In this document: positions 1-64,000 of the stretch, piece by piece
How positions within the stretch are numbered: the first letter of the stretch is position 1
Layout of the letters: each line of letters opens with the position of its first letter
Assembly (NCBI GenBank): GCA_021651055.1
Contig: JAJHOH010000001.1
Location: forward strand, 806,001-870,000
Length of the DNA stretch: 64,000 bases
Direction: 5' to 3'
Origin: Candidatus Manganitrophus morganii
Lineage (GTDB): Bacteria > Nitrospirota > Nitrospiria > SBBL01 > Manganitrophaceae
Translations under genes and position numbers: made by a program
The notes under the pieces: generated by a model
Databases searched by the model: none
Told to the model about the DNA's origin: nothing
What the model saw: the letters and a program-made list of their open reading frames with translations, nothing else

Positions 1-1316
1 ATTTCTGTTACTGAAAATACTTTTCGGCGGTTCTTGAGTAAGCTTGAAAATTTTATTAATTGTGGATAGTCGGCATACCATTCATCAGCCAACGAACGTA
101 AACGAGTCCGAGAGTATTCACCTTCCGATTGTTTTATCATTTGAGTAGTAATTTCAGGACTTCCAGTAGCCAAAGCAATACAATAATTAAAAAATAAAAT
201 TACGTCCCTTGGCCTCATCATTGTTCTATCTAAAATGTAGTCTATGATTGGCTGTCCTTTGATTAATTTCGGCAAGATATCCTTATGAGTAACCTTTTGC
301 AATGTATATGACTGCTTAATTAAGAAATCGATACGTGTATCAAGCACATTTATCAATTGTTCTTTTGTCCAGCGTAGATTAAGATACATCGATTCATACT
401 TTTCTTCCTGAAACCCTGCATCACGCGTTATTCTAAAAACTCGGTCAAGAAGGTCATACCTGAGTGCAACTATTATTTTTGCTTGTTCAACCTTACGAAA
501 ATCTCGAACGGTTTCGATAAGTGCGCGGACAAGCCTATATCTTAGGCTGTCTTCAATCCAATTTTCATCCAATCTGTCAATTACGATGTAGTATCGTTTC
601 TGAGAATCAGTGATTACTTTATTGACCAAGTCAATCACATCAGACAATTGACGTATCTGAACCTGATTAACAACATGTTGGGCTCTCTGAATAACCTCCT
701 GTTTCTCTTCCTCAGTAAGCCTCTGCAATCCCTCATTGGTGAATGTGATGCCAGGAATCTTTGTGAGGATTGAAGCACTCAAATCAGTTTCAAGTTTACT
801 TGTAAGCTCTTTAATACGATACTCAGTCTCTTCCCAAAACATCTTTCCCCAATTTTCTAAATACTCCAGTGCCTGAGTGTGTTGTTTATCCCGAAATAAA
901 TTTTTAATTTTTTCGACAAAACTAATCTTATCTGCTTCATTTCTGATATTAAAATGATATTTTAATATCTCCACGGTAAAAATATGACGCCAAAGAAGTC
1001 TGAAGAATATATCAAGCTTAACCCCCAGTTGTGATAAAAAATTTAGGATAGAGGAGTTGGAAATATAGGCAAGCGCTAAGCTCTGAGGTTGTACTTCAAT
1101 TACTCTTCCTTCCACTTCCTTCAACTGGCGAAGAAGCGCAGTTTTACCTGAACCAGTTCGTCCCATAACAAAGTGATGTGGATCAGAACAGTCTCGAAGC
1201 ATTTGTAAGTCACCAGTATCTATGAAACATGTCTTCAAGAATTGTTCGTCTTCCTGAGCATCCGCGGCACCTATGTTGTCGATCTTTCGGAAGCGATATC
1301 GACTTTGTTTGCTCAT
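1..1316 (-). CDS. P-loop ATPase, Sll1717-like family (3' end cut by window edge)
   Basis: The ATG at 1316 opens a frame that runs off the left edge, about 438 residues visible. A Walker A motif GRTGSGKTAL lies near residues 52-61 and a Walker B-like segment IVIDRLDE near residues 240-250, so this is a STAND/AAA-type P-loop NTPase. The start MSKQSRYRFRK and the GDLQMLRDCSDPHHFVMG stretch before the P-loop resemble proteins annotated as Sll1717-family ATPases, often found in accessory or defence-like islands. The molecular role is unknown. Base composition is markedly more AT-rich than the rest of the window, consistent with transfer. A GGAGATATT ribosome site precedes the start. The C-terminus is not visible, so a fused effector domain cannot be excluded. 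Confidence 0.75.
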   Translation of the reverse strand, partial: MSKQSRYRFRKIDNIGAADAQEDEQFLKTCFIDTGDLQMLRDCSDPHHFVMGRTGSGKTALLRQLKEVEGRVIEVQPQSLALAYISNSSILNFLSQLGVKLDIFFRLLWRHIFTVEILKYHFNIRNEADKISFVEKIKNLFRDKQHTQALEYLENWGKMFWEETEYRIKELTSKLETDLSASILTKIPGITFTNEGLQRLTEEEKQEVIQRAQHVVNQVQIRQLSDVIDLVNKVITDSQKRYYIVIDRLDENWIEDSLRYRLVRALIETVRDFRKVEQAKIIVALRYDLLDRVFRITRDAGFQEEKYESMYLNLRWTKEQLINVLDTRIDFLIKQSYTLQKVTHKDILPKLIKGQPIIDYILDRTMMRPRDVILFFNYCIALATGSPEITTQMIKQSEGEYSRTRLRSLADEWYADYPQLIKFSSLLKNRRKVFSVTE

Positions 1317-1434
1317 AATATCTCCTGAGTTTTCATTTCAGGCTTGACCTTCTTTTAAGCTACGCCACTCTCAAAAAGCGATAGTCACGCCTTTTTATTT
1401 GAGTCTGTCTTGCCTTTTTGGCTTGTGTTTTAGA

Positions 1435-1551
1435 TTACTGCTCAATCGGTACACTATGAACATTTTCTACAACCGGAAACACATCAGGATTCATTTCCAC
1501 TACCAACTGGGGAAACATTACCTTCAGATCTTTCCGAATATCGATCGCCAT
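1435..1551 (-). CDS. Small ORF, 38 residues, unknown function
   Basis: A 38-codon frame starts MAIDIRKDLKVMFPQLVVEM and ends SVPIEQ. A strong GAGAGGAGG ribosome-binding site lies 7 bases before the ATG, which is the main reason to call it. It begins 34 bases after the stop of the lipoprotein gene on the same strand and may be co-transcribed with it. No domain is recognised. It could be a genuine small protein or a remnant of a longer gene interrupted at the border of the AT-rich block. Confidence 0.45.
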   Translation of the reverse strand: MAIDIRKDLKVMFPQLVVEMNPDVFPVVENVHSVPIEQ

Positions 1552-1585
1552 GATGAAACCTCCTCTCTATCAAAGATAGTTGATA

Positions 1586-2302
1586 TCAAAGATCACTCAC
1601 CTTTTCTGTCTTGACCGTAAGTGAATCCGCATCTACCTGGGGCGTAACCTCAGGCAGAAGCCGCTTCTCAATCCCCTCAATCCCGCCTATCGTCTGGAGA
1701 TCCGCAGCGATTCGATCCTCCTCATCCACTACCCTGATCTGTGGTTTTGCCGTTCCCGCAGGGAGGGGATCTTCAAGATCGATGATGATCTTTCCAACAT
1801 AAGTGACTTCATGTTCTTTGATCTCGAACGCATTCTCAGGATAGAGGAACGAGACGGAATCGATGATTGGAATAAGTGCAAAATAAAAAGGTGCCGTTAC
1901 AAAGTTAAGGAGGTTCACGAAGACGAGACCAACATTCGCTGCTTTTCTCCCGGTGGTTTTGTTGATCTCGGGATTGAACGCCGTAATGGAGGTGAAAGAA
2001 TATTTTCCCGGAGCAAGCGGAATCCGGAAATCGGAGCCTTCGAGGTTGTGAATGTACGTCCTGCGTTTCCATTGAAGGTTGTTGAGTTGGAATCTCGATT
2101 TAGATTCGACGGGCCGTCCCCCCTGCCGCCACTCAACCGTGCCGACGAGGAGCCCCTTGGAAGTATCTGCGAGGGACTCCCCTTCTTTAAGATTCTGAAG
2201 TGAGCAGGCAGCAAGGAAAAAGAAAGGAAGGATGAAAAGAAAGAAAAGTCGGGCGAGGGATCGCAACGGGCTTCTAATTCCGATCCCCCTCGCTTCCGCC
2301 AT
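1586..2302 (-). CDS. Putative lipoprotein, unknown function
   Basis: The 238-residue product has a basic N-terminus and a hydrophobic stretch (LARLFFLFILPFFFLAAC) ending in a lipobox LAAC with Cys near residue 33, so it is probably lipid-anchored in the outer or inner membrane. The rest is largely beta-rich, with segments such as GKYSFTSITAFNP and VTYVGKIIIDLEDP that suggest a carboxypeptidase-regulatory or transthyretin-like sandwich. A second short hydrophobic region lies around residues 130-150. A GGAGAGGGGG ribosome site precedes the ATG. No specific family is recognised. The gene sits between the RDD-protein gene and the AT-rich left end, all on the minus strand. Confidence 0.7.
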   Translation of the reverse strand: MAEARGIGIRSPLRSLARLFFLFILPFFFLAACSLQNLKEGESLADTSKGLLVGTVEWRQGGRPVESKSRFQLNNLQWKRRTYIHNLEGSDFRIPLAPGKYSFTSITAFNPEINKTTGRKAANVGLVFVNLLNFVTAPFYFALIPIIDSVSFLYPENAFEIKEHEVTYVGKIIIDLEDPLPAGTAKPQIRVVDEEDRIAADLQTIGGIEGIEKRLLPEVTPQVDADSLTVKTEKVSDL

Positions 2303-2416
2303 CGCCGACCCCCTCTCCAGTGGAGTGGTTTACGAAGAACCGAATTGCTCCATGGGCTATCCCAGGCAAACACCCGCATGATACTGTTCCCCTGCAAGAA
2401 AGTCAATTCTGGGATG

Positions 2417-3514
2417 TTAATGATTAAAAGAGACAGGCGTCACGACAAAAGAAGTTCTTGCTCTGAATTTAATCGTTTTCCTTTGCCCTAGATCTTTCGA
2501 GGAGAATCGGAATACTTGTGTGTTGTAACGTGAGGTAATTCCAATGTTGTAACCCGTTCTTACCTGAAAGGTCAGAACGAAGTCCTTCTGTACCGGACGG
2601 TCTGTCATAACCAGATCGACTGCTTTTTTGACCTCTGCTTGCAATACATCTTTATCATTAAACTTAGATACCGGCAGAAAACCTTTTAAAACCAGTTCTC
2701 CCGAATTCACTTTGAATTCGAAACCGATATTTTGAAAAGAGGTTACTTCTTCGATGCGCCGAGAAGTTTCAAACAATTTTGAGAGTGTGTCCGTATCAGT
2801 GAAAAAGATCTTGATGGTGCCTGCTGCCATAACGAGGAGTGCAACCATTACAAAAATAATGACATAAGCTCGTCGTTCCTTTCGAACATCTCTCAACGCT
2901 TCAATTCTCTCTGGGGTAAACGAACCTACTCTCACCACGACTGTATTGACAAGAAGATCGTGCAGCCCCTGCTTCAAAGGGTGGACCGGTACGATCAACA
3001 CCACCCCCAAAAAACAGACCATCTGGATTAATCCAAAAAACGTCAAGAACCAATCTTGTTTAAGAAATGGGAAGCTAGCTGTAAGCCCGGCTAATATCCA
3101 ACCTCCATAAGCAATAAACGCTAAAACGGAATATCGTAAAAAAGACTCAGAGAGCGACATGAACGTTCCGTCTCGCTTGATTACCTGAATACCGAGCAAC
3201 CGTTTGGCTAGGCTCTGACCATTTCCAATGGCAGACTGTGAAATGCCCGCATAAAGGAAGGTCACAACGAGTCCAATCCACCAGCCTTTCTCTCCAAGAA
3301 TGTTAAAAACGGGAGCCAGGAAAAAGAGCATAAAACCGAGAAGCCCCAGTAAAAAGGCATCTAATACATCCGAGACAAAGCGTTTCCAAAAGCCAATGAC
3401 GGCCGTCCGGTCAGAGTTCTCTGTCACCGCTTTTCTCTCCATAAACCAAAAGAAGAAGACGGCAACGACCGCAATTACAGCAAGGATATAAAATATTGGT
3501 TGAATTTGACCCAT
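2417..3514 (-). CDS. RDD-family membrane protein
   Basis: The 365-residue integral membrane protein starts with a transmembrane segment (residues 5-24). An RDD domain follows at about residues 40-200, visible as FWKRFVSDVLDAFLLG, then GNGQSLAKRLLGIQVIKRDG, then HPLKQGLHDLLVNTVVV. A further membrane span lies near residues 217-235. A long exported or cytosolic tail of about 130 residues with an alternating polar/beta pattern completes it. RDD proteins are poorly characterised and some take part in ion transport. The tail is not part of the usual RDD core and is unrecognised. The gene is moderately AT-richer than the later part of the window. Confidence 0.75.
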   Translation of the reverse strand: MGQIQPIFYILAVIAVVAVFFFWFMERKAVTENSDRTAVIGFWKRFVSDVLDAFLLGLLGFMLFFLAPVFNILGEKGWWIGLVVTFLYAGISQSAIGNGQSLAKRLLGIQVIKRDGTFMSLSESFLRYSVLAFIAYGGWILAGLTASFPFLKQDWFLTFFGLIQMVCFLGVVLIVPVHPLKQGLHDLLVNTVVVRVGSFTPERIEALRDVRKERRAYVIIFVMVALLVMAAGTIKIFFTDTDTLSKLFETSRRIEEVTSFQNIGFEFKVNSGELVLKGFLPVSKFNDKDVLQAEVKKAVDLVMTDRPVQKDFVLTFQVRTGYNIGITSRYNTQVFRFSSKDLGQRKTIKFRARTSFVVTPVSFNH

Positions 3515-3667
3515 GACACCTGATCTCTTTTATTGCTGGAATATACGGAGGCAGACTTACGCATCATAATGACCGCAAAAGAGAAAGTCAAACTTTGGGT
3601 ATATTGGGGTATATTAGAGATGAAGAAGGTTGATCCAAAGAGGAAAGTAAAAGAAACATCTGAAAAT

Positions 3668-3708
3668 AAAAAAAGCCCTCCCCTACTCGTAGTGCATAAG
3701 GGAGGGCC
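3668..3708 (-). terminator. Intrinsic terminator after the 88-residue exported-protein gene
   Basis: On the minus strand, a GGCCCTCCCTT / AGGGGAGGGC stem is followed directly by seven T. It lies 22 bases beyond the stop of the gene at 3730-3996. Confidence 0.85.
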
Positions 3709-3729
3709 TTCCAATATTTGCGACGCTGC

Positions 3730-3996
3730 TTAACTCTTTACTTCAATCGATTCGGCGTGGCCTTGATCATTGACCTGAGCGGTGACTTTCGCGCCCTGCT
3801 TCAGCTCACCGGTCTTCTTGGTGGCTTTGGGATCGACATGGACCTGCTGAACCTTGCCCGAGTCGTCCTTGATCGAGACCATCTCGCCGTCGATTTTGAC
3901 GATTTCTCCGGTGACCGCTTTGCCGGCAAAGCCGACGCCGGCCAGCGTCAACACCATCATAAACACACCAATCAAACCAAAAATCTTCTTCATCAT
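3730..3996 (-). CDS. Small exported protein with an OB-like (DUF5666-type) repeat
   Basis: The start is placed at the ATG at 3996 because CGGAGGAAAC lies 5 bases upstream; a longer in-frame start has no ribosome site. The 88-residue product has a signal peptide (MMKKIFGLIGVFMMVLTLAGVGFA) and a mature domain with the pattern VTGEIVKIDGEMVSIKDDSGK. This resembles small periplasmic DUF5666 or OB-type modules that bind unknown ligands. It is a single gene with its own terminator, divergent from the CBS-domain gene. A 21-bp motif at 4066-4086 lies 70 bp upstream and recurs before another exported-protein gene at 60 kb. Confidence 0.75.
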   Translation of the reverse strand: MMKKIFGLIGVFMMVLTLAGVGFAGKAVTGEIVKIDGEMVSIKDDSGKVQQVHVDPKATKKTGELKQGAKVTAQVNDQGHAESIEVKS

Positions 3997-4065
3997 GGTC
4001 GTTTCCTCCGGTTGGGTTGTAATCATGGTGACAACTTAGTTTAGCCGATGAGCTTGAATAGAACC

Positions 4066-4086
4066 ATTCCCCGAAAGGAGTAATCC
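4066..4086. promoter_or_regulatory. Putative regulator box shared with 60152-60172
   Basis: On the minus strand the core reads GGATTAC-T-CCTTT-C-GGGG-A-AT. The copy at 60152-60172 matches at 18 of 21 positions. Each copy lies 70-80 bp upstream of a minus-strand gene for a small exported protein. This copy is also about 79 bp before the CBS gene on the plus strand. The TACYCCT half resembles NarL/LuxR-type heptamers, but the regulator is unknown. Confidence 0.5.
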
Positions 4087-4164
4087 TTTTGGAGGATAGA
4101 CCCCATTCTGGGCGGCGGGTTACGCTCATAATGATACGGAGCAAAACGACGACAGGAGAAGACA

Positions 4165-4530
4165 ATGCAGGTGAAAGAAATTATGACACAGGATGTCGAG
4201 GTGATCCGCCCCGAAGCGACCCTTCAAGAAGCGGCTGAAAAGATGCAGGAGCGGAAGATCGGCGTCTTGCCGGTGTGTGATGGAGATCGTGTCGTGGGGA
4301 TGCTCAGCGATAAAGATGTCAACATCCGGACGGTGGGAGACGATCCAACCCAAACCAAAGTCCAAGACGCCATGTTATCGGATGTCGTCTACTGTTTCGA
4401 AGATGCAGAGGTGGAAGAAGCGGCCAAGCTGATGCAGGAGAAGCAGCTTCGGCGGCTGGTGGTCCTCAGCCGAGAGAAGCGGCTGGCCGGAATTGTCTCG
4501 CTGGCCGATCTGGCCGGCCGGTACAAATAA
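4165..4530 (+). CDS. CBS-domain protein (two CBS motifs)
   Basis: The 121-residue stand-alone Bateman module starts MQVKEIMTQDVEVIRPEATL. CBS repeat 1 covers about residues 1-55 and repeat 2 about 65-121 (VQDAMLSDVVYCFEDAEVEEAAKLM, LAGIVSLADLA). Such proteins bind adenine nucleotides and often report energy or stress state; the target is unknown. An AGGAGAAGACA ribosome site precedes the ATG. It is divergent from the small exported-protein gene and convergent with the HdeD-like gene, with an inverted repeat between the stops. The stress-gene context fits a general stress protein. Confidence 0.9.
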   Translation: MQVKEIMTQDVEVIRPEATLQEAAEKMQERKIGVLPVCDGDRVVGMLSDKDVNIRTVGDDPTQTKVQDAMLSDVVYCFEDAEVEEAAKLMQEKQLRRLVVLSREKRLAGIVSLADLAGRYK

Positions 4531-4627
4531 ATTCAATTAAGAATTAGGAATGGCTCAATTAGGAATCAAAGGCTCTCTTCTGTGCCTTCGCGCTCCAATT
4601 CCTAATCGACAGATTCTAATTGAATTT
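4528..4627. repeat. Imperfect inverted repeat between convergent genes
   Basis: The left arm (4528-4551, TAAATTCAATTAAGAATTAG...) and right arm (4597-4627, ATTCCTAAT ... AATTGAATTTA) are near-complementary, with a six-base interruption in the right arm. An extra CAATTAGGAAT copy lies inside. It separates the stops of the CBS and HdeD-like genes and could fold as a bidirectional terminator. No GC-rich core is present. Confidence 0.6.
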
Positions 4628-4631
4628 ACTC

Positions 4632-5189
4632 CTACGCCTCCGCCCTCCTCAGCTGTCCACGCAAGCCGTGAACTCTGAAGCCGAGCACGATTTGAATGAC
4701 CCCATAAATAACGGCATAAATCGCGATGGCCCAGAGAAGTCCGATGGCCCCCGCGACGGGGTTCCACATTAAAATTCCGGCGAAGAGAACGGACACCACA
4801 CCGCTCAGCACCAGCCACCACTCCCCTTCGATCTCTCTTCTTAGACGAACGGCCCCCACAATCTGGAGGACGCCCACAACCAGGCTCCAGGCCGCGATGT
4901 AAAACACCAGACTGAGCGCCGTGATTCCAGGCGCCCAGAAGGTGAGCAGTCCGATGCCGACGCCGACAATCCCCTGCAGCAGGAGCAGCCAATAATCATC
5001 GATATAGTCCCAACCGCCCATGGCTAAAATAATCGAAAAGATCCCGTCTACAAAAACATAAGCGCCAAAAAATAGAACGACTGTAGCCAGAGTAATCTCC
5101 GGCCGGATGAATGCCAGCACACCGAAGAGAATCGCCAAGATTCCCCGAACGATGAGCAGCCACCAGTTGCGCGTCAAAAGATTAAACAT
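4632..5189 (-). CDS. HdeD-family (DUF308) membrane protein
   Basis: The 185-residue protein has six predicted transmembrane segments and the family pattern NWWLLIVRGILAILFGVLAFIRPEITL at the N-terminus, repeated in degenerate form (LLLLQGIVGVGIGLLTFWAPGIT, LVLSGVVSVLFAGILMWNPVAG). It belongs to the HdeD/DUF308 family, linked in Escherichia coli to acid resistance at high cell density, although most members are uncharacterised. An AAGGAGGGGAAG ribosome site precedes the ATG. It appears to be a single-gene unit. Confidence 0.9.
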   Translation of the reverse strand: MFNLLTRNWWLLIVRGILAILFGVLAFIRPEITLATVVLFFGAYVFVDGIFSIILAMGGWDYIDDYWLLLLQGIVGVGIGLLTFWAPGITALSLVFYIAAWSLVVGVLQIVGAVRLRREIEGEWWLVLSGVVSVLFAGILMWNPVAGAIGLLWAIAIYAVIYGVIQIVLGFRVHGLRGQLRRAEA

Positions 5190-5364
5190 CTTCCCCTCCT
5201 TGAGCTCGGGTTTTTATTCCGGTCTGAATGACCGATCGCTATTCCTCGCGCGGGCGTGCACCCGATAAGACCAGAAAACCACGCCCCACTCAGAGGGGTC
5301 AACTCACCGCAAAGGGCTAGCATGGCGATTCGAAGGAGCTAGTTAAGAAGGAAAATCATGCAAT

Positions 5365-5393
5365 CCCCCTCTCCCCATGAAGAGAAGAGGGGG
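5365..5393 (-). terminator. Putative terminator of the secreted metallopeptidase gene
   Basis: An 8-bp CCCCCTCT / AGAGGGGG stem lies just after the stop at 5401. The following T-tract is weak (ATTGCATGATTTT), so efficiency is uncertain. Confidence 0.5.
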
Positions 5394-5400
5394 AACCGCA

Positions 5401-8400
5401 TCAAGGAACCTTCACTTTCGTGAGAGACGCTTTACAGTTGTTCGTCTCATTGCTTTCAACAACGACCCCCTTGTCATCGGCACAGGCAAGCAGAAAGTAG
5501 CTTCCGGCAACGGTGGTCGTCGGAACGGTGACGGAGGTCGCTCCGGTCGAAGAGATCCCCGGGTTCAGAACGGGGACCGACCGGCCGCCGGTCAGAAGAA
5601 CATCTCCCCCGTTCCGGAGGGTGTCGAGCGACAGATAATACCGGGTGGCCGAAAGCGCCGCGGCGGCATTCCCGATATTTTGAACGTTGTCCTTCACCGA
5701 GAAGCTGCTCCCCTTCAAGGCGCTCGCCGGCGGATCGCTCACTGCTGTCTCGACGAGATCAGCAGCGCTCACCTTCACGACCGTCTTGGAAGGGCGGCAG
5801 TTGTTCGCTTCGTTGCTCTCCCCAACCACCTTGGTGTCGTCCGCGCAGGCGAGGAGGTAATAGGCCCCCGACACGATTCCGGCCGGAACTTTGACGGTGA
5901 CCGTTCCGGCTGAGGTCGCGCCGGAGGCGAGGGCCGGCACCGCGCGGCTGCCGGTCAAGAGTTTATCGGTCGCACTCTTGAGTGTATCGGTCGAGAAGTA
6001 GTACCGGGTGGTGGAGATCCCGGATGCGGCCGCCCCCTGGTTGAAGACCGTATCGGTCACCGCAAAACCGGCGCCCGACACAACCGCGGACGGCGGATTG
6101 CTCACGGCCGTTTCGGTCAAGTCAATCCCGTTGACCAGATTCGTCGGCACGACATAGCCGCTCGCGGCGCTGGCCAGCTCCGTTGTTCCGGCAAACATGC
6201 AAGCGATCTGCTGCGCCGGAACCTTCTCGGGCCTCAAAAGTCCTTCGAAGGTTCCGTCTTTGGCGACCGTCACGACCTGCTTCGATCGATCGAGAAAGCG
6301 GCCGTCGGCCACCCCCACGATCAAGACCGGCCAAGGCTGCTCCGGGTGATAATATTTCGAGAGAACCGTTCCGAAGTCGGGGGTGGCGAAAAAGTCGCCG
6401 CTGACACGGAGGGTTCCATCCGGATTTCGAAACGCCCGGCACTTCACCTTCACCGGGGCCAGGACACGCGCCTCCACCCGGACCCCGCCGAGCGGTTTAA
6501 ATTCCGGATGTTGATCTTTCGGATTGAGATCGTTCTTCAACAGCCGCATGCTCGACGCGGAGACATCGACGCCGTAAACGCTGCCGATCGGCTGACTGCT
6601 TCCCGGTTCGATCGTGATCGGAAGCTCGCGCATCTCGTTCGGTAAAAGCTCCACTCCCTGCACCCCGCCGTTGAAATCGACCTTCCAATCGGAAGGCAGG
6701 GTCGAAAGATACGAGAGATAAAATATCTTCTTATTCACCAGATCGTCGTTGCGGAGGCGAATCACATGTTTGTAGGTGGCGCCGCCCGGCGCCCCCGGCG
6801 ACACCGCTTGGAAATAAGAGATGTTCTCCTGTTCCCGGTCGCCGTCTTGATTGCCCAGCACCGTTTCGCCGGCCACCTGATTCAGCTTCACCCGGACACA
6901 GGTGTGAAAGGCAAAGACCCCCGCCGCCATGTCGGCCGCCGAGACGGTGAAATTCGGCGTCCACTCGACGTAGACGTCGACAAACCCGCCGGCCGGGATA
7001 TTGGCCAGTCCCGGAAAGCTGTTCTTATCGACCATCCCGATAAGGGCCCACCCGTTGGCCCCGGCGATTCCGACGCCGGGGGGATCGGTGATCTCCCAGT
7101 TGACCACGACGTCGGTCGCCGGAGAGAAACCGACATTCCGAACGCGGGCATAAAGCCGGTTGACCTGGCCGACGACCGGGTCGTCGCCGTTGCCGGTCGG
7201 CACCGTCCCGCCGCTTCCATCCGCCCAGGTCCCATACCGGTACGTTCCATAGCCGTTTACGGGGCTGTCGACCCAAATATCGGTCGTCTCCCAGGTATTC
7301 CCCGGCGGCGCGGTCCAGGGATTCAACATCACGTCTGGCTGGAAGGTCTGTTTCTCGTAGGCGACCCGGATAAAATAATGGTCGGGGTCGGTCTTCTTGA
7401 AGATGCTGATGAAGACCCCATCCGCGCCGCCGTCGTAGGTCTGTCCCTCCTGCCACAGGGCATTGCGGTTACAGCCGGGGGCGGTGCAGGTCCCCCCGGA
7501 GCCGCCGGGGCCGATCACGGTGACCCAGGGATCCGATCCCTCCGAAACCCGCTCGATCAAGACCCCTTCCGCCGGAATCCCGACGGGGGTGAAGTCGCCG
7601 TTGAGGTCATCGCCGAGGACCCGCCGCCGCACACTGATCAGGTAGTAAAAATTGGCCGTGATTTCCACTTTCACCGCCTGAATGTTCGGCAAGTTGGCGG
7701 GGGGATACTCCATCGCCCAGATCTCCGCGAACCCTCCGCCGCTCGGTGGGGTGAAGAGCTGGTATTTCGTTCCGGGTAACCACCCCGGAAAGCCGGTGTG
7801 GTCTTGCTTCTCGAAGACCCCGGTCTGGCCGGGGTAGTTGCTATCCATCAGCTCGAACTCATTGTTGTAGTTGCTCGGATGGGCCGGTCCCCCTTGTTGA
7901 AAAGCATGCCCCATTTCGTGCGCCCAGCGTCCCCAGACCTGAAGATCGCTTTCGGTCGGGTTTTCGCTGAAGATGGCGCAGCCAACCAATTTGGTCGCCC
8001 CTCCGGGGCCCATCGGCAAATTACATTTTGTCGCCTGGCCGCGGTGGAACTGGGCCGCGTTGGTTTCAGCCATCACCACCATCACCGCATCGACATTCGT
8101 CCAATCGAGCCCCGCCGGAGAATCGGCAATCGCATCGTTGAGGACCTTGGAGAACTTTCCCCCGTTGGAGAGATCCCCGTCCGCAAAATCATCGACATAC
8201 AGGTTTCGGTTATCGGGAAGCTCGAAGAGGTCGGAGACCACCGAGTCGATTGTGATGTTGCTGTACGACGTATTCTGCCAAAGGGTATCGAGGTTCCCAA
8301 AAAATCCTTGAACCTGCGCGAGAGAGTACCGCGAATTCGCCGCATAATCGGCAAAATGGACCCGGAGGACCATTACCTTCTTGGTCCCCGTCACCGGCGC

Positions 8401-8517
8401 CGCATAACCGAGGGTAACCCTGGAGAGGCTGATCGCGAAGAACACCACGAGCGCCAGAAAAAAGAGCGCTTCCCGACAACGTCGATCCCAATGGGATATC
8501 GACCGATTCTTTTTCAT
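5401..8517 (-). CDS. Large secreted M6-like metallopeptidase with two CARDB domains
   Basis: The start is at the ATG at 8517, with GGAGGATCAAACA just upstream; a longer frame to 8643 lacks a ribosome site. The 1038-residue product has a signal anchor/peptide (residues about 17-38, FFLALVVFFAISLSRV). A zincin catalytic core has WAHEMGHAFQ (HExxH at about 200-204) followed by a FELMDSNYPGQTG segment typical of M6/immune-inhibitor-A-like peptidases. Middle beta-sandwich regions follow. Two tandem CARDB adhesion-type repeats lie at about residues 800-915 and 917-1038, each containing TRYYxSxDTL and LLACADDxxVVxESNExNNC. It is probably exported and degrades or binds extracellular protein. It has its own promoter region and terminator. 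Confidence 0.85.
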   Translation of the reverse strand: MKKNRSISHWDRRCREALFFLALVVFFAISLSRVTLGYAAPVTGTKKVMVLRVHFADYAANSRYSLAQVQGFFGNLDTLWQNTSYSNITIDSVVSDLFELPDNRNLYVDDFADGDLSNGGKFSKVLNDAIADSPAGLDWTNVDAVMVVMAETNAAQFHRGQATKCNLPMGPGGATKLVGCAIFSENPTESDLQVWGRWAHEMGHAFQQGGPAHPSNYNNEFELMDSNYPGQTGVFEKQDHTGFPGWLPGTKYQLFTPPSGGGFAEIWAMEYPPANLPNIQAVKVEITANFYYLISVRRRVLGDDLNGDFTPVGIPAEGVLIERVSEGSDPWVTVIGPGGSGGTCTAPGCNRNALWQEGQTYDGGADGVFISIFKKTDPDHYFIRVAYEKQTFQPDVMLNPWTAPPGNTWETTDIWVDSPVNGYGTYRYGTWADGSGGTVPTGNGDDPVVGQVNRLYARVRNVGFSPATDVVVNWEITDPPGVGIAGANGWALIGMVDKNSFPGLANIPAGGFVDVYVEWTPNFTVSAADMAAGVFAFHTCVRVKLNQVAGETVLGNQDGDREQENISYFQAVSPGAPGGATYKHVIRLRNDDLVNKKIFYLSYLSTLPSDWKVDFNGGVQGVELLPNEMRELPITIEPGSSQPIGSVYGVDVSASSMRLLKNDLNPKDQHPEFKPLGGVRVEARVLAPVKVKCRAFRNPDGTLRVSGDFFATPDFGTVLSKYYHPEQPWPVLIVGVADGRFLDRSKQVVTVAKDGTFEGLLRPEKVPAQQIACMFAGTTELASAASGYVVPTNLVNGIDLTETAVSNPPSAVVSGAGFAVTDTVFNQGAAASGISTTRYYFSTDTLKSATDKLLTGSRAVPALASGATSAGTVTVKVPAGIVSGAYYLLACADDTKVVGESNEANNCRPSKTVVKVSAADLVETAVSDPPASALKGSSFSVKDNVQNIGNAAAALSATRYYLSLDTLRNGGDVLLTGGRSVPVLNPGISSTGATSVTVPTTTVAGSYFLLACADDKGVVVESNETNNCKASLTKVKVP

Positions 8518-8840
8518 TGTTTGATCCTCCTTGATTCGTTGTGATGAGTGGACATTGCGAAGGAGGGAAGCCGTGCACCCCCTCGCAGGGATTGGCAACA
8601 TCCGAAGTGGATGGCTCGAGTGACTGCGGGGGAGACATTGCAACGTCGGGGCCGGAAAAAGGAGGGTTCTATTTTGGGGATTCTCTCCGGGAATATCGTT
8701 TCGGATACAATCGGTGTATCTCTATTTAAGAAGGGGGGTTCTTACGTGAAGGACAAGATCGGCAGGAAGTTGATTCGTGGAGGAAGGGTGAACTCGGTCC
8801 GGATCGATCTTTCCGGATGAAAGGGTCTCGTTCCAAAACC
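8518..8840. other. Intergenic region between peptidase start and msrA stop
   Basis: No conserved gene is seen. A 24-codon frame (GTG at 8746 to the TGA at 8820) has GGGGGG seven bases upstream, but its product (MKDKIGRKLIRGGRVNSVRI...) resembles nothing known, and it is left uncalled. The upstream control region of the peptidase gene should lie here. Confidence 0.4.
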
Positions 8841-9482
8841 TCAGTGGCCGGCCTGAGCCTTCCCCCACAATTCCTCGAGACGCTGATCCCGTCCGCAAAG
8901 ATAACGATAAAACTTGTAGCGGACCGGACTCTTTTTATAGAAATCCTGGTGATAATCCTCCGCCGGATAGAATTCGGAGGCGGCGGTGATCTTCGTCGCG
9001 ATCGGCTCTCGAAAGCGCCCCGATTTTTCGATGGCCGCTTTCGACTCCTCCGCCAGGCGCTTCTGCGTCTCGCCGTGATAGAAAATTTCGCTCCGGTACT
9101 GCTCCCCGGAATCGCAAAACTGCCGGTTGACCGCGACCGGATCGATATTCAGCCAGAAGATCGCCAGCAATTTGTCGTAACCGATGAGATTCGGATCATA
9201 GACAATCTGCACCGCTTCGGTGTGTCCCGTTCTCCCGCCTGTGACCTGCTCATAGGTCGGATTCTCGACGTGGCCGCCGGTATAGCCGGACGTCACGGAA
9301 ACCACCCCCTTGAGCTGATCGAAGGGGGGGACCATGCACCAAAAACAGCCCCCGGCGAAGGTCGCAATCTCCGTCCGGGCGCCCGGCGCCGCGGCATTTT
9401 CCGACGGGTGCGCGGCCATCGGGACAATGACCATCCACAACCCCATCACCCACCCCGCCGCTTTTAAACCGAATGTTTTCAT
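8841..9482 (-). CDS. msrA: Peptide-methionine (S)-S-oxide reductase, exported form
   Basis: The 213-residue product carries the MsrA signature GGCFWC with the catalytic Cys, then GVVSVTSGYTGG, TGHTEAV and AEDYHQDF. It reduces methionine-S-sulfoxide in oxidised proteins with thioredoxin-like donors. An N-terminal signal-like segment (WVMGLWMVIVPMAAHP) places it in the periplasm, unlike the usual cytosolic enzyme. The ATG at 9482 is preferred over a GTG at 9494 because GTGAGGA sits five bases before the ATG. A Cys near the C-terminus (YLCGRDQR) could act in resolving the disulfide. The gene stands alone. Confidence 0.95.
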   Translation of the reverse strand: MKTFGLKAAGWVMGLWMVIVPMAAHPSENAAAPGARTEIATFAGGCFWCMVPPFDQLKGVVSVTSGYTGGHVENPTYEQVTGGRTGHTEAVQIVYDPNLIGYDKLLAIFWLNIDPVAVNRQFCDSGEQYRSEIFYHGETQKRLAEESKAAIEKSGRFREPIATKITAASEFYPAEDYHQDFYKKSPVRYKFYRYLCGRDQRLEELWGKAQAGH

Positions 9483-9657
9483 CAGGGTCCTCACGAATCG
9501 AGCCGATTCATCTCCGCTCCCGCGTTATCTTATCACAAAAACAAAGAGGGTTTCATCGCCTTCCCGTTGCAATGCGGCATCGTCGTGTCCGGGAAAAGCC
9601 GGCCGAACGACTTTGACGGTTGAGCCGCATTTTTTCCGTCCCTCGGATATTTTTTTA

Positions 9658-9686
9658 TTGCATATCCTTGTCTGGAATTGTAGAAT
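9658..9686 (+). promoter_or_regulatory. Sigma70-type promoter for the small-gene pair
   Basis: TTGCAT, a 17-base spacer, then TAGAAT. It lies about 85 bp upstream of the ATG at 9773. Confidence 0.55.
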
Positions 9687-9772
9687 ACGACGGCTTTGAT
9701 CCCACGATGGATTATTCATTATTTAGAGAAAATGGCCCGGCACCGCCATTGCTCGAATGCCAGGAGAGACCG

Positions 9773-10108
9773 ATGCCCGTACACGGCCTACAAAAACCGA
9801 TCGGGAACGAGAAAAACCGTTCCCTGAACACGGACGAAGAGCTGTTTGATTATTTCTGGCAGCGGACGTATCAGATCGTCATGACGGCCATCCAGCAAAC
9901 GGATGGAGGAAAACGGGGACCGATCCAACGTTACTACCGGCAGGCCCTGGTCTATTTAGAAGGTCTTGAATTGATGATCCGCCACAGCGAGCTTGATCCG
10001 AAGTTGAGAGAGCAGGCGAAGCTCGGGATGGGATCGTTTTTCAAGATCCTAGCCGAAATGCATTTGGTCGCAACACAACAAAAGAAAAAGAAAATCGTTG
10101 TTCCTTGA
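9773..10108 (+). CDS. Conserved-looking small cytosolic protein, unknown
   Basis: The ATG at 9773 has AGGAGAGACCG immediately upstream; the longer frame from 9620 runs through the promoter. The 111-residue product is mainly helical and charged. A segment around DEELFDYFWQRTYQIVMTAIQQT leads into YYRQALVYLEGLELMIRHSELDPKLREQAKLGMGSF and ends in a lysine run. No family is recognised. It is followed after 18 bases by a small membrane-protein gene, probably in the same transcript. Confidence 0.65.
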   Translation: MPVHGLQKPIGNEKNRSLNTDEELFDYFWQRTYQIVMTAIQQTDGGKRGPIQRYYRQALVYLEGLELMIRHSELDPKLREQAKLGMGSFFKILAEMHLVATQQKKKKIVVP

Positions 10109-10126
10109 AATCGAACGAGGGAATGG

Positions 10127-10432
10127 ATGGATTTTTCAAAGCAACGAATCTTGGTTGGATTGATCCTGCTCCAGACGGTCGTCATTTTATTTCTGATCCA
10201 CAAGGCGATCGCCATTCGAAACGGCGAGCTCTTCGCCCGAACCGAAGCCGACTATTATAAGAAAGCGCTGGAAGAAGTCTCCGAAAACGACGACGCTTTT
10301 CTCGACGAGATCCTTCAAGAGAGGGAAGATCTTCTCCGCGAATACAAGTCGACCTTAGAGATTGCACGCCAACACGGGGTGAAGATCCGGTTATCGCCCC
10401 ATCGCGCGACGGCGCTCGAGCAGACGCTCTAA
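10127..10432 (+). CDS. Small single-span membrane protein, unknown
   Basis: The 101-residue protein has one N-terminal transmembrane segment (about residues 7-27, RILVGLILLQTVVILFLIHKAIAI). A charged, probably coiled-coil domain (residues 35-85) rich in Glu and Lys follows. A bitopic topology is likely. The gene follows the previous small gene by 18 bases. Its last 42 bases overlap the 3' end of the convergent MBL-hydrolase gene. Function unknown. Confidence 0.65.
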   Translation: MDFSKQRILVGLILLQTVVILFLIHKAIAIRNGELFARTEADYYKKALEEVSENDDAFLDEILQEREDLLREYKSTLEIARQHGVKIRLSPHRATALEQTL

Positions 10433-11266
10433 GTGCGCCGCCGCTTCGACGGCGGTGAGGCGGATGCGGTCGCCGTGGCCCGGCAGCACCCATTCGAACG
10501 CATGGTCGAGCAGCTTGGCGACCGACGTCAACAGGCGCTCCCCGTCCCACACCAGCCGTTCCGGAGCGCTGAGCGCCCTCCGTTCGGGGTCCCACCAGAG
10601 ATGATCGCCCGAAAAGAGAAACCGCCGATCATAAAGCAGCGCCATGCTCCCCTCGGTATGCCCCGGAACCGGAATGATCTGAAACGCCTCCGAAACCACA
10701 ATCGGCTCTTCTCCATCCACGACCCGCTCCGCCCCCGGCGAAGCCGCAGCGTCGGCCCGGTGGATGATGCGCGTCGCCCCGAAATGCTCGGCGTAACGGG
10801 CCGAATCGGCGACATCATCCTCATGCGTCAGAAAAATGGTGCGAATTCCCCCCATCTCCTCGAATGCATTGATCAGGCGCCCCACGTACCGGGGGGAATC
10901 GACCAGCCAGTTTCCGTCGGGATGGCGGATGAAGTAGCTGTTCCCGCCGAACGACTTCTCCGAGTTGAATCCGTTATAGTAGACCCCGTCTTCCAGAAGG
11001 AGCGGGAAACTTTTCATCGCCTCTTGCAGCCGCGGTTTGTCGCTCCGCTCCGTGCCGATCGATCCGACCGGGCAGGCCAAGAGCGCTTGATACGCCTGAA
11101 GCAGCTCCGCGTCTCCCTCCGGCTGGCGCGCCACCGCCGAATAGTCCCCCTCTTCTTTGAAGCTCTTTGGAGCCAGCTGCCGGCAGGTATCGCAATTGAT
11201 GCAGGTGGCGTCGACGAAGAAGTTTCCTGCCACATTGGTTGCTAATCGCCTCTTCAAGTTGGCCAT
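10391..11266 (-). CDS. Ferredoxin-domain / MBL-fold hydrolase fusion
   Basis: The 291-residue protein begins with a ferredoxin-like module: Cys22, Cys25 and Cys28 in CINCDTC and a further Cys in LACPVGSIG near residue 65, enough ligands for one [4Fe-4S] cluster. A metallo-beta-lactamase fold follows (residues about 95-285). The usual HxHxDH motif is degenerate (THEDDVAD), while later ligands are kept in PGHTEGS, FSGDHLWW and LPGHGDR. Similar fusions occur in cyanobacteria and Nitrospirota; their substrate is unknown. The cluster suggests an electron-transfer or redox-sensing hydrolase. A GGAGTCGAAG ribosome site and a good promoter lie upstream. Confidence 0.85.
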   Translation of the reverse strand: MANLKRRLATNVAGNFFVDATCINCDTCRQLAPKSFKEEGDYSAVARQPEGDAELLQAYQALLACPVGSIGTERSDKPRLQEAMKSFPLLLEDGVYYNGFNSEKSFGGNSYFIRHPDGNWLVDSPRYVGRLINAFEEMGGIRTIFLTHEDDVADSARYAEHFGATRIIHRADAAASPGAERVVDGEEPIVVSEAFQIIPVPGHTEGSMALLYDRRFLFSGDHLWWDPERRALSAPERLVWDGERLLTSVAKLLDHAFEWVLPGHGDRIRLTAVEAAAHLERLLERRRAMGR

Positions 11267-11295
11267 CTTCGACTCCGATCCACTAAAAATACCCC

Positions 11296-11324
11296 ATTAT
11301 AGTCACAATGAGAGACTTCTGCAA
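11296..11324 (-). promoter_or_regulatory. Sigma70-type promoter for the ferredoxin-MBL gene
   Basis: On the minus strand: TTGCAG, a 17-base spacer, then the perfect -10 TATAAT, about 30 bp before the start at 11266. Confidence 0.7.
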
Positions 11325-11358
11325 AGCTCCCCGCTGAATGGTTTCCTGACAAGAGGCA

Positions 11359-11386
11359 TTGACACGCGATCCTCGTCTCATATATT
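11359..11386 (+). promoter_or_regulatory. Sigma70-type promoter for the cyclic-nucleotide-binding gene
   Basis: Perfect -35 TTGACA, a 16-base spacer, then TATATT. It lies about 80 bp upstream of the ATG at 11467 and is divergent from the MBL-gene promoter. Confidence 0.65.
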
Positions 11387-11466
11387 GTGCCCACGGATGG
11401 GATGGCGTCTAAGAACAAGTTCGCAGACATGGAAACCCGATTGAGAATGCAAGGAGGTGGATACGA

Positions 11467-11970
11467 ATGGCAACCAAAACAACCGTTGAAGATCTGAAAC
11501 AGTTCCCCCTTTTTTCACAGTTGACGGTCGATGAGCTCCGGTATCTTATCCAGAAGGTGGAAGAGCGGGAGTATAAGAAAAATGAAGTCATCTATAAAGA
11601 AGAGGACCTCCCGGGCATTTTGTATTTGGTTCAGCGAGGGTCGGTGGAGATCACAAAGAAGACCCCCAGCGGCCATCGGCAGGTCATCGCGACCGTTCCC
11701 TCCGGACAATTCTTCGGAGAGCTCTCCTTCTTCGTGAGCCGGCGGCATGCGTCCCGGGCAAAAGTCACCGCGGACGGTTTGGTGCTTCTGCTCCATCGGT
11801 TCGTTTACGACGAGATGGAGAAAGAGCAGCCCGCGCTGGTCCATCAGCTCTTGAAAGAGATCATCTTGAAGATGAGTGCCAATCTGGACGCGATGAACGA
11901 CCTCTTCCTGCAGACGATCAACTACACCTTTTATGGGGGCGGCAAGGCGGGAACGGTCGAGGAGGATTAA
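11467..11970 (+). CDS. Cyclic nucleotide-binding domain protein (no HTH)
   Basis: The 167-residue protein is built of one CRP-like sensor domain (about residues 12-130), with DLPGILYLVQRGSVEITKK and the phosphate-binding cassette region GQFFGELSFFVSRRHASRA. A helical tail follows (LKEIILKMSANLDAMNDL). There is no DNA-binding domain, so it is not a transcription factor by itself and may act through a partner. A strong AAGGAGGTGGATACGA ribosome site precedes the ATG. It is convergent with modC, 10 bases away. A second protein of this type lies at 62.6-63.0 kb. Confidence 0.85.
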   Translation: MATKTTVEDLKQFPLFSQLTVDELRYLIQKVEEREYKKNEVIYKEEDLPGILYLVQRGSVEITKKTPSGHRQVIATVPSGQFFGELSFFVSRRHASRAKVTADGLVLLLHRFVYDEMEKEQPALVHQLLKEIILKMSANLDAMNDLFLQTINYTFYGGGKAGTVEED

Positions 11971-11980
11971 AGGACCCGTT

Positions 11981-13063
11981 TCATTCCGTCGGAATCAGGT
12001 GAACCGAGGAGGCTTTGATCACCGCCGTGATCTCCGCGCCCGGCCGGAGAGAGAGTTCCTCCACCGCTTGACGGGTCACTAGCGCCGTCAGGGAGAAGCC
12101 GCAATCGATCACCACGCGGACCTGCGCGCCGACTGGAATGCACTCTTGTATGAAGCCGACGAGGCGATTGCGCGCGCTGCTCTGGGCCGGCGCACCCCGC
12201 TCCAGGATCACCTCCTCGGCGCGGACCGAAACGAAACAACGACCGCCGGGGGGCGCCTCTCCGACGGCGATGATTCGTCCTTTTCCGACCTCCAGTATCA
12301 CCCGCTCTTCCGAAGCAAGGATCACCTGCGCGGGCAACAGGTTCTCCACCCCGACGATCTTTGCCACCTCGGGACTGGCCGGTCTGCTGAAAATGTCGAG
12401 CGGGCGGCCCCGTTGAAGAATCACCCCTTCCGAGAGAATGATCAAATCTTCTCCCAACGTCATCGCATCAACGATGTCATGGGTGACGACCAATGCCGTC
12501 GCCCGCTCCTCCTCAACCCATCGCCGCACCTCAGCGCGAGCAAGCGCCCGCGTGCGAAGATCGAGCGCGGAGAACGGCTCATCGAGCAACAATAAACGCG
12601 GCTTGGGCGCAAGCGCCCGCGCCAGGGCCACCCGCTGCTGCTCTCCTCCGGAGAGGGCCGCCGGAAATCGATTCTCCTTTCCGCCCAGCTGAAACCGGTC
12701 GATCCAACCGCGGACCGACCGCTCGCTCTCCGCACGGTTCCACCGGCGCAGGCCATAGGCGATATTTTCTTGAACGGTGAGATGGGGAAAGAGAGGGTAG
12801 TCCTGGAAGAGAAGACCGACCGAACGCCGCTGCGGCGGAAGTGAGATCCCTTGCGACGCATCGAACCAAATCGTGTCGCCATGCCGGATCTCTCCCCGCC
12901 CCGGCTGAAGAAGTCCCGCCAGACAATGGAGCAGTGTGCTCTTGCCGCTCCCCGACGGGCCGAAGAGAACAACGATCCGGGGAGAATCGAGCGGAACGGA
13001 AAAATGGGCCTGCAGACCCCCGCCCTTCGGGAGGGGATAGTGGAGATCAACGTTCAGTTCCAC
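11981..13063 (-). CDS. modC: Molybdate ABC transporter ATP-binding protein
   Basis: The 360-residue ATPase has Walker A GPSGSGKST (about residues 34-42), the signature LSGGEQQRVALARAL, Walker B LLLLDEPFSALD and a switch His in VVTHD. A C-terminal TOBE/Mop-like domain covers about residues 290-358. It energises molybdate (or tungstate) import by ModAB. The GTG start at 13063 has AAGGAG six bases upstream and overlaps the end of modB by 17 bp. Molybdate uptake would serve molybdopterin enzymes such as nitrate reductase or nitrite oxidoreductase-type proteins, which are not in this window. Confidence 0.95.
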   Translation of the reverse strand: MELNVDLHYPLPKGGGLQAHFSVPLDSPRIVVLFGPSGSGKSTLLHCLAGLLQPGRGEIRHGDTIWFDASQGISLPPQRRSVGLLFQDYPLFPHLTVQENIAYGLRRWNRAESERSVRGWIDRFQLGGKENRFPAALSGGEQQRVALARALAPKPRLLLLDEPFSALDLRTRALARAEVRRWVEEERATALVVTHDIVDAMTLGEDLIILSEGVILQRGRPLDIFSRPASPEVAKIVGVENLLPAQVILASEERVILEVGKGRIIAVGEAPPGGRCFVSVRAEEVILERGAPAQSSARNRLVGFIQECIPVGAQVRVVIDCGFSLTALVTRQAVEELSLRPGAEITAVIKASSVHLIPTE

Positions 13064-13727
13064 CCGCTGCTCCTTGTCGCTTTCGGTTCATATAAGTCAC
13101 GATGGAGAGGAAAAAAAACGAGAGGATCAGGAGAAAAAGGGCCGTCTCTCCCGCCGACCGATAATTGAGCGCCTGGACCTGATCGTAAAGATCGATCGAC
13201 AACGTTCGCGTCACCCCCGGAATATTTCCGCCGACCATCAGGACAACGCCGAACTCCCCCAGGGTATGCGCGAAGCTGAGGACGAACGCGGTGATGATTC
13301 CGCTTTTCGACAGCGGCAGGACGATCCGAAGAAAGGTCCTCCAACGCGACTCGCCGAGCACCCACGAGCTTTGGACAAGCCGGGGATTCACCCCCGCGAA
13401 GGCCGTCGCCAGAGGCTGCACCGCAAAGGGGAGAGAATAAAGAATGGAGGCGACCAAAAGGCCGCCGAAAGTAAACGGCAAGGTGGTGCCGGCGATCGAC
13501 TCATAAAAAGCGCCGAGCGGACTGTTTTGGCCGAACGCCACCAAAAGATAAAAGCCGAGAACGGTCGGCGGGAGAACGATCGGAAGGGCGACCACCGCCT
13601 CCACCAAGAACTTCCAGCGCCATTTAGAGAGGACGATCCAATGGGCCAACGGAATCCCTAACAAGAGAAGGAAGACCGAGGTCAGCAACGCCAACTCCAC
13701 TGAGAGCCGGAGCGCCTCCCAATTCAT
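13047..13727 (-). CDS. modB: Molybdate ABC transporter permease
   Basis: The 226-residue inner-membrane protein has about five transmembrane segments. The permease EAA-type loop is visible as SSWVLGESRWRTFLRIVLPLSKSGIITAFVLSFAHTLGEFG, including the GEFG of ModB proteins. PIVLPPTVLGFYLL is also typical. It forms the membrane channel of the ModABC importer. Its ATG overlaps the modA stop (ATGA) and its end overlaps modC, indicating translational coupling. Confidence 0.95.
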   Translation of the reverse strand: MNWEALRLSVELALLTSVFLLLLGIPLAHWIVLSKWRWKFLVEAVVALPIVLPPTVLGFYLLVAFGQNSPLGAFYESIAGTTLPFTFGGLLVASILYSLPFAVQPLATAFAGVNPRLVQSSWVLGESRWRTFLRIVLPLSKSGIITAFVLSFAHTLGEFGVVLMVGGNIPGVTRTLSIDLYDQVQALNYRSAGETALFLLILSFFFLSIVTYMNRKRQGAAGGTER

Positions 13728-14518
13728 TTCGCCTCCGACGACAGAGTAAAGCCGTATCGTTCCAGAATCACTTTTCCCTCTCCCGATTTGATGAAATCGA
13801 TCAGCGATTGCGCCAACGCCGCCTCCCGGCTTCGGCGTAAGATCACCACCCCTTGATGGAGCGGCGGGTAAGCGTCGGCCGGAACCAACCAGAACCGCCC
13901 CTTCTCTTTCATCGCCGCCGCATTCGCGTGAGAGAGGGAGAGCAGGCCGATGTCGGCATTCCCCGACTGAACGAACTGGGTCGCCTGCGAGATGTTCTCT
14001 CCGAGGACAAGACGGGATTGCACCCGCTCATAAAGCCCCGACGATTGCAGCGCCGACACCGCCGCCTTGCCGTAGGGGGCATGGGCCGGATTGGCGATGG
14101 CGATTTTCCGGACCGACGGGTGAAGGAGGGCCCGCATCTCCTCTTTGGCGACGTCGATTGGAGACTCGTTCGGCACCCAGAGGACGAGCCGTCCGGTGGC
14201 ATATCGGAAAAACGATTCAGGAATGGCCAGTCCCGTCTCGATCAACCGGTTCGGATACGACTCGTCGGCCGAAAAGAAGAGATCGAACGGCGCGCCCGCC
14301 GTGATCTGTGCAACGAAGCTCCCGGAGGCGCCAAAGGAGACTTTCACCCTGCTCCCCGTCGACTTCTCGAAGGCCGATGCGATCTCTCCCATGGCGAACT
14401 GAAGGTCCGAGGCGGCGGCGACGGCGAGGGTCGGCGAAGAGGGCGCCGCTCCATTCGATGAAAATGCGATGAGGACGCAGATGAAGACGAACAGCCCCGG
14501 TACGCCGATCCGCCTCAC
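13724..14518 (-). CDS. modA: Molybdate-binding periplasmic protein
   Basis: The preferred start is GTG at 14518, overlapping the stop of the upstream glycosylase gene (GTGA) with GGGAG about 10 bases upstream. This gives 264 residues with a signal peptide (GVPGLFVFICVLIAFSS). The mature part shows AAASDLQFAMGEIASAFEKSTG, SFGASGSFVAQITAGAPFDLFFSAD and ANPAHAPYGKAA, all typical of ModA-type oxyanion-binding proteins. It captures molybdate or tungstate for ModB/ModC. First gene of the modABC unit. Confidence 0.95.
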   Translation of the reverse strand: MRRIGVPGLFVFICVLIAFSSNGAAPSSPTLAVAAASDLQFAMGEIASAFEKSTGSRVKVSFGASGSFVAQITAGAPFDLFFSADESYPNRLIETGLAIPESFFRYATGRLVLWVPNESPIDVAKEEMRALLHPSVRKIAIANPAHAPYGKAAVSALQSSGLYERVQSRLVLGENISQATQFVQSGNADIGLLSLSHANAAAMKEKGRFWLVPADAYPPLHQGVVILRRSREAALAQSLIDFIKSGEGKVILERYGFTLSSEAK

Positions 14519-15027
14519 GCCATTTTCTCCCTTCGAAACCGCTCGAGCTCCTTGAACCAAAAGAGAACCGTCTCCCGAGGATAACCGGCGTTTCGCCGAC
14601 TGGTTGAAGGGACGACGAAGACGTTGCTCTCCCCGATCCTTTCGGGTTTGGCCCCCGGCCCTTCATTTCGGCCGAAGAGGGCTCGGTATGCGGTCAATCC
14701 ATTCAAACAAACGATCCGCGGACGGTACATCCTGATCTTATTTTGAACGACGATCGCTCCGGCTTCAAATTCGGCCCTCGTCAAATCAGAGGCGCTGTCG
14801 GAGGAGCGCTTGACGACGTCGGTCAAACCGATGCCGAATCGGACCAGTTTCCAATCGTCCTCCGGTTTGAGCGGATGCGGAAGAAGGCCGCTCTCGTGGA
14901 GCATCGGCCAGAAGAGGTTCGTTGAGCGGGCGTAGTAGTGTCCAACCTGAGCGGAGGTGGTTCCCGGGTTGATCCCGACGAAGACGATCGAGAGCTCGGC
15001 CTCCAGGATGTCGGGGAGCGGCGTCAT
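14515..15027 (-). CDS. mug: Mismatch-specific (G/U, G/T) uracil-DNA glycosylase, MUG type
   Basis: The 170-residue protein has the MUG active-site motif GINPGTTSAQVGHYYA near residue 18 and a PSTSRRNAGYP motif near residue 140, which fills the place of the NPSG(L)S(R/P) loop. It removes uracil or related bases from mismatches and so starts base-excision repair. The gene precedes and slightly overlaps modA. The pairing looks like chance operon packing, since the functions are unrelated. It follows the small zinc-ribbon gene by 13 bases. Confidence 0.9.
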   Translation of the reverse strand: MTPLPDILEAELSIVFVGINPGTTSAQVGHYYARSTNLFWPMLHESGLLPHPLKPEDDWKLVRFGIGLTDVVKRSSDSASDLTRAEFEAGAIVVQNKIRMYRPRIVCLNGLTAYRALFGRNEGPGAKPERIGESNVFVVPSTSRRNAGYPRETVLFWFKELERFRREKMA

Positions 15028-15040
15028 CGTCTTGGTCTCC

Positions 15041-15226
15041 TCACTCCGACTGGCCGGGCCGGAGCGGCTCGTGGCAGACCTCGCAGTGAAAGGCGTCGGG
15101 ATCGTTCTGATGGCGGCATTCCGGACAGGCCAAATAGCGGCCCTTCGAGGAGGGGAATTCGGTTAAACACTTGTCGCACCAGGGCATGGCCGGATCGTTC
15201 TCATGGCCGCACTTTTGACATTTCAT
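15041..15226 (-). CDS. Small double zinc-ribbon protein
   Basis: The 61-residue product (ATG at 15226, preferred over an upstream TTG because GAGG lies six bases before it) has four CxxC knuckles: CQKCGHEND, CDKCLTEFP, CPECRHQND and CEVCHEPL. These form two zinc ribbons with no other domain. Such proteins usually mediate protein or nucleic-acid contacts; the partner here is unknown. It is immediately upstream of the mug gene. Confidence 0.75.
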   Translation of the reverse strand: MKCQKCGHENDPAMPWCDKCLTEFPSSKGRYLACPECRHQNDPDAFHCEVCHEPLRPGQSE

Positions 15227-15240
15227 GACCGACCTCAACT

Positions 15241-15280
15241 TAAAATAAAATGGGCCGACCTGATTGTATCAGATCAGCCC
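15241..15280 (-). terminator. Terminator of the 2-oxoacid:ferredoxin oxidoreductase operon
   Basis: On the minus strand, a 12-bp stem (GGGCTGATCTGA / TCAGGTCGGCCC, two G-U pairs) is followed by ATTTTATTTT. It lies about 30 bases after the ferredoxin-subunit stop. Confidence 0.8.
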
Positions 15281-15309
15281 ATCGATGTGAATGGCGAATG
15301 CCGTAGAGA

Positions 15310-15588
15310 CTATTTCGTTGTAACGAGGGTGTCTTTAAAACCGACATTCCGGATTTCGAATCCGTTCTTTAATTCGGTAATGGGGAGCATCTTAATCGCG
15401 TGATGCTTCGCCAAATCATCGCAAACACCGACGCAAATCTCGCATCCTTTGCATCGGTCTACCGCGACGTAAGCCGTTGCCCGGACCGAATCGTATAAAA
15501 TCGTATTGGACTCCGGACAAAACTGGGTGCAAAGCCGGCATTTCGTTGCACCACAAATGTCTACATCAATATCCGCGACTGAATACAT
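15310..15588 (-). CDS. forD: 2-oxoacid:ferredoxin oxidoreductase, delta (ferredoxin) subunit
   Basis: The 92-residue product has two iron-sulfur motifs: Cys12, 17, 20 and 24 (the last in FCPE) and Cys46, 49, 52 and 56. This allows two [4Fe-4S] clusters that pass electrons between the TPP centre and free ferredoxin. The spacing of the first motif (C-x4-C-x2-C) is unusual, and Pro is missing after the last Cys. The start has GGAGGATG adjacent. It is the last gene of the five-gene operon and sits 21 bases after the gamma subunit. Confidence 0.85.
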   Translation of the reverse strand: MYSVADIDVDICGATKCRLCTQFCPESNTILYDSVRATAYVAVDRCKGCEICVGVCDDLAKHHAIKMLPITELKNGFEIRNVGFKDTLVTTK

Positions 15589-15609
15589 CCATCATCCTCC
15601 AAACGTTGA

Positions 15610-16353
15610 TTAATTCACACCCGCTTTTTGCAGCTTGTCCGAGGCGGTGACCCGATCTTTCTGCCACTGATTCCATCCCTGCTCGATCGCGTACTCATGG
15701 GCCGCCTGTACCACCGCGAAATTCTTCGCCACCAGTTCCGCTTTTTTGGCGAACTTCTTTTCGATCACATTGTCCAGCGAGGCGGTTCCCCCCGAAACGA
15801 CAAATCCTTTTCCGAGAAAACGCTCTTTCACCGACTGCTCCAGCGATTTCAAATCGGGCATCTGGATAATTCCGGCGATGGCGCCGCACATGGCCATGTT
15901 GGTCGCCAGGTCGGTCCCGCCGACTTCGTTGGCAATCTTCGTCGCGGGGATGTAGCAAATCTTCGCGTTGTTTTCCTCCAGCTCCCGGACCTGATCCGCA
16001 ATCATCGGAACGGGAACATCGCTGTTGATCAACACGACTCCATCTTTCTTCAGACCCCAATAGAACGGCATCGTATATGATTTGCCGTGGGTAATCACCT
16101 GAGGATGGAAAATCATGATGATGTTGGGATAAATGATCTCCCCGATTTCATAAATTTTCCCCGACGCGATTCGGACGTAGCTTTCGACCGGCGCCATCCG
16201 TTTCTCGGATCCGAAGAAGGGAACCAGCGTGCTCTCCCCTTTTCCGATGATCACCCCGTTGCTTAAGATATGAGAGGCGGTTACCACCCCCTGACCTCCG
16301 ATGCCAGCCATTCGGATGTTAAATCGCTTTACTCCCGTATCGATTGCCGCCAT
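15610..16353 (-). CDS. forG: 2-oxoacid:ferredoxin oxidoreductase, gamma subunit
   Basis: The ATG at 16353 (MAAIDTGVKRFNIRMAGIGGQGV) has GAGGTTGAGC just upstream; a longer frame overlaps the beta gene without a ribosome site. The 247-residue product has the gamma-domain signature FNIRMAGIGGQGVVTASHIL and the GSEKRMAPVESYVRI segment, which help bind CoA. The C-terminal extension (after about residue 190) is longer than in minimal gamma subunits. It works with the alpha, beta and delta subunits in reversible oxidative decarboxylation of a 2-oxoacid such as pyruvate or 2-oxoglutarate, a key carbon-fixing step in the reductive TCA cycle. Confidence 0.9.
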   Translation of the reverse strand: MAAIDTGVKRFNIRMAGIGGQGVVTASHILSNGVIIGKGESTLVPFFGSEKRMAPVESYVRIASGKIYEIGEIIYPNIIMIFHPQVITHGKSYTMPFYWGLKKDGVVLINSDVPVPMIADQVRELEENNAKICYIPATKIANEVGGTDLATNMAMCGAIAGIIQMPDLKSLEQSVKERFLGKGFVVSGGTASLDNVIEKKFAKKAELVAKNFAVVQAAHEYAIEQGWNQWQKDRVTASDKLQKAGVN

Positions 16354-16388
16354 GCTCAACCTCCTCTTATCGTCTGCTCGCCGTTGTC

Positions 16389-17267
16389 CTATTTTGTCTG
16401 GGGCGCTTTCAGTTTCCGGCGATCCGCCTCTGACTTTTCCCAATAGGCTTTGGCGTCGTCGGTCATGTATTCCATAAAGCCATACCGATCTTTTTCGACT
16501 TCCCGGGCGTCATCCATCACCTTCGGCGTCGGAATCGCATATTCGATGTTGCAGGAGGTATAGGCCTGGATGTAGGTCGGGCCGACCTCACGCGCAATCA
16601 AAACCGCTTTCCGGACGGTGTTCGCCACGCGGGTCGGATTGGTCGGGGCGATTCGGGCGATGTAGGACACGCCGGAGGTCTTCGCAAGACCGATCATATC
16701 CATCTTTTCAAATTTTTTCCCGTTCGGGGCCATCTTCAAAACCATCCCCTTTTGGGTCATCCCGCTCTCCTGTCCTCCGGTATTTCCGTAGACTTCGTTA
16801 TCGAGCATGATGGTGGTGAATTTCTCTTTCCGGAACCAGGAGTGCATCACCGCCGAGAAACCGATGTCGGCCAATCCGCCGTCTCCCGCCATCACGATCA
16901 CATCCTTCGGCTTGTCTTTGAAGCGAACCGAGAGACCGCGCTTCAATCCGCTGGCGACCGCATTGGTATCTCCGTAGTTTCCGTAGACGAATGGAATCGC
17001 CGCCTGGCTCAATGCCAACCGCCCGCAGCCGGCCGTTCCGATGATGACGGAATTTTCTACGCTCGGCAACGCAAGAAGGGTCACCCGGATGAAGAGGGTC
17101 ATCGCACAGCCGGCGCACATCGGATGCTCTTCAAGGATTTCCTTAAAAGAGCCGAGCTCCGAGACTTTTCTCTCTTTCGTAAAAGGACCGTTCTCGACGA
17201 GATCCTGATATTCCTTCGGTAAAAACTTCTGGAACCCTGGGGAGACGCGAATGGTATCTAAAGACAT
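16389..17267 (-). CDS. forB: 2-oxoacid:ferredoxin oxidoreductase, beta (TPP) subunit
   Basis: The 292-residue protein has CAGC near residue 51 and a later Cys in TAGCGRL as iron-sulfur ligands. The TPP/Mg motif GDGG (about residue 129) runs to NEVYGNTGGQ (about 157). It carries the thiamine pyrophosphate site of the enzyme. A Cys in YTSCNIEY near residue 235 could be the further cluster ligand found in this family. The ribosome site is AGGAGGTTCTC. It lies 15 bases after the alpha gene. The substrate (pyruvate or 2-oxoglutarate) cannot be decided from sequence reading alone. Confidence 0.92.
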   Translation of the reverse strand: MSLDTIRVSPGFQKFLPKEYQDLVENGPFTKERKVSELGSFKEILEEHPMCAGCAMTLFIRVTLLALPSVENSVIIGTAGCGRLALSQAAIPFVYGNYGDTNAVASGLKRGLSVRFKDKPKDVIVMAGDGGLADIGFSAVMHSWFRKEKFTTIMLDNEVYGNTGGQESGMTQKGMVLKMAPNGKKFEKMDMIGLAKTSGVSYIARIAPTNPTRVANTVRKAVLIAREVGPTYIQAYTSCNIEYAIPTPKVMDDAREVEKDRYGFMEYMTDDAKAYWEKSEADRRKLKAPQTK

Positions 17268-17282
17268 GAGAGAACCTCCTAT

Positions 17283-18524
17283 TTACCGTCTGTTTGGCGT
17301 ACCCGTAATATATTCCAAGATCAACTCCGTCGGCATCGACATTCCACCGAACACCCGCGGCCCAGAAATCACCCGCTCGCTTCCTCGAATAGTCGATTTG
17401 ACCTCTTTGGCGAGCCAGCCGACATAGTTGAACTCGGGAACAAGAATCTTTTCGGCATGATCGAGCGCCGCCCTGACCTCATCGGCCGGGAAAGGACGGA
17501 TGGACCGAATCTTCACCAAACCGACTTCAATCCCCTGCTCGGCCGCCTGCCGGACCGCTTCGCGGGACTGGGAAACGGCGGCGCCTGAGGCGACAATCAT
17601 GATCTTCGCTTTCGGATTGACCACCTCGATCAACCCTCCCAGCCATCGATCGATCCACTTCCGGGAACGCTCCTGCGCCGCCCAGATCTCCTGCTGCCAG
17701 GAAGCATGCATCTGATAGGAGATAAAATTCGATTTTTGAATCGGCGCGTCACGCGAAATGCGGATCGGCGGATTTTCGTTATCCATCATCGGCACCGCTT
17801 CATGATAACAATCCCGAGGGGGAAGCTTGATATCTGCCGCTGGAAGCGACACCCAGCCGCGCGCATGCGTGACGAAGAAACCATCCACCGCCACCGCGAC
17901 GGGAAGGGTGACCTCCGGCTTCTCGCCGATCATAAACGCCGCAAGCGCATAATCATAAAAATCCTGCTGGTTCTCGGCATGGAAGAGAAGGCAGCCGGTA
18001 TTGAGCATGTAGGAGAGCTCGACATTGTCAGGCTGAATCGCCAGCGGGGCATTGATCACCCGGCACATGATCAGAAGAACGGCCGGGAGACGTCCGCCCG
18101 GCCAGGAGGAGATCACCTCAAGACCTCTCATCAGGCCCGGTCCGGCGGTTGCGGAAAGGCAACGCACTCCGGAGCGGGACGCGCCGGCGATCGCCGACAT
18201 CACGCCATACTCTTCCTCGCCGCGATAATAATCTTTGACATACCCCTCGGCATAGAGATAACCGACCTGCTGCATCGTTTCGCTCTGAGGGGTGATCGGA
18301 TAGGAGATCGCCACGTCGACGTTCGCGCGCCGGATCGCCTCTTTCGCCGCCTCGCTCCCTGTGATAAACGTTTTCTCGCGGGGAGCTTGCAAAAACAGAT
18401 AATCGGGATCGACGATTCTCTGCGCCGCCGCTCCCTTCTTCGCCTCTTTCGAGGGGGCCGGGGCCGCCGTGATGACGTCTCCCTGCGGGTTTGTTTTAAC
18501 CTCTTCTCCGAGTCCTTCGCTCAT
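17283..18524 (-). CDS. forA: 2-oxoacid:ferredoxin oxidoreductase, alpha subunit
   Basis: The 413-residue protein has a pyrimidine-binding domain (residues about 55-235) with the signature YPITPQSETMQQVG, EEEYGVMSAIAGASRSGVRCLSATAGPGL and a transketolase C-terminal-like domain II (about 295-400, VGLVKIRSIRPFPADEV). It pairs with the beta subunit to form the active site. The first 40 residues (rich in Ala, Lys and Pro) are an extension absent from many homologues. The ribosome site is AGGAGGTCACCG. In Nitrospirota this multi-subunit type is linked with oxygen-tolerant carbon metabolism. Confidence 0.92.
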   Translation of the reverse strand: MSEGLGEEVKTNPQGDVITAAPAPSKEAKKGAAAQRIVDPDYLFLQAPREKTFITGSEAAKEAIRRANVDVAISYPITPQSETMQQVGYLYAEGYVKDYYRGEEEYGVMSAIAGASRSGVRCLSATAGPGLMRGLEVISSWPGGRLPAVLLIMCRVINAPLAIQPDNVELSYMLNTGCLLFHAENQQDFYDYALAAFMIGEKPEVTLPVAVAVDGFFVTHARGWVSLPAADIKLPPRDCYHEAVPMMDNENPPIRISRDAPIQKSNFISYQMHASWQQEIWAAQERSRKWIDRWLGGLIEVVNPKAKIMIVASGAAVSQSREAVRQAAEQGIEVGLVKIRSIRPFPADEVRAALDHAEKILVPEFNYVGWLAKEVKSTIRGSERVISGPRVFGGMSMPTELILEYITGTPNRR

Positions 18525-18603
18525 TATTCGGTGACCTCCTTATTGAGGGCTCCCCAAAAAATCTCTTGGGGGTCAATATCAAAATAAAAATTCAACCAGC
18601 GGG

Positions 18604-19347
18604 TTATTCTTCGTTCTCGTCCAACCCTTTTTCCAAATCGTGCGCGAAACCAGCCTCGACCATCTCCTCTTCAGGCTTCACCGCCTCGACCCCGGTCAGC
18701 CCCGCAATTTGGGCCCATCCGGAGGGGATGATTCCCTGGCCCTCGTACAGCGGTTTGATCCCGTTCTTCTTCACCCGTTTCAGCGTCTCGGCAAACTTCT
18801 TCAGCTTTTCAGCCGTGAACTGGGGGACGGAGGCCATGGCATCTTCATGGCCCGCTTCGGCGCAGAGGGCGATGGTGTAGCAATTCGTTCCCGCACGGAT
18901 CATCTTGAGGGTGATATTTGCGAAATGGCAGTGAACACCGATGAAAACGCATGCTTCGATTTTATTATGCCAGATGGTGAGATTGGGATGGCATGGATTG
19001 ATCACCGCTTCCGGATCGATCTTCGGATAGATCGGACGATAATCGGGCATAGGGATAATGCGAACGCCGGGGATTTCCCGCGCCACTTCAAAAAAAGGAG
19101 CTGATTTCTCGATGGTATGTTCATTCCATCCCCACAACATGAGCGGTCCGGGGAAGAGCGTCGGGTTTTTCCGCGTCAGCATGGCAATCGCCGCGGCCTC
19201 CATCGCCTTTTCTTCAGGAACGATCCTTCCTTCGACCAAACCCTCTCCATCTTCCGGAAGATGAATTCCCATGATCGCAGCGGCAGGGGGGAGAAGCCCC
19301 TCCGGACCAGGAAGAACACGATAGGCTGGCTCTTGCGTCTGCTTCAT
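18604..19347 (-). CDS. forE: Oxidoreductase epsilon-type subunit (CODH beta-like family)
   Basis: The 247-residue protein is the first gene of the operon (AAGGAGTTGTA ribosome site). Database homologues are usually labelled carbon monoxide dehydrogenase beta subunit-like. The segments GPLMLWGWNEHTIEKSAPFF, INPCHPNLTIWHNKIEACVFIGVHCHFANITLKMIRAGTNCYT and AEAGHEDAMASVPQFT are characteristic, with conserved Cys and His. In Hydrogenobacter and Nitrospira the equivalent is the fifth subunit of the oxidoreductase. Its role is not established; a structural or protective role is plausible. Its presence argues for the five-subunit autotroph-type enzyme. Confidence 0.8.
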   Translation of the reverse strand: MKQTQEPAYRVLPGPEGLLPPAAAIMGIHLPEDGEGLVEGRIVPEEKAMEAAAIAMLTRKNPTLFPGPLMLWGWNEHTIEKSAPFFEVAREIPGVRIIPMPDYRPIYPKIDPEAVINPCHPNLTIWHNKIEACVFIGVHCHFANITLKMIRAGTNCYTIALCAEAGHEDAMASVPQFTAEKLKKFAETLKRVKKNGIKPLYEGQGIIPSGWAQIAGLTGVEAVKPEEEMVEAGFAHDLEKGLDENEE

Positions 19348-19429
19348 TACAACTCCTTATTTTCTCAGGTGAATGATCGAAGGGTTCGATCACTGATTTA
19401 ATGAGTGGGATACCTTTAAAATATTTTTC

Positions 19430-19459
19430 ATAATATAACAGCGGAAGAACGCTTGTCAA
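19430..19459 (-). promoter_or_regulatory. Sigma70-type promoter of the oxidoreductase operon
   Basis: On the minus strand a perfect TTGACA is followed by overlapping -10 candidates TATATT (16-base spacer) and TATTAT (18-base spacer). It lies about 90 bp before the epsilon-subunit start. Confidence 0.75.
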
Positions 19460-19527
19460 ATCAAAAATCGCAGCCAAAACACCTTTTTCCACCCAGAATC
19501 AAAGGCCTGTCCCGGGAGAGAAAAACC

Positions 19528-21360
19528 CTATTTTTTGGCCAGACGCTTCCGGTCCAGTTCGCTTAGGTATTTCTTCCGCAACCGGATTGTCTGAGGGGTA
19601 ATTTCCAGGAGTTCATCATCCGCCAGGAAGGCAATCGCCTCTTCTAAACTCATTTTTCTCGGCTGAGTCAATACGAGGGCATCCTCTGCGGTGGAAGAGC
19701 GGAAATTGGTAAGATGTTTCTTTTTAGAGGCATTCACAATCAGGTCGTTCGCCCGGGAATGCTCGCCGATGACCATTCCCTCATAAATTTTCTCTCCGGG
19801 AGAGACGAAAAGAACGCCTCGTTCTTGAATATGATGGAGCGAAAAAAGGATCGCCTCGCCGGTTTCCATCGAAATCAGCGCCCCCTTTGTTCGAGAGGAG
19901 ATCTCGCCCTTGTGCGGTTGGAAAGAGGAAAAGGTGTAGTTCATGATTCCCGTGCCGCGGGTGGCGGTTAAAAATTCGGATCGATAACCGATCAATCCCC
20001 TGGACGGGACCTCGAATTCGAGACGAACGTGCCCGCCGAGCGTGTTCCCCATATTGACCATCTCTCCCCGCCGTCGGCCGAGCCCCTCCATCACCGTCCC
20101 AATATAGGCCTCTTCGATATCGAGCATCAGGCGCTCGATCGGCTCATAGGTTTTCCCGTCGATCTCTTTTAAAATGACGGTCGGCCTCGAAACGGCAAAC
20201 TCATATCCCTCCCGTCGCATCGTCTCAATGAGAATCGAAAGATGGAGTTCTCCCCGCCCCGACACCTTGAAAACATCGGTGTTCCCGGTGTCTTCGATTC
20301 GGAGCGCGACGTTGGACCGGAGCTCTCGATAAAGACGCTCCCGAAGGTTGCGGCTCGTGACGAACTTCCCCTCTTTCCCGGCGAACGGAGAGGTGTTCAC
20401 CATAAAATTCATCGAAATGGTCGGCTCGCCGATGGAGATCGTCGGCAGCGCCTCCGGCGCATTCGGATCGGCCAGGGTGGCGCCGATCTGCGCCTCTTCA
20501 AAGCCGGCCACGCCGATGATCTCACCCGCGGCCGCTTCGGCCAATTCCACCTTTTTCAGCCCCTCATATCCGATAATTCGCGTGACCTTTCCCTTAATAT
20601 TCGCTCCCTCTCCCTGAACGAGGGCCAGGGTCTCTCCGACGCGAATTTTCCCGCGAAAGATCCGCCCCAACGCGATCCGGCCGACAAAATTATCATAATC
20701 AAGAGAGGTCACCAGCATCTGTAGCGACGCCGCCTCATCTCCGGCAGGAGGACCGACCCTTGAAATGATCGTGTCAAAGAGGGGCGAGAGATCGGTGGAG
20801 GAATCTTCCAGGTTCAGCTTGGCGAAGCCCGCTTTGGCCGAGGCGTAAACGATCGGAAAGTCGAGTTGATCGTCATTGGCTTCCAATTCGAGGAAAAGAT
20901 CGACCACCTGATCGACCACTTCCTTGGGCCGGGCGTCGGCCCGGTCGATTTTGTTGATGACGACGATGGGGCGGAGGTTGAGCTCCAGCGCCTTTCTGAG
21001 AACAAACTTGGTCTGGGGCATCGCCCCCTCAAACGCGTCCACGAGAAGAAGAACCCCATTCACCATGTTGAGGGTCCGCTCCACCTCTCCCGAAAAGTCG
21101 GCATGGCCCGGGGTATCGACGATGTTGATCTTGAACTGCTTATAGTGAACCGACGTATTCTTGGCCAAAATCGTGATTCCGCGCTCCCGTTCCAGGTCGT
21201 TGGAGTCCATGACCCGCTCGACAACCCCTTCATGGGATTTAAAAGCCCCTCCCTGCCGGAGCATCTTATCCACCAAGGTCGTCTTTCCATGGTCGACGTG
21301 CGCGATAATCGCAATGTTTCGAATGTCTTCTCTCAACTTGTTCTGGATTTCGGCCTTCAT
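19528..21360 (-). CDS. typA: Ribosome-associated translational GTPase TypA/BipA
   Basis: The 610-residue protein, normal length for TypA, has G1 [11 protein letters not shown]3 DTPGHADF and G4 NKIDR. The EF-G-like domains II, III and V and the TypA C-terminal domain follow ([19 protein letters not shown] is diagnostic). It binds ribosomes and supports assembly and growth in cold or stress. Promoter, short leader and an intrinsic terminator (21381-21410) precede the ATG, so transcription may be attenuated. A MITE-like element ends about 9 bp upstream of the -35 box. Confidence 0.97.
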
Positions 21361-21380
21361 GCTTCTGTCGGTTCCCTCTC

Positions 21381-21410
21381 AAAAAAAAACCCCAAAAAGC
21401 TTTGGGGTTT
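21381..21410 (-). terminator. Intrinsic terminator inside the typA leader
   Basis: On the minus strand, a 9-bp stem AACCCCAAA / TTTGGGGTT with a 4-base loop is followed by an unbroken T run. It lies between the typA promoter and its ATG, so it would stop transcripts of about 60 nt. Confidence 0.85.
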
Positions 21411-21450
21411 GTGTGGATATACGCGGACCCAAAAAAGTTACGTGGAACGG

Positions 21451-21479
21451 ATTATAACACTCTACCGCCGGTTCGTCAA
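21451..21479 (-). promoter_or_regulatory. Sigma70 promoter of typA
   Basis: TTGACG, a 17-base spacer and a perfect TATAAT on the minus strand, with a predicted start near 21444. Confidence 0.85.
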
Positions 21480-21487
21480 TCGATATA

Positions 21488-21689
21488 CTCCCGACGGTAG
21501 TGACTCATTTTGAAATTCCAAAGTCGTCATGCCCGCGGAAGCGGGCATTCAGAGGTTTTAAATCACTGGATTGCTGTCGCGAAGCGATCGGAGGCGCTGT
21601 GCACATCAAGTCGGTTCCAGGCGCTTTCCCGCCTGCGCGGGAATGACAATCCAGAAATTGATTCCAGACTCAGTCACTACCCTCCCGAC
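21488..21689. mobile_element. MITE-like element with terminal inverted repeats and 8-bp target duplication
   Basis: The element covers 21496-21681 (186 bp). Its ends are the perfect 10-bp inverted repeat GGTAGTGACT / AGTCACTACC, and it is flanked by CTCCCGAC at 21488-21495 and 21682-21689. Inside are palindromic blocks, including GCCCGCGGAAGCGGGC and an inverted GTCATxCCCGC / GCGGGAATGAC pair. There is no coding capacity, so it would be moved by a transposase elsewhere. The rest of the typA-purC gap is the typA leader and about 30 bp with a further ATATACTCCCGA copy. Confidence 0.8.
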
Positions 21690-21718
21690 AATATACTCCC
21701 GATTCCAGCGGACGGCCC

Positions 21719-22630
21719 TTACTTTGCCAAACGTTCGAGCGCTTCAAAATATTTCCGGCTCGTCTGCTCCACAACCGAGGCGGGGAGATGAGGCGGAGGG
21801 GGAGTGCCGCTCCAGTTGACCGAGAGGAGATAGTCGCGGACATACTGTTTGTCAAAGCTCGGCTGCCCCTTGCCGGGGGCGTAGGTGTCCATCGGCCAGA
21901 AACGGGAAGAGTCGGGGGTGAGAAGTTCGTCGATCAAAAGGGGGCGTTTCGTCTTCGGATCCAGGCCGAACTCCATCTTGGTATCGGCGATAATGATCCC
22001 CCGCTTTTCGGCGTGCGCCGCCGCCTTTTTGTAAATGTTCAGGCTCGCCGCGCGGACCTCTTCCGCGAGGGAGGCTCCGACCGTCGACTTCATCTCTTCG
22101 AAGGAGATGTTGATATCGTGGGTTCCCATCGGCGCCTTGGTCGAAGGGGTAAAGATCGGCTCCGGAAGACGGGCCGATTCGACCAGGCCCGCCGGCAACT
22201 TCTCGCCGCAAACGGTCCCTGTTTTTTGATATTCCTTCCAGCCGGAGCCGGAAAGATACCCTCGGACGATGCATTCGACCGGAAGCGGCTCGGCCTTCCG
22301 AACCAGCATGCTCCGCCCTTCCAGAACATCCCGATAAGGACGGCACTTTTCAGGAAAGCGGTCGAATTCCGCAGTGATTACATGGTTCGGCACCGAATCG
22401 CCCATTTTGGCGAAGAGGTCGAACCAATGCAGAGAGAGCTGTGTGAGGACATAACCTTTTCCGGGAATCCCCTCCGGCAGAACGACGTCGAAGGCGGAGA
22501 TCCGATCGGAGGCGACGAAGAGAAACGCGTCTCCCAGATCGTAAATATCGCGCACCTTCCCCCGCGTCGGCGTCCCCAAGCCGGTCAGTTGACTCTCCAA
22601 GAGAATCTCTTTCGGTACCTTCATTTTCAT
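21719..22630 (-). CDS. purC: Phosphoribosylaminoimidazole-succinocarboxamide synthase
   Basis: The 303-residue SAICAR synthetase starts KVPKEILLESQLTGLGTPTRGKVRDIYDLG. The motifs VASDRISAFDVVLPEGIPGKG, LPVECIVRGYLSGSGWKEYQKTG and IIIADTKMEFGLD identify it. It joins aspartate to CAIR in purine synthesis using ATP. It is the long form (about 300 residues), as in many Proteobacteria, Nitrospirota and yeast. The ATG at 22630 is chosen since GGAGG lies eight bases upstream; an ATG two codons earlier is too close to it. No other pur gene is adjacent. Confidence 0.97.
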   Translation of the reverse strand: MKMKVPKEILLESQLTGLGTPTRGKVRDIYDLGDAFLFVASDRISAFDVVLPEGIPGKGYVLTQLSLHWFDLFAKMGDSVPNHVITAEFDRFPEKCRPYRDVLEGRSMLVRKAEPLPVECIVRGYLSGSGWKEYQKTGTVCGEKLPAGLVESARLPEPIFTPSTKAPMGTHDINISFEEMKSTVGASLAEEVRAASLNIYKKAAAHAEKRGIIIADTKMEFGLDPKTKRPLLIDELLTPDSSRFWPMDTYAPGKGQPSFDKQYVRDYLLSVNWSGTPPPPHLPASVVEQTSRKYFEALERLAK

Positions 22631-22700
22631 CCCCATAACCTCCGCTCCCTCTTGTTTTAGAAATCGTTCCTTTTTATCCTACCCGCGACCCGATTGTCAA

Positions 22701-23342
22701 TCAGCCGTTGATCAGTTTCACGACAGCTCTGTTTTTGAAGTAATCGATGATGTTCAGCGCGGCATATTTTTGCTCGATCCGGAAAAGGGCCGTCGGGGAT
22801 TGTCCAAGCGCGTCGGCGAGGAGAACCTTGTTGACCCCGCCGTGCGCGACGACCGCCACCTCTTCCCCCGCATGCTTCCTTAAAATGATCTCAAAGGCCG
22901 CCAATGCCCGCTCTCCAACCTCGCGATACGACTCTTCCCCTCCCGGGCGGCTGTCGGCCGGATTCGTCAACCAGGCGGACCATCCCTCCGGATCTCGGCC
23001 GGAGATCTCCTCGGCGGTGAGCCCCTCCCAGCGTCCGAAGTGCTTCTCTCGTAATTCAGACATCTGGAAGAGGGAAACACCGCATGCTTTTGCAATCGCC
23101 TCTCCTCCTCGGACACTTCGCTGAAGGTCACTCGTATAAACCTCTCGGATCGGACAGGAGGCAAGGCGCGCCGCGACCTCTTCGAGCTGCAAGAGCCCTC
23201 GCGGAGTGAGCCCGACATCGGTTTGGCCGTTGAAGGTCCTTCGCTCGAAGGTCGTCACCTCCCCGTGGCGGAGGAGATAAACGCGGGTGGGCCGATCTTC
23301 GGGGAGGAATTCAAAGCGAGGCGCTCCGTCGCACCATTTCAT
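22701..23342 (-). CDS. Histidine phosphatase family protein (phosphoglycerate mutase-like)
   Basis: The 213-residue protein has the catalytic LLRHGEVT (RHG, near residue 25), an Arg in DLQRSVRGGEAIA, Glu in LREKHFGRWEGLT and the second His in VVAHGGVNK. This is the branch 1 histidine phosphatase fold. Candidate roles are alpha-ribazole phosphatase or a broad phosphomonoesterase; substrate is not readable. The frame extends upstream to a TTG at 23393, but that part lies in the tRNA-Gly terminator. The ATG at 23342, with AAGGA upstream, is therefore preferred. Confidence 0.85.
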   Translation of the reverse strand: MKWCDGAPRFEFLPEDRPTRVYLLRHGEVTTFERRTFNGQTDVGLTPRGLLQLEEVAARLASCPIREVYTSDLQRSVRGGEAIAKACGVSLFQMSELREKHFGRWEGLTAEEISGRDPEGWSAWLTNPADSRPGGEESYREVGERALAAFEIILRKHAGEEVAVVAHGGVNKVLLADALGQSPTALFRIEQKYAALNIIDYFKNRAVVKLING

Positions 23343-23366
23343 TCTGGTCGGGTCCTTACCGTAAAC

Positions 23367-23403
23367 ATAAAAAAGCCGGGATCTTAATAACAAGAACCCG
23401 GCT
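23367..23403 (-). terminator. Terminator of the tRNA-Gly transcript
   Basis: An AGCCGGG / CCCGGCT stem on the minus strand is followed by TTTTTTAT. It lies about 105 bp downstream of tRNA-Gly and just before the phosphatase gene. Confidence 0.85.
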
Positions 23404-23509
23404 GATTCCGATTGATCTTGGTGGAGTGGGAGCCGAGCCGGGATGGCTCCCCATAAAACGGGGAGCAGACAGAAGCCTCATCCGACTCTTACAAACTGCC
23501 GAGCTAAAT

Positions 23510-23584
<75 letters not shown>

Positions 23585-23639
23585 ATAGGCTGGAAATTTT
23601 ATCTGTTTCGAAAATCGTTGTCAAGCGTTTGAGTGTCAT

Positions 23640-24758
23640 TCATTCGATAGAAGGCTGCCCGGCCTGCGATTGGCAAATGTGGAGGAGCTCTTCCCATCGG
23701 TCGTCCGGAAGAAGGTGGACGAACGGGCCTTGGGCTTCTTTTGCCAAGCGCTTCAGCCGTTCGATCCGCTCCTCCGTCAGCGGATGGGAAGAGAGGTACT
23801 TCAAAGCGGCCGGCATTTCCATCCCTTCTTTTTTGATCATTTCGAAGAAGGTGATCATTCCCTTCGGGTCGATCCCCGCGTCAATGAGCATCCGCATTCC
23901 CTCCCGATCGGCCTCTTCTTCATTCTGCCGGCTGTAGTGCATCAGCCCCAATGTCTTCGCGCTCTGGAGTCCGAATGCGATCCCTCCCGTTGCATCTCCG
24001 GTGAGGGCCGAAAGGAGCAGCCCCATCGACGTGTCCTGCAGAATCGATCGCGTGGCGTGGCGCTGAAGATTGTGTTGCAACTCATGCGCGAGGACGGCGG
24101 CGAGTTCCTCCGCCGTCTGCATCCGCTCCAGCAGCCCTCGAAAGATCACCGTGGTCCCGCCCGGCACGGCAAAAGCATTGACCAGCGGATGATCGACGAC
24201 GATGACCCGAAAGCGGTACGGCGCATCCGGAAGAGAGCCGGTCAACTTTTTAACAAGATCCTCGATGATCGCCGATGGGCGCTCCTCTCTGCATCGGCTC
24301 TCCGGCGGGACCCATTGGTCGACGATCGCCTCCCCCATCCGCTCCTCCCAGGAGAAGGGAACATGCGGGGTGAGCATCGAAGCGAGGGCGGGAATGCCCC
24401 AAAAATAAAGGGTGAGTGAAAAGACGACGGTAAAAAGAGCGGCAAGGAAAGCGAGTTTCAGACGTCGCTTCCGCCGGGTCGGGTCGTTGAAGTGGGCCGT
24501 CTGATCGGGGGCCAGACGGTGAAGGGCATTCAGGAATCCTTCTTCCGAGATGAGAAGGATCTGCGGGTCGGGCCCGCCCCATTCCAACCGGATCTGCTCG
24601 CCCGGGTAGAAGCCCTGCGTCTGGCGAATCTCGCGATAAGGCCAGAAGAACGTCTTCTCCTGCTCGGTCGTCACCTTCAGACCGCTGCCGGTGAGGAGAA
24701 TGGTTGCCGTTTGCCGATGGGCGGTTTGACCGTCGAGGTAGTAACCGCGCCACTCCAT
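23640..24758 (-). CDS. M48-family membrane metalloprotease
   Basis: The product has about 372 residues from the ATG at 24758; a TTG at 24773 overlapping the previous stop is the alternative. A cytosolic PH-like or DUF N-terminal domain covers about residues 1-95. A transmembrane segment (LKLAFLAALFTVVFSLTLYFW) follows, then a zincin domain with AVLAHELQHNLQRH (HExxH) and the third ligand Glu in NEEEADREGM. Similar proteins with BepA/YcaL-like catalytic domains do envelope protein quality control. It is coupled to the DUF898 gene upstream, which it overlaps or nearly abuts. Confidence 0.88.
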   Translation of the reverse strand: MEWRGYYLDGQTAHRQTATILLTGSGLKVTTEQEKTFFWPYREIRQTQGFYPGEQIRLEWGGPDPQILLISEEGFLNALHRLAPDQTAHFNDPTRRKRRLKLAFLAALFTVVFSLTLYFWGIPALASMLTPHVPFSWEERMGEAIVDQWVPPESRCREERPSAIIEDLVKKLTGSLPDAPYRFRVIVVDHPLVNAFAVPGGTTVIFRGLLERMQTAEELAAVLAHELQHNLQRHATRSILQDTSMGLLLSALTGDATGGIAFGLQSAKTLGLMHYSRQNEEEADREGMRMLIDAGIDPKGMITFFEMIKKEGMEMPAALKYLSSHPLTEERIERLKRLAKEAQGPFVHLLPDDRWEELLHICQSQAGQPSIE

Positions 24759-24769
24759 CGGCAAAGGGT

Positions 24770-25912
24770 TCAAGCGGCACCGAAATCGGAATCAAGATTG
24801 AGGAGTCCTCCCAGCCCCTCCCCCGTGGCCGAGGCGCTCTGGCTCTCCTGCTGAACCGACGCCAGATCGAGCGGGCCTTCCATTGTGAGGTGAGAGAGGG
24901 TGTAGCGAATATTTCGGATGACCACCCATGGCCAGGCAAGGCCCAAGGTCATCAGAAGAAGAAAAATATTTCCAAGATTCAGAAGGAGCAATCCCCCGCC
25001 GGTCATAGAAGCCCGGAAGCGGGCCGCGCCGAAGGTGGTCTGCTCCCACAAATATCGCTGCTTTTTAGCAAGAAACCAAAACCAGTAAAGACCGAGGGTC
25101 AAGATCGACAGAAAAACAGCGACCGCGAAACTTCCCCAGAGATCGCCCCCTCGCCCGTTGAATTCCCATTTCTTGCTTCCGAAGTAAGTGTGCGTGGTCA
25201 TAAATCGATATTGATCGACCATAAAAATCGGATAGTAGAGTCCCAACGTCACGATGCTGAGGAGGGTTCCCCCAATGAAAAGCTTGATGAACGGGGCGGC
25301 CTCTCCGCGAAATGAAAACCGGATCCCCCGCCAGGAGGTCCGGCTCAAACGATACCGGCGCGCCCCGACCATGGCAAGGGGAATGAAGGTCAATAAGAGG
25401 CCATACGCAAGAAGGAGAACGCCGATTTGGGCGGTGAGTCCCCCGGGGACAAAAGGAACCGCCTGGAAAAGGGCATAGAGGAGACCGAATACCACGGCCG
25501 ACTTGAGGAATCCGATGAAGAGCTCTTTGCCGGTGCCGTGATAGGCAAATCGATCTCCGTTGAACGCCATCTGCCCCCAAAGGTAGTTGCGGACGCGGAC
25601 CTTTCCCCAGAAGTGATAAATGCCGAGGGTCACCAGGGTCAGAAACATGTTGATGATCCGGATGGCGAAGAGCGCCCCTCCTGTTCCATGGAAGGAGAGA
25701 GGGTGGACGAGGCCTGTCCCCCCCGCGTTGACATCGGTCTCGGTCGCCTCGGATTTCGGCACCGCTTCCCTTTTGATCGGTTGAGGGACGGCAGGCCGCG
25801 GCTCGATTGGAAGACCGGAAGCGATCCCCGCGATCGGCGCGCCGCACGCTTTGCAGGCCGATCGGGCCAGCTGGGTCAATCCACATTTGGAACACCGCAT
25901 GCTTCCGGTCAT
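24770..25912 (-). CDS. DUF898 (YjgN-like) membrane protein with zinc-ribbon N-terminus
   Basis: The 380-residue protein starts with a zinc ribbon (CSKCGLTQ ... CKACGAP, residues about 7-25) and a Pro-rich linker. The DUF898 domain (about 70-350) follows with repeated motifs FLTLVTLGIYHFWGKVRVRNYLWG and LLSIVTLGLYYPIFMVDQYRF and several transmembrane spans. E. coli YjgN is the best-known member and has no clear function. A GAGGCGTCGACA ribosome site precedes the ATG. It is the first gene of a two-gene unit with the M48 protease, as often seen, so a joint envelope role is likely. Confidence 0.88.
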   Translation of the reverse strand: MTGSMRCSKCGLTQLARSACKACGAPIAGIASGLPIEPRPAVPQPIKREAVPKSEATETDVNAGGTGLVHPLSFHGTGGALFAIRIINMFLTLVTLGIYHFWGKVRVRNYLWGQMAFNGDRFAYHGTGKELFIGFLKSAVVFGLLYALFQAVPFVPGGLTAQIGVLLLAYGLLLTFIPLAMVGARRYRLSRTSWRGIRFSFRGEAAPFIKLFIGGTLLSIVTLGLYYPIFMVDQYRFMTTHTYFGSKKWEFNGRGGDLWGSFAVAVFLSILTLGLYWFWFLAKKQRYLWEQTTFGAARFRASMTGGGLLLLNLGNIFLLLMTLGLAWPWVVIRNIRYTLSHLTMEGPLDLASVQQESQSASATGEGLGGLLNLDSDFGAA

Positions 25913-26205
25913 TGTCGACGCCTCGCCTGAGAAACCATCCTCAGCCTATTTTCGGACAGAACCGCAACTCTTGAAAAGCAAGTGTAGCATGCGGCTTCAA
26001 TTTCGCAAGCAGCTTACCCTGTATTATTCCGAAAGGGGATGTCCCTTTGAATCGAGGGGCGGTCGGGAATGCCTCTGCGGAGGGGAGATCAATGAGGCGA
26101 AATCATGACCGGAATGCACAAACGCCGACCGGTCCGCATTGAGTCTGGCGGGCTCGGCCGGTGCCGGAAAAGAGACCTTCGATCGGTAAGGACGATCGCC
26201 AGGTT

Positions 26206-26364
26206 TTACTTGGAATGTTTTTCGACGAATTTTTTGATCTCGTCGAGATTCTCCAAAATCAGCTTCGCTTTCTTCAAGCCAAACTGAAACGGAAACTTAT
26301 CATCAGGTCCCTGGCTCAAGACCAGCATTGGGTTTCCCTTGAATTCGGATTCGGATGCAGGCAT
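26206..26364 (-). CDS. Small conserved-looking protein, 52 residues
   Basis: A strong AAAGGAGGTGAGAA ribosome site precedes the ATG at 26364. The product has an acidic N-terminus (MPASESEFKGNPMLVL), a QGPDDKFPFQFGLKKAKL core and a helical charged tail (ENLDEIKKFVEKHSK). It has no Cys and no membrane segment. I recall similar short proteins in many bacteria but no named family. The gene lies 32 bases after the membrane-protein gene at 26397 in the cysS-rlmB transcript direction and may be co-transcribed. Confidence 0.75.
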   Translation of the reverse strand: MPASESEFKGNPMLVLSQGPDDKFPFQFGLKKAKLILENLDEIKKFVEKHSK

Positions 26365-26396
26365 TTCTCACCTCCTTTTTATGAAGAAGCCCCTCG

Positions 26397-26864
26397 TTAC
26401 GAAGGGATCTTCTTTTCCATTGTGCGGACCGACGGCGCGACCAGGTAGCTCCGGCTCCCCAGGGCCAAAGCGAAACCGACCGCTACGTAGATGACGCCGA
26501 TGACCAGCGCCGGCGCTCCGAAGAAACGGATGGTCCGGCCGATCAAAATCATAACGAGGATCAACAGCCAGCTTTTTACGCTGAAGGTCATGTAGAAGGG
26601 GCTCTTCTCGGGAAGCTGCTCGATCCGGGCGATGTTCTTTTTGGCGATCTTCGGGAGAACAAAGTTCCCCTTCGCGAATCCGGTGATGAGCGCGATCAGC
26701 AGCCCGATCCCTTCGGCGATTCCGGGCGTCCCCCTGGCCGGGTCGAGCTCGCTCATCGTTCGTCCGCCGAAAAGAAAAATTCCTCCGGCGATTAGCAGAC
26801 CGGTGCCGACGAGCGCCCAGAGCAGGAACGCCAATTTCAGATGGGTGTCGCGTGATACCTCCAT
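26397..26864 (-). CDS. Four-span membrane protein, unknown
   Basis: The 155-residue protein has four hydrophobic spans at about residues 9-31, 48-63, 92-109 and 115-135 with short loops. KIAKKNIARIEQLPEKSPFYMTFSVKSWLLI lies between spans 2 and 3. The ATG shares one base with the rlmB stop and GGAGCAAATTA acts as ribosome site, so translation is coupled to rlmB. No family name is recognised. Confidence 0.75.
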   Translation of the reverse strand: MEVSRDTHLKLAFLLWALVGTGLLIAGGIFLFGGRTMSELDPARGTPGIAEGIGLLIALITGFAKGNFVLPKIAKKNIARIEQLPEKSPFYMTFSVKSWLLILVMILIGRTIRFFGAPALVIGVIYVAVGFALALGSRSYLVAPSVRTMEKKIPS

Positions 26865-27679
26865 TAATTTGCTCCTTTCTTTAATCTTTCGTTGCGTTGC
26901 CTTAAAACTTCGTACGCGACCACGCCGACGGCGACCGAGACGTTGAGCGAAGAAACCTTCCCCCGCATCGGCAGTGAGACGACCTGATCGCAGTGCTCGA
27001 GCACTTTTTGATGGACCCCTTTCCCTTCCGCGCCGACGACAACGGCGACCGGATCGGCAAAATCATACTCCAAATAAGAGGTCGGCGCTCCCGCCTCGAT
27101 TCCGACGGTCCAGATGTTCTCTTTTTTCAGCCGGTCGATCGTCGCCGAGATATTGACCACCCGCGCCACGGGAACATGAACCACCGCGCCGGCCGACGCT
27201 TTCGAAACCACGCCGGTCAACCCGGCCGCGCGCCGCTCCGGGATGATTACCCCATGGACGCCGACGGCATCGGCGGTCCGGATGATCGCCCCCAAGTTAC
27301 GCGGGTCTTCGACCTCGTCGAGGACCAGGAGAAAAGGAGTTTCCCCGCGCCGTCGAATTCCCTGTAGAATCTCATCCAGCTCGGTATAACTTTGGGCCGA
27401 GAGAAGACCGACCACCCCCTGATGTTTGGCGGTCTTGGCCATCCGGTCGAGCACATCGCGCGGAACCGTCTGGACCGTCGCCCGCTGCTGCCGGGCACTG
27501 GTCCGGATCTCGTCGACCTCCTGGCCGCCCCGGCCCGGCGCCAGGAAGACCTTGTTCAGCCGCTTCGCCCGGAGCGCCTCCAGGACCGGATTGATCCCGT
27601 AGATCACCGCCTCTTCGACGGAGAGCGAAGGCCGCGGCTCCCTTGGCTTTGGATCTCTGGGGGTTTTCTCTCTTCTCAT
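26864..27679 (-). CDS. rlmB: 23S rRNA (guanosine-2'-O-)-methyltransferase (SpoU/TrmH family)
   Basis: The 271-residue protein has an N-terminal RNA-binding substrate domain (YGINPVLEALRAKRLNKVFLAPG) and a knotted SPOUT domain with LVLDEVEDPRNLGAIIRTADAVGVHGVI, KASAGAVVHVPVARV, VVVGAEGKG and VSLPMRGKVSSLNVSVAVGVVAYE. It methylates G2251 of 23S rRNA in the P-loop. A lysine/arginine-rich tail at the N-terminus (MRREKTPRDPKPREPRP) extends the normal start. It overlaps cysS by the ATGA sequence, a common pairing. Confidence 0.93.
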   Translation of the reverse strand: MRREKTPRDPKPREPRPSLSVEEAVIYGINPVLEALRAKRLNKVFLAPGRGGQEVDEIRTSARQQRATVQTVPRDVLDRMAKTAKHQGVVGLLSAQSYTELDEILQGIRRRGETPFLLVLDEVEDPRNLGAIIRTADAVGVHGVIIPERRAAGLTGVVSKASAGAVVHVPVARVVNISATIDRLKKENIWTVGIEAGAPTSYLEYDFADPVAVVVGAEGKGVHQKVLEHCDQVVSLPMRGKVSSLNVSVAVGVVAYEVLRQRNERLKKGAN

Positions 27680-29130
27680 CGCTTCACCCGCGTTGTCCCG
27701 TCCGGCCGGTCTTCGAGGACAATCCCCGCTTGGGCCAGCCGATCCCGGATCTCATCCGACTTCTTCCAATCTTTCTTCCGGCGCGCTTCCTCCCGTTCGC
27801 GGAGGAGCGATTGGATCGCCGCCTCATCGAACGCGGCCTTCGCTGGAAGACCTTTCTCCCAGGGTTGATGACTCCACTCGGAAGGAGGATTTCGGAAGAG
27901 GCCGAGGACACCGCCGAGCCCCTTCAGAAGCGCTTTCGCGATCCCTAGAAATGAATCTTCCCCCTTTGACATCCGGGCATTGACCTCGGAGCGAAACTCC
28001 TGAAGCACACCGATCGCACGGGCAGTATTAAAGTCATCCTCCATCGCCGCTTCGAACGCCTCTCGGAACCGATCCCACTCCGAACCGGCCGCAACACTGT
28101 TTGCGGGAGAGATCGATTGCAAATTCATCTCCTCCAACTTCTGAAAAAGCTCATAGAAATGATCGAGACCGCTCTTCGCCGTCTTGAGGCTCTGATCGGA
28201 AAAATCGACCGGAGATCGATAATGGGTCGAGAGAAGGTAGAAGCGAATCACCTCGGCGATCATCGCCTCTGGAAATCGAGGGGACTTCTCGAAGATTTCT
28301 TTCACCGTGAAGAAATTGCCGAGCGACTTCGACATCTTCTCCTGATCGACGGTGACGAAGCCATGGTGAATCCAGGTCCGGACGAACTCCTTTCCGGTCG
28401 CCGCCTCCGATTGGGCGATTTCGTTTTCATGATGCGGGAAGATCAAATCCTTGCCGCCGCCGTGCAGATCGAGGGTCTCCCCCAGCAGCTTCATCGACAT
28501 CGCCGAGCACTCGATATGCCACCCCGGTCTCCCCATCCCCCAGGGGCTCTCCCAGGCCGGCTCCCCCGGCTTCGACGATTTCCAGAGGGCGAAGTCGAGC
28601 GGGCTTTTCTTTCGCTCATCGACCTCCACCCGCGCGCCCGAAATCATCTCGTCGAGCTTCTGCTTCGAGAGCTTTCCATACGAGGGAAACTTCGCCACCT
28701 CGTAATAGACATCCCCGTCTACAGGATAAGCGATCCCTTTCGAGATCAATGCCTCGATCAGTCCGATCATTTCGGGGATGTATTCGGTCGCCTTCGGCGC
28801 CGCCGTCGGAAGCCGCACCCCCAGCCGGGCCATGTCCTCTTCGTAGGAGGCGATATACTTTTCAGAAATCTCCTTCCACTCCTTCCCCTCCTGCTGCGCA
28901 CGGCGGATGATCTTATCATCGACATCGGTGAAATTTTTGATATAGTGCACCGAGAGCCCCTTGTACTCCAGATAATTTCTGACTACATCGAAGACGATCG
29001 CCGACCGCGCATGGCCGAGGTGGCAATGATCGTAGACGGTCACGCCGCAGACATAGAGGCGGACCTCTTTGTCCATCATCGGGGACCACGGCTCCTTTTC
29101 GCCGGAAAGAGTATTGCTGATTTTTAGCAT
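27676..29130 (-). CDS. cysS: Cysteinyl-tRNA synthetase
   Basis: The 484-residue class I synthetase has CGVTVYDHCHLGHARS (zinc Cys and HIGH-like motif), the zinc-site GWHIECSAMSM, HHENEIAQSEAATG and the KMSKS loop at EKMSKSLGNF. It charges cytosolic tRNA-Cys. Length and motifs are normal. It begins the cysS-rlmB-membrane protein-52 aa unit. Confidence 0.98.
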   Translation of the reverse strand: MLKISNTLSGEKEPWSPMMDKEVRLYVCGVTVYDHCHLGHARSAIVFDVVRNYLEYKGLSVHYIKNFTDVDDKIIRRAQQEGKEWKEISEKYIASYEEDMARLGVRLPTAAPKATEYIPEMIGLIEALISKGIAYPVDGDVYYEVAKFPSYGKLSKQKLDEMISGARVEVDERKKSPLDFALWKSSKPGEPAWESPWGMGRPGWHIECSAMSMKLLGETLDLHGGGKDLIFPHHENEIAQSEAATGKEFVRTWIHHGFVTVDQEKMSKSLGNFFTVKEIFEKSPRFPEAMIAEVIRFYLLSTHYRSPVDFSDQSLKTAKSGLDHFYELFQKLEEMNLQSISPANSVAAGSEWDRFREAFEAAMEDDFNTARAIGVLQEFRSEVNARMSKGEDSFLGIAKALLKGLGGVLGLFRNPPSEWSHQPWEKGLPAKAAFDEAAIQSLLREREEARRKKDWKKSDEIRDRLAQAGIVLEDRPDGTTRVKR

Positions 29131-29196
29131 CGATTTTTCCTGCTGAACGGCCTAGTATGATTTCAGGCGGGCTGCGGTGTCAAGATGCAGACAGTA

Positions 29197-29874
29197 TCAT
29201 TTATGAGCGTCCGTTCCCGTCGATTCCTCTTCCTTGCTCCAACCGGACGCCCCCAAGAACGGAACAAAAAGACAGGGTGTGATCGAGACGGTGACAGGCC
29301 CTTTTTCTTCCTTGACGATCTTCTTCAGCGTTTGCGACGTCCGCTCTCCGATGGGGATCACCATCCTCCCGCCGACCTTGAGCTGATCCATTAAGACCGA
29401 CGGAATCTGAGGCGCTCCCGCGGCGACCAGGATCGCATCGAACGGGGCCTCGTCCTTCCAGCCGAAAGAGCCATCGGCCTGTCGGATGACGGCGTTCCGG
29501 TAGCCGAGCTCTTCAATCATCTTCCACGCCTTCGAAACCAAGAATTGAATCCGCTCGATCGAGCAGACCCGCGCCGCCAATTCCGCCAGCACCGCCGTCT
29601 GATAGCCCGATCCGGTCCCAATCTCCAACACCTTCTCGGTCCCCTTCAGCGCCAGCGCCTCCGACATCAACGCCACCATGTACGGCTGGGAGATCGTCTG
29701 CCTCTCCCCGATCGGAAGGGCATGGTCGCCATAGGCCCGGTCGCGAAACGCCTCCTCGACGAAGAGATGCCGGGGGACCTTCCGCATCGCCGCCAGCACC
29801 CGCTCGTCCTTGATCCCCCTGGGGATCAGCTGGTCTTCGACCATGCGGCGCCGCGCGGTCTCAAAATGATTCAT
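29197..29874 (-). CDS. pcm: Protein-L-isoaspartate O-methyltransferase
   Basis: The start is placed at MNHFETARRRMVEDQLIPRG (ATG at 29874), giving about 225 residues; a longer frame runs into the hairpin repeat upstream. SAM motif I is VLEIGTGSGYQTAVL and the family pattern LPIGERQTISQPYMVALM is complete. It repairs isoaspartyl residues in damaged proteins. It lies between surE and cysS; a surE-pcm pairing is common in bacteria and linked with stationary-phase survival. Confidence 0.95.
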   Translation of the reverse strand: MNHFETARRRMVEDQLIPRGIKDERVLAAMRKVPRHLFVEEAFRDRAYGDHALPIGERQTISQPYMVALMSEALALKGTEKVLEIGTGSGYQTAVLAELAARVCSIERIQFLVSKAWKMIEELGYRNAVIRQADGSFGWKDEAPFDAILVAAGAPQIPSVLMDQLKVGGRMVIPIGERTSQTLKKIVKEEKGPVTVSITPCLFVPFLGASGWSKEEESTGTDAHK

Positions 29875-29921
29875 GATCGGTCTTATCCTATGCAAAAACG
29901 CAGATAAAAGAAGGGTGAGGC

Positions 29922-30023
29922 GATTTTCCATTTATCATTTATCATTGCTCATTTGCGCTCATTTGCGCTCATTTGCCATTTTAAAATCGGAAATGAAAAA
30001 TGGAAAACGATAAATGGAAAATC
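29922..30023. repeat. Hairpin repeat with internal 10-bp tandem units
   Basis: Perfect 15-bp inverted arms GATTTTCCATTTATC (29922-29936) and GATAAATGGAAAATC (30009-30023) enclose three tandem copies of GCTCATTTGC at 29947-29976. It lies between surE and pcm and could form a long stem-loop in the shared transcript. Confidence 0.8.
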
Positions 30024-30042
30024 CCTTACTTTGGGCCTCACC

Positions 30043-30825
30043 TCAACCGATCTCCGTCTCCAGCTGCTCTTTCCAGGAGCGGAGCCGTTCGACCGTTTCG
30101 TGATGGGTGAGATCGAGATGAAGCGGGGTCACCGAGATCTCCCCGCGCTCGACCGCCTCATGATCGGAATTCTTCCGCTTCTCCCATTTCATTCCGTTGA
30201 GGCCGATCCAGAAATATTTTCTCCCGCGCGGATCGGTGTTCTCGATGATGGTGCTGTCGTCGAAAACCCGCTTGCCGAGCGTGGTGATCCGAACACCCTT
30301 GATCTCGTTCGGGGGAAGATTCGGGGCATTGACGTTGAGGAAGACCTCCCGCGAAAGCCCCTCCTTCAGAACCAGCCGCACCAGCCCGACGGCAAACCGC
30401 GCCGCCGTTTCGAAGTGATACTGGCCGTCGCCCAGTTGGGAGAAAGCGATCGAAGGAATTCCGAGAAGGGTCCCCTCCATCGCCGCAGAGACCGTCCCGG
30501 AATAGGTCACGTCGTCGCCGAGATTCCCTCCCTTATTGATCCCGGAGACGATCAAATCGGGCCGCGCGTTCTTCAATAAGTAGAGCACCCCGAGATTGAC
30601 GCAGTCGGTCGGCGTCCCGTTGACGCTGAACACCCCCGGACGGAGCTCATCGGCGCGAAGCGGCTTATGAAGAGTCAAGGCATGGCCCGCCGCGTTCCGT
30701 TCACGATCGGGGGCGATCACCACCACCTTGCCGACCTCTTTGAGTGCGTCGGCCAGCTGATGCAGGCCGGGCGAGTGGACGCCGTCATCATTCGTCGCCA
30801 GAATGAGCTTTTCCTTCTTGCTCAA
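30043..30825 (-). CDS. surE: 5'/3'-nucleotidase SurE
   Basis: The 260-residue protein starts near LSKKEKLILATNDDG, using a TTG at 30825 with AGAAAGG eight bases upstream; no better start is in frame. The SurE signature ATNDDGVHSPGLHQLADAL holds the metal ligands, with SGINKGGNLGDDVTYSGTVSAAMEG further on. It dephosphorylates nucleoside monophosphates and takes part in stationary-phase survival. The tRNA-Pro terminator sits just upstream. It pairs with pcm, the next gene. Confidence 0.95.
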   Translation of the reverse strand: MSKKEKLILATNDDGVHSPGLHQLADALKEVGKVVVIAPDRERNAAGHALTLHKPLRADELRPGVFSVNGTPTDCVNLGVLYLLKNARPDLIVSGINKGGNLGDDVTYSGTVSAAMEGTLLGIPSIAFSQLGDGQYHFETAARFAVGLVRLVLKEGLSREVFLNVNAPNLPPNEIKGVRITTLGKRVFDDSTIIENTDPRGRKYFWIGLNGMKWEKRKNSDHEAVERGEISVTPLHLDLTHHETVERLRSWKEQLETEIG

Positions 30826-30877
30826 AACAAAAACCTTTCTACCCTTACCGGAGCAGAGGCGCGGCGCCCCTGCACAA

Positions 30878-30903
30878 AACAAAAAAAGCTGCCAAGCAGC
30901 TTT
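30878..30903 (-). terminator. Terminator of the tRNA-Pro transcript
   Basis: An AAAGCTG / CAGCTTT stem on the minus strand is followed by a run of seven T, about 80 bp downstream of tRNA-Pro. Confidence 0.8.
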
Positions 30904-30985
30904 CAGATCTTATCTCAATGACCCTGGGCCTGTCGGTGAGCGGTCTGACCTCTCTTCACGAAAGATGGACCGCTCACCTACAAAT

Positions 30986-31062
30986 TGGTCGGGGCGACTG
31001 GATTTGAACCAGCGACCACTCGCACCCCAAACGAGTGCGCTACCAGGCTGCGCTACGCCCCG
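30986..31062 (-). tRNA. tRNA-Pro (anticodon GGG)
   Basis: Cloverleaf: acceptor CGGGGCG / CGCCCCG, D-arm GCGC / GCGC, anticodon stem CTCGT / GCGAG with loop TTGGGGT (anticodon GGG), T-arm GCTGG-TTCAAAT-CCAGT, discriminator A and an encoded CCA. It begins one base after the merR-like gene stop, so it may be processed from the ihfA-merR transcript. Confidence 0.95.
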
Positions 31063-31063
31063 C

Positions 31064-31393
31064 CTAACTTAAAATGTGTAAAACTTCTTCCAGTTCCCTT
31101 CGAACCCGATCGAGGGTCTCTTCGTGACGGGGTTCTCTCATCGGCGGATCCGATGGAACGGGGGCGCCGTTCAATTTCTTCTTCGCCCCCGCGATCGTCA
31201 TCCCCTCCTGGTAAAGGAGCTTCTTGATCTGAAGGATCAGATCGATCTCCCGCTTCGTGTAGACCCGTTGGTTTCCTTTACTCTTCTTCGGATGAAGGGC
31301 CGGAAACTCCGATTCCCAAAAACGGAGGACGTATGCTTCCAGGCCGGTGAGCTGACTGACCTCCCCAATCTTATAAAAGAGTTTGTCCTGCAT
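31064..31393 (-). CDS. MerR-family regulator (short, ihfA-linked type)
   Basis: The 109-residue protein has a MerR-type winged helix at residues about 5-72 (FYKIGEVSQLTGLEAYVLRFWESEFPALHPKKSKGNQRVYTKREIDLI) and a short helical C-terminus. It has no metal-binding Cys, so it is not a mercury or redox regulator. This small MerR next to ihfA is common in delta-Proteobacteria and Nitrospirota; its target is not known. A GGAGAGG lies adjacent to the ATG. It is 12 bases downstream of ihfA. Confidence 0.88.
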   Translation of the reverse strand: MQDKLFYKIGEVSQLTGLEAYVLRFWESEFPALHPKKSKGNQRVYTKREIDLILQIKKLLYQEGMTIAGAKKKLNGAPVPSDPPMREPRHEETLDRVRRELEEVLHILS

Positions 31394-31405
31394 CCTCTCC
31401 TATGC

Positions 31406-31681
31406 CTACTGGTTGACGAACTTTTTAAAGACCTGGCTCGGTCTGAATGTCACCACACGGCGGGGGGTGATTCCGATCTCCTCGCCTGTCTTTGGATTTC
31501 GACCCTTCCGAGCCCGCTTCTGTCGAACGACAAAATTTCCAAAACCGGCGACCTTGACCATCTCCCCTTTCTTGAGGACCTCCTTGATTGAATTCAGTAT
31601 GACTTCAAGAATATCGGCCGATTCCTTCTTAGAGATTCCTAACTTGTCGAAGACTTCATTGGCGATGTCGGCTTTTCTCAT
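31406..31681 (-). CDS. ihfA: Integration host factor alpha subunit / HU-like protein
   Basis: The 91-residue protein (ATG at 31681 with AAAGGGG eight bases upstream) has the DNABII pattern RKADIANEVFDKLGISKKESADILEVIL, GFGNFVVRQKRARKGRNPKTGE and FRPSQVFKKFVN, closest to IHF-alpha. It bends DNA and would support sigma54 activation at loci such as 53.7-55.6 kb. The long frame upstream to 31885 is not coding, since it crosses the promoter. Confidence 0.93.
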   Translation of the reverse strand: MRKADIANEVFDKLGISKKESADILEVILNSIKEVLKKGEMVKVAGFGNFVVRQKRARKGRNPKTGEEIGITPRRVVTFRPSQVFKKFVNQ

Positions 31682-31763
31682 CGTGACCCCTTTCTTCGGT
31701 CCATTTCGGCTGGGTTTATTCTTGAAGACAGTCTCTCTCTCGGAGAGCTTGCAAATTGGCCAT

Positions 31764-31792
31764 AAAATACAATAGGTTGCCGATAATGTCAA
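31764..31792 (-). promoter_or_regulatory. Sigma70 promoter of ihfA-merR (tRNA-Pro)
   Basis: Perfect TTGACA, a 17-base spacer, then TATTTT on the minus strand. It lies about 80 bp upstream of ihfA. Confidence 0.75.
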
Positions 31793-31943
31793 GTGTTTTA
31801 TTCGTAGGGAATACGGAAGAGAAGAGGAATATCCGGCCTTACCGTCTATTTTCCGCCCTTGGAAACCTTCGGCGGTGAGATCCACTCGGAGAAAAAGATC
31901 AATCGAAAATCACGGGATCTTCAAGGCAGGTCGGTATTTCGGG

Positions 31944-32837
31944 CTACGGCAGGGCCAGGCGGCCCTGGCTGATGGTTCCTTTATCGACCCATTCCTCGAC
32001 GACGGTTTTCGCCATGTTGATCGGAATGGCGAAGCCGATCCCTTGTCCCGTGGCGACGATGGCGGTGTTGATGCCGATCACCTCCCCCTTGGCATTGAGG
32101 AGAGGGCCGCCGCTGTTTCCGAAGTTGATTGAGGCGTCGGTTTGGATAAAGTTGTCCTGATCCGTCAGGCCGAGGTCGGTCCTTCCGGTCGCGCTGATGA
32201 CGCCGACGGTCACCGTCCGGTCAAGGCCGAAGGGGTTTCCGATCGCAATCGCCCACTCTCCCACCTGAAGCCGGCCCGAGTCGCCGAGGTCGGCCACCGG
32301 CAGATCGGATTGAGGGGGAATCTTGATGATCGCGAGATCGGTTTTGGGGTCTTTTCCGATAATCGTTCCGATGAATTCTCTCCGGTCCGAAAGCTTGATC
32401 GTGATTTTGTCCGCCTCGGAAATGACATGATGGTTGGTGATGATGTAGCCGTCTCTGCTGATGATGAAGCCGGAGCCGAGGCTCCTCTGCCGGAACTCCC
32501 GGCGGGGAGGGTCCTTGAAGAGCTCTCCCAGGAAGTCCTGAAAAAGCCCTCTATCTTGAGCGGAATCGGGATGACGGACGAAGTGGACGGTGCTGATGTT
32601 TACCACCGCCGGCGTGACCCGCTTCGCCACCCGGATGAAGGCCTTCTCCGTGATGAGGAGCTCGCGCGCGGGGATCTCGCCGATCGGCTCGATCTCTTCG
32701 AAGTGCGGCTCGGGAGCGGAGGCGACGACCGGGGTCGATGCGGTTTGCTCCGTGCAGGAGACGAAGAGAATAACAATAAGGAGGGGGAGGATGGAGGTCA
32801 GCCTATCTTTCGCAATCTGCATCGAGCGATTTCTCAT
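31944..32837 (-). CDS. HtrA/DegP-like trypsin-fold serine protease without PDZ domain (lipoprotein)
   Basis: The 297-residue protein has a signal peptide ending in a lipobox-like LFVSC near residue 28. A chymotrypsin-like domain (about 75-295) follows with catalytic His in NHHVIS, Asp in KTDLAIIKI and Ser in FGNSGGPLL. The frame ends right after the protease domain, so the PDZ domains of DegP/DegS are absent. It may be a lipid-anchored periplasmic quality-control protease. It lies about 60 bp downstream of cimA and may read from that operon. Confidence 0.88.
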   Translation of the reverse strand: MRNRSMQIAKDRLTSILPLLIVILFVSCTEQTASTPVVASAPEPHFEEIEPIGEIPARELLITEKAFIRVAKRVTPAVVNISTVHFVRHPDSAQDRGLFQDFLGELFKDPPRREFRQRSLGSGFIISRDGYIITNHHVISEADKITIKLSDRREFIGTIIGKDPKTDLAIIKIPPQSDLPVADLGDSGRLQVGEWAIAIGNPFGLDRTVTVGVISATGRTDLGLTDQDNFIQTDASINFGNSGGPLLNAKGEVIGINTAIVATGQGIGFAIPINMAKTVVEEWVDKGTISQGRLALP

Positions 32838-32897
32838 TTCCTAAATTATAGGCCGACCGATGGTAAACACGCAAGCGCGCCTGAAACGGCGCGGCGC

Positions 32898-34460
32898 TCA
32901 GCTGTTCAATAGTTTGTACTCGATGCTGTCCACCAATGCTTGCCAGCTGGCTTCGATGATGTTTTCGGAAACCCCGACCGTCCCCCAATTCTTCTCGCCG
33001 TCGCCCGATTCGATCAAGACCCGGACCTTCGATCCGGTCCCGTCGCTGGCGGTCAAGACGCGGACCTTATAATCGAGGAGCTTGACCTGAGAGAGGGCCG
33101 GATAAAACTTTTCGAGCGCCTTTCGAAGTGCGTGGTCGAGCGCATTGACCGGTCCGTTTCCGGTCGCCGCGGTGTGCTCCACCTGGCCCCCTACCTCGAC
33201 CATAATGGTCGCCTCGCAGAAGGTCTCCTCGCTTCCTTTTCGTTTTTCGACGATCACGCGGAAACCGACCAGGTCGAAAAACTTCTGATGTTTTCCGAGC
33301 GCCTTCTTCATCATCAGCTCGAAGGAGCCCTCCGCCCCCTCGAACTGGTAGCCCTGGTGCTCCCGCTCTTTGAGTTGTTCGAGAATTTCCGTAAGATGCG
33401 GGCTGTCGCTCGCCAGGTTGATCCGGAACTCCTTCGCCTTCTCCAGAAGGTTGCTCTTTCCGGCGTTGTCGGAGATCAGGACCCGCTGCCGATTTCCCAC
33501 TTTGCTCGGAGCGACATGCTCGTATGTTTCCGCATTCTTCCGGACGGCGTGGACATGAATCCCCCCCTTGTGGGCGAAGGCGGCGTCGCCGACATACGGC
33601 TGGTGTTTGTTGTGGGGGAGATTGGCGATCTCGCTGACGAAGTGAGAAACTTCTCTCAACCGCTTGAGCTGGCCGTCGGCGATGCAGTTGATCTTCATTT
33701 TCAATTTCAGATTCGGGAGGAGCGAGCAGAGGTTGGCGTTTCCGCAGCGCTCCCCGAAACCGTTCATCGTCCCCTGCACTTGAGTCACGCCGATTTCGAC
33801 CGCCGTCAAGGCGTTCGCCACCGCCATCTCGGAGTCGTTGTGCGTGTGGATGCCGAGCGAGCCGCCGATCTCGCGCTGAACCACCTCCAGCGCTTCGCGG
33901 AGCTGCCACGGCATCGTTCCGCCGTTGGTGTCGCAGAGGATGATGCATTCCGCGCCGGCCCGCTTGGCCGCTTCCAGCGTCTTCAGCGCGTAGTCGGGCT
34001 TCGCCAGATAACCGCTGAAGAAATGTTCCGCATCGTAAAAAACCCGCTTCCCCTGAGAGCGAAGGTACTCGATCGAATCGGAGATGATCTCCAGATTCTT
34101 CTTGAGCGTGATCCCGAGCGCCTCGGTGACGTGCAAGTCCCAGCTCTTGCCGAAAAGGGTGACGACCTCAGTCCCGGCCTCGGCCAGTGCTTTGATGTTG
34201 GGATCTTCCGAGACCTTGTTTCTCGATTTCCGCGTGGCGCCGAAAGCGACGAGCTTGGACGACTTGAGCGGGATTTTTTTCATCTCCTCGAAGAAGGTGA
34301 TGTCCTTCGGGTTCGCCCCCGGCCATCCTCCTTCGATGTAATGAAGGCCGAGCTCATCGAGCTTCTGGACGATGCGAAGCTTATCCTCGACGGAGAAGGA
34401 GACATCCTCCGACTGTGCGCCGTCGCGTAACGTGGTATCGTAGATCTCAACGATCTGCAT
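32898..34460 (-). CDS. cimA: (R)-citramalate synthase
   Basis: The 520-residue protein (ATG at 34460, CAGGAGTGACC upstream) opens with [28 protein letters not shown] and has [18 protein letters not shown] and the C-terminal LeuA dimer/regulatory domain. The [13 protein letters not shown] pattern and length fit citramalate rather than isopropylmalate synthase. It condenses pyruvate and acetyl-CoA to citramalate, giving 2-oxobutyrate for isoleucine without threonine deaminase. It is the last member of the amino-acid operon. Confidence 0.93.
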
Positions 34461-34523
34461 GGTCACTCCTGTCTTTGCGGTTGTGAGACCTCTTCGAGCG
34501 TCGCTCGCGCCCGCAAAGACCTT

Positions 34524-35792
34524 TTATTTTGAAGCCCGCCTCACCGTCTTGGCTTTGCCCTTTTCGCTCTTCTGCGGCGGGGTCTTGCTCAGCTCGAAAA
34601 CATCATGAAGGGTCCGGACCGCCAGCTCGGTATACTTCGAATCGATGACGCAGGAGATTTTGATTTCGGAGGTGGAGATCATCATGATGTTGATCCCCTC
34701 CGCCGCCAGGCTGGAAAACATCTTGGCCGCCACCCCGGAGTGGGAGCGCATCCCGACCCCGACGATCGAGACCTTGGCGATGTTCTCCGTCAATTGAATG
34801 TCCTGCACCCCCATCTCTTCCGCCAATTTGGAAAGGGTCTCTTTCGCCCGCCGCGCATCCCCCTTCGGGACGGTAAAGGAGATATCGGTCATCCCTCCCT
34901 GGCTTACGTTCTGGATGATCATATCGACGACCACATTCTCCCGGGCGAGGGTGCCGAAAATTTTCGAGGCGATCCCCGGCCGGTCGGGCACGCCGAGGAG
35001 GGTTACTTTCGCCTGATTTTTATCGTAGGTCACCCCCGAGACGACCTCTTGCTCCATCTCTAGATCCTCCTTTGTCACCAGGGTCCCCTCGTGGTCGTTG
35101 AAGCTCGACCGGACACGGACCGGAACCTGATATTTCATTGCAAATTCCACCGAACGGGTCTGGAGCACCTTCGCCCCCAGGCTCGCCATCTCCAGCATCT
35201 CCTCATAGGAGATCTTCGACAACTTTCTTGCATTCGGAACGATATTCGGGTCGGTCGTATAGACCCCGTCGACGTCGGTATAAATGTCGCAGAGATCGGC
35301 CTTCAGCGCGGCGGCCAATGCGACGGCGGTGGTATCGGAGCCCCCCCGGCCGAGGGTCGTCACATCCGACCGCTGATTGATCCCCTGAAAACCGGCCACC
35401 ACCGGGACAACCCCCTCGGCGAGCGATTCCTTCAACCGCTCCGCGGTGATCTGCTCGATCCGGGCGTTGGTGTGGACGGCATCGGTCAAGATGCCGACCT
35501 GTCTTCCGGTGAAAGAGCGCGCCGCCACCCCCGATTCCTGAAGGGCCATCGCCAGCAGGGCGATCGTCACCCGCTCTCCGGTCGAAATCAGCATGTCCAT
35601 TTCGCGCTGATCGGGAAGGGGGGAAATCTGGTGGGCAAGCCCGATCAACCGATCGGTCTCCCCGCTCATCGCGGAGACGACCACCACGACATCGTTTCCC
35701 TCCGCCCGCGCCTGCGCGACCCGCCGCGCCACATTTTTAATCCGGTCGGTGGTTCCGACGGAGGTCCCGCCGAATTTTTGAACAATCAACAT
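34524..35792 (-). CDS. lysC: Aspartate kinase (two ACT domains)
   Basis: The 422-residue protein begins [13 protein letters not shown], with the kinase core (residues about 1-245, [27 protein letters not shown]). Two ACT domains (about 265-335 and 345-410) follow that usually give feedback control by lysine and threonine. It makes aspartyl phosphate, first step to lysine, threonine and methionine. A basic tail ([15 protein letters not shown]) is longer than usual. It lies between apgM and cimA in the operon. Confidence 0.97.
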
Positions 35793-35814
35793 TTAAATAA
35801 ACCCCATCCCCTGT

Positions 35815-37020
35815 TTATGCTTTTAAAAAATGCTCCATCAATCGATGGCCTTCGGACCAGAAATTCGCGCTTCCGGCCGCTTCCCTCTCCGAGAAGGGGC
35901 GCTCCTCTTTTTTTCCGTCGAGACCCCGGCAGAGGAGAAAGGGGACCGGATCGCCGGCCGCGTCCCGGCTCGATACCGGCGTGGCGTGATCCGAGAGAAG
36001 AAGCAGCCGCCACGGCCCCTTCTCTCTCAGTTGAGAGAGCAACGGGCCGACGAGCTGCCGATCAAAACGCTCGATCGCCTCCATTTTCAACTGCAGGTCG
36101 CCTGCATGCCCCGCCGCATCACACGCTTCAAAATGAAGATAGACCAGATCATGTCCTTCGAGCGCTTCGGAGGCCGCCTTCACCTTTGCCGCATCGTCGC
36201 CGACGGGGACATCAATGACCTTCATTCCTGTTTTTCGCCCTAAGCCGCGCAGGAGATCGGCCTCCGAGATCAGCGCCCCGCCCTTTGAAAATCGCGTTGA
36301 GAAGGGAGGCAGTGGAACCTCTCGCCCGGGCCCCCAGAACCAGACGCCGTTGGCCGGCCGCTCCCCTCGCGCAATCCGCTCTTCGTTGACCGGATGGTCC
36401 AATAAAACGGTAAAGGCGCTCTGAACCAGCTTCTTTAAAACCCCTTTGTCGGCGCCGCGGGGGAAGACCGAGACAATCTCCTTATCGACCAGCTTGTGAG
36501 GCGGGAGGCACTCCACCTTCAAGGCGCCGTGGACCCACACCATCAGGTGTCGATATCCTTTTCCTGCATAAAACTGAATCTGATCGCTCCCGAGCAGATT
36601 GTTGAGCAGATCGATCAGTTCCCGGGCCTCCTCATCACCGATCTTCCCCGCCGTGGGATCCTCTAAAAATACCCGGGAGGAGAGCTCGTTGAAGGCATAT
36701 CCCTTCTGCCGGTCCCGAAGGGTCACAAGGTTGCAGCGGAAGGCGACATCCCCCTCATTAAGCAAGACTTCCATCCCGGCCGACTCAAGCGCGCCTCTCC
36801 CGGAATAAAACCGGCGCGGGTCATATCCAAGGATCGACAGGTGTGCGACATCACTCCCCGGAACGAATCCATCCGGCGTCGTCCGGACCAAGCCGATTTC
36901 ACCGCAGGTCGCAAGAAGATCGATGTTGGGTGTTTTCGCCGCTTCAAGCGGCGTCCTCCCGCCGAGCGCTTCGATCGGCCGGTCAGCCATTCCGTCCGCA
37001 ACCAAAACAACGTATTTCAT
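35815..37020 (-). CDS. apgM: Cofactor-independent phosphoglycerate mutase (ApgM type)
   Basis: The 401-residue protein starts MKYVVLVADGMADRPIEALGGRTPLEAAKTPN, the archaeal-type iPGM signature with a nucleophile Ser in GSDVAHLSILGYD. The metal-binding ends LVYLHFEACDAAGHAGD and LLLLSDHATPVS place it in the alkaline-phosphatase superfamily. It interconverts 2- and 3-phosphoglycerate. Its location between thrC and lysC is typical, and homologues here are sometimes called ThrH-like or putative homoserine kinases. A role as homoserine kinase is possible because no thrB is seen in the operon. Confidence 0.92.
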   Translation of the reverse strand: MKYVVLVADGMADRPIEALGGRTPLEAAKTPNIDLLATCGEIGLVRTTPDGFVPGSDVAHLSILGYDPRRFYSGRGALESAGMEVLLNEGDVAFRCNLVTLRDRQKGYAFNELSSRVFLEDPTAGKIGDEEARELIDLLNNLLGSDQIQFYAGKGYRHLMVWVHGALKVECLPPHKLVDKEIVSVFPRGADKGVLKKLVQSAFTVLLDHPVNEERIARGERPANGVWFWGPGREVPLPPFSTRFSKGGALISEADLLRGLGRKTGMKVIDVPVGDDAAKVKAASEALEGHDLVYLHFEACDAAGHAGDLQLKMEAIERFDRQLVGPLLSQLREKGPWRLLLLSDHATPVSSRDAAGDPVPFLLCRGLDGKKEERPFSEREAAGSANFWSEGHRLMEHFLKA

Positions 37021-37063
37021 TCGAATTTTTATTTGTAGGGGCGACGCATGCGTCGCCCTTCCC

Positions 37064-38164
37064 TCAAAATCCCAAAACCTTCAGAACATCATCCAGGCGC
37101 GCCTTGATCGTCGTCGGCTTTTGCGCGATGCTCATCGAAAAGTCGGCATCCTTCAGGCCGTGGCCGGTCAGCGTGCAAACAACCCTGTCCCCCTTCTTGA
37201 AAAATCCCCGCTTGCTCAACTTGACCACGCCGGCCACCCCGGCGGCCGAGGCCGGCTCGCAGAAGACCCCTTCCAAACCGGCGATCATCCGATAGGCCTC
37301 GACGATTTCATCGTCGGTCACCAAATTGATCTCCCCCTTCGATTCGGCCGCCGCCTCCACGGCCAATTTCCAACTGGCCGGGTTCCCGATGCGGATGGCG
37401 GTGGCGATCGTTCGGGGCTTCTCGACCACATGTCCGAGGACGATCGGCGCGGCGCCAGCCGCCTGAAAACCGATCATCTTCGGCAACGCCGTCACCTTTC
37501 CGCGATGGAAGTACTCTTTGTAACCCTTCCAATAGGCGGTGATGTTGCCTGCATTGCCGACCGGCAGAAAATGATAGGTCGGCGGTGTTCCCAGGTGATC
37601 GCAAACTTCAAAAGCCGCCGTCTTTTGCCCTTCAAGCCGATAGGGGTTGATCGAGTTGACCAGGGTGATCGGATACTTCTCCGCCACCTGCTTCACCAGT
37701 TCCAGCGCCTCATCGAAGTTCCCATCCACCTGGATCACCGTGGCCCGGTGGATCATCGCCTGGGCCAACTTGCCGAGGGAGATCTTTCCCTCCGGGATCA
37801 AGACATACGCTTTCATTCCTGCGCGCGCGCTGTAGGCCGAGGCGGAAGCGGAGGTATTTCCGGTGGAGGCGCAGATGACCGCCTTGGCCCCCTCCTCCTT
37901 CGCCTTCGAGATCGCCAGGGTCATCCCCCGGTCTTTGAAGGAGCCGGTCGGGTTCTCCCCCTCGAATTTGAGATAGAGATCGATGTCGGCGTGCGCCGCC
38001 GCGGCGAGCCGCGGCGCCGGGATGAGCGGCGTGTTTCCCTCATGCAATGTGATGACCGGGGTCCGGTCGGTGACCGGAAGGAACTCTCTGTATGCTTCAA
38101 TGATCCCGGGCCATCGTTGATTCACGGCGAAACTTCCCAACCGACTTTTCGGAGTGTCACTCAT
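37064..38164 (-). CDS. thrC: Threonine synthase
   Basis: The 366-residue protein (ATG at 38164, GGAGGG five bases upstream, overlapping the hom stop by eight bases) is a PLP enzyme: Lys in [16 protein letters not shown], phosphate loop [14 protein letters not shown], plus [17 protein letters not shown]. It turns O-phosphohomoserine into threonine. It is in the operon order hom-thrC-apgM-lysC. Confidence 0.96.
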
Positions 38165-39470
38165 CTTCACCCTCCACACGAATCAGCATGGTCGGCTCCG
38201 AGACGTAATCCATTCGATTGATTTTAGAGAGCGCCTCTTGGACGTCCCTCTCCTTGGCGCGATGGGTCATCATCACCAGCGGGACATTTCCCCCGGCCTT
38301 TCTTCCCTGTTGGATAACCGACGAGATGCTGATCCGGTGCTTCCCGAGCACGCCGGAGATCTTGCTGAGAACCCCCGGCCGATCCTCGGCCATAAACCGG
38401 AGATAGTAGAGGCTTTCGATCTCGTCCATCTGCTTGATCCGAAGCGCCGGCCGGGCTTCCGGCAGGAAGGAGGCCGGCGGAACCCGGCCGCTCGCCCCCT
38501 TTAAGATATTTCTGGAAATGTCGATCAGGTCGCTGACCACCGCGCTCCCCGTCGGAAGACTTCCCGCGCCCCGCCCGTAAAAGAGCGCTTCTCCGATCGC
38601 TTCTCCGACAAGGTAGATCGCGTTATGGACCCCGCCGACCCGGGAGAGGAGATACTCCTTGGGGATCATCGTCGGATGAACGCGGGCCTCGATCTCGCCG
38701 TCGGCCGCTTTCGCGATAGCGAGGAGCTTAATCTTGTAGCCGAACTCCTCGGCGAAAGCGATGTCGAGCGGCGTCACCTTGTCGACCCCTTCCGTGTAGA
38801 TCTCCTTGAGCGGAACCGCCGTCCCGAAGGCGAGGCAGGTCAAAATCGCCAGCTTGTGCGCTGAGTCGGCCCCGCCGATATCGAGGGTCGGATCGGCCTC
38901 GGCATAACCGAGCCGCTGCGCCTCGGCAAGGACCTCGGAGAACTTTTTCCCCTCGTCGGTCATCTTCGTCAGGATGTAATTGCAGGTGCCGTTGACGATC
39001 CCATAAATCGCCGCGATCTTCTCGGCCGCCAAGCCTTCCTTGATCGCGTGGATGATCGGGATGCCGCCGCCGACGCTCCCCTCGAATCCGACATCGACCC
39101 CCTGCTCCACCGCCGCGCGAAAGATCTCCTCCCCGTGGGCGGCGAGCAGCGCTTTGTTCGCGGTGACGACCTGTTTTCCCCGCCGGATCGCCTCCAGGAG
39201 GAACTGCCGCGCCGGATCATATCCCCCGATCAGCTCCACGACGATATCGATCTCGGGATGCCGGACGACCTTCATGGCATCGGTCGTCAGAACCCCCTTT
39301 GGAAGGGAAACCCCCCGGCTTCGTTTGACGTCGAGGTCGGCGATCTGAACGATCTCGATCGGACAGCCGAGCCGCCTTCGGATCAGCCCCTTCTGTTCGG
39401 TCAGAATCTTCACCGCGCCGGTGGCGACGGTCCCAAAACCGATAAAGCCGACTTTGATGGATGATTTCAT
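38157..39470 (-). CDS. hom: Homoserine dehydrogenase (with ACT domain)
   Basis: The 437-residue enzyme has an NAD(P)-binding Rossmann start ([18 protein letters not shown]), catalytic core [36 protein letters not shown] and a C-terminal ACT domain (about residues 355-430, [27 protein letters not shown]). It reduces aspartate semialdehyde to homoserine for threonine and methionine. It starts nine bases after the aminotransferase gene. Confidence 0.96.
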
Positions 39471-39479
39471 CGTTAAAAG

Positions 39480-40652
39480 CTATTTCCCCTTGAGAACCTT
39501 CTTGATCCCCTGAATCGCCTGACGCGTCCGGTGTTCGTTCTCGACCAAGGCGAAGCGGACATGATCGTCGCCGTATTCTCCGAACCCGATCCCGGGAGCG
39601 ACGGCGACCTTCGCCTCCGTCAAGAGAAGCTTGGAGAACTCGAGCGACCCCATCTGCCGGAACGGCTCCGGAATCTGCGCCCAGACAAACATCGTCGCCT
39701 TCGGCTTCTCAATTTTCCAGCCGATCCGGTTTAAGCCGTCGACCAGGACATTCCGCCGACGGCGGTAGAGCTCCACCACCTCACCGACGCAATCCTGCGG
39801 TCCGTTCAGCGCGATGATCGCGGCGATCTGAACCGGTTGAAAGATCCCGTAGTCGAGATAGCTCTTCAGCTTGGTCAAGGCCCCGATCATCTCCCGATTT
39901 CCGACGCAGAAGCCGACGCGCCATCCCGGCATGTTGTAGCTTTTTGAAAGGGTATAAAATTCGACGCCGACCTCCTTCGCCCCGGGCACCTGAAGGAAGC
40001 TCGGCGCTTTATAGCCGTCGAAAACCAGATCGGCATAGGCCAGATCATGGACCACCAGAACCTGATTCTCGCGCGCGAAATCGACGATCTTCTTGAAGAA
40101 ATCAAGTTCGACGACCTGCGTGGTCGGATTGTGCGGAAAATTGATGATCAACATTTTCGGACGGGGCCAGGTTTGCTTGAAGGCGGTGATCATGTCCTCG
40201 AAAAAATCGCGTCCGGGCGCCAGCGGGATGGAGCGGACCTCCCCGCCGGCAATGACGACACTGTAGGGGTGGATCGGATAGGTCGGACTGGGAACCAGCA
40301 CCACATCCCCCGGGCCGAGCGTCGCCAAAGCCAAATGCGAGATCCCTTCTTTGGAGCCGATGGTCACGATTGCTTCGGTATCGGGGTCCAACTCCACTGC
40401 ATAATTCCGCTTATACCAATCGGTGATCGCCAGCCGAAGCTTCGTGATCCCCTTGGAGGCGGAGTAACGGTGGTTTTTTGAGTTTTCGAGCGCTTCGATG
40501 GCCTTTTCAACGATGTGCGTCGGGGTCGGCTGGTCCGGGTTTCCCATTCCGAAATCGATGATGTCTTCGCCCCGGCGGCGGGCGTCAATTTTCATGGCGT
40601 TGACGACATTGAACACGTATGGCGGCAGCCGTTTGATTCGTTGAAATTCCAC
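39480..40652 (-). CDS. Class I/II aminotransferase (AlaC/LL-DAP aminotransferase-like)
   Basis: The start is probably GTG at 40652 ([14 protein letters not shown]) with GAGGGTGGA upstream; the frame reaches 40685. The roughly 390-residue PLP enzyme has the Schiff-base Lys in [34 protein letters not shown] and [19 protein letters not shown]. It resembles AlaC (glutamate-pyruvate) and homologous aspartate aminotransferases; the exact acceptor is unknown. As first gene of the aspartate-family operon it may supply aspartate or act on lysine-pathway intermediates. Confidence 0.9.
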
Positions 40653-40703
40653 TCCACCCTCTTCGCAAATAAGTTGAGAAATCAAACTGATTGAAATTTA
40701 ACC

Positions 40704-40732
40704 ATTCTATTTAAAAAGGCTTAGATTGTCAA
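40704..40732 (-). promoter_or_regulatory. Sigma70 promoter of the amino-acid operon
   Basis: Perfect TTGACA, a 17-base spacer and TAGAAT on the minus strand, about 50-80 bp before the aminotransferase start. Confidence 0.8.
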
Positions 40733-40888
40733 ACAAATAGCACGACAGACCGGGTAGATCAGCCCCATCCGGATGGCCGTGAGGGATAAGAACGATCGAT
40801 CCGAGTGACCATACCGGTCCGAACCTCTCGACCGGTTCACGGCGCAGTGATAACTCCTTAATCCGAGCCATGGTGGGGAAGTGAAGAA

Positions 40889-40916
40889 TTGACAGAAAAT
40901 CAAGAGGTAGTAAACT
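40889..40916 (+). promoter_or_regulatory. Sigma70-type promoter of the PAS-GGDEF-EAL gene
   Basis: TTGACA, a 16-base spacer, then TAAACT, giving a leader of about 125 nt before 41049. The rest of the 396-bp gap between the divergent genes holds no gene that I can support. Confidence 0.55.
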
Positions 40917-41048
40917 AAAGAGGGTCGGCTCCTACAATGAATGGGAAAGTCCTGCTTTCTTTGCTGATTCATTGGTGTTTCGACATCCCACATTCGGAGG
41001 GAATCCTCTGAAGAAGCGCTACAAAACAGAATTGATCGGAAAAACAGA

Positions 41049-43151
41049 TTGAAGACAGAAAAGGCGACCTCCCTCGATAAAGACTACGTCGACTCCATCG
41101 TCGATAGCATGATGAATGCCCTCATCGTGATCGATCCGGATGGTCTGATCAAAACGATTAACCGGGCGACCCGGAATCTGTTGAAGTATACCGAAGAGGA
41201 GCTCGTCGGCCGGCCGGTTGAGTTTATTTTTGCAGATGACTCCCCCTTTAAGGGAATGGGCTCGGGTGTATTTGAAAGCACCTACCTTTCGAAAGACGGG
41301 AGAAGAATTCCCGTTTTGATCTCCGGTTCCGTCATGAGAGACGCGGCGGGACAGATCCAGGGAATCATTTCGCTGGCTCAGGATATTACGGAAAGGAAGA
41401 AATCGGAGGAGGCGCTGCGGGAAAGCCAGCGGGTGCTCTCCACACTGATGGGCAATCTCCCGGGGATGGCCTATCGCTGCAAATATGACCCGGACCGGAC
41501 GATGGAGTTTGCCAGCGAGGGAGCATTGGAGTTGACCGGCTATCCTCCCTCCGACCTGATCGGAAACACGAAAATCTCTTTCGCTAAACTGGTCCATCCC
41601 GACGATCTGGAGCGGATCGAAGCGGACATCAAGACCGCTCTCAAGGAGAAACACTCGTTCAAATTGGTCTATCGAATGGTGGATGCCGCTCAAAACGAGA
41701 AGTGGGTGTGGGAGCAAGGAATCGGGATCTTTGCGTCTAATGGGAAACTGCTGACCCTGGAAGGCTTCGTGATCGATATCACCGAGAGAAAACTCTCCGA
41801 AGAGCGTTTACAATACCTCGCCAACCATGATTCTTTAACCGGTTTGCCGAACCGGGCTTTATTTATGGAGCATCTCCGGCTGGCGTTGATGACAGCGAAG
41901 CGGCATCAACGGCTGGTGGCGGTTCTCTTTCTCGATCTCGATCGCTTCAAGCTGATCAACGACACACTCGGGCATGGTGTCGGGGATCTTCTCCTCAAAG
42001 GGGTTGCCGACCGGCTGAACATCTGCCTCCGCCGGACCGACACGGTCGCCCGTCTAAACGCCATGAACGGGACGGTTGCGCGCCTCGGTGGAGACGAATT
42101 CACCCTCCTGCTCACCGACATCGCCCAGACGCAAGATGTCCCGATCGTGGTCCAAAGGATCGTCAATATTTTTATGACCCCCTTCTTTGTCGAGGGGCAT
42201 GAGCTTTTTGTCACCCCCAGCGTCGGGATCAGCCTCTACCCCAACGACGGGGACACCCCTGATAAGCTGCTGAGAAATGCCGACACCGCCCTTTATCGCG
42301 CGAAGGAACAGGGACGCAACAACTACCAATTCTATCTTCCCGAAATGAATGCAAAGGTCTCCGAGCGGCTCGCCATGGAAAACTCCCTTCGGAAGGCGCT
42401 GGAGAAGAATGAATTTCTTTTGCACTATCAGCCTCAGGTCGATTTAAACACGGGAGCGATTGTCGGGATGGAAGCCCTGGTCCGCTGGCATCACGCCGAA
42501 TCGGGGCTGATCTCCCCCGCGAAATTCATTCCGCTCGCCGAAGAGACCGGATTGATCCTGCCGATCGGAGAATGGGTGCTTCGCACCGCCTGCGCTCAGA
42601 ATAAAGCGTGGCAGGAGGCCGGCCTTCCGCCGATCCGGGTTGCGGTCAATCTCTCCGGACGCCAGTTCCAGCAGAGAAACTTGATTGAGACGGTCCGGCG
42701 AATCTTGACCGAAACCGGGCTCGGCGCAGAGTTCCTGGAGCTTGAATTGACCGAGAGCATCTTGATGCAAAAGATTGAAATCATCACCTCGGTTCTCTCC
42801 GAGCTCGAGGGCATGGGGATACAGATCTCCGTCGACGACTTCGGGACCGGCTACTCCTCGTTGAGTTATCTCAAGCGCTTTCCGATCTCCAACTTGAAGG
42901 TCGATCGCTCTTTTGTCAGCGATATCACAACCGATCCGGATGACGCCGCCATCACCAGCGCCATCATCAATATGGCCCATAGCCTTAAGCTGAAGGTCGT
43001 CGCGGAAGGGGTGGAAACGGCCGAGCAGCTCGCCTTCCTCCGATCACTGAAATGCGACGGCATGCAAGGATACTTCTTCAGCCGTCCGCTGGCGGCGGAG
43101 GAGGCGACAAAGCTCCTGGTCGAGAAAAAAGGAATCTCGTTTCCCTCGTAA
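41049..43151 (+). CDS. PAS-PAS-GGDEF-EAL cyclic-di-GMP protein
   Basis: The 700-residue cytosolic protein has PAS 1 (about residues 12-115), PAS 2 (about 125-250), GGDEF (about 265-430, intact GGDEF near 347) and EAL (about 440-690, intact EALVRW near 474, DDFGTGYSSLSYLK). Both motifs look active, so it could make and break c-di-GMP, tuned by PAS ligands. The stretch before GGDEF holds an extra NAMNGTVARL block, seemingly a local duplication of TVARL. The proposed start is TTG at 41049 with a weak ribosome site; no ATG is in frame nearby, so the N-terminus is uncertain. Confidence 0.93.
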   Translation: MKTEKATSLDKDYVDSIVDSMMNALIVIDPDGLIKTINRATRNLLKYTEEELVGRPVEFIFADDSPFKGMGSGVFESTYLSKDGRRIPVLISGSVMRDAAGQIQGIISLAQDITERKKSEEALRESQRVLSTLMGNLPGMAYRCKYDPDRTMEFASEGALELTGYPPSDLIGNTKISFAKLVHPDDLERIEADIKTALKEKHSFKLVYRMVDAAQNEKWVWEQGIGIFASNGKLLTLEGFVIDITERKLSEERLQYLANHDSLTGLPNRALFMEHLRLALMTAKRHQRLVAVLFLDLDRFKLINDTLGHGVGDLLLKGVADRLNICLRRTDTVARLNAMNGTVARLGGDEFTLLLTDIAQTQDVPIVVQRIVNIFMTPFFVEGHELFVTPSVGISLYPNDGDTPDKLLRNADTALYRAKEQGRNNYQFYLPEMNAKVSERLAMENSLRKALEKNEFLLHYQPQVDLNTGAIVGMEALVRWHHAESGLISPAKFIPLAEETGLILPIGEWVLRTACAQNKAWQEAGLPPIRVAVNLSGRQFQQRNLIETVRRILTETGLGAEFLELELTESILMQKIEIITSVLSELEGMGIQISVDDFGTGYSSLSYLKRFPISNLKVDRSFVSDITTDPDDAAITSAIINMAHSLKLKVVAEGVETAEQLAFLRSLKCDGMQGYFFSRPLAAEEATKLLVEKKGISFPS

Positions 43152-43257
43152 CGAATCATCCTCTCTGTTTGTCCCGAACATTCCGGCCTCATTCCACCTT
43201 GACAAGAAGCTAAACCGCCCCCTATAATCGGCCCGCTTTCTTGTTGAGGAGGATCGT

Positions 43258-44337
43258 GTGAAGAAGAGAAGATACCATTGGATCACTTTCGGGTTCATCA
43301 TTTTTATGGTTTTCTTCCTGGGATGGGAGGCCCCGCTTCAGGCCCGCCCGAAGAAGAGCAACAAGTATCCTCCGGAGACCCTCTTCGATACCCTTCCGAA
43401 TCCGCCGTTTCATCTTCATCCGCTCCTTGCGCCGTCGATCCCCCCCTACAATCTCCAAACCCCGGCTAAGATAGAATTGGGGAAGATGCTCTTCTTCGAT
43501 CCGCGGCTCTCGCGGGATAACACCGTCTCCTGCGCCACCTGCCACAACCCGGAACATGGCTTCTCGGATGCCCGGCCGGTATCGGTCGGCATCGGCGGAC
43601 AGAAGGGGAACCGGAACGCGCCGACAATCTTCAACGTCGCTTATAATAAGACGCACTTCTGGGACGGCCGCGCAGGATCGCTCGAGGAACAGGCGTTGGG
43701 TCCGATCCAAAATCCGATCGAAATGGGGGAAGATTTAAACCGCCTTGTGCAAAAGCTGAACGGTGTTCCCGGATATATCGAAGCCTTTAAAAAAGTTTTC
43801 GGAACCGGGGTGACAGCCGACGGCATCGCGCAAGCGATCGCCGCCTTCGAGCGGACGATTCTCTCCAACAACTCTCCCTTTGACCGATTTATGGCGGGGG
43901 ATGATAACGCATTGACCCCGACCGAACAGCACGGCATCCGAGTCTTTAACGAAAAAGGAAAATGCGTCACCTGCCACAACGGACCGAATTTTACCGACAA
44001 CAAATTTCATCCGCTCGGCCTGCCGAAACGAGAGGGAATCCCCAACGACATCGGCCGCTACGCGATCACCCAGGACGAGGCGGAGAAGGAGCACTTCAAG
44101 ACGCCGACCCTCCGCAACATCGCCCAGACCGCGCCTTACATGCACAACGGCATCTTCGCGACGCTGGAAGAGGTGGTCGAATTCTACGTCAAGGCGGAGC
44201 CGACCACCTCCCCCCGCCATCCGCTGCTCACCCCTCTGAGCCTTCTGACCGATCAGGACAAAAAGGCGCTGGTCGAATTCCTCAAATCCCTCACCGGCGA
44301 GCCGATCAACATCACCCCGCCGAAGCTGCCGGAGTAG
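43258..44337 (+). CDS. Di-haem cytochrome c peroxidase / MauG family
   Basis: The 359-residue exported protein (GTG start, GGAGGATC upstream) has a signal peptide (WITFGFIIFMVFFLG). Two haem-c sites CATCH (Cys92, His96) and CVTCH (Cys236, His240) follow, with FWDGRAGSLEEQALGPIQNP and a Met in TAPYMHNGIF as a likely haem ligand. It probably reduces hydrogen peroxide in the periplasm using cytochrome c electrons. It appears to be a single gene. Confidence 0.95.
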   Translation: MKKRRYHWITFGFIIFMVFFLGWEAPLQARPKKSNKYPPETLFDTLPNPPFHLHPLLAPSIPPYNLQTPAKIELGKMLFFDPRLSRDNTVSCATCHNPEHGFSDARPVSVGIGGQKGNRNAPTIFNVAYNKTHFWDGRAGSLEEQALGPIQNPIEMGEDLNRLVQKLNGVPGYIEAFKKVFGTGVTADGIAQAIAAFERTILSNNSPFDRFMAGDDNALTPTEQHGIRVFNEKGKCVTCHNGPNFTDNKFHPLGLPKREGIPNDIGRYAITQDEAEKEHFKTPTLRNIAQTAPYMHNGIFATLEEVVEFYVKAEPTTSPRHPLLTPLSLLTDQDKKALVEFLKSLTGEPINITPPKLPE

Positions 44338-44438
44338 ACAAGATCGATTCGAATCCCGTATGATTTGGAGCAGATCTTCTACCTGGGGTAATTGCGGGGA
44401 GCAGAGGCGTCCCCCACGAACGGAAGGACCTTCCCGAG

Positions 44439-44693
44439 ATGGCCGATAAAAAAGAGAACGGAAAGAGAAAGCTGAAAATCGTCAAACCGGAGTACACCCT
44501 CACGTACGGAATTCGGCTCGACCCCGGAACCGCTCCGGAGCAGGTGCATCCGCATGTTCCGGTCACCCTCCCCGATGGGACCGAGGGGGAAATGCCGCTG
44601 CATGTGATGAATGGAAGCCTGGCGGAAATCCGAAGGCAACTTCACGAAAGCATCGACGCTTATTTTGAGATTTATCAGGAACGGGGCGAGTAA
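44439..44693 (+). CDS. Small hypothetical protein
   Basis: The 84-residue product has a lysine-rich start (MADKKENGKRKLKIVK), a middle segment TYGIRLDPGTAPEQVHPHVPVTLPDG and a helical, acidic tail (SLAEIRRQLHESIDAYFEIYQERGE). The ribosome site is GGAAGGA, about 10 bases from the ATG. It has no signal peptide or Cys. It lies about 100 bp downstream of the peroxidase gene, possibly co-transcribed; function unknown. Confidence 0.65.
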   Translation: MADKKENGKRKLKIVKPEYTLTYGIRLDPGTAPEQVHPHVPVTLPDGTEGEMPLHVMNGSLAEIRRQLHESIDAYFEIYQERGE

Positions 44694-44730
44694 AATCAAA
44701 GACCGGAACAAGCTCATCCCGATTGAAGCT

Positions 44731-44822
44731 CCCCGCAGCAAGCTGCGGGGAATCTTCGACCCGAAAGGATGGAAAAACTCTATTTGTATTCGCGCGTCTA
44801 ACCTTCGCAGCAAGCTGCGAGG
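44731..44822. repeat. Two related short palindromes
   Basis: CCCCGCAG-CAAG-CTGCGGGG (44731-44750) and a diverged copy around TCGCAG-CAAG-CTGCGA (44802-44822), both followed by GAAT. The shared CAAG loop and trailing bases indicate copies of one extragenic palindromic repeat rather than two independent terminators. Confidence 0.7.
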
Positions 44823-44864
44823 AATGCGACGCGCGTGCGTGTTCACATCGATCAGGAAATCTCC

Positions 44865-45209
44865 ATGAAACAGGTGCCCGTTGTATTTCTAATCGGATTG
44901 ACCCTGCTCCTTTCGCCCTCGACTTCTCATGCCGGCGAAACAAGGGTCTATGTCGGCGTCAGCGTCGGTACGGCGATCGTGGTTGGGACCGGGATCGCCT
45001 CCTTCAACATCGGATACAACCAGCGTGTCGGCAAGGGTCGGCCGGAATCCCCTTCACCTGAAACCAATCCGTCCACCGCGCTGGCTGAAATAAACCGCGA
45101 AGGGAAAAATGAGACTCCCGAAACCTATCCTGATTTTCGAATCAATGCTCCATCTATCCCGCCTCCAACACTTCGGTTCGAGTTTCCCCTCTTTATTCTC
45201 CGATGGTAA
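44865..45209 (+). CDS. Small exported protein, unknown
   Basis: The ATG at 44865 (AGGAAATCTCC upstream) gives 114 residues with a signal peptide (VPVVFLIGLTLLLSPSTSHA). A glycine-rich hydrophobic stretch (RVYVGVSVGTAIVVGTGIASFNIGYNQ) follows, then a Pro/Glu-rich tail ending in hydrophobic FEFPLFILRW. The second hydrophobic block could be a membrane span or a beta-barrel-like strand. No family is recognised. Confidence 0.6.
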   Translation: MKQVPVVFLIGLTLLLSPSTSHAGETRVYVGVSVGTAIVVGTGIASFNIGYNQRVGKGRPESPSPETNPSTALAEINREGKNETPETYPDFRINAPSIPPPTLRFEFPLFILRW

Positions 45210-45327
45210 AGACCTTCCCAGGCCGCTCACGATAAAGATCGCTTGGAGGAATACGGAAGAAATCGATCTTTACAAACCGTCCCGCTGCTGATGTATAATG
45301 ATTTTTTGATCATCGCTTTAGGATTTC

Positions 45328-46797
45328 ATGAGAAAACTCGAAACACTCCGCTTTGATAATTCCTTCGCGCGCCTTCCCGCCGCGTTCTACTCCCGCCTCT
45401 CTCCGACGCCGCTCCCCGACCCCTACCTCGTCCACTTCAATGCGGATGCGGCGGGGTTGATCGAGCTTGATCCCCAGGAAGGGGCGCGTCCGGAGTTCGT
45501 CGGCTATTTTGCGGGCAATCAGCTTCTCCCGGGGAGCGAGCCGCTCGCGATGCTCTACTCCGGCCACCAGTTCGGCGTCTATGTCCCGCAGTTGGGAGAT
45601 GGACGGGCGATCCTCCTCGGCGAAGTTCGAACCCGATCCGGGGAGCGGTGGGAGCTGCAATTGAAGGGGGCCGGCCGCACCCCCTACTCCCGCGACGGCG
45701 ACGGCCGCGCCGTTCTCCGCTCCACCATTCGCGAATATCTCTGCAGTGAGGCGATGCATGGGCTTGGCATTCCGACCACGCGCGCCCTCTCCATTGTCGG
45801 GAGCGATCAGAAGATCTTCCGGGAGACGGTGGAGACCGCCGCGGTTTTGCTGCGCCTCGCCCCCTCCCATGTCCGTTTCGGCTCGTTCCAGATTTTTTAT
45901 TACCGCCGCCAGCACGAGCATCTCCAGACCCTCGCCGATGATGTCATTGCCCATCACTTCCCCGAATTGGCGGAAAAAAAGGAGAAGCACGCTCTCTTTC
46001 TGACGGAGGTGGTCTTTCGGACGGCGCGGTTGATGGCCGAGTGGCAGGCGGTCGGATTCGCCCACGGGGTGATGAACACCGACAACATGTCGATCCTGGG
46101 TCTCACATTCGATTACGGTCCCTTTGGATTCGTGGAGGCGTATGAGCCGGGTTTTGTCTGCAATCATTCCGATCACATCGGCCGGTATGCATTTAACCGC
46201 CAGCCGCAGATCGGCCTTTGGAACTTAAGCGCCCTGGCGCAGGCCCTCTCGCCGCTGATCTCGAAAGAAGCGCTGACAGAGGCACTCGACCAATACGAGC
46301 CGGTCTTTAATGCGCACTATATTACATTGATGGCCCGGAAATTGGGACTAAAAGCGTTTCAGAACGGAGACGCTCCCCTCTTGATCGACCTTCTCGGGCT
46401 CCTTCAGAACAACCATATCGACTATACGAACTTCTTCCGAGCGCTCGGAAACTTCAAGCAAGCCCCGGGTGAGAAGAACGCCGATCTTCGGGATCGGTTC
46501 ATCGATGCGGCGGCCTTCGATGCCTGGGCCGAACGTTACCGGGCCCGATTGCTTGCCGATGGCGCGCGGGATGAAGAGCGAAAAAACGCGATGGATCGGA
46601 TCAACCCCCAATATATCCTTCGCAACTATTTGGCCGAGACCGCCATCCGGAAGGCGACACGGGAACGGGACTACACCGAAATTGGGCGGCTGCTGACACT
46701 CCTCAAGCGCCCCTTCGATGAGCAGCCGGATCAAAATCATTACGCCGCCCCGCCGCCGGATTGGGCAAAGGGAATAGAAGTCAGCTGCTCATCATAA
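45328..46797 (+). CDS. selO: Protein adenylyltransferase SelO (YdiU family)
   Basis: The 489-residue pseudokinase-fold enzyme starts LETLRFDNSFARLPAAFYSRLSPTPL. Key motifs are YSGHQFGVYVPQLGDGRAILLGE, LKGAGRTPYSRDGDGRAVLRSTIREYLCSEAM, FAHGVMNTDNMSILG and DYGPFGFVEAY. SelO transfers AMP to proteins, affecting redox balance. The C-terminus is SCSS, with Cys at the position where vertebrate SelO carries selenocysteine. Its neighbour, a HesB-like gene, is 16 bases downstream. Confidence 0.97.
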   Translation: MRKLETLRFDNSFARLPAAFYSRLSPTPLPDPYLVHFNADAAGLIELDPQEGARPEFVGYFAGNQLLPGSEPLAMLYSGHQFGVYVPQLGDGRAILLGEVRTRSGERWELQLKGAGRTPYSRDGDGRAVLRSTIREYLCSEAMHGLGIPTTRALSIVGSDQKIFRETVETAAVLLRLAPSHVRFGSFQIFYYRRQHEHLQTLADDVIAHHFPELAEKKEKHALFLTEVVFRTARLMAEWQAVGFAHGVMNTDNMSILGLTFDYGPFGFVEAYEPGFVCNHSDHIGRYAFNRQPQIGLWNLSALAQALSPLISKEALTEALDQYEPVFNAHYITLMARKLGLKAFQNGDAPLLIDLLGLLQNNHIDYTNFFRALGNFKQAPGEKNADLRDRFIDAAAFDAWAERYRARLLADGARDEERKNAMDRINPQYILRNYLAETAIRKATRERDYTEIGRLLTLLKRPFDEQPDQNHYAAPPPDWAKGIEVSCSS

Positions 46798-46813
46798 TCG
46801 GACTCAGAAATCG

Positions 46814-47122
46814 ATGATTCAAATCACCCCCGAAGCACGGAAAAAATTGAACGCGCTCATCGTCGAGCATCCGTCCGATGCCGTCATTCGCCTGACGGTA
46901 AACAACCGTGACGACGGCCGGCTCCTTTTTAGAATCGTCCTCGTCTCAACCCCCGAAGCAGAAGATGAGGTCCAAGATTACGACGGCCTGACCGTTGCGA
47001 TTGAAGCCAAAAGCGCCCGCCGGATGGACGGGGTGACGCTCGATTATCAGGAACCGGGCGGATTCAAATTTCATCATCCGGAATCGAAGGAGCCCGGTAT
47101 CCGTCTGATCCCGCTCAACTGA
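46814..47122 (+). CDS. HesB/IscA-fold protein lacking the cluster cysteines
   Basis: The 102-residue protein has the IscA/HesB pattern MIQITPEARKKLNALI and a C-terminal GVTLDYQEPGGFKFHHP that aligns with the conserved segment of A-type carriers. It has no cysteine at all, so it cannot hold an iron-sulfur cluster by the usual ligands. It may have been turned to another use, as is known for Cys-less HesB-like proteins. The gene follows selO by 16 bases. Confidence 0.8.
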   Translation: MIQITPEARKKLNALIVEHPSDAVIRLTVNNRDDGRLLFRIVLVSTPEAEDEVQDYDGLTVAIEAKSARRMDGVTLDYQEPGGFKFHHPESKEPGIRLIPLN

Positions 47123-47196
47123 CTTCCCATTTTTTTCTTCCAGTTTTTCGAATCTTCGTTTAAGATAATAACAATGCTTTCGGAGTGGTTTATCAG

Positions 47197-48066
47197 GTGA
47201 AAATCCCAGCTTATTTTGAATCGGGCCGTCCGATTTTCTCATTCGAGTTCTTTCCGCCGAAAACGGAAGAAGGGGTGGAACATCTTTTCCGGACCATCGG
47301 CGAATTGAAGGCGCTCGCGCCGGCGTTTGTCTCCGTCACCTATGGCGCAGGGGGAAGCAACCGCCAGCGAACGGTCGAGGTGGTCAAGCGGATCAAGGGA
47401 GAACACGGCGTCGAGGCGATGGCGCATCTCACCTGCGTCGGATCGGACCGGGACGAGATTGATCGGGTTCTAAGCCAGCTGAAAGAGGCAGGCATTGAGA
47501 ATGTGCTGGCCCTTCGGGGCGATCCGCCGAAAGGGGAGGCAACCTTTAACCGCCCCGCCGATGGGTTCTCCTACGCGCACGAATTGGTGGCTTACATCCG
47601 AAAGCGCAATGATTTCGCCGTGGGGGGGGCCTGTTACCCGGAAGGGCACGTCGAGTGCCGCGATCTCGAAAAGGATTTGGCGAACCTGAAGAAGAAAATC
47701 GAGACCGGGTTGGATTTCGTCATCACGCAGCTCTTCTTCGACAACCGATGTTATTTTGATTTTGTAAAACGGGCCCGGGCGATCGGAATCCGCGTCCCCA
47801 TCCTCCCCGGCATCATGCCGATCACCAACGTCGGCCAGGTGAAGCGCTTCACGGAAATGTGCGGCGCGTCGATCCCCGCCTCCTTCTTATGCGAACTGGA
47901 AGCCGTTCAGGAAGATCCGGCGGCCGTGATGGCGCACGGCATCCGCCACGCGGTGACGCAATGCCGAGAGCTTCTGAGCAAAGGGGCCCCCGGAATTCAT
48001 TTCTATACCCTGAACAAATCCCCCGCCACGCGGGCCATCCTCGAGTTGCTCTCGGATCTTCGTTAA
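47197..48066 (+). CDS. metF: Methylenetetrahydrofolate reductase
   Basis: The 289-residue protein begins near VKIPAYFESGRPIFSFEFFPPKTEEG (GTG at 47197 with CGGAGTGG upstream; an earlier GTG at 47185 overlaps the ribosome site). Motifs include SVTYGAGGSNRQRTVE, AHLTCVGSDRDEI, ENVLALRGDPPKG and ITQLFFDNRCYFDFV. It is the FAD-type MetF, reducing 5,10-methylene-THF to 5-methyl-THF for methionine, or working in C1 pathways. It stands alone, convergent with the methyltransferase gene. Confidence 0.97.
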   Translation: MKIPAYFESGRPIFSFEFFPPKTEEGVEHLFRTIGELKALAPAFVSVTYGAGGSNRQRTVEVVKRIKGEHGVEAMAHLTCVGSDRDEIDRVLSQLKEAGIENVLALRGDPPKGEATFNRPADGFSYAHELVAYIRKRNDFAVGGACYPEGHVECRDLEKDLANLKKKIETGLDFVITQLFFDNRCYFDFVKRARAIGIRVPILPGIMPITNVGQVKRFTEMCGASIPASFLCELEAVQEDPAAVMAHGIRHAVTQCRELLSKGAPGIHFYTLNKSPATRAILELLSDLR

Positions 48067-48080
48067 GCCACCGGCACACG

Positions 48081-48695
48081 TTACATCCTCTCAGCCGTCC
48101 CCCGATAGAAATAACCGGCGATTTTCGGCGCCCCCGCCAGATAAAACCGATCGAGCCGGACGACCTTAAAGTATTTTCCAATGAGGAGCTGAATCTCTCG
48201 ATTCAAATGGCAGCCGTCCGCGAACGTCTTGCTCAAGGGGGTGAATCGATGCTGCCATTTCTGAATTTTTGATTCATCACTAAGGCCATGTTCAAGGAAG
48301 AAGAAGCGCCCGCCCGGCTTCAAAACCCGATGAACCTCGTGAAGCGCCTGATCGATATTTGTGATGCTGCAGAGGGTCCAGGTGCTGACGGCGGCATCGA
48401 ATGAGCCGTCCGGAAACGGAAGCCGTTCGGCATCGAGCAGCCGGCTCTCCACCGGAATCGGCGAAGCGGCGATCCGCTTCTTTGCCGGAGCGCTCATGCC
48501 GGGATTGGGATCGACCGTCGTGAGCTTCTTTACCCCCGGCGGATAATGCGGGAGATTCAGCCCCGTGCCGAATCCGATCTCCAGAACCTCCCCGCGCAGA
48601 TCGGCGAGAAGGGTATGCCTCAATTCGGATAGATCGTCCCGGCGCATCGCGAAATCAAGGAGCCTTGGGAAAATGACGCGCGAATAAAAACCGAT
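48081..48695 (-). CDS. Class I SAM-dependent methyltransferase, probable AUC start
   Basis: The first ATG is at 48647 (MRRDDLSELR), but 16 conserved-looking codons (IGFYSRVIFPRLLDFA) precede it in frame. They start at an ATC at 48695 with a perfect GGAGGT five bases upstream, so AUC initiation is proposed. The product is about 204 residues with motif I VLEIGFGTGLNLPHYP and VLKPGGRFFFLEHGL. Homologues are annotated as UbiE/phospholipid-type methyltransferases; the substrate is unknown. It is divergent from the carboxylesterase gene. Confidence 0.85.
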   Translation of the reverse strand: MGFYSRVIFPRLLDFAMRRDDLSELRHTLLADLRGEVLEIGFGTGLNLPHYPPGVKKLTTVDPNPGMSAPAKKRIAASPIPVESRLLDAERLPFPDGSFDAAVSTWTLCSITNIDQALHEVHRVLKPGGRFFFLEHGLSDESKIQKWQHRFTPLSKTFADGCHLNREIQLLIGKYFKVVRLDRFYLAGAPKIAGYFYRGTAERM

Positions 48696-48844
48696 GTTCC
48701 ACCTCCGGGGAAATTCTCAATTGAAATGAAAGGCCCGTCCTGATATCGTCTTTGAGGAGAACTCGACGCGGCGGACGATGGAGCGCTTCGTTCGAGTATA
48801 GTCCGGGATTAAGATCGATTCAAGCACGAGAGGAAAAGGACACC

Positions 48845-49486
48845 ATGCCGAACCGCCTTGAACGGCACGAGAAAACCCCCTCAGGGAGGTTTGAAGGATG
48901 CGTGATCACATTGCACGGCCGCGGCACCACCGGGGAAGATCTGATGCCGTTGGCCGATGAGATCGCGCTTCCCGGAATTCACTGGATTTTCCCCGACGCT
49001 CCATTCCCCTTTCCCGACGACTTCGGCGGACGGATGTGGTACACCTCCCCGCCGCAGGGTCAATCGGGAATTTTGGAAAGCCGCCGTTTGCTCTTCGATC
49101 TGCTCGACCAACTGATCACCCGGGAGGGAATCCCCTCCGACCGGATCGCGTTGATCGGTTTTTCACAGGGGGCGGTGATGAGTCTCGACGTCGGCCTTCG
49201 TTATCCCCAACCGCTTGCGGCGATCATTGCGCTCAGCGGTTATCTTGCCTCTCCAGAAATGCTCGCCGCCGAGAAATCATCCGAATCTGTAAAGACACCG
49301 ATCCTCCTCGTGCATGGGACGATGGATGAGGTGGTTCCGGTGAACGGATCCCGAAAAGCACACACGGTCCTCGTAAGGGAAGGATATCAGCCTCGATTGG
49401 AGGAGTATCCGATGGGACACCAAGTCATTCCGGAGGAGATCCAACTGATCGGGGATTTTTTAAAAACTCAATTGAGGATCTCGTGA
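48845..49486 (+). CDS. Alpha/beta hydrolase (phospholipase/carboxylesterase family)
   Basis: The 213-residue protein (ATG at 48845, GAGGAAAAGGACACC upstream) has VITLHGRGTTGEDLMPLA as oxyanion loop, nucleophile Ser in LIGFSQGAVMSLDVGL, Asp in LVHGTMDEVVPV and His in YPMGHQV. This is the acyl-thioesterase/carboxylesterase (YpfH/EstB) group. It is translationally coupled to the next gene (GTGA overlap). Confidence 0.9.
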   Translation: MPNRLERHEKTPSGRFEGCVITLHGRGTTGEDLMPLADEIALPGIHWIFPDAPFPFPDDFGGRMWYTSPPQGQSGILESRRLLFDLLDQLITREGIPSDRIALIGFSQGAVMSLDVGLRYPQPLAAIIALSGYLASPEMLAAEKSSESVKTPILLVHGTMDEVVPVNGSRKAHTVLVREGYQPRLEEYPMGHQVIPEEIQLIGDFLKTQLRIS

Positions 49487-49851
49487 CAAAGAAATCGTTT
49501 GAAGGGCTTGTCCGAAAAGCAATCGACCGGATTCCGTCCGAGTTTCAGGCGGCGATGAAAAACATCGCCATTCTCATCGAGGATCGGCCCGGTCCGGAGG
49601 CCGAGGACCTGATCGACGATGATCCGGAGGGAGCCCTCTACGGTTTTTATCAGGGAATCCCGCTTCCGGAGCGGACCGTCGATGACTCCGGAATGCTCCC
49701 GGACGTAATCTACCTTTACCGCAAACCGCTTGAGGAAGATTTTCCCGACCCGGAAGAGCTCATCCGGGAGATTGAAATCACGCTGGTCCACGAGATCGCC
49801 CACTATTTCGGGTTCGATGAAGAGATCCTCGCGCGTTACGGATATGATTGA
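49483..49851 (+). CDS. Small zinc metallopeptidase-like protein (HEIAH)
   Basis: The 122-residue protein starts with a GTG overlapping the hydrolase stop. It has the zincin motif VHEIAHYFGFDEE (HExxH) near the C-terminus and an N-terminal region FEGLVRKAIDRIPSEFQAAMKNIAILIEDRP. It belongs to the minimal metallopeptidase family often listed as DUF1025; proteolysis is not proven for most members. The third ligand may be Asp or Glu of FDEE. Confidence 0.85.
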   Translation: MTKKSFEGLVRKAIDRIPSEFQAAMKNIAILIEDRPGPEAEDLIDDDPEGALYGFYQGIPLPERTVDDSGMLPDVIYLYRKPLEEDFPDPEELIREIEITLVHEIAHYFGFDEEILARYGYD

Positions 49852-49904
49852 AAGGTGGGGAGATGCATGCGTCTCCCTGCGTCGCGACGCGACCGAATTT
49901 CCTA

Positions 49905-49933
49905 TTGACGCAATCGGCTCGTTATGATATATA
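49905..49933 (+). promoter_or_regulatory. Sigma70 promoter of the cspA leader
   Basis: TTGACG, a 17-base spacer, then TATATA, with a predicted start near 49940. Confidence 0.7.
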
Positions 49934-49973
49934 AGAGGCAGTCCATTGTAAAAGTTGAACAGAATCCATCGGA

Positions 49974-50010
49974 AGCTGCAGCCTTTTACAACACGCTGCG
50001 GCTTTTTTAT
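49974..50010 (+). terminator. Intrinsic terminator in the cspA leader
   Basis: Stem AGCTGCAG / CTGCGGCT (one G-U pair) followed by six T then AT. It lies 40 bases after the predicted start and 86 bases before the cspA ATG, so most transcripts would be about 70 nt. Confidence 0.75.
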
Positions 50011-50095
50011 TTAGAGGCTTACTGACACTGAAGGAGCAATGGGCGTTCCGTCAGCGAATGGCTGGCATAATAACACCAGTTGGAGAAACACCGAA

Positions 50096-50302
50096 ATGAT
50101 CAAAGGAACCGTGAAGTGGTTTAACGGCAGCAAGGGCTATGGGTTTATCACACGTGAAGATGGACAAGGCGATGTCTTCGTCCACTTTACCGCGATTGTG
50201 GGCGACGGCTACCGCTCCCTCGAAGAGGGAAACGCGGTGGAATTCGAAGTGACCCAAGGCCAAAAAGGGCCGCAAGCCACCAACGTCAAACTCGTTTCCT
50301 AA
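50096..50302 (+). CDS. cspA: Cold-shock protein (CspA family)
   Basis: The 68-residue single cold-shock domain starts at ATG 50096 ([22 protein letters not shown]), with RNP1 KGYGFI and RNP2 VFVHF intact. It acts as an RNA chaperone. A long 5' leader (about 155 nt) with a terminator hairpin precedes it. It is followed by fusA after a hairpin at 50328-50357. Confidence 0.97.
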
Positions 50303-50327
50303 GACAGAAACCTTTTTGACCCAAGGG

Positions 50328-50360
50328 CACCCCGCCGGATTCTGTTCCGGCGGGGTGTTT
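50328..50360 (+). terminator. Hairpin between cspA and fusA (weak terminator)
   Basis: An 11-bp GC-rich stem CACCCCGCCGG / CCGGCGGGGTG is followed by only TTT. It probably stops part of the cspA transcripts and lets some continue into fusA. Confidence 0.6.
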
Positions 50361-50376
50361 CATGTGAGGAGCAATC

Positions 50377-52473
50377 ATGGCAAGCATCAGTCAAGTTCGA
50401 AATATCGGCATTTCAGCGCATATTGATTCCGGTAAGACGACTCTGACAGAACGGATACTTTATTACACCGGGAAGATCCATCGAATTGAAGAGGTCCGGG
50501 GAAAATCGGGCGTCGGCGCGAAGATGGACTCCATGGAACTCGAGCGGGAGAAGGGGATCACCATCCAGTCGGCCGCCACCTATTGCACCTGGAAGGACAA
50601 TGTCATCAACATCATCGATACGCCGGGCCACGTCGATTTCACGATCGAGGTGGAACGGGCGCTTCGGGTGTTGGACGCGGCGATCCTGGTTCTCTGCGGC
50701 GTCTCCGGCGTGCAGAGCCAGTCGATTACCGTCGACCGGCAAATGCGCCGGTACAAGATTCCGCGGATCGCCTTCATCAACAAGCTGGATCGATCTGGAG
50801 CGGATCCGTTCCGCGTGATCAAGCAGCTGCGGGAGAAGCTGGGCCATAACGCCCATGCCATCTCAATGCCGATCGGCGCCGAACAGGATTATCAAGGAAC
50901 GATCGATCTGACCAATATGAAAGCCTATTACTTCGACGGCGACAACGGCGAGAATATTCGGGAAGAAGCGATCCCGGAGGCGCTCAAAGAGCGGGCCGAA
51001 AGCCTGCGCCATGACCTGATCGAAGCGATGGCTGATTTTGACGATGCCATTGCCGAGAAATTCTTGGAAGAAAAGCCGGTCTCGACCGAAGAGCTCCGAA
51101 AGGCAATCCGGAAATCGACGATCGCCCTTCAATTCATCCCGGTCATGATGGGATCCGCCTTCAAAAATAAAGGGGTTCAGCTGCTCCTCGATGGGATCGG
51201 CTACTATCTCCCCGATCCGACCGAGGTCACCAATGTGGCTCATGATCAGGACAATAATGAGGCGAAGGTCATTCTCGAGAGCCGTTCGGACAAACCGCTG
51301 GTGATGTTGGCCTTTAAGCTCGAAGATGGGCGGTACGGACAGTTGACGTATACCCGCCTCTACCAGGGCAAGCTCAGCAAGGGAGATGTCATTCACAACT
51401 CGACGAATGGGAAGAAGATCCGCGTCTCCCGTTTGGTCCGGATGCATGCCGATGAGATGAACGATATCGACAGCGCCGAGGCGGGTGATATCGCTGCCAT
51501 GTTCGGCGTCGATTGCGCCTCCGGCGACACTTTCACCGATGGAACCGTCCGATACACGATGACCTCGATGCACGTTCCCGATGCGGTCATCTCCCTGGCC
51601 GTGTGGCCGAAGGACAAGGCCGGCGCCGGAAATTTCTCCAAAGCGCTCAACCGCTTTACGCGTGAAGATCCGACCTTCCGGGTGCACCGGGACGAGGAGA
51701 GCGCCCAGACGATCATTTCCGGAATGGGCGAGTTGCACCTCGACATTTATATGGAGCGGATCAAGCGGGAGTACGGCTGCGAGGTCCAAAACGGTCAACC
51801 GCAGGTCGCCTATCGGGAGACGGTCTCACAACGGGCCGACTTCGTCTACACCCACAAGAAACAGACCGGCGGCTCCGGCCAGTTCGCCAAGATCGGCGGC
51901 TACATTGAACCGCTTCCAGCCGACGCGGTCGAAACGTTCGAGTTCGTCGATGATATCAAGGGGGGTTCCATTCCCCGTGAATTCATCCCGGCTTGCGAAA
52001 AGGGTTTCCGCGAGCAGGTCAAGACCGGCACATTGATCGGATTCCCGGTGGTCGGGGTCCGGGTCGTCATCAATGACGGCGCCTCCCACCCGGTCGACTC
52101 CTCCGAAATGGCCTTTAAGATCTGCGCCATGGCGGCGTTCCGCGAGGCGTATCCCCAGGGAAGACCGGTCATCCTGGAGCCGATCATGAAGCTCGGATGT
52201 GAAGCGCCGACCGAATTTCAGGGGGGCGTCATGGGTCTGATCAATCAGCGGCGCGGGATTATCACCGGAACGCAGAGCAACGACAGCTTCGTCCAGATCG
52301 AGGCCGAGGTTCCCCTCTCCGCGATGTTCGGCTTCTCGACCGATCTGCGCAGCGGCACCCAGGGAAAAGGAGAATTCACCATGGAATTCCTCAAATACGC
52401 CCCGGTGCCGAGACAGATCTCCGATGAGCTGATCAAAGCCTACCAAGCGAAACGGGCCGAAGAGCGAAAATAA
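50377..52473 (+). CDS. fusA: Elongation factor G (EFG1, mitochondrial/spd-like subtype)
   Basis: The 698-residue translational GTPase has G1 [11 protein letters not shown]2 region [13 protein letters not shown]3 DTPGHVDF, G4 NKLD, then EF-G domains II-V. The [27 protein letters not shown] switch is closer to the mitochondrial/spirochaete-type EFG1 than to canonical bacterial EF-G. The gene is not next to rpsL, rpsG or tuf, so it is likely a second EF-G in this genome. An AGGAGC ribosome site precedes the ATG. Confidence 0.95.
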
Positions 52474-52485
52474 GAAAACAGCAAT

Positions 52486-52526
52486 AAAAAACACGCGGAG
52501 AGATTCGATCTCCGCGTGTTTTTTTT
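52486..52526. terminator. Bidirectional terminator between fusA and the convergent gene
   Basis: Stem ACACGCGGAGA / TCTCCGCGTGT with a 7-base loop, an A run to the left and a T run of eight to the right, serves both strands. Confidence 0.9.
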
Positions 52527-52550
52527 ACCCTTCTATCTTATTTACCGACC

Positions 52551-53381
52551 CTACACCCCCGCCAAAACCGGCGCTTCTTCTTTTACATTCGTCTTCTGAA
52601 CCGGCCTGCCGGGGACAATATTCCGTTCCTTCCGAAACGCCTCCAGCGATCCCCACGACCTTCTGATGTTGAACGCGAGTGATCGGGTTGCTTTCGATCG
52701 ACTCAATTCGGTAGTCGTCGGATGGACGCCCCGTTTCCGAACGAGGGTGTCGTACTGTTTGATGCTTTGTAGTTTACGACCCTCCGTCCGGACCGCCTCG
52801 AGTTCTTCGTCGGAGATTCCCAGAAGCGTGATCTGCTTTGAGAGATAATTCGCAGAGACATGGTTTGACTTCGCCACTTTGGCCATTTTGAGGAATTTGC
52901 GGTAATCCTTCAATATTTTGTCCTTTGAAAGAAGCGGGGCCTTCGGCGGCTCATATTTGAACAGCCCGATCGCCGCCCCCTTCTTTAACAACTGGCGCAC
53001 CCGCTCCCAGCTTAATCCGAGCTTCGCTCCGACCCCCCTGAGACTTTTTTCTTTCTCATAAAGAGAATAGACTTCCATCAACCTCTCGATCGTCGAATGG
53101 TTCGGCGAAAAATTTTTCCGGCGTGTTCGTTTTTCACCGAGCGCTCCCCCTTGTTCAAAGGCGGCGTGAATCTTCTTGGTGACGCTTCTCGAAACCTGAC
53201 TCCCCTCCAATATTTTTTGAACTGTCGAGGGATTCACATTCAGACTGTCCGAGACCCTCCAGAGATCAACCTTGTTGGTGACCATCCCCTTTAGCCAGGA
53301 GAACGGTTCGCCCTGGTTCTTCAGCGGCCGAGCAGTCGACTTTGATTTGATGACGGTAGAAGCCGTCGATACGGTCAGCAA
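52551..53381 (-). CDS. Putative DNA-binding protein with repeated HTH and homing-endonuclease-associated-like repeat
   Basis: The 276-residue basic protein (TTG start with AAAGGGAAAG upstream) shows several helix-turn-helix-like segments. These are LWRVSDSLNVNPSTVQKILEG (about residues 41-61), a sigma-like LRGVGAKLGLSWERVRQLLKKG (about 114-135) and a C-terminal YDTLVRKRGVHPTTTELSRSK ... WGSLEAFRKE resembling homing-endonuclease-associated repeats. There is no nuclease motif. It may be a transcription factor or a domesticated element-derived protein. The start and the overall family are uncertain. Confidence 0.65.
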   Translation of the reverse strand: MLTVSTASTVIKSKSTARPLKNQGEPFSWLKGMVTNKVDLWRVSDSLNVNPSTVQKILEGSQVSRSVTKKIHAAFEQGGALGEKRTRRKNFSPNHSTIERLMEVYSLYEKEKSLRGVGAKLGLSWERVRQLLKKGAAIGLFKYEPPKAPLLSKDKILKDYRKFLKMAKVAKSNHVSANYLSKQITLLGISDEELEAVRTEGRKLQSIKQYDTLVRKRGVHPTTTELSRSKATRSLAFNIRRSWGSLEAFRKERNIVPGRPVQKTNVKEEAPVLAGV

Positions 53382-53445
53382 TGCTTTCCCTTTCTATAAA
53401 AAAACGTTTCTTGATTGGATTCTGATTATGCCCACGTCAGGGGCC

Positions 53446-53509
53446 GGGGCTGGAGCCGATGCACTCTCATTCGGCTCCAACCCCGGTGGGGGGCCCTCCC
53501 GAAGGAGGG
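53446..53509 (-). other. Two hairpins directly after the 67-residue gene
   Basis: On the minus strand a CCCTCC-TTCG-GGAGGG hairpin follows the stop (53494-53509), then a 14-bp stem GGGGTTGGAGCCGA / TCGGCTCCAGCCCC (53446-53484) closed in RNA by one G-U pair. No T-run follows, so these are better read as RNA-stabilising or processing structures than a simple terminator. Confidence 0.6.
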
Positions 53510-53511
53510 AA

Positions 53512-53715
53512 CTAACCGACGTGTATTTTTTCTTTAAGCGTTGGGGTGACCAATTCAGCCCCCTCCATCGGGATACCCGCTTCCAATTCTTTCAAATCAG
53601 AATGCGTGATCCCTCGCCGAACCGGCGGGGCATCCATGGTTACTCCCCAAATCACATTCACAAAGGCAAAAGCAGCCAACGCAAAAAACCCAAACTCAAA
53701 AAATCCATTTTCCAT
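53512..53715 (-). CDS. Single-span membrane protein (67 aa), sigma54-controlled
   Basis: A GAAGGAGGGTGCC ribosome site lies just before the ATG at 53715. The 67-residue product has one transmembrane helix (about residues 7-25, FEFGFFALAAFAFVNVIWGV) and a polar C-terminal tail (DAPPVRRGITHSDLKELEAG, ending in KEKIHVG). It resembles no named family. A consensus -24/-12 promoter and GTTTC repeats lie in the 167 bp before it, right after the gene of a sigma54 activator. This suggests it is the direct target of that regulator. Confidence 0.75.
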   Translation of the reverse strand: MENGFFEFGFFALAAFAFVNVIWGVTMDAPPVRRGITHSDLKELEAGIPMEGAELVTPTLKEKIHVG

Positions 53716-53753
53716 GGCACCCTCCTTCAAAAAGGTTGTATGCCCTATCTCTA

Positions 53754-53771
53754 GAGCAAAGGAGATGCCAA
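53754..53771 (-). promoter_or_regulatory. Sigma54 (-24/-12) promoter of the 67-aa gene
   Basis: On the minus strand TTGGCAT-CTCC-TTTGCT: invariant GG and GC are exactly ten bases apart, as required. The predicted start is about 30 nt before the ATG at 53715. Confidence 0.8.
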
Positions 53772-53832
53772 ATGAATAAAAAATTAAAAATCACATTTTA
53801 TCAATGACTTATGTTTTCAGGAGTATCTTTCG

Positions 53833-53873
53833 AAGTGTTTCAAGTGTTTCAGGTTGACACATGAGTAGTTTCA
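53833..53873. promoter_or_regulatory. Putative activator-binding repeats (UAS)
   Basis: Two perfect tandem copies of AAGTGTTTC (53833-53841 and 53842-53850) and a further GTTTCA at 53868-53873. They lie 60-105 bp upstream of the -24 element, a normal place for enhancer sites. Confidence 0.55.
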
Positions 53874-53882
53874 GAATGAGAT

Positions 53883-55229
53883 TTACTTGGGGATTTTGAT
53901 GCCATACTCCTTGAGCCGCCGCCAAAGGGTCGATCGGCTGATACCCAATTCCTCAGCGGCCTTTGCCTGATTCCAATCTGTTTTCTCGAGCGCCTTCAAC
54001 ATCAATGTTTTCTCTTGATCGGCCAGTGTCCCCTCCTTCCGAGAGGAAAGGGGGGCTTGCTTTGCTTGCTTTGATAGAGGGGCCACCGGTTTCGGAAGAT
54101 GTTCAATCGACAAGGTCGGCCCGGGCGAGGTCACGAAGGCATGCTCGATCATATTCTCCAATTCCCTCACATTTCCAGGATAATCGTATGAGAGGAGATA
54201 TTCAAGCGCCTCGGGCGAGATATTGCTGATCTGTTTGCCTGTCTCGCGGCTGAACTTCGCCATGAAGTGTTTGATGAGGGGGAAAATATCATCCTTTCGC
54301 TCCCGCAACGGAGGAACACGGATCGGGAAGACGCGGATACGATAATAAAGATCCTCCCGAAATTTTCCGGCGCGGACCTCCTCGGTGAGATCCTTATTGG
54401 TCGCGGCGATAATCCGGACATCGACCTGGATCGTCTTCGTCCCCCCAACCCGCTCAAACTCATGCTCCTGCAAGACCCGAAGCACCTTTGCCTGCGCCGT
54501 CGGGCTCATATCGCCGATCTCGTCGAGAAAGAGGGTCCCATGATCGGCCAGCTCAAATCGGCCGGGGCGATCATAAATCGCCGTGGTGAAGGCTCCCTTC
54601 ATATGGCCGAAGAGCTCGCTTTCGAGAAGCTCGTCCGGAAGAGAAGCGCAATTCACGGCGATGAACGGCTTCTCGCGTCGCGGGCCCATCTGATGGATCG
54701 CCCGGGCGATCAATTCCTTTCCGGTGCCGCTCTCCCCCTCCAGCAGGACGGTCGCGGTCGATCCGGAAGCCGACGCCACCAGATCGAGCATCTCCAACAG
54801 TTTCTTGCTCTTTCCGACCAGCGAGCGAAGGCCGGAGGGTCGCGACTGTTTTTCTCCCGGCTCTGGAGAGAACGGGGCGAGATTCCGGACGATCTCCACG
54901 GCGCCGACCACCTCCCCCGCTTCATCCAGGAGAAGATCGATATGGATCTGGACCGGGATCGGCATTCCATTCAGGTCTCTTAGAACCGTTTCATAGTGTG
55001 AAACACGTTCTCGATTGAACATCAGACGATCGAGAAGGGCCGCATGTTTCGGAACGAAGATGCTGTCGCTGAGAATCTGCTGAACGGCTTGGAGATCGGC
55101 CGCCGCCTCATCATGATGAAACAACATCCGCCCCAACGCCCGATTGGCGAAGATGACCTTCTTATCGGTATTCACCGCGAAGACCCCTTCACTCATCGCG
55201 TTTAAAATCGCCGCCGCGTCGAACTTCAT
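53883..55229 (-). CDS. Sigma54-dependent activator, PAS-AAA+-Fis, with GAFTTA loop
   Basis: The 448-residue protein has an N-terminal PAS sensor (about residues 1-115), an AAA+ domain (about 133-365) with Walker A GESGTGKE (165-172), GHMKGAFTTA (loop at 212-217), Walker B LFLDEIGD (233-240) and DVRIIAATNKDL, and a Fis-type HTH at 405-445 (NQAKAAEELGISRSTLWRRLKEYGI). It has no receiver domain, so it senses through PAS rather than by phosphorylation. The loop that contacts sigma54 is normally GAFTGA; Thr replaces the second Gly. It lies between two candidate sigma54 target units. Confidence 0.93.
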   Translation of the reverse strand: MKFDAAAILNAMSEGVFAVNTDKKVIFANRALGRMLFHHDEAAADLQAVQQILSDSIFVPKHAALLDRLMFNRERVSHYETVLRDLNGMPIPVQIHIDLLLDEAGEVVGAVEIVRNLAPFSPEPGEKQSRPSGLRSLVGKSKKLLEMLDLVASASGSTATVLLEGESGTGKELIARAIHQMGPRREKPFIAVNCASLPDELLESELFGHMKGAFTTAIYDRPGRFELADHGTLFLDEIGDMSPTAQAKVLRVLQEHEFERVGGTKTIQVDVRIIAATNKDLTEEVRAGKFREDLYYRIRVFPIRVPPLRERKDDIFPLIKHFMAKFSRETGKQISNISPEALEYLLSYDYPGNVRELENMIEHAFVTSPGPTLSIEHLPKPVAPLSKQAKQAPLSSRKEGTLADQEKTLMLKALEKTDWNQAKAAEELGISRSTLWRRLKEYGIKIPK

Positions 55230-55419
55230 GCCGACTCCAATCGTTTCCCGTTCTTTATCGGAAAAGGGAACCCCAAACCAGTCTTATTCATTACTCCCCT
55301 TCTCACCAAGAATCAAGAGGGAAATGAAATCCAGTCTGACTCCCATCCGTCCATTCTGGAGAAACACCGCTTCGCCTCAAATCGTCGGACAAAAGACAAT
55401 TCTGTCATCCGAGGTCATC

Positions 55420-55521
55420 GTTTCAGCGTCGGGCCGTTTCGCTGAACGGCTGAATTTTGATGATAAAACAATTCCATCCGTTGCTTGCACACCGATTCTG
55501 GAATAGGGTACAGCTCTTGCT
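55420..55521 (+). promoter_or_regulatory. Putative sigma54 promoter and UAS of the Anbu operon
   Basis: GGGTAC-AGCTC-TTGCT at 55506-55521 has GG and GC ten bases apart, with a mismatch in the -24 element (GGTAC for GGCAC). An inverted pair GTTTCAGC (55420-55427) / GCTGAAC (55441-55447) lies 60-85 bp upstream and shares GTTTC with the repeats near 53.85 kb. Confidence 0.45.
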
Positions 55522-55563
55522 TTTTTATAGGTCGGATACAACGTTGTATTCCCGGACGGGCAA

Positions 55564-55611
55564 GGCGTCCTCTCCCATAATGAGGTGGGTATTGGAGAGG
55601 AGGCCTTTTTT
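55564..55611 (+). terminator. Intrinsic terminator in the leader of the Anbu operon
   Basis: Stem GGC(G)TCCTCTCC / GGAGAGGA-GGCC with one bulge, followed by TTTTTT, 42 bases before the ATP-grasp ATG. A perfect 14-bp palindrome ATACAACGTTGTAT (55536-55549) precedes it. The 423-bp gap from 55230 to 55652 holds no other feature that I can support. Confidence 0.7.
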
Positions 55612-55616
55612 ATTGA

Positions 55617-55643
55617 CCAGATACGCCAGATACGCCAGATACG
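55617..55643 (+). repeat. Three perfect 9-bp tandem repeats before the ribosome site
   Basis: CCAGATACG repeated three times without mismatch, ending at the GGAGG that starts translation of the ATP-grasp gene. Copy number could vary by slippage. Confidence 0.85.
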
Positions 55644-55652
55644 GAGGATGCA

Positions 55653-57143
55653 ATGAAACCAGAACGGCTTTCTTTCCCTCGGACCGTTGGAAATACGGCG
55701 ACGGTATCGGATTCGGAGCAGACCCTGCTTCGGCGACACGCCATCGACGAGATGCGCAAGCCGGACGGTATAATTCGAGCGCATTACGCCTCCTTCAACG
55801 ACTGGCTGCAAACCGTACCTCCCGCGCAAATGAAACAGAAACGGGACGAAGCGGAACGTCTTTTGCGCCGGCTCGGCATCACCTTTGCGATTTATGGTGA
55901 ATCCGCCGGCGCCGAGCGGTTGATTCCATTCGATCTCATCCCCCGGATCATCCCGGCGAAAGAATGGAAGATCCTGGCGGCCGGCCTCCGCCAGCGGGTC
56001 CTCGCTCTCAACGCCTTTCTTCACGATCTCTACCACGGCCAGGAGATTCTCAAGGCGGGGCGCATCCCGGCCGAGATGATCTTCAGCAATCCCCAGTACC
56101 GGGTCGAAATGCAGGGGATCAACCTCCCCGGCGGGCTCTACGTTCACATCGCCGGGCTCGATGTGGTCCATACCGGAGAGGGGGAGTTTCACATCCTTGA
56201 AGACAACCTGCGGACCCCCTCCGGCGTCTCCTATATGCTGGCCAACCGCCGGATGATGACCCGACTCTTCCCCGATCTCATCCGCCGTCACGCCATCGCG
56301 CCGGTTGAACATTATCCCGAGTTGCTCCTTGAAACGCTCCGCTCGATCGCCCCGGCAGGGGTCGATGAGCCGACCGTGGCGCTTTTCACACCCGGTCCCT
56401 ATAACAGCGCCTACTTCGAGCATACCTTTCTCGCGCAGCAGATGGGAATCGAAGTCGTCGAAGCATCCGATCTGTTCGTCCGGGACAACAAAGTTTACAT
56501 GAAAACGATGGAAGGACCGGTCCGGGTCGATGTTCTCTATCGGCGGATCGATGAAGATTTTCTCGATCCCCTCGCCTTCCGCTCCGACTCGGCATTGGGG
56601 GTGCCGGGACTTCTTTCGGTTTACCGCGCCGGAGGGGTCACCCTCACCAACGCCGTCGGCACCGGGGTGGCCGACGACAAGGCAATCTATGCTTACGTTC
56701 CGGAGATGATCCGCTTTTATCTCGGCAAAGAGCCGATTCTGAAAAATGTCCCGACCTTTCAACTGCGCAATCCGGAAGAACGCGCTTATGTCTTAGCGCA
56801 TTTGAGCGAGTTGGTCGTGAAAGAGGTTCACGGCTCGGGAGGATACGGCATGCTCATCGGACCGGCCAGCAGCGCGAAAGAACGGGATCTCTTCCGGCAG
56901 CGCATTCTTCGCAATCCGGAGAGCTATATCGCCCAGCCGACCCTCTCCCTTTCGACCTGTCCCACCTTTGTGGAACAGGGGATCGCGCCCCGGCATGTCG
57001 ATCTTCGCCCCTTCGTGTTGAGCGGCCGGACCGTTCATTTGGTCCCCGGCGGCCTCACCCGTGTTGCGTTACGCGACGGCTCCCTGGTCGTGAACTCTTC
57101 CCAAGGGGGAGGGACAAAAGACACCTGGGTCCTGGAGGAGTAA
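55653..57143 (+). CDS. Circularly permuted ATP-grasp protein (DUF404/DUF407)
   Basis: The 496-residue protein has the diagnostic segments RIIPAKEWKILAAGLRQRVLALNAFLHDLYHGQ, GIDL-like LPGGLYVHIAGLDVVHTGEGEFHILEDNLRTPSGVSYMLANR, VDVLYRRIDEDFLDPLAFRSDSALGVPGLL and LSTCPTFVEQGIAPRHVDLRPFVL. This family is predicted to join carboxylates to amines (peptide-like ligation) using ATP. The context with alpha-E, transglutaminase and Anbu is well known, and no substrate is proven. The ribosome site is GGAGGATGCA. It leads the operon; the next gene follows three bases after its stop. Confidence 0.93.
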   Translation: MKPERLSFPRTVGNTATVSDSEQTLLRRHAIDEMRKPDGIIRAHYASFNDWLQTVPPAQMKQKRDEAERLLRRLGITFAIYGESAGAERLIPFDLIPRIIPAKEWKILAAGLRQRVLALNAFLHDLYHGQEILKAGRIPAEMIFSNPQYRVEMQGINLPGGLYVHIAGLDVVHTGEGEFHILEDNLRTPSGVSYMLANRRMMTRLFPDLIRRHAIAPVEHYPELLLETLRSIAPAGVDEPTVALFTPGPYNSAYFEHTFLAQQMGIEVVEASDLFVRDNKVYMKTMEGPVRVDVLYRRIDEDFLDPLAFRSDSALGVPGLLSVYRAGGVTLTNAVGTGVADDKAIYAYVPEMIRFYLGKEPILKNVPTFQLRNPEERAYVLAHLSELVVKEVHGSGGYGMLIGPASSAKERDLFRQRILRNPESYIAQPTLSLSTCPTFVEQGIAPRHVDLRPFVLSGRTVHLVPGGLTRVALRDGSLVVNSSQGGGTKDTWVLEE

Positions 57144-57146
57144 AAT

Positions 57147-58082
57147 ATGCTTCTGCGGGTCGCCGACCACCTTTACTGGATGGGACGCTACATCGAGCGG
57201 ATGGAGAACACCGCGCGCGCCATCGAGGTCACCTATCAGGCCTCGCTTCTGCCAGTCGCGCTCTCCGCCGACCGGGAATGGGAAGGCCTTCTTGCCATGG
57301 TCGGCCAGCGGGAAGATTTTTTTGCGCGTTACGGTTCTCCTTCCGCCGCGAAGGTTCTCCGCTTCATGAGCATCGACCTGGAGAATCCGGTGAGCCTTCT
57401 TTCTTCTCTGCGGGCGGCGCGGGAAAACGGCCGCTCCGTCAACGGGAACCTTTCTCCCGAAATGTGGGAGAGCTTAAACGCGACCTGGCTCGATCTCAGA
57501 GAGGTCGATGAGGATCGCCTTCTCTCCGCGGGGGTGATCCCTTTCCTGGAACGGGTCAAAGAAGGGACGTATCTCCTCCGCGGTATTCTCCACAGCACCC
57601 TCAGTCAGGAGGAGGTGCTCCGCCCAATCGATTTGGGAACCTTCCTCGAACGGGCCGATCACACCATACGCATCCTCCGGGCCCGGTACGCCTGCCTGCT
57701 CCAGCAGGGAAAACGGGAGGCCGACTATTATTCATGGCTTGCGATCCTCCGGTCGGTCGGCGCGGCCGCGGCCTACCGGCGCCTCTATCGAGATCTGATC
57801 ACCCCCGGCCGGGTGGCCGAACTTCTGATTCTACGGGAGGAGATTCCCTGCTCTCTTCACGCCTGCATGGACCGAGTCAACGATCTTCTCCGGCCGCTTT
57901 CCGGCGGGATCGGCCCCGAAGCGGTGCGGCTTGCCGCAGATCTTCACTTTCTGCTTCACGACGGACGGATCCGAAAGACCCTCCAATATCACCTGCACGA
58001 TTATCTGATCGATTTTACCGGCGCGCTCGGCAGGCTGAGCGCAAAAATAGGCGAGGGATTTCGGGGAGAGGCATGCGCCTGA
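57147..58082 (+). CDS. Alpha-E (DUF403) domain protein
   Basis: The 311-residue all-helical protein starts MLLRVADHLYWMGRYIERMENTARAIEVTYQASLLP, the alpha-E signature. Charged conserved blocks follow, such as NARENGRSV-like RAARENGRSVNGNLSPEMWESLNATW, ADHTIRILRARYACLL, YYSWLAILRSVGAAAAYRRLY and REEIPCSLHACMDRVNDLL. The family always travels with circularly permuted ATP-grasp enzymes and is thought to work with them; its biochemistry is unknown. The gene overlaps the transglutaminase gene by ten bases. Confidence 0.93.
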   Translation: MLLRVADHLYWMGRYIERMENTARAIEVTYQASLLPVALSADREWEGLLAMVGQREDFFARYGSPSAAKVLRFMSIDLENPVSLLSSLRAARENGRSVNGNLSPEMWESLNATWLDLREVDEDRLLSAGVIPFLERVKEGTYLLRGILHSTLSQEEVLRPIDLGTFLERADHTIRILRARYACLLQQGKREADYYSWLAILRSVGAAAAYRRLYRDLITPGRVAELLILREEIPCSLHACMDRVNDLLRPLSGGIGPEAVRLAADLHFLLHDGRIRKTLQYHLHDYLIDFTGALGRLSAKIGEGFRGEACA

Positions 58083-58876
58083 AGGTAAAGCATCAGACCG
58101 TGTATCGCTACAGCGCACCGGTCCAGCGCAGCGTTCAGACGCTTCGTCTGACCCCCCGATCAAACCGGCGGCAGCAGATCCTGAAATGGCGCCTCGACCT
58201 TCCGGCTGCCGCATCGGAATATGTGGATGCCTTCGGGAATCTCACACAGTTGTTGACCGTCGAAGAGCCCCACGAAGAGATCCGGATCGGGGTTGAAGGA
58301 GTCGTCGAGATGTCGGAGGTGCCCGGCCCCGACCGGGGCGAAACACTCTCCCCGCCTATTTTTCTAAGGGAGACCGCGCTGACGGCGACCGATCCGCGCC
58401 TCCGCCATTTTTCAGAGGAAGACCGAGATCGGACGGCCTCGGATCCGGTCGCCGCCCTTCACTCCCTTGCGGGACGGATTCGGGCCGCCGTCCGGTATGT
58501 AAAGGGAACCACCACGGTCCAAACCACGGCGGCCGAAGTTTTATCGCAGGGAAGCGGCGTCTGCCAGGATCACAGCCATCTCTTCATCGCCTGCTGCCGT
58601 ATCCTCGGCATTCCGGCGCGTTATATCAGCGGTTATCTTTACACCGGCACCGAAGCGAATCCGGAGCTCGCCATGCACGCCTGGGCGGAAGCGTGGGTCG
58701 ACCGGATCGGCTGGCTGAGTTTTGACGTTTCCAACGGAAGCCCGGCGGAAGCCGCGCATCTCCGCCTCGCCGTCGGGCGGGATTATCTCGACGCCTGCCC
58801 GGTGCGCGGCGTTCGATTCGGCGGCGGCGACGAGACCATGAACGTCCAGGTTCAAGTCATGAGCGCGCAACAATAG
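58073..58876 (+). CDS. Transglutaminase-like cysteine protease/peptidase
   Basis: The 267-residue protein (ATG at 58073, GGGGAGAGG upstream) has the bacterial transglutaminase-like N-terminal domain (VKHQTVYRYSAPVQRSVQTLRLTP). The core triad is Cys164 (SGVCQDHSHLF), His202 (MHAWAEAW) and Asp218 (LSFDVSNG). It may cleave or transfer peptide bonds of the product made by the ATP-grasp enzyme. It is translationally coupled to alpha-E and lies 25 bases before the Anbu gene. Confidence 0.93.
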   Translation: MRLKVKHQTVYRYSAPVQRSVQTLRLTPRSNRRQQILKWRLDLPAAASEYVDAFGNLTQLLTVEEPHEEIRIGVEGVVEMSEVPGPDRGETLSPPIFLRETALTATDPRLRHFSEEDRDRTASDPVAALHSLAGRIRAAVRYVKGTTTVQTTAAEVLSQGSGVCQDHSHLFIACCRILGIPARYISGYLYTGTEANPELAMHAWAEAWVDRIGWLSFDVSNGSPAEAAHLRLAVGRDYLDACPVRGVRFGGGDETMNVQVQVMSAQQ

Positions 58877-58901
58877 CCCTTTACATTTAAATGGAGACCC
58901 G

Positions 58902-59648
58902 ATGACGTATTGTGTTGGAATGTTGCTCGATTCGGGAGTGGTTTTCGCCTCCGACTCCCGGACCAATGCCGGTGTCGATCATATCGCCACCTTCCGGAAG
59001 ATGACCGTCTATGAAAAACAGGGAGACCGGCTGCTGGTGTTAATGGCCGCAGGGAATCTGTCGATCACGCAGGGGGTGATCAATCTTTTGGACGAAGATC
59101 CTTCCGCGGAGATCGGCGAGACGATCTGGAATGTGCCGTCGCTGTTCGCCGCGGCGCGGCTGGTCGGAAGCGCTTTACGGAAGATCTATGAAATTGACGG
59201 CGGCTATCTGAAGCAGCATGGGGAGGAGTTCATCGCGTCGATCATCTTGGGGGGACAGATTCGCGGCGAGCAGCCGCGTTTGTTCAATATCTACGCGGCC
59301 GGGAATTTCATCGAGGCGACGGCGGAAACCCCTTACTTCCAGATCGGAGAGAGTAAATACGGAAAACCGATTCTCGATCGCCTCATCACCCGGAGCAGTA
59401 CTTTGGACGAAGGGGCCAAGTGCGCCCTTCTCTCCTTCGATTCCACGATTCGAAGCAATATCTCCGTCGGTCTTCCGATCGATCTGCTCTGCTACGAGCG
59501 CGACCGTCTGCGGGTCGACGTCCGCCGGAGCATCGATCAGCAAGATCCCTACTTTCGCGAAATCAAAAGGCAGTGGGCGGAGGGGCTTCGGGAAACCTTC
59601 GCGCGTCTTCCCGATCCTTGCTGGGGGGAAAAACTCGACCCGATCTAG
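58902..59648 (+). CDS. Anbu-type proteasome homologue (Ntn-hydrolase)
   Basis: The 248-residue protein starts MTYCVGMLLDSGVVFASDSRTNAGVDHIATFRKM, the Anbu N-terminus. After removal of Met, Thr2 becomes the catalytic nucleophile. Further proteasome-fold marks are DSRT, GNLSITQGVINLL and the strand SDGGK-equivalent region. Anbu proteins form ring or helical assemblies and have a proteasome-like fold, but clear protease activity has not been shown for most. Here the gene closes the ATP-grasp/alpha-E/transglutaminase operon, in line with a peptide synthesis-and-turnover system. Confidence 0.95.
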   Translation: MTYCVGMLLDSGVVFASDSRTNAGVDHIATFRKMTVYEKQGDRLLVLMAAGNLSITQGVINLLDEDPSAEIGETIWNVPSLFAAARLVGSALRKIYEIDGGYLKQHGEEFIASIILGGQIRGEQPRLFNIYAAGNFIEATAETPYFQIGESKYGKPILDRLITRSSTLDEGAKCALLSFDSTIRSNISVGLPIDLLCYERDRLRVDVRRSIDQQDPYFREIKRQWAEGLRETFARLPDPCWGEKLDPI

Positions 59649-59653
59649 TCCAT

Positions 59654-60073
59654 TCACTCTTCGGGCGAGCGGTTCGCGCCGGCCACCGGCGCCTCCGCAC
59701 CCGTGATGCTTCGAAGCTTCAGTTCCACCCCCTCGGCCGAGAAGGAGAGAACCAGCTCCCCATGCTCATCGGCATTCTCGAAGCGCTCCGAAGTGGAATT
59801 CTGATGAAACCGAAGCGCTTCCCCTTCCCGCTCCGGCGGCGTCTCGCCCTTTCCGGACTCAAATTGGAGGACATCGTCGAGGCCGGCCCCGGCCTCGGGG
59901 TCCTCTGATCCGACCGCCGGGGCGCGATCGGAATCGAGATCCGGCTCCGATTGAACCGGTCTGACCGGATGAACAGCTTTCTCCTCCTCCGCCGCCCTGG
60001 CTGGAGAAAGCGGGAAAAGGAGTGTTCCCATCATCCAGATTCCGATCAGAACCGAGCTGGCCCGACGTTTCAT
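59654..60073 (-). CDS. Small exported protein with acidic linker, unknown
   Basis: The 139-residue product (ATG at 60073, GAGGTGAGAGAG upstream) has a signal peptide (SSVLIGIWMMGTLLFPLSPARA). A long acidic, Pro/Glu-rich unstructured part (about residues 30-95) follows, then a short beta-like end (GELVLSFSAEGVELKLRS). No family is recognised. It is convergent with Anbu (stops five bases apart). The 21-bp motif seen at 4066-4086 lies 79 bp before its start. Confidence 0.65.
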   Translation of the reverse strand: MKRRASSVLIGIWMMGTLLFPLSPARAAEEEKAVHPVRPVQSEPDLDSDRAPAVGSEDPEAGAGLDDVLQFESGKGETPPEREGEALRFHQNSTSERFENADEHGELVLSFSAEGVELKLRSITGAEAPVAGANRSPEE

Positions 60074-60151
60074 CTCTCTCACCTCACAGTATATGAATCC
60101 CGGAAAGCAGATACCCTAACTTCATCTTATCAACGTTTGAGCCCGATAACG

Positions 60152-60172
60152 ATCCCCCAAAAGGGGTAATCC
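60152..60172. promoter_or_regulatory. Second copy of the shared 21-bp motif
   Basis: On the minus strand: GGATTAC-C-CCTTT-T-GGGG-G-AT, matching the copy at 4066-4086 at 18 of 21 positions. It precedes the small exported-protein gene by 79 bp. Confidence 0.5.
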
Positions 60173-60293
60173 GAAAGGAGTACTCGTCTGCCGTACTGCG
60201 TTACTTAGGAAGAGATTGGGGCAGGGAGTATGATATCGTCTTGCACACTGGAGAAGCCGTTATCTCGGCGCCCGGGTCCTCTGAAAATGCCCT

Positions 60294-61280
<987 letters not shown>

Positions 61281-61376
61281 GCCAAGCTCCTTCTCATGGC
61301 TGAAAGCAATGATCCTGCTTAGTCGGTTAGATCGATGCTTCATGAAGATCGAAGCAATGGAAAGTCTCTTGAAGGT

Positions 61377-62408
61377 TCAACCCTGTTTGGCCGCCTCAAT
61401 GACTTCTTGAATCGCATGAAGAACCAGATCGGGTTGCTGCGCAATAATTCGATGGCCGCTTTTCTCCGCAATGATCTGCTTCCCCTTCAAAGAACGCTGT
61501 GCCAGGGCGGCCTGTTGCGCCTGCCAGATCGGTTCGATCTCCTGCAATAATTCAGGATCGCCACGCGGTCCGAGCAGGTCGCCGGTGAGGCCGTGGGTCA
61601 GGACGCAAAGCGGCAGATCGGGCCGGAGCGGCGGTGCCTCGCGCAGATCGGCTTCGCTTCTCTCGAGACTCTTCAGAAAGCATCGCGCCGCATCCCAGGC
61701 GGCGGCACGATAGGTCAGCACCGAGCGGATGCTCCCCTCGTCCAGCGGCAGCTTTTTTAGACTGAAAGGATCAAGCAGATGGAGAACTCCTAAGCGGGCG
61801 AAAATTTGTCCAAGGGAGACCATCTTCATTACGTGCGCGCTGGCGCGCGGCAACCGCGCAAGCACCTCCCCATCCAGGGCGTCGATCAGCACCAGCCCGA
61901 CCACCTCCTCCGGGTACGTTCGCGCGAAGAACTCAATGATCAGTCCCCCGGCGGATCCGCCCACGAGGACATAAGGAGGTTCGATTTCTGCGCACCGGAG
62001 CAGCGTCCTTAAATCTTCCACGAGCGCACGAACGCTGCGCGGTGCATCGCAGGGATCGCTCCATCCCATCCCCGCCCGATCGTAGGTGCAAGCGCGGGTC
62101 GTTTTCGAAATCTCCGACTGGATCGCGAGATAATCGACCGAGCAGCCGAATCCGGCCGCCTCCAGAAGCACCGTCGGCTTTCCTTCTCCCATCACACGGA
62201 GGTGAAGACGGCGTCCCCCTACATCGATCAGTCTGCCGGGGGCCGGATAACGTCGGGCATTGTTTGCGCTCACCCTTGCTTGATAGGCAACCCCCGCCAG
62301 AATGGGGACCAGACCCCACATGGCCATTTTTCCCCAACCGGTCAGAGCGCGACGCAGGCTCTCACCGTCGGGACGAATCCGATTCAATTGCCCCCACAAG
62401 AGCTTCAT
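61377..62408 (-). CDS. Alpha/beta-fold hydrolase (membrane-anchored N-terminus)
   Basis: The start is set at ATG 62408 (MKLLWGQLNRIRP, with GAAGGA upstream), giving 343 residues; an ATG at 62471 has no ribosome site. After a weak hydrophobic segment (KMAMWGLVPILAGVAYQA), the hydrolase core shows RRLHLRVMGEGKPTVLLEAAG, YDRAGMGWSD, nucleophile Ser in VGGSAGGLIIEFFA, Asp in VLIDALDGE and a His in AEKSGHRIIAQQP. The substrate is unknown. A good promoter lies about 70 bp upstream. Confidence 0.9.
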   Translation of the reverse strand: MKLLWGQLNRIRPDGESLRRALTGWGKMAMWGLVPILAGVAYQARVSANNARRYPAPGRLIDVGGRRLHLRVMGEGKPTVLLEAAGFGCSVDYLAIQSEISKTTRACTYDRAGMGWSDPCDAPRSVRALVEDLRTLLRCAEIEPPYVLVGGSAGGLIIEFFARTYPEEVVGLVLIDALDGEVLARLPRASAHVMKMVSLGQIFARLGVLHLLDPFSLKKLPLDEGSIRSVLTYRAAAWDAARCFLKSLERSEADLREAPPLRPDLPLCVLTHGLTGDLLGPRGDPELLQEIEPIWQAQQAALAQRSLKGKQIIAEKSGHRIIAQQPDLVLHAIQEVIEAAKQG

Positions 62409-62477
62409 CCATCCTTCTTCAAAGGGAGGATGACGAAAGGGGATCGAATGATCGAGAGATTTCACATTCATGGTTAA

Positions 62478-62507
62478 ATTATAGGCAGGCGGGGGCAAGC
62501 CAATCAA
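62478..62507 (-). promoter_or_regulatory. Sigma70 promoter of the hydrolase gene
   Basis: TTGATT, an 18-base spacer and a perfect TATAAT on the minus strand. Confidence 0.65.
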
Positions 62508-62569
62508 GAGGAAGGAAGAACAAGATCAGGTTGTGCGGGAAACGACCTCTTGCTTTTTGGATGGGAAGT

Positions 62570-63013
62570 TTAGAACCCCCGGAGCTCTTGGACAGTGGTC
62601 CGGAGCCTCCGGCAAATGGTCTTGAGAAGGTTGATCATCACGGCGGGATGAGAGGTCATCTTCTCTCGGAGAATGTGCGCGTCAAGGTAGATGCATTCGG
62701 CTTCTCCGGCGGCAATCACGTTGCTTGTCCGCGGGGTTTCCTCGATCAGCGACATCTCCCCGAAGACATCGTTTGCGGAAAGGGCGCCGACGATTCGTTT
62801 TTCCGAACCGACCTTGACCGAGACATCGGCTTTCCCGGAAATCAGGATGTAGAGACCCTTTCCCGGAGATCCCTCTCGGACGATGACATCGCCCTTTTTA
62901 TATGAGATCCGGCTCGACCAGATCGCGATATCGGAGAGGTCTTTTTCGGAGAGCGAGGAGAAAAAAGAAACCGACCGGAGAAAACGCACCCGCTCCTGAA
63001 TGTCCGGCTTCAT
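62570..63013 (-). CDS. Cyclic nucleotide-binding domain protein (no HTH)
   Basis: The 147-residue protein (ATG at 63013, GGAGGATCTTCG upstream) is a CRP-type sensor domain alone: GDVIVREGSPGKGLYILISGKADVS and FGEMSLIEETPRTSNVIAAGEAECIYLD. There is no DNA-binding domain. It is similar in kind to the gene at 11467-11970 but is not a close copy. It may regulate a partner enzyme or be a remnant of a larger gene. Confidence 0.88.
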   Translation of the reverse strand: MKPDIQERVRFLRSVSFFSSLSEKDLSDIAIWSSRISYKKGDVIVREGSPGKGLYILISGKADVSVKVGSEKRIVGALSANDVFGEMSLIEETPRTSNVIAAGEAECIYLDAHILREKMTSHPAVMINLLKTICRRLRTTVQELRGF

Positions 63014-63246
63014 CGAAGATCCTCCATCTGTAAAAAAGCTCCGTGGAAACCACCCGAAGTATACCATATCGTCCCGCCCCAAAAGAGTTCGACAGGTCGA
63101 TCATTCGATTGGTTTCCCTCTCCGAGAAGAAGGACTGCTCTATACTCCCCCTTGATTATCTCCACGGACCCTGCTTATACTTCACTCCATTACCCCTGCA
63201 TCTTAACCCTTCAGCAGTCACTTCGATCGGAAAGGAGAAAACAACG

Positions 63247-64000
63247 ATGAAATACGGAACACTTTTGCTTCTGGCGTTGCTCTGGGCGGCTCCCTCCCTC
63301 GCGAAGGAGGCGGAACCCGCCTCGGTTCCTCTCTACGACAACCTCGGAAAACATCACCACAAGATCACCACGAAATCTCCTCAAGCCCAGCGTTATTTCG
63401 ACCAGGGCTTGCGGCTCACCTACGCCTTCAATCATGAGGAGGCGATCGTCTCCTTCATGGAAGGGGCGCGGATCGATCCCGACTGCGCCATGTGTTATTG
63501 GGGGGCGGCGCTGGCGATGGGGCCGAACATCAATCTGCCGATGGAGCCGAAGACCGAGCCTTCGGCCCACGAGCTGGTTCAGAATGCGGTCGCCCTTGCC
63601 CCGAAAGTCTCGGAAGCCGAGCGGGCTTACATCAACGCCCTCTCGAAGCGTTACGCCGCCGAGCCGGGAGAGAGCCGCACGGCGCGCGATCAGGCCTACG
63701 CCGGCGCGATGCGCGAGGTCGCCCAAAAATATCCGAAAGATACCGACGCCGCGACCCTCTTCGCCGAGGCGCTGATGGACTTGCAGCCGTGGGACTATTG
63801 GACTTACGAGGGGGAGGCGAAAGGAAATACCAAAGAGATCGTTGAAACGCTCGAGACGGTGCTCGATAAAAACAAGAATCATCCCGGCGCTTGCCACTAC
63901 TACATTCACACCGTCGAGGCCTCCTTCGAGCCGGAACGCGCCCTCCCCTGCGCCAAGCGCCTCGCCAAGCTGATGCCGGGGGCGGGACATCTGGTCCACA
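63247..64000 (+). CDS. Exported TPR-repeat protein (3' end cut by window edge)
   Basis: The ATG at 63247 (GGAAAGGAG upstream) opens a frame through the window end; 251 residues are visible. There is a signal peptide (LLLLALLWAAPSLA). Tetratricopeptide-like motifs follow, QAQRYFDQGLRLTYAFNHEEAIVSFMEGARIDPDCAMCYWGAALAMGPN and NHPGACHYYIHTVEASFEPERALPCAKRLAKLMPG, with Cys pairs that could form disulfides or bind metal. Such proteins are often annotated only as TPR proteins and may scaffold periplasmic complexes. Confidence 0.85.
   Translation, partial: MKYGTLLLLALLWAAPSLAKEAEPASVPLYDNLGKHHHKITTKSPQAQRYFDQGLRLTYAFNHEEAIVSFMEGARIDPDCAMCYWGAALAMGPNINLPMEPKTEPSAHELVQNAVALAPKVSEAERAYINALSKRYAAEPGESRTARDQAYAGAMREVAQKYPKDTDAATLFAEALMDLQPWDYWTYEGEAKGNTKEIVETLETVLDKNKNHPGACHYYIHTVEASFEPERALPCAKRLAKLMPGAGHLVH

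Follow-up and report, generated by a model that had tools for sequence, protein, structure and literature searches.

Leader attenuators of the trp/his type, riboswitches, T-boxes and protein-dependent antiterminators share one layout, in which a promoter is followed by an intrinsic terminator, a ribosome-binding site and the gene, and read-through of the terminator decides expression. Csp proteins are antiterminators in E. coli, where their targets lie in the operon metY-rpsO-pnp. In start-site switching of the pyrC/pyrD type, the extreme 5' end of the RNA can fold into a hairpin, which forms or not according to the exact start nucleotide and blocks translation. The GTPase TypA/BipA is needed for assembly of the 50S ribosomal subunit at low temperature (PMC8313970, PMC6962249). 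BipA levels rise in the cold both in V. cholerae, where the increase is post-transcriptional (PMC7886329), and in E. coli, where it is transcriptional as cited in PMC7886329. We found no description of a typA/bipA leader terminator in the open-access literature or in Rfam. Leader terminators as such are well known, and the novelty here is a putative start-site-proximal attenuator linked to typA in distant groups of bacteria.

The typA gene of Candidatus Manganitrophus morganii lies on the minus strand of the window (the whole stretch of 64,000 nucleotides that was analysed) and has the same order of parts as these attenuators:

21719 to 22636, minus strand: purC, the gene upstream of typA
21497 to 21680: repeat-like insert, ~180 bp long, separating purC from the typA promoter
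21451 to 21479, minus strand: promoter TTGACG-17-TATAAT (TTGACG at 21479-21474, TATAAT at 21456-21451), with TG before the -10
21425 to 21436, minus strand: leader segment TTTTTTGGGTCC, whose TTTGGG can pair with CCCAAA of the terminator 5' arm
21387 to 21410, minus strand: terminator hairpin AAACCCCAAA-GCTT-TTTGGGGTTT, a perfect 10-bp stem with a predicted stability of -12.2 kcal/mol at 37 C, conserved in layout
21381 to 21389, minus strand: unbroken run of nine T, abutting the stem and partly inside it, the expected point of termination
21374 to 21380, minus strand: ribosome-binding site GAGAGGG, starting at the base directly after the T run
19528 to 21360, minus strand: typA/bipA coding sequence, 610 amino acids, ATG at 21360, scoring above the TIGR01394 cut-off

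An earlier note on this DNA had proposed a promoter and a strong terminator ahead of typA, leaving a transcript of about 60 nt. Both elements are present as described; the promoter matches 11 of 12 bases of the E. coli-type consensus used for scoring. The transcript length also fits, taking the T run to end at 21381 and transcription to start near 21444, a position estimated at about 7 nt past the -10. The hairpin begins 40 nt after the -10. Promoter hexamers and spacing are identical in five relatives of the source genus, and the nine T are present in the typA leaders of all six genomes of that genus (6/6). About 30 nt stand ahead of the hairpin in the source genus, including TTTGGGTC, which is invariant across the six genomes. 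This part of the leader is possibly a weak antiterminator special to the genus: the alternative fold of a partial leader is predicted at -5.8 kcal/mol, as against -12.2 kcal/mol for the terminator.

The repeat-like insert has inverted ends GTAGTGACT(C/G)A and leaves the promoter-hairpin module intact. It is absent from the sister genomes G002 and G004 (loci L002 and L030), and two distant partial copies (~78% identical) occur in 1.26 Mb of the source genome. In G004 the typA gene (G004:C1:3628527-3630355) is broken into two overlapping frames, and lepA of that assembly has two stops; both are probably sequencing errors of the assembly.

The layout is conserved in the relatives where the earlier note had suggested looking for it. 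We took the regions upstream of typA from 57 genomes of the source class, Nitrospiria, and applied a uniform test that requires a promoter score of at least 8 (on the same E. coli-type consensus in all genomes, a limitation of the scoring) and, 0-60 nt past the -10, a hairpin at least as stable as -8 kcal/mol and followed by a strictly defined T-tract. The typA leaders of 42 of the 57 genomes pass, compared to none on the antisense strand and 0.2 in shuffled sequences, and a terminator precedes typA in 49/57. By the same test, none of 30 leaders of lepA, the gene for a paralogous GTPase, passes in these genomes. The 15 genomes that fail include some with a terminator but no scored promoter and others with neither. 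At two loci (L023 and L038) the T-tract is short or weak, and poor termination is expected. Outside the class the layout is mostly absent from the phylum, with 3/29 genomes of other classes passing. Stems differ by family: AAACCCCAAA in the source genus, ACCCCAAG in family f10, and GCGCCTC and GACGCC forms in family f6. In family f5 the segment homologous to the stretch ahead of the hairpin in the source genus belongs to a single long hairpin whose beginning is near the start site, and the T-tract lies about 70 nt away from the start codon.

The layout recurs in at least two distant bacterial groups, and probably in four. In a wider sample, consisting of typA genes from the best-matching 80 genomes listed and covering many phyla, 10/79 leaders pass the uniform test (antisense 4, shuffles 0.8), and by eye about six of these are credible: one from Geobacteraceae, three from Paenibacillus, one from Clostridia and one from Lactobacillus. 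The layout is firmly established in the source class and in Geobacteraceae, where 26 of 29 genomes pass (antisense 2) and 28/29 have a terminator. Geobacteraceae hairpins have the stem GGACGGGC/GCCCGTCC or CGACGGGC/GCCCGTCG and the T-tract TTTTATTTTG, are unrelated to the source stem, and lie 9-15 nt past a TTGCCA-17-CATAGT promoter; such tight geometry was seen in 0/170 leaders of one Geobacteraceae genome. The layout is likely to be present in part of Paenibacillaceae (11/29 pass). For Lactobacillaceae the data are suggestive: a hairpin with a T-tract precedes typA in 21/30 genomes, nearly all with the stem CTGTGAC/GTCACAG, and only 7/30 pass the test because the hairpin is further from the promoter or the promoter score is low. 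The E. coli bipA leader, which we also examined, has no terminator hairpin.

In Lactobacillaceae (L381-L410) the promoter is TTGACG-17-TATGCTA/TATCATC-like and, in many genomes, sits within the 3'-terminal part of the preceding gene. The CTGTGAC/GTCACAG stem is near-invariant, a degree of conservation that seems to exceed what a plain terminator needs.

The terminator is conserved as a structure and not as a sequence. Between families the typA stems have no common sequence, and within families the pairing is kept through substitutions. Among 22 Geobacteraceae hairpins, 98.3% of cells pair and two pairs show changes on both sides (GC to CG and AU to GC); the 16 hairpins of family f6 likewise have 92.2% of cells paired and both-side changes at two pairs. 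In neither group did any of 500 shuffles match the paired percentage or the covariation score, and slid pairings gave 31-64%. The genes upstream of typA vary among genomes, as judged by a crude classification by longest ORF, which links the hairpin to typA rather than to the preceding gene.

The position of the hairpin is also characteristic. The -10 is followed by the hairpin after 7-15 nt in Geobacteraceae and in families f6, f10, f12 and f7, and each family keeps to its own distance: 9-15 nt in Geobacteraceae, and 7-10 nt for the largest family in the class. Most lineages thus have a hairpin that begins about 1-10 nt from the predicted start site. An aptamer, T-box or leader peptide would not fit ahead of it, and in lineages with short leaders the whole terminator is inside the first 30-45 nt of the RNA. 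This is where typA differs from the known leader attenuators: it has no aptamer, specifier loop or leader peptide, and mostly no space for one. Rfam gave no match at gathering score in the window, nor in the typA, csp and rpsU loci of relatives. The best permissive match, MicC, is a chance one (28.6 bits against a gathering score of 90). These Rfam results and the short distance from the -10 in most lineages led us to reject a riboswitch or T-box. A leader peptide was rejected as well, as the short leaders have no room for one, and the only in-frame start in the source leader is a TTG with no ribosome-binding site; its frame, which closes at a TGA past the T run, is not kept in the relatives.

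The joint conservation of promoter, hairpin and T-tract across the class and in other families strongly supports the reading of the typA leader as a transcription attenuator. From sequence, fold, conservation, covariation and linkage to typA we infer termination in cells, its regulation and the kind of factor behind it. RNA polymerase would start at the -10/-35 promoter, and the first 30-60 nt of the RNA would fold into the intrinsic terminator. Most polymerases would halt at the T-tract, and typA would be made only by those that read through. Read-through would be controlled by a protein whose target is either the nascent hairpin or RNA polymerase, with a cold-shock RNA chaperone, a NusA/NusG-type factor or feedback linked to TypA or the ribosome as candidates. 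Control at the level of a protein or of the polymerase seems the most likely form because in most lineages a sensor would not fit upstream of the hairpin. Overall, we think it probable, with substantial doubt, that typA has a transcription attenuator whose read-through depends on a protein factor or on RNA polymerase itself.

The same lack of room upstream of the hairpin would also suit a terminator that does no more than cut typA transcription down to a constant fraction, with read-through unregulated. We regard this as unlikely: a weaker promoter would do the same job, several families keep every element of the layout with stems of unrelated sequence, which points to more than the setting of a dose, and the invariant TTTGGGTC of the genus leader is able to pair with a terminator arm. 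A more improbable reading is that the element is no terminator at all, and that a hairpin at the 5' end protects the mRNA while a U-rich site for ribosomal protein S1 boosts translation. In many lineages the RNA does open with the hairpin, and the U-rich tract stands ahead of the ribosome-binding site, but in the f5 group the T-tract is far from the start codon, and in practically all positives it abuts the stem as in a terminator (an observation that is partly circular, as is the terminator reading, because positive cases were chosen by a T-tract rule). We give very little credence to the possibility that the hairpin ends transcription of the upstream gene or insulates against read-through from that gene. 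In many Lactobacillaceae genomes the preceding gene does run in the same direction and its stop codon comes before the hairpin, but the hairpin is kept in that family where the upstream ORF points the opposite way (L381, L382, L385 and L410), and at many loci it stays while the upstream ORF is opposite or different. In the source genome, about 310 nt separate the end of purC from the hairpin, and the typA promoter sits in between; because of this promoter and the varying upstream genes, we rejected the reading of the source hairpin as the purC terminator.

A parallel with the cold-shock gene csp had been drawn in the earlier note, and csp in the window does have a promoter, hairpin and T-tract in its leader:

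49905 to 49935, plus strand: csp promoter TTGACG-17-TATATAAG
49946 to 49954 with 49983 to 49991, plus strand: alternative helix of TTGTAAAAG with CTTTTACAA, strong and competing with the terminator
49973 to 50009, plus strand: leader terminator AAGCTGCAGC..GCTGCGGCTTTTTT with T-tract, conserved in the class
50096 to 50302, plus strand: csp coding sequence, 68 amino acids

The csp leader terminator is found in 25/29 csp leaders of the class, where the hairpin takes CCGCAG..CTGCGG or GCTGCAGC forms. In contrast to the start-site-proximal hairpins of typA, it lies about 40 nt past the -10 and 90 nt before the start codon and is accompanied by a strong competing helix, a classical antiterminator layout.

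The layout that typA shares with csp is real, and the earlier note's attenuator for typA is strongly supported; its guess of temperature-sensitive antitermination is a plausible hypothesis. The typA hairpin is predicted to be fully paired from 10 to 55 C and to be stronger in the cold (-17.6 kcal/mol at 10 C, -8.5 kcal/mol at 55 C). This rules out an RNA thermometer that works by melting, and with it melting as a switch for read-through at low temperature. Because the hairpin is more stable in the cold, read-through there would need an RNA chaperone such as Csp, or another factor. Transcription could stop at normal temperature and Csp could melt the hairpin after cold shock, raising TypA. This model is possible, though we lean against it. 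Besides the role and rise of TypA/BipA in the cold, it has in its favour that Csp proteins are antiterminators in E. coli and that csp, the likely antiterminator family, has the same conserved layout. As in Csp antitermination in E. coli, the typA hairpin is a simple terminator that such a chaperone might melt; the E. coli targets do not include typA, for which Csp is a candidate factor. Against the model, the hairpin is stronger in the cold; mreB and tolQ/exbB, which are not obviously cold genes, also have the layout in the source genome; and cold control of bipA in E. coli does not require a leader terminator, since the gene there has none. Judged by analogy with csp, some cold component in the control of typA is plausible.

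How often such an arrangement arises by chance was assessed in 1.26 Mb of the source genome, where a strict scan for a promoter followed by a terminator was passed by 8/587 leaders, compared to 3 antisense and 4 shuffled ones. So few pass that typA belongs to a small group of leaders with both elements, and among these eight it has the top promoter score; the credible members are typA, crcB, tolQ/exbB, rpsU and mreB, and csp joins the set in a scan that does not require a strong promoter score. Taken by itself, the scan of a single genome gives a weak excess over chance, and the case is carried by conservation.

Several of these other leaders lie outside the window. The leader of rpsU (ribosomal protein S21; G000:C1:1843441-1843680, minus strand) has TTGACA-17-AATAAT and then a hairpin GCCCCCAGAGAGC..TTCTGGGGGT with a T-tract. 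Like csp, it has the typA order of promoter and leader terminator with conservation in relatives, which for rpsU reaches no further than the genus and a few more genomes in the order. At mreB (G000:C1:1829171-1830220, plus strand) the hairpin GTTCCGGATTCCCGGAAC-GTTTTTG is 5 nt past TATAAT and 20 nt before the start codon, a geometry as tight as in the typA leaders of other families. Further leader terminators are at G000:C1:1320514 (thrS), 1199335 (tolQ/exbB) and 1594299 (crcB); the crcB leader is probably a fluoride riboswitch, and that of thrS is probably under tRNA or protein control.

A more specific model is that the start-site-proximal attenuator of typA arose independently in several phyla, with the first 30-45 nt as the terminator, and that termination is switched off by a shift of the start site or by an early-elongation factor. 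A shift of a few nucleotides could be enough, since the hairpin's 5' arm starts at about +1. The resemblance is to pyrC/pyrD, with the difference that a T-tract comes after the typA hairpin, which would act by halting transcription. That typA switches start sites is a guess, and we hold the model as a whole to be doubtful. If it is true, the proximal typA attenuator would be a minimal one, without a sensor RNA, tied to ribosome assembly and possibly to the cold.

Little is known of how cells adjust the amount of TypA/BipA, a GTPase of ribosome assembly that they need in the cold. A conserved stop signal just past the typA start in distant groups would offer a concrete point of control, and suggests premature termination as a recurrent way of regulating this gene. 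With almost no upstream sequence, typA may be a simple system in which to search for factors acting on terminators or in early elongation, and Geobacter sulfurreducens and lactobacilli are tractable hosts for such work.
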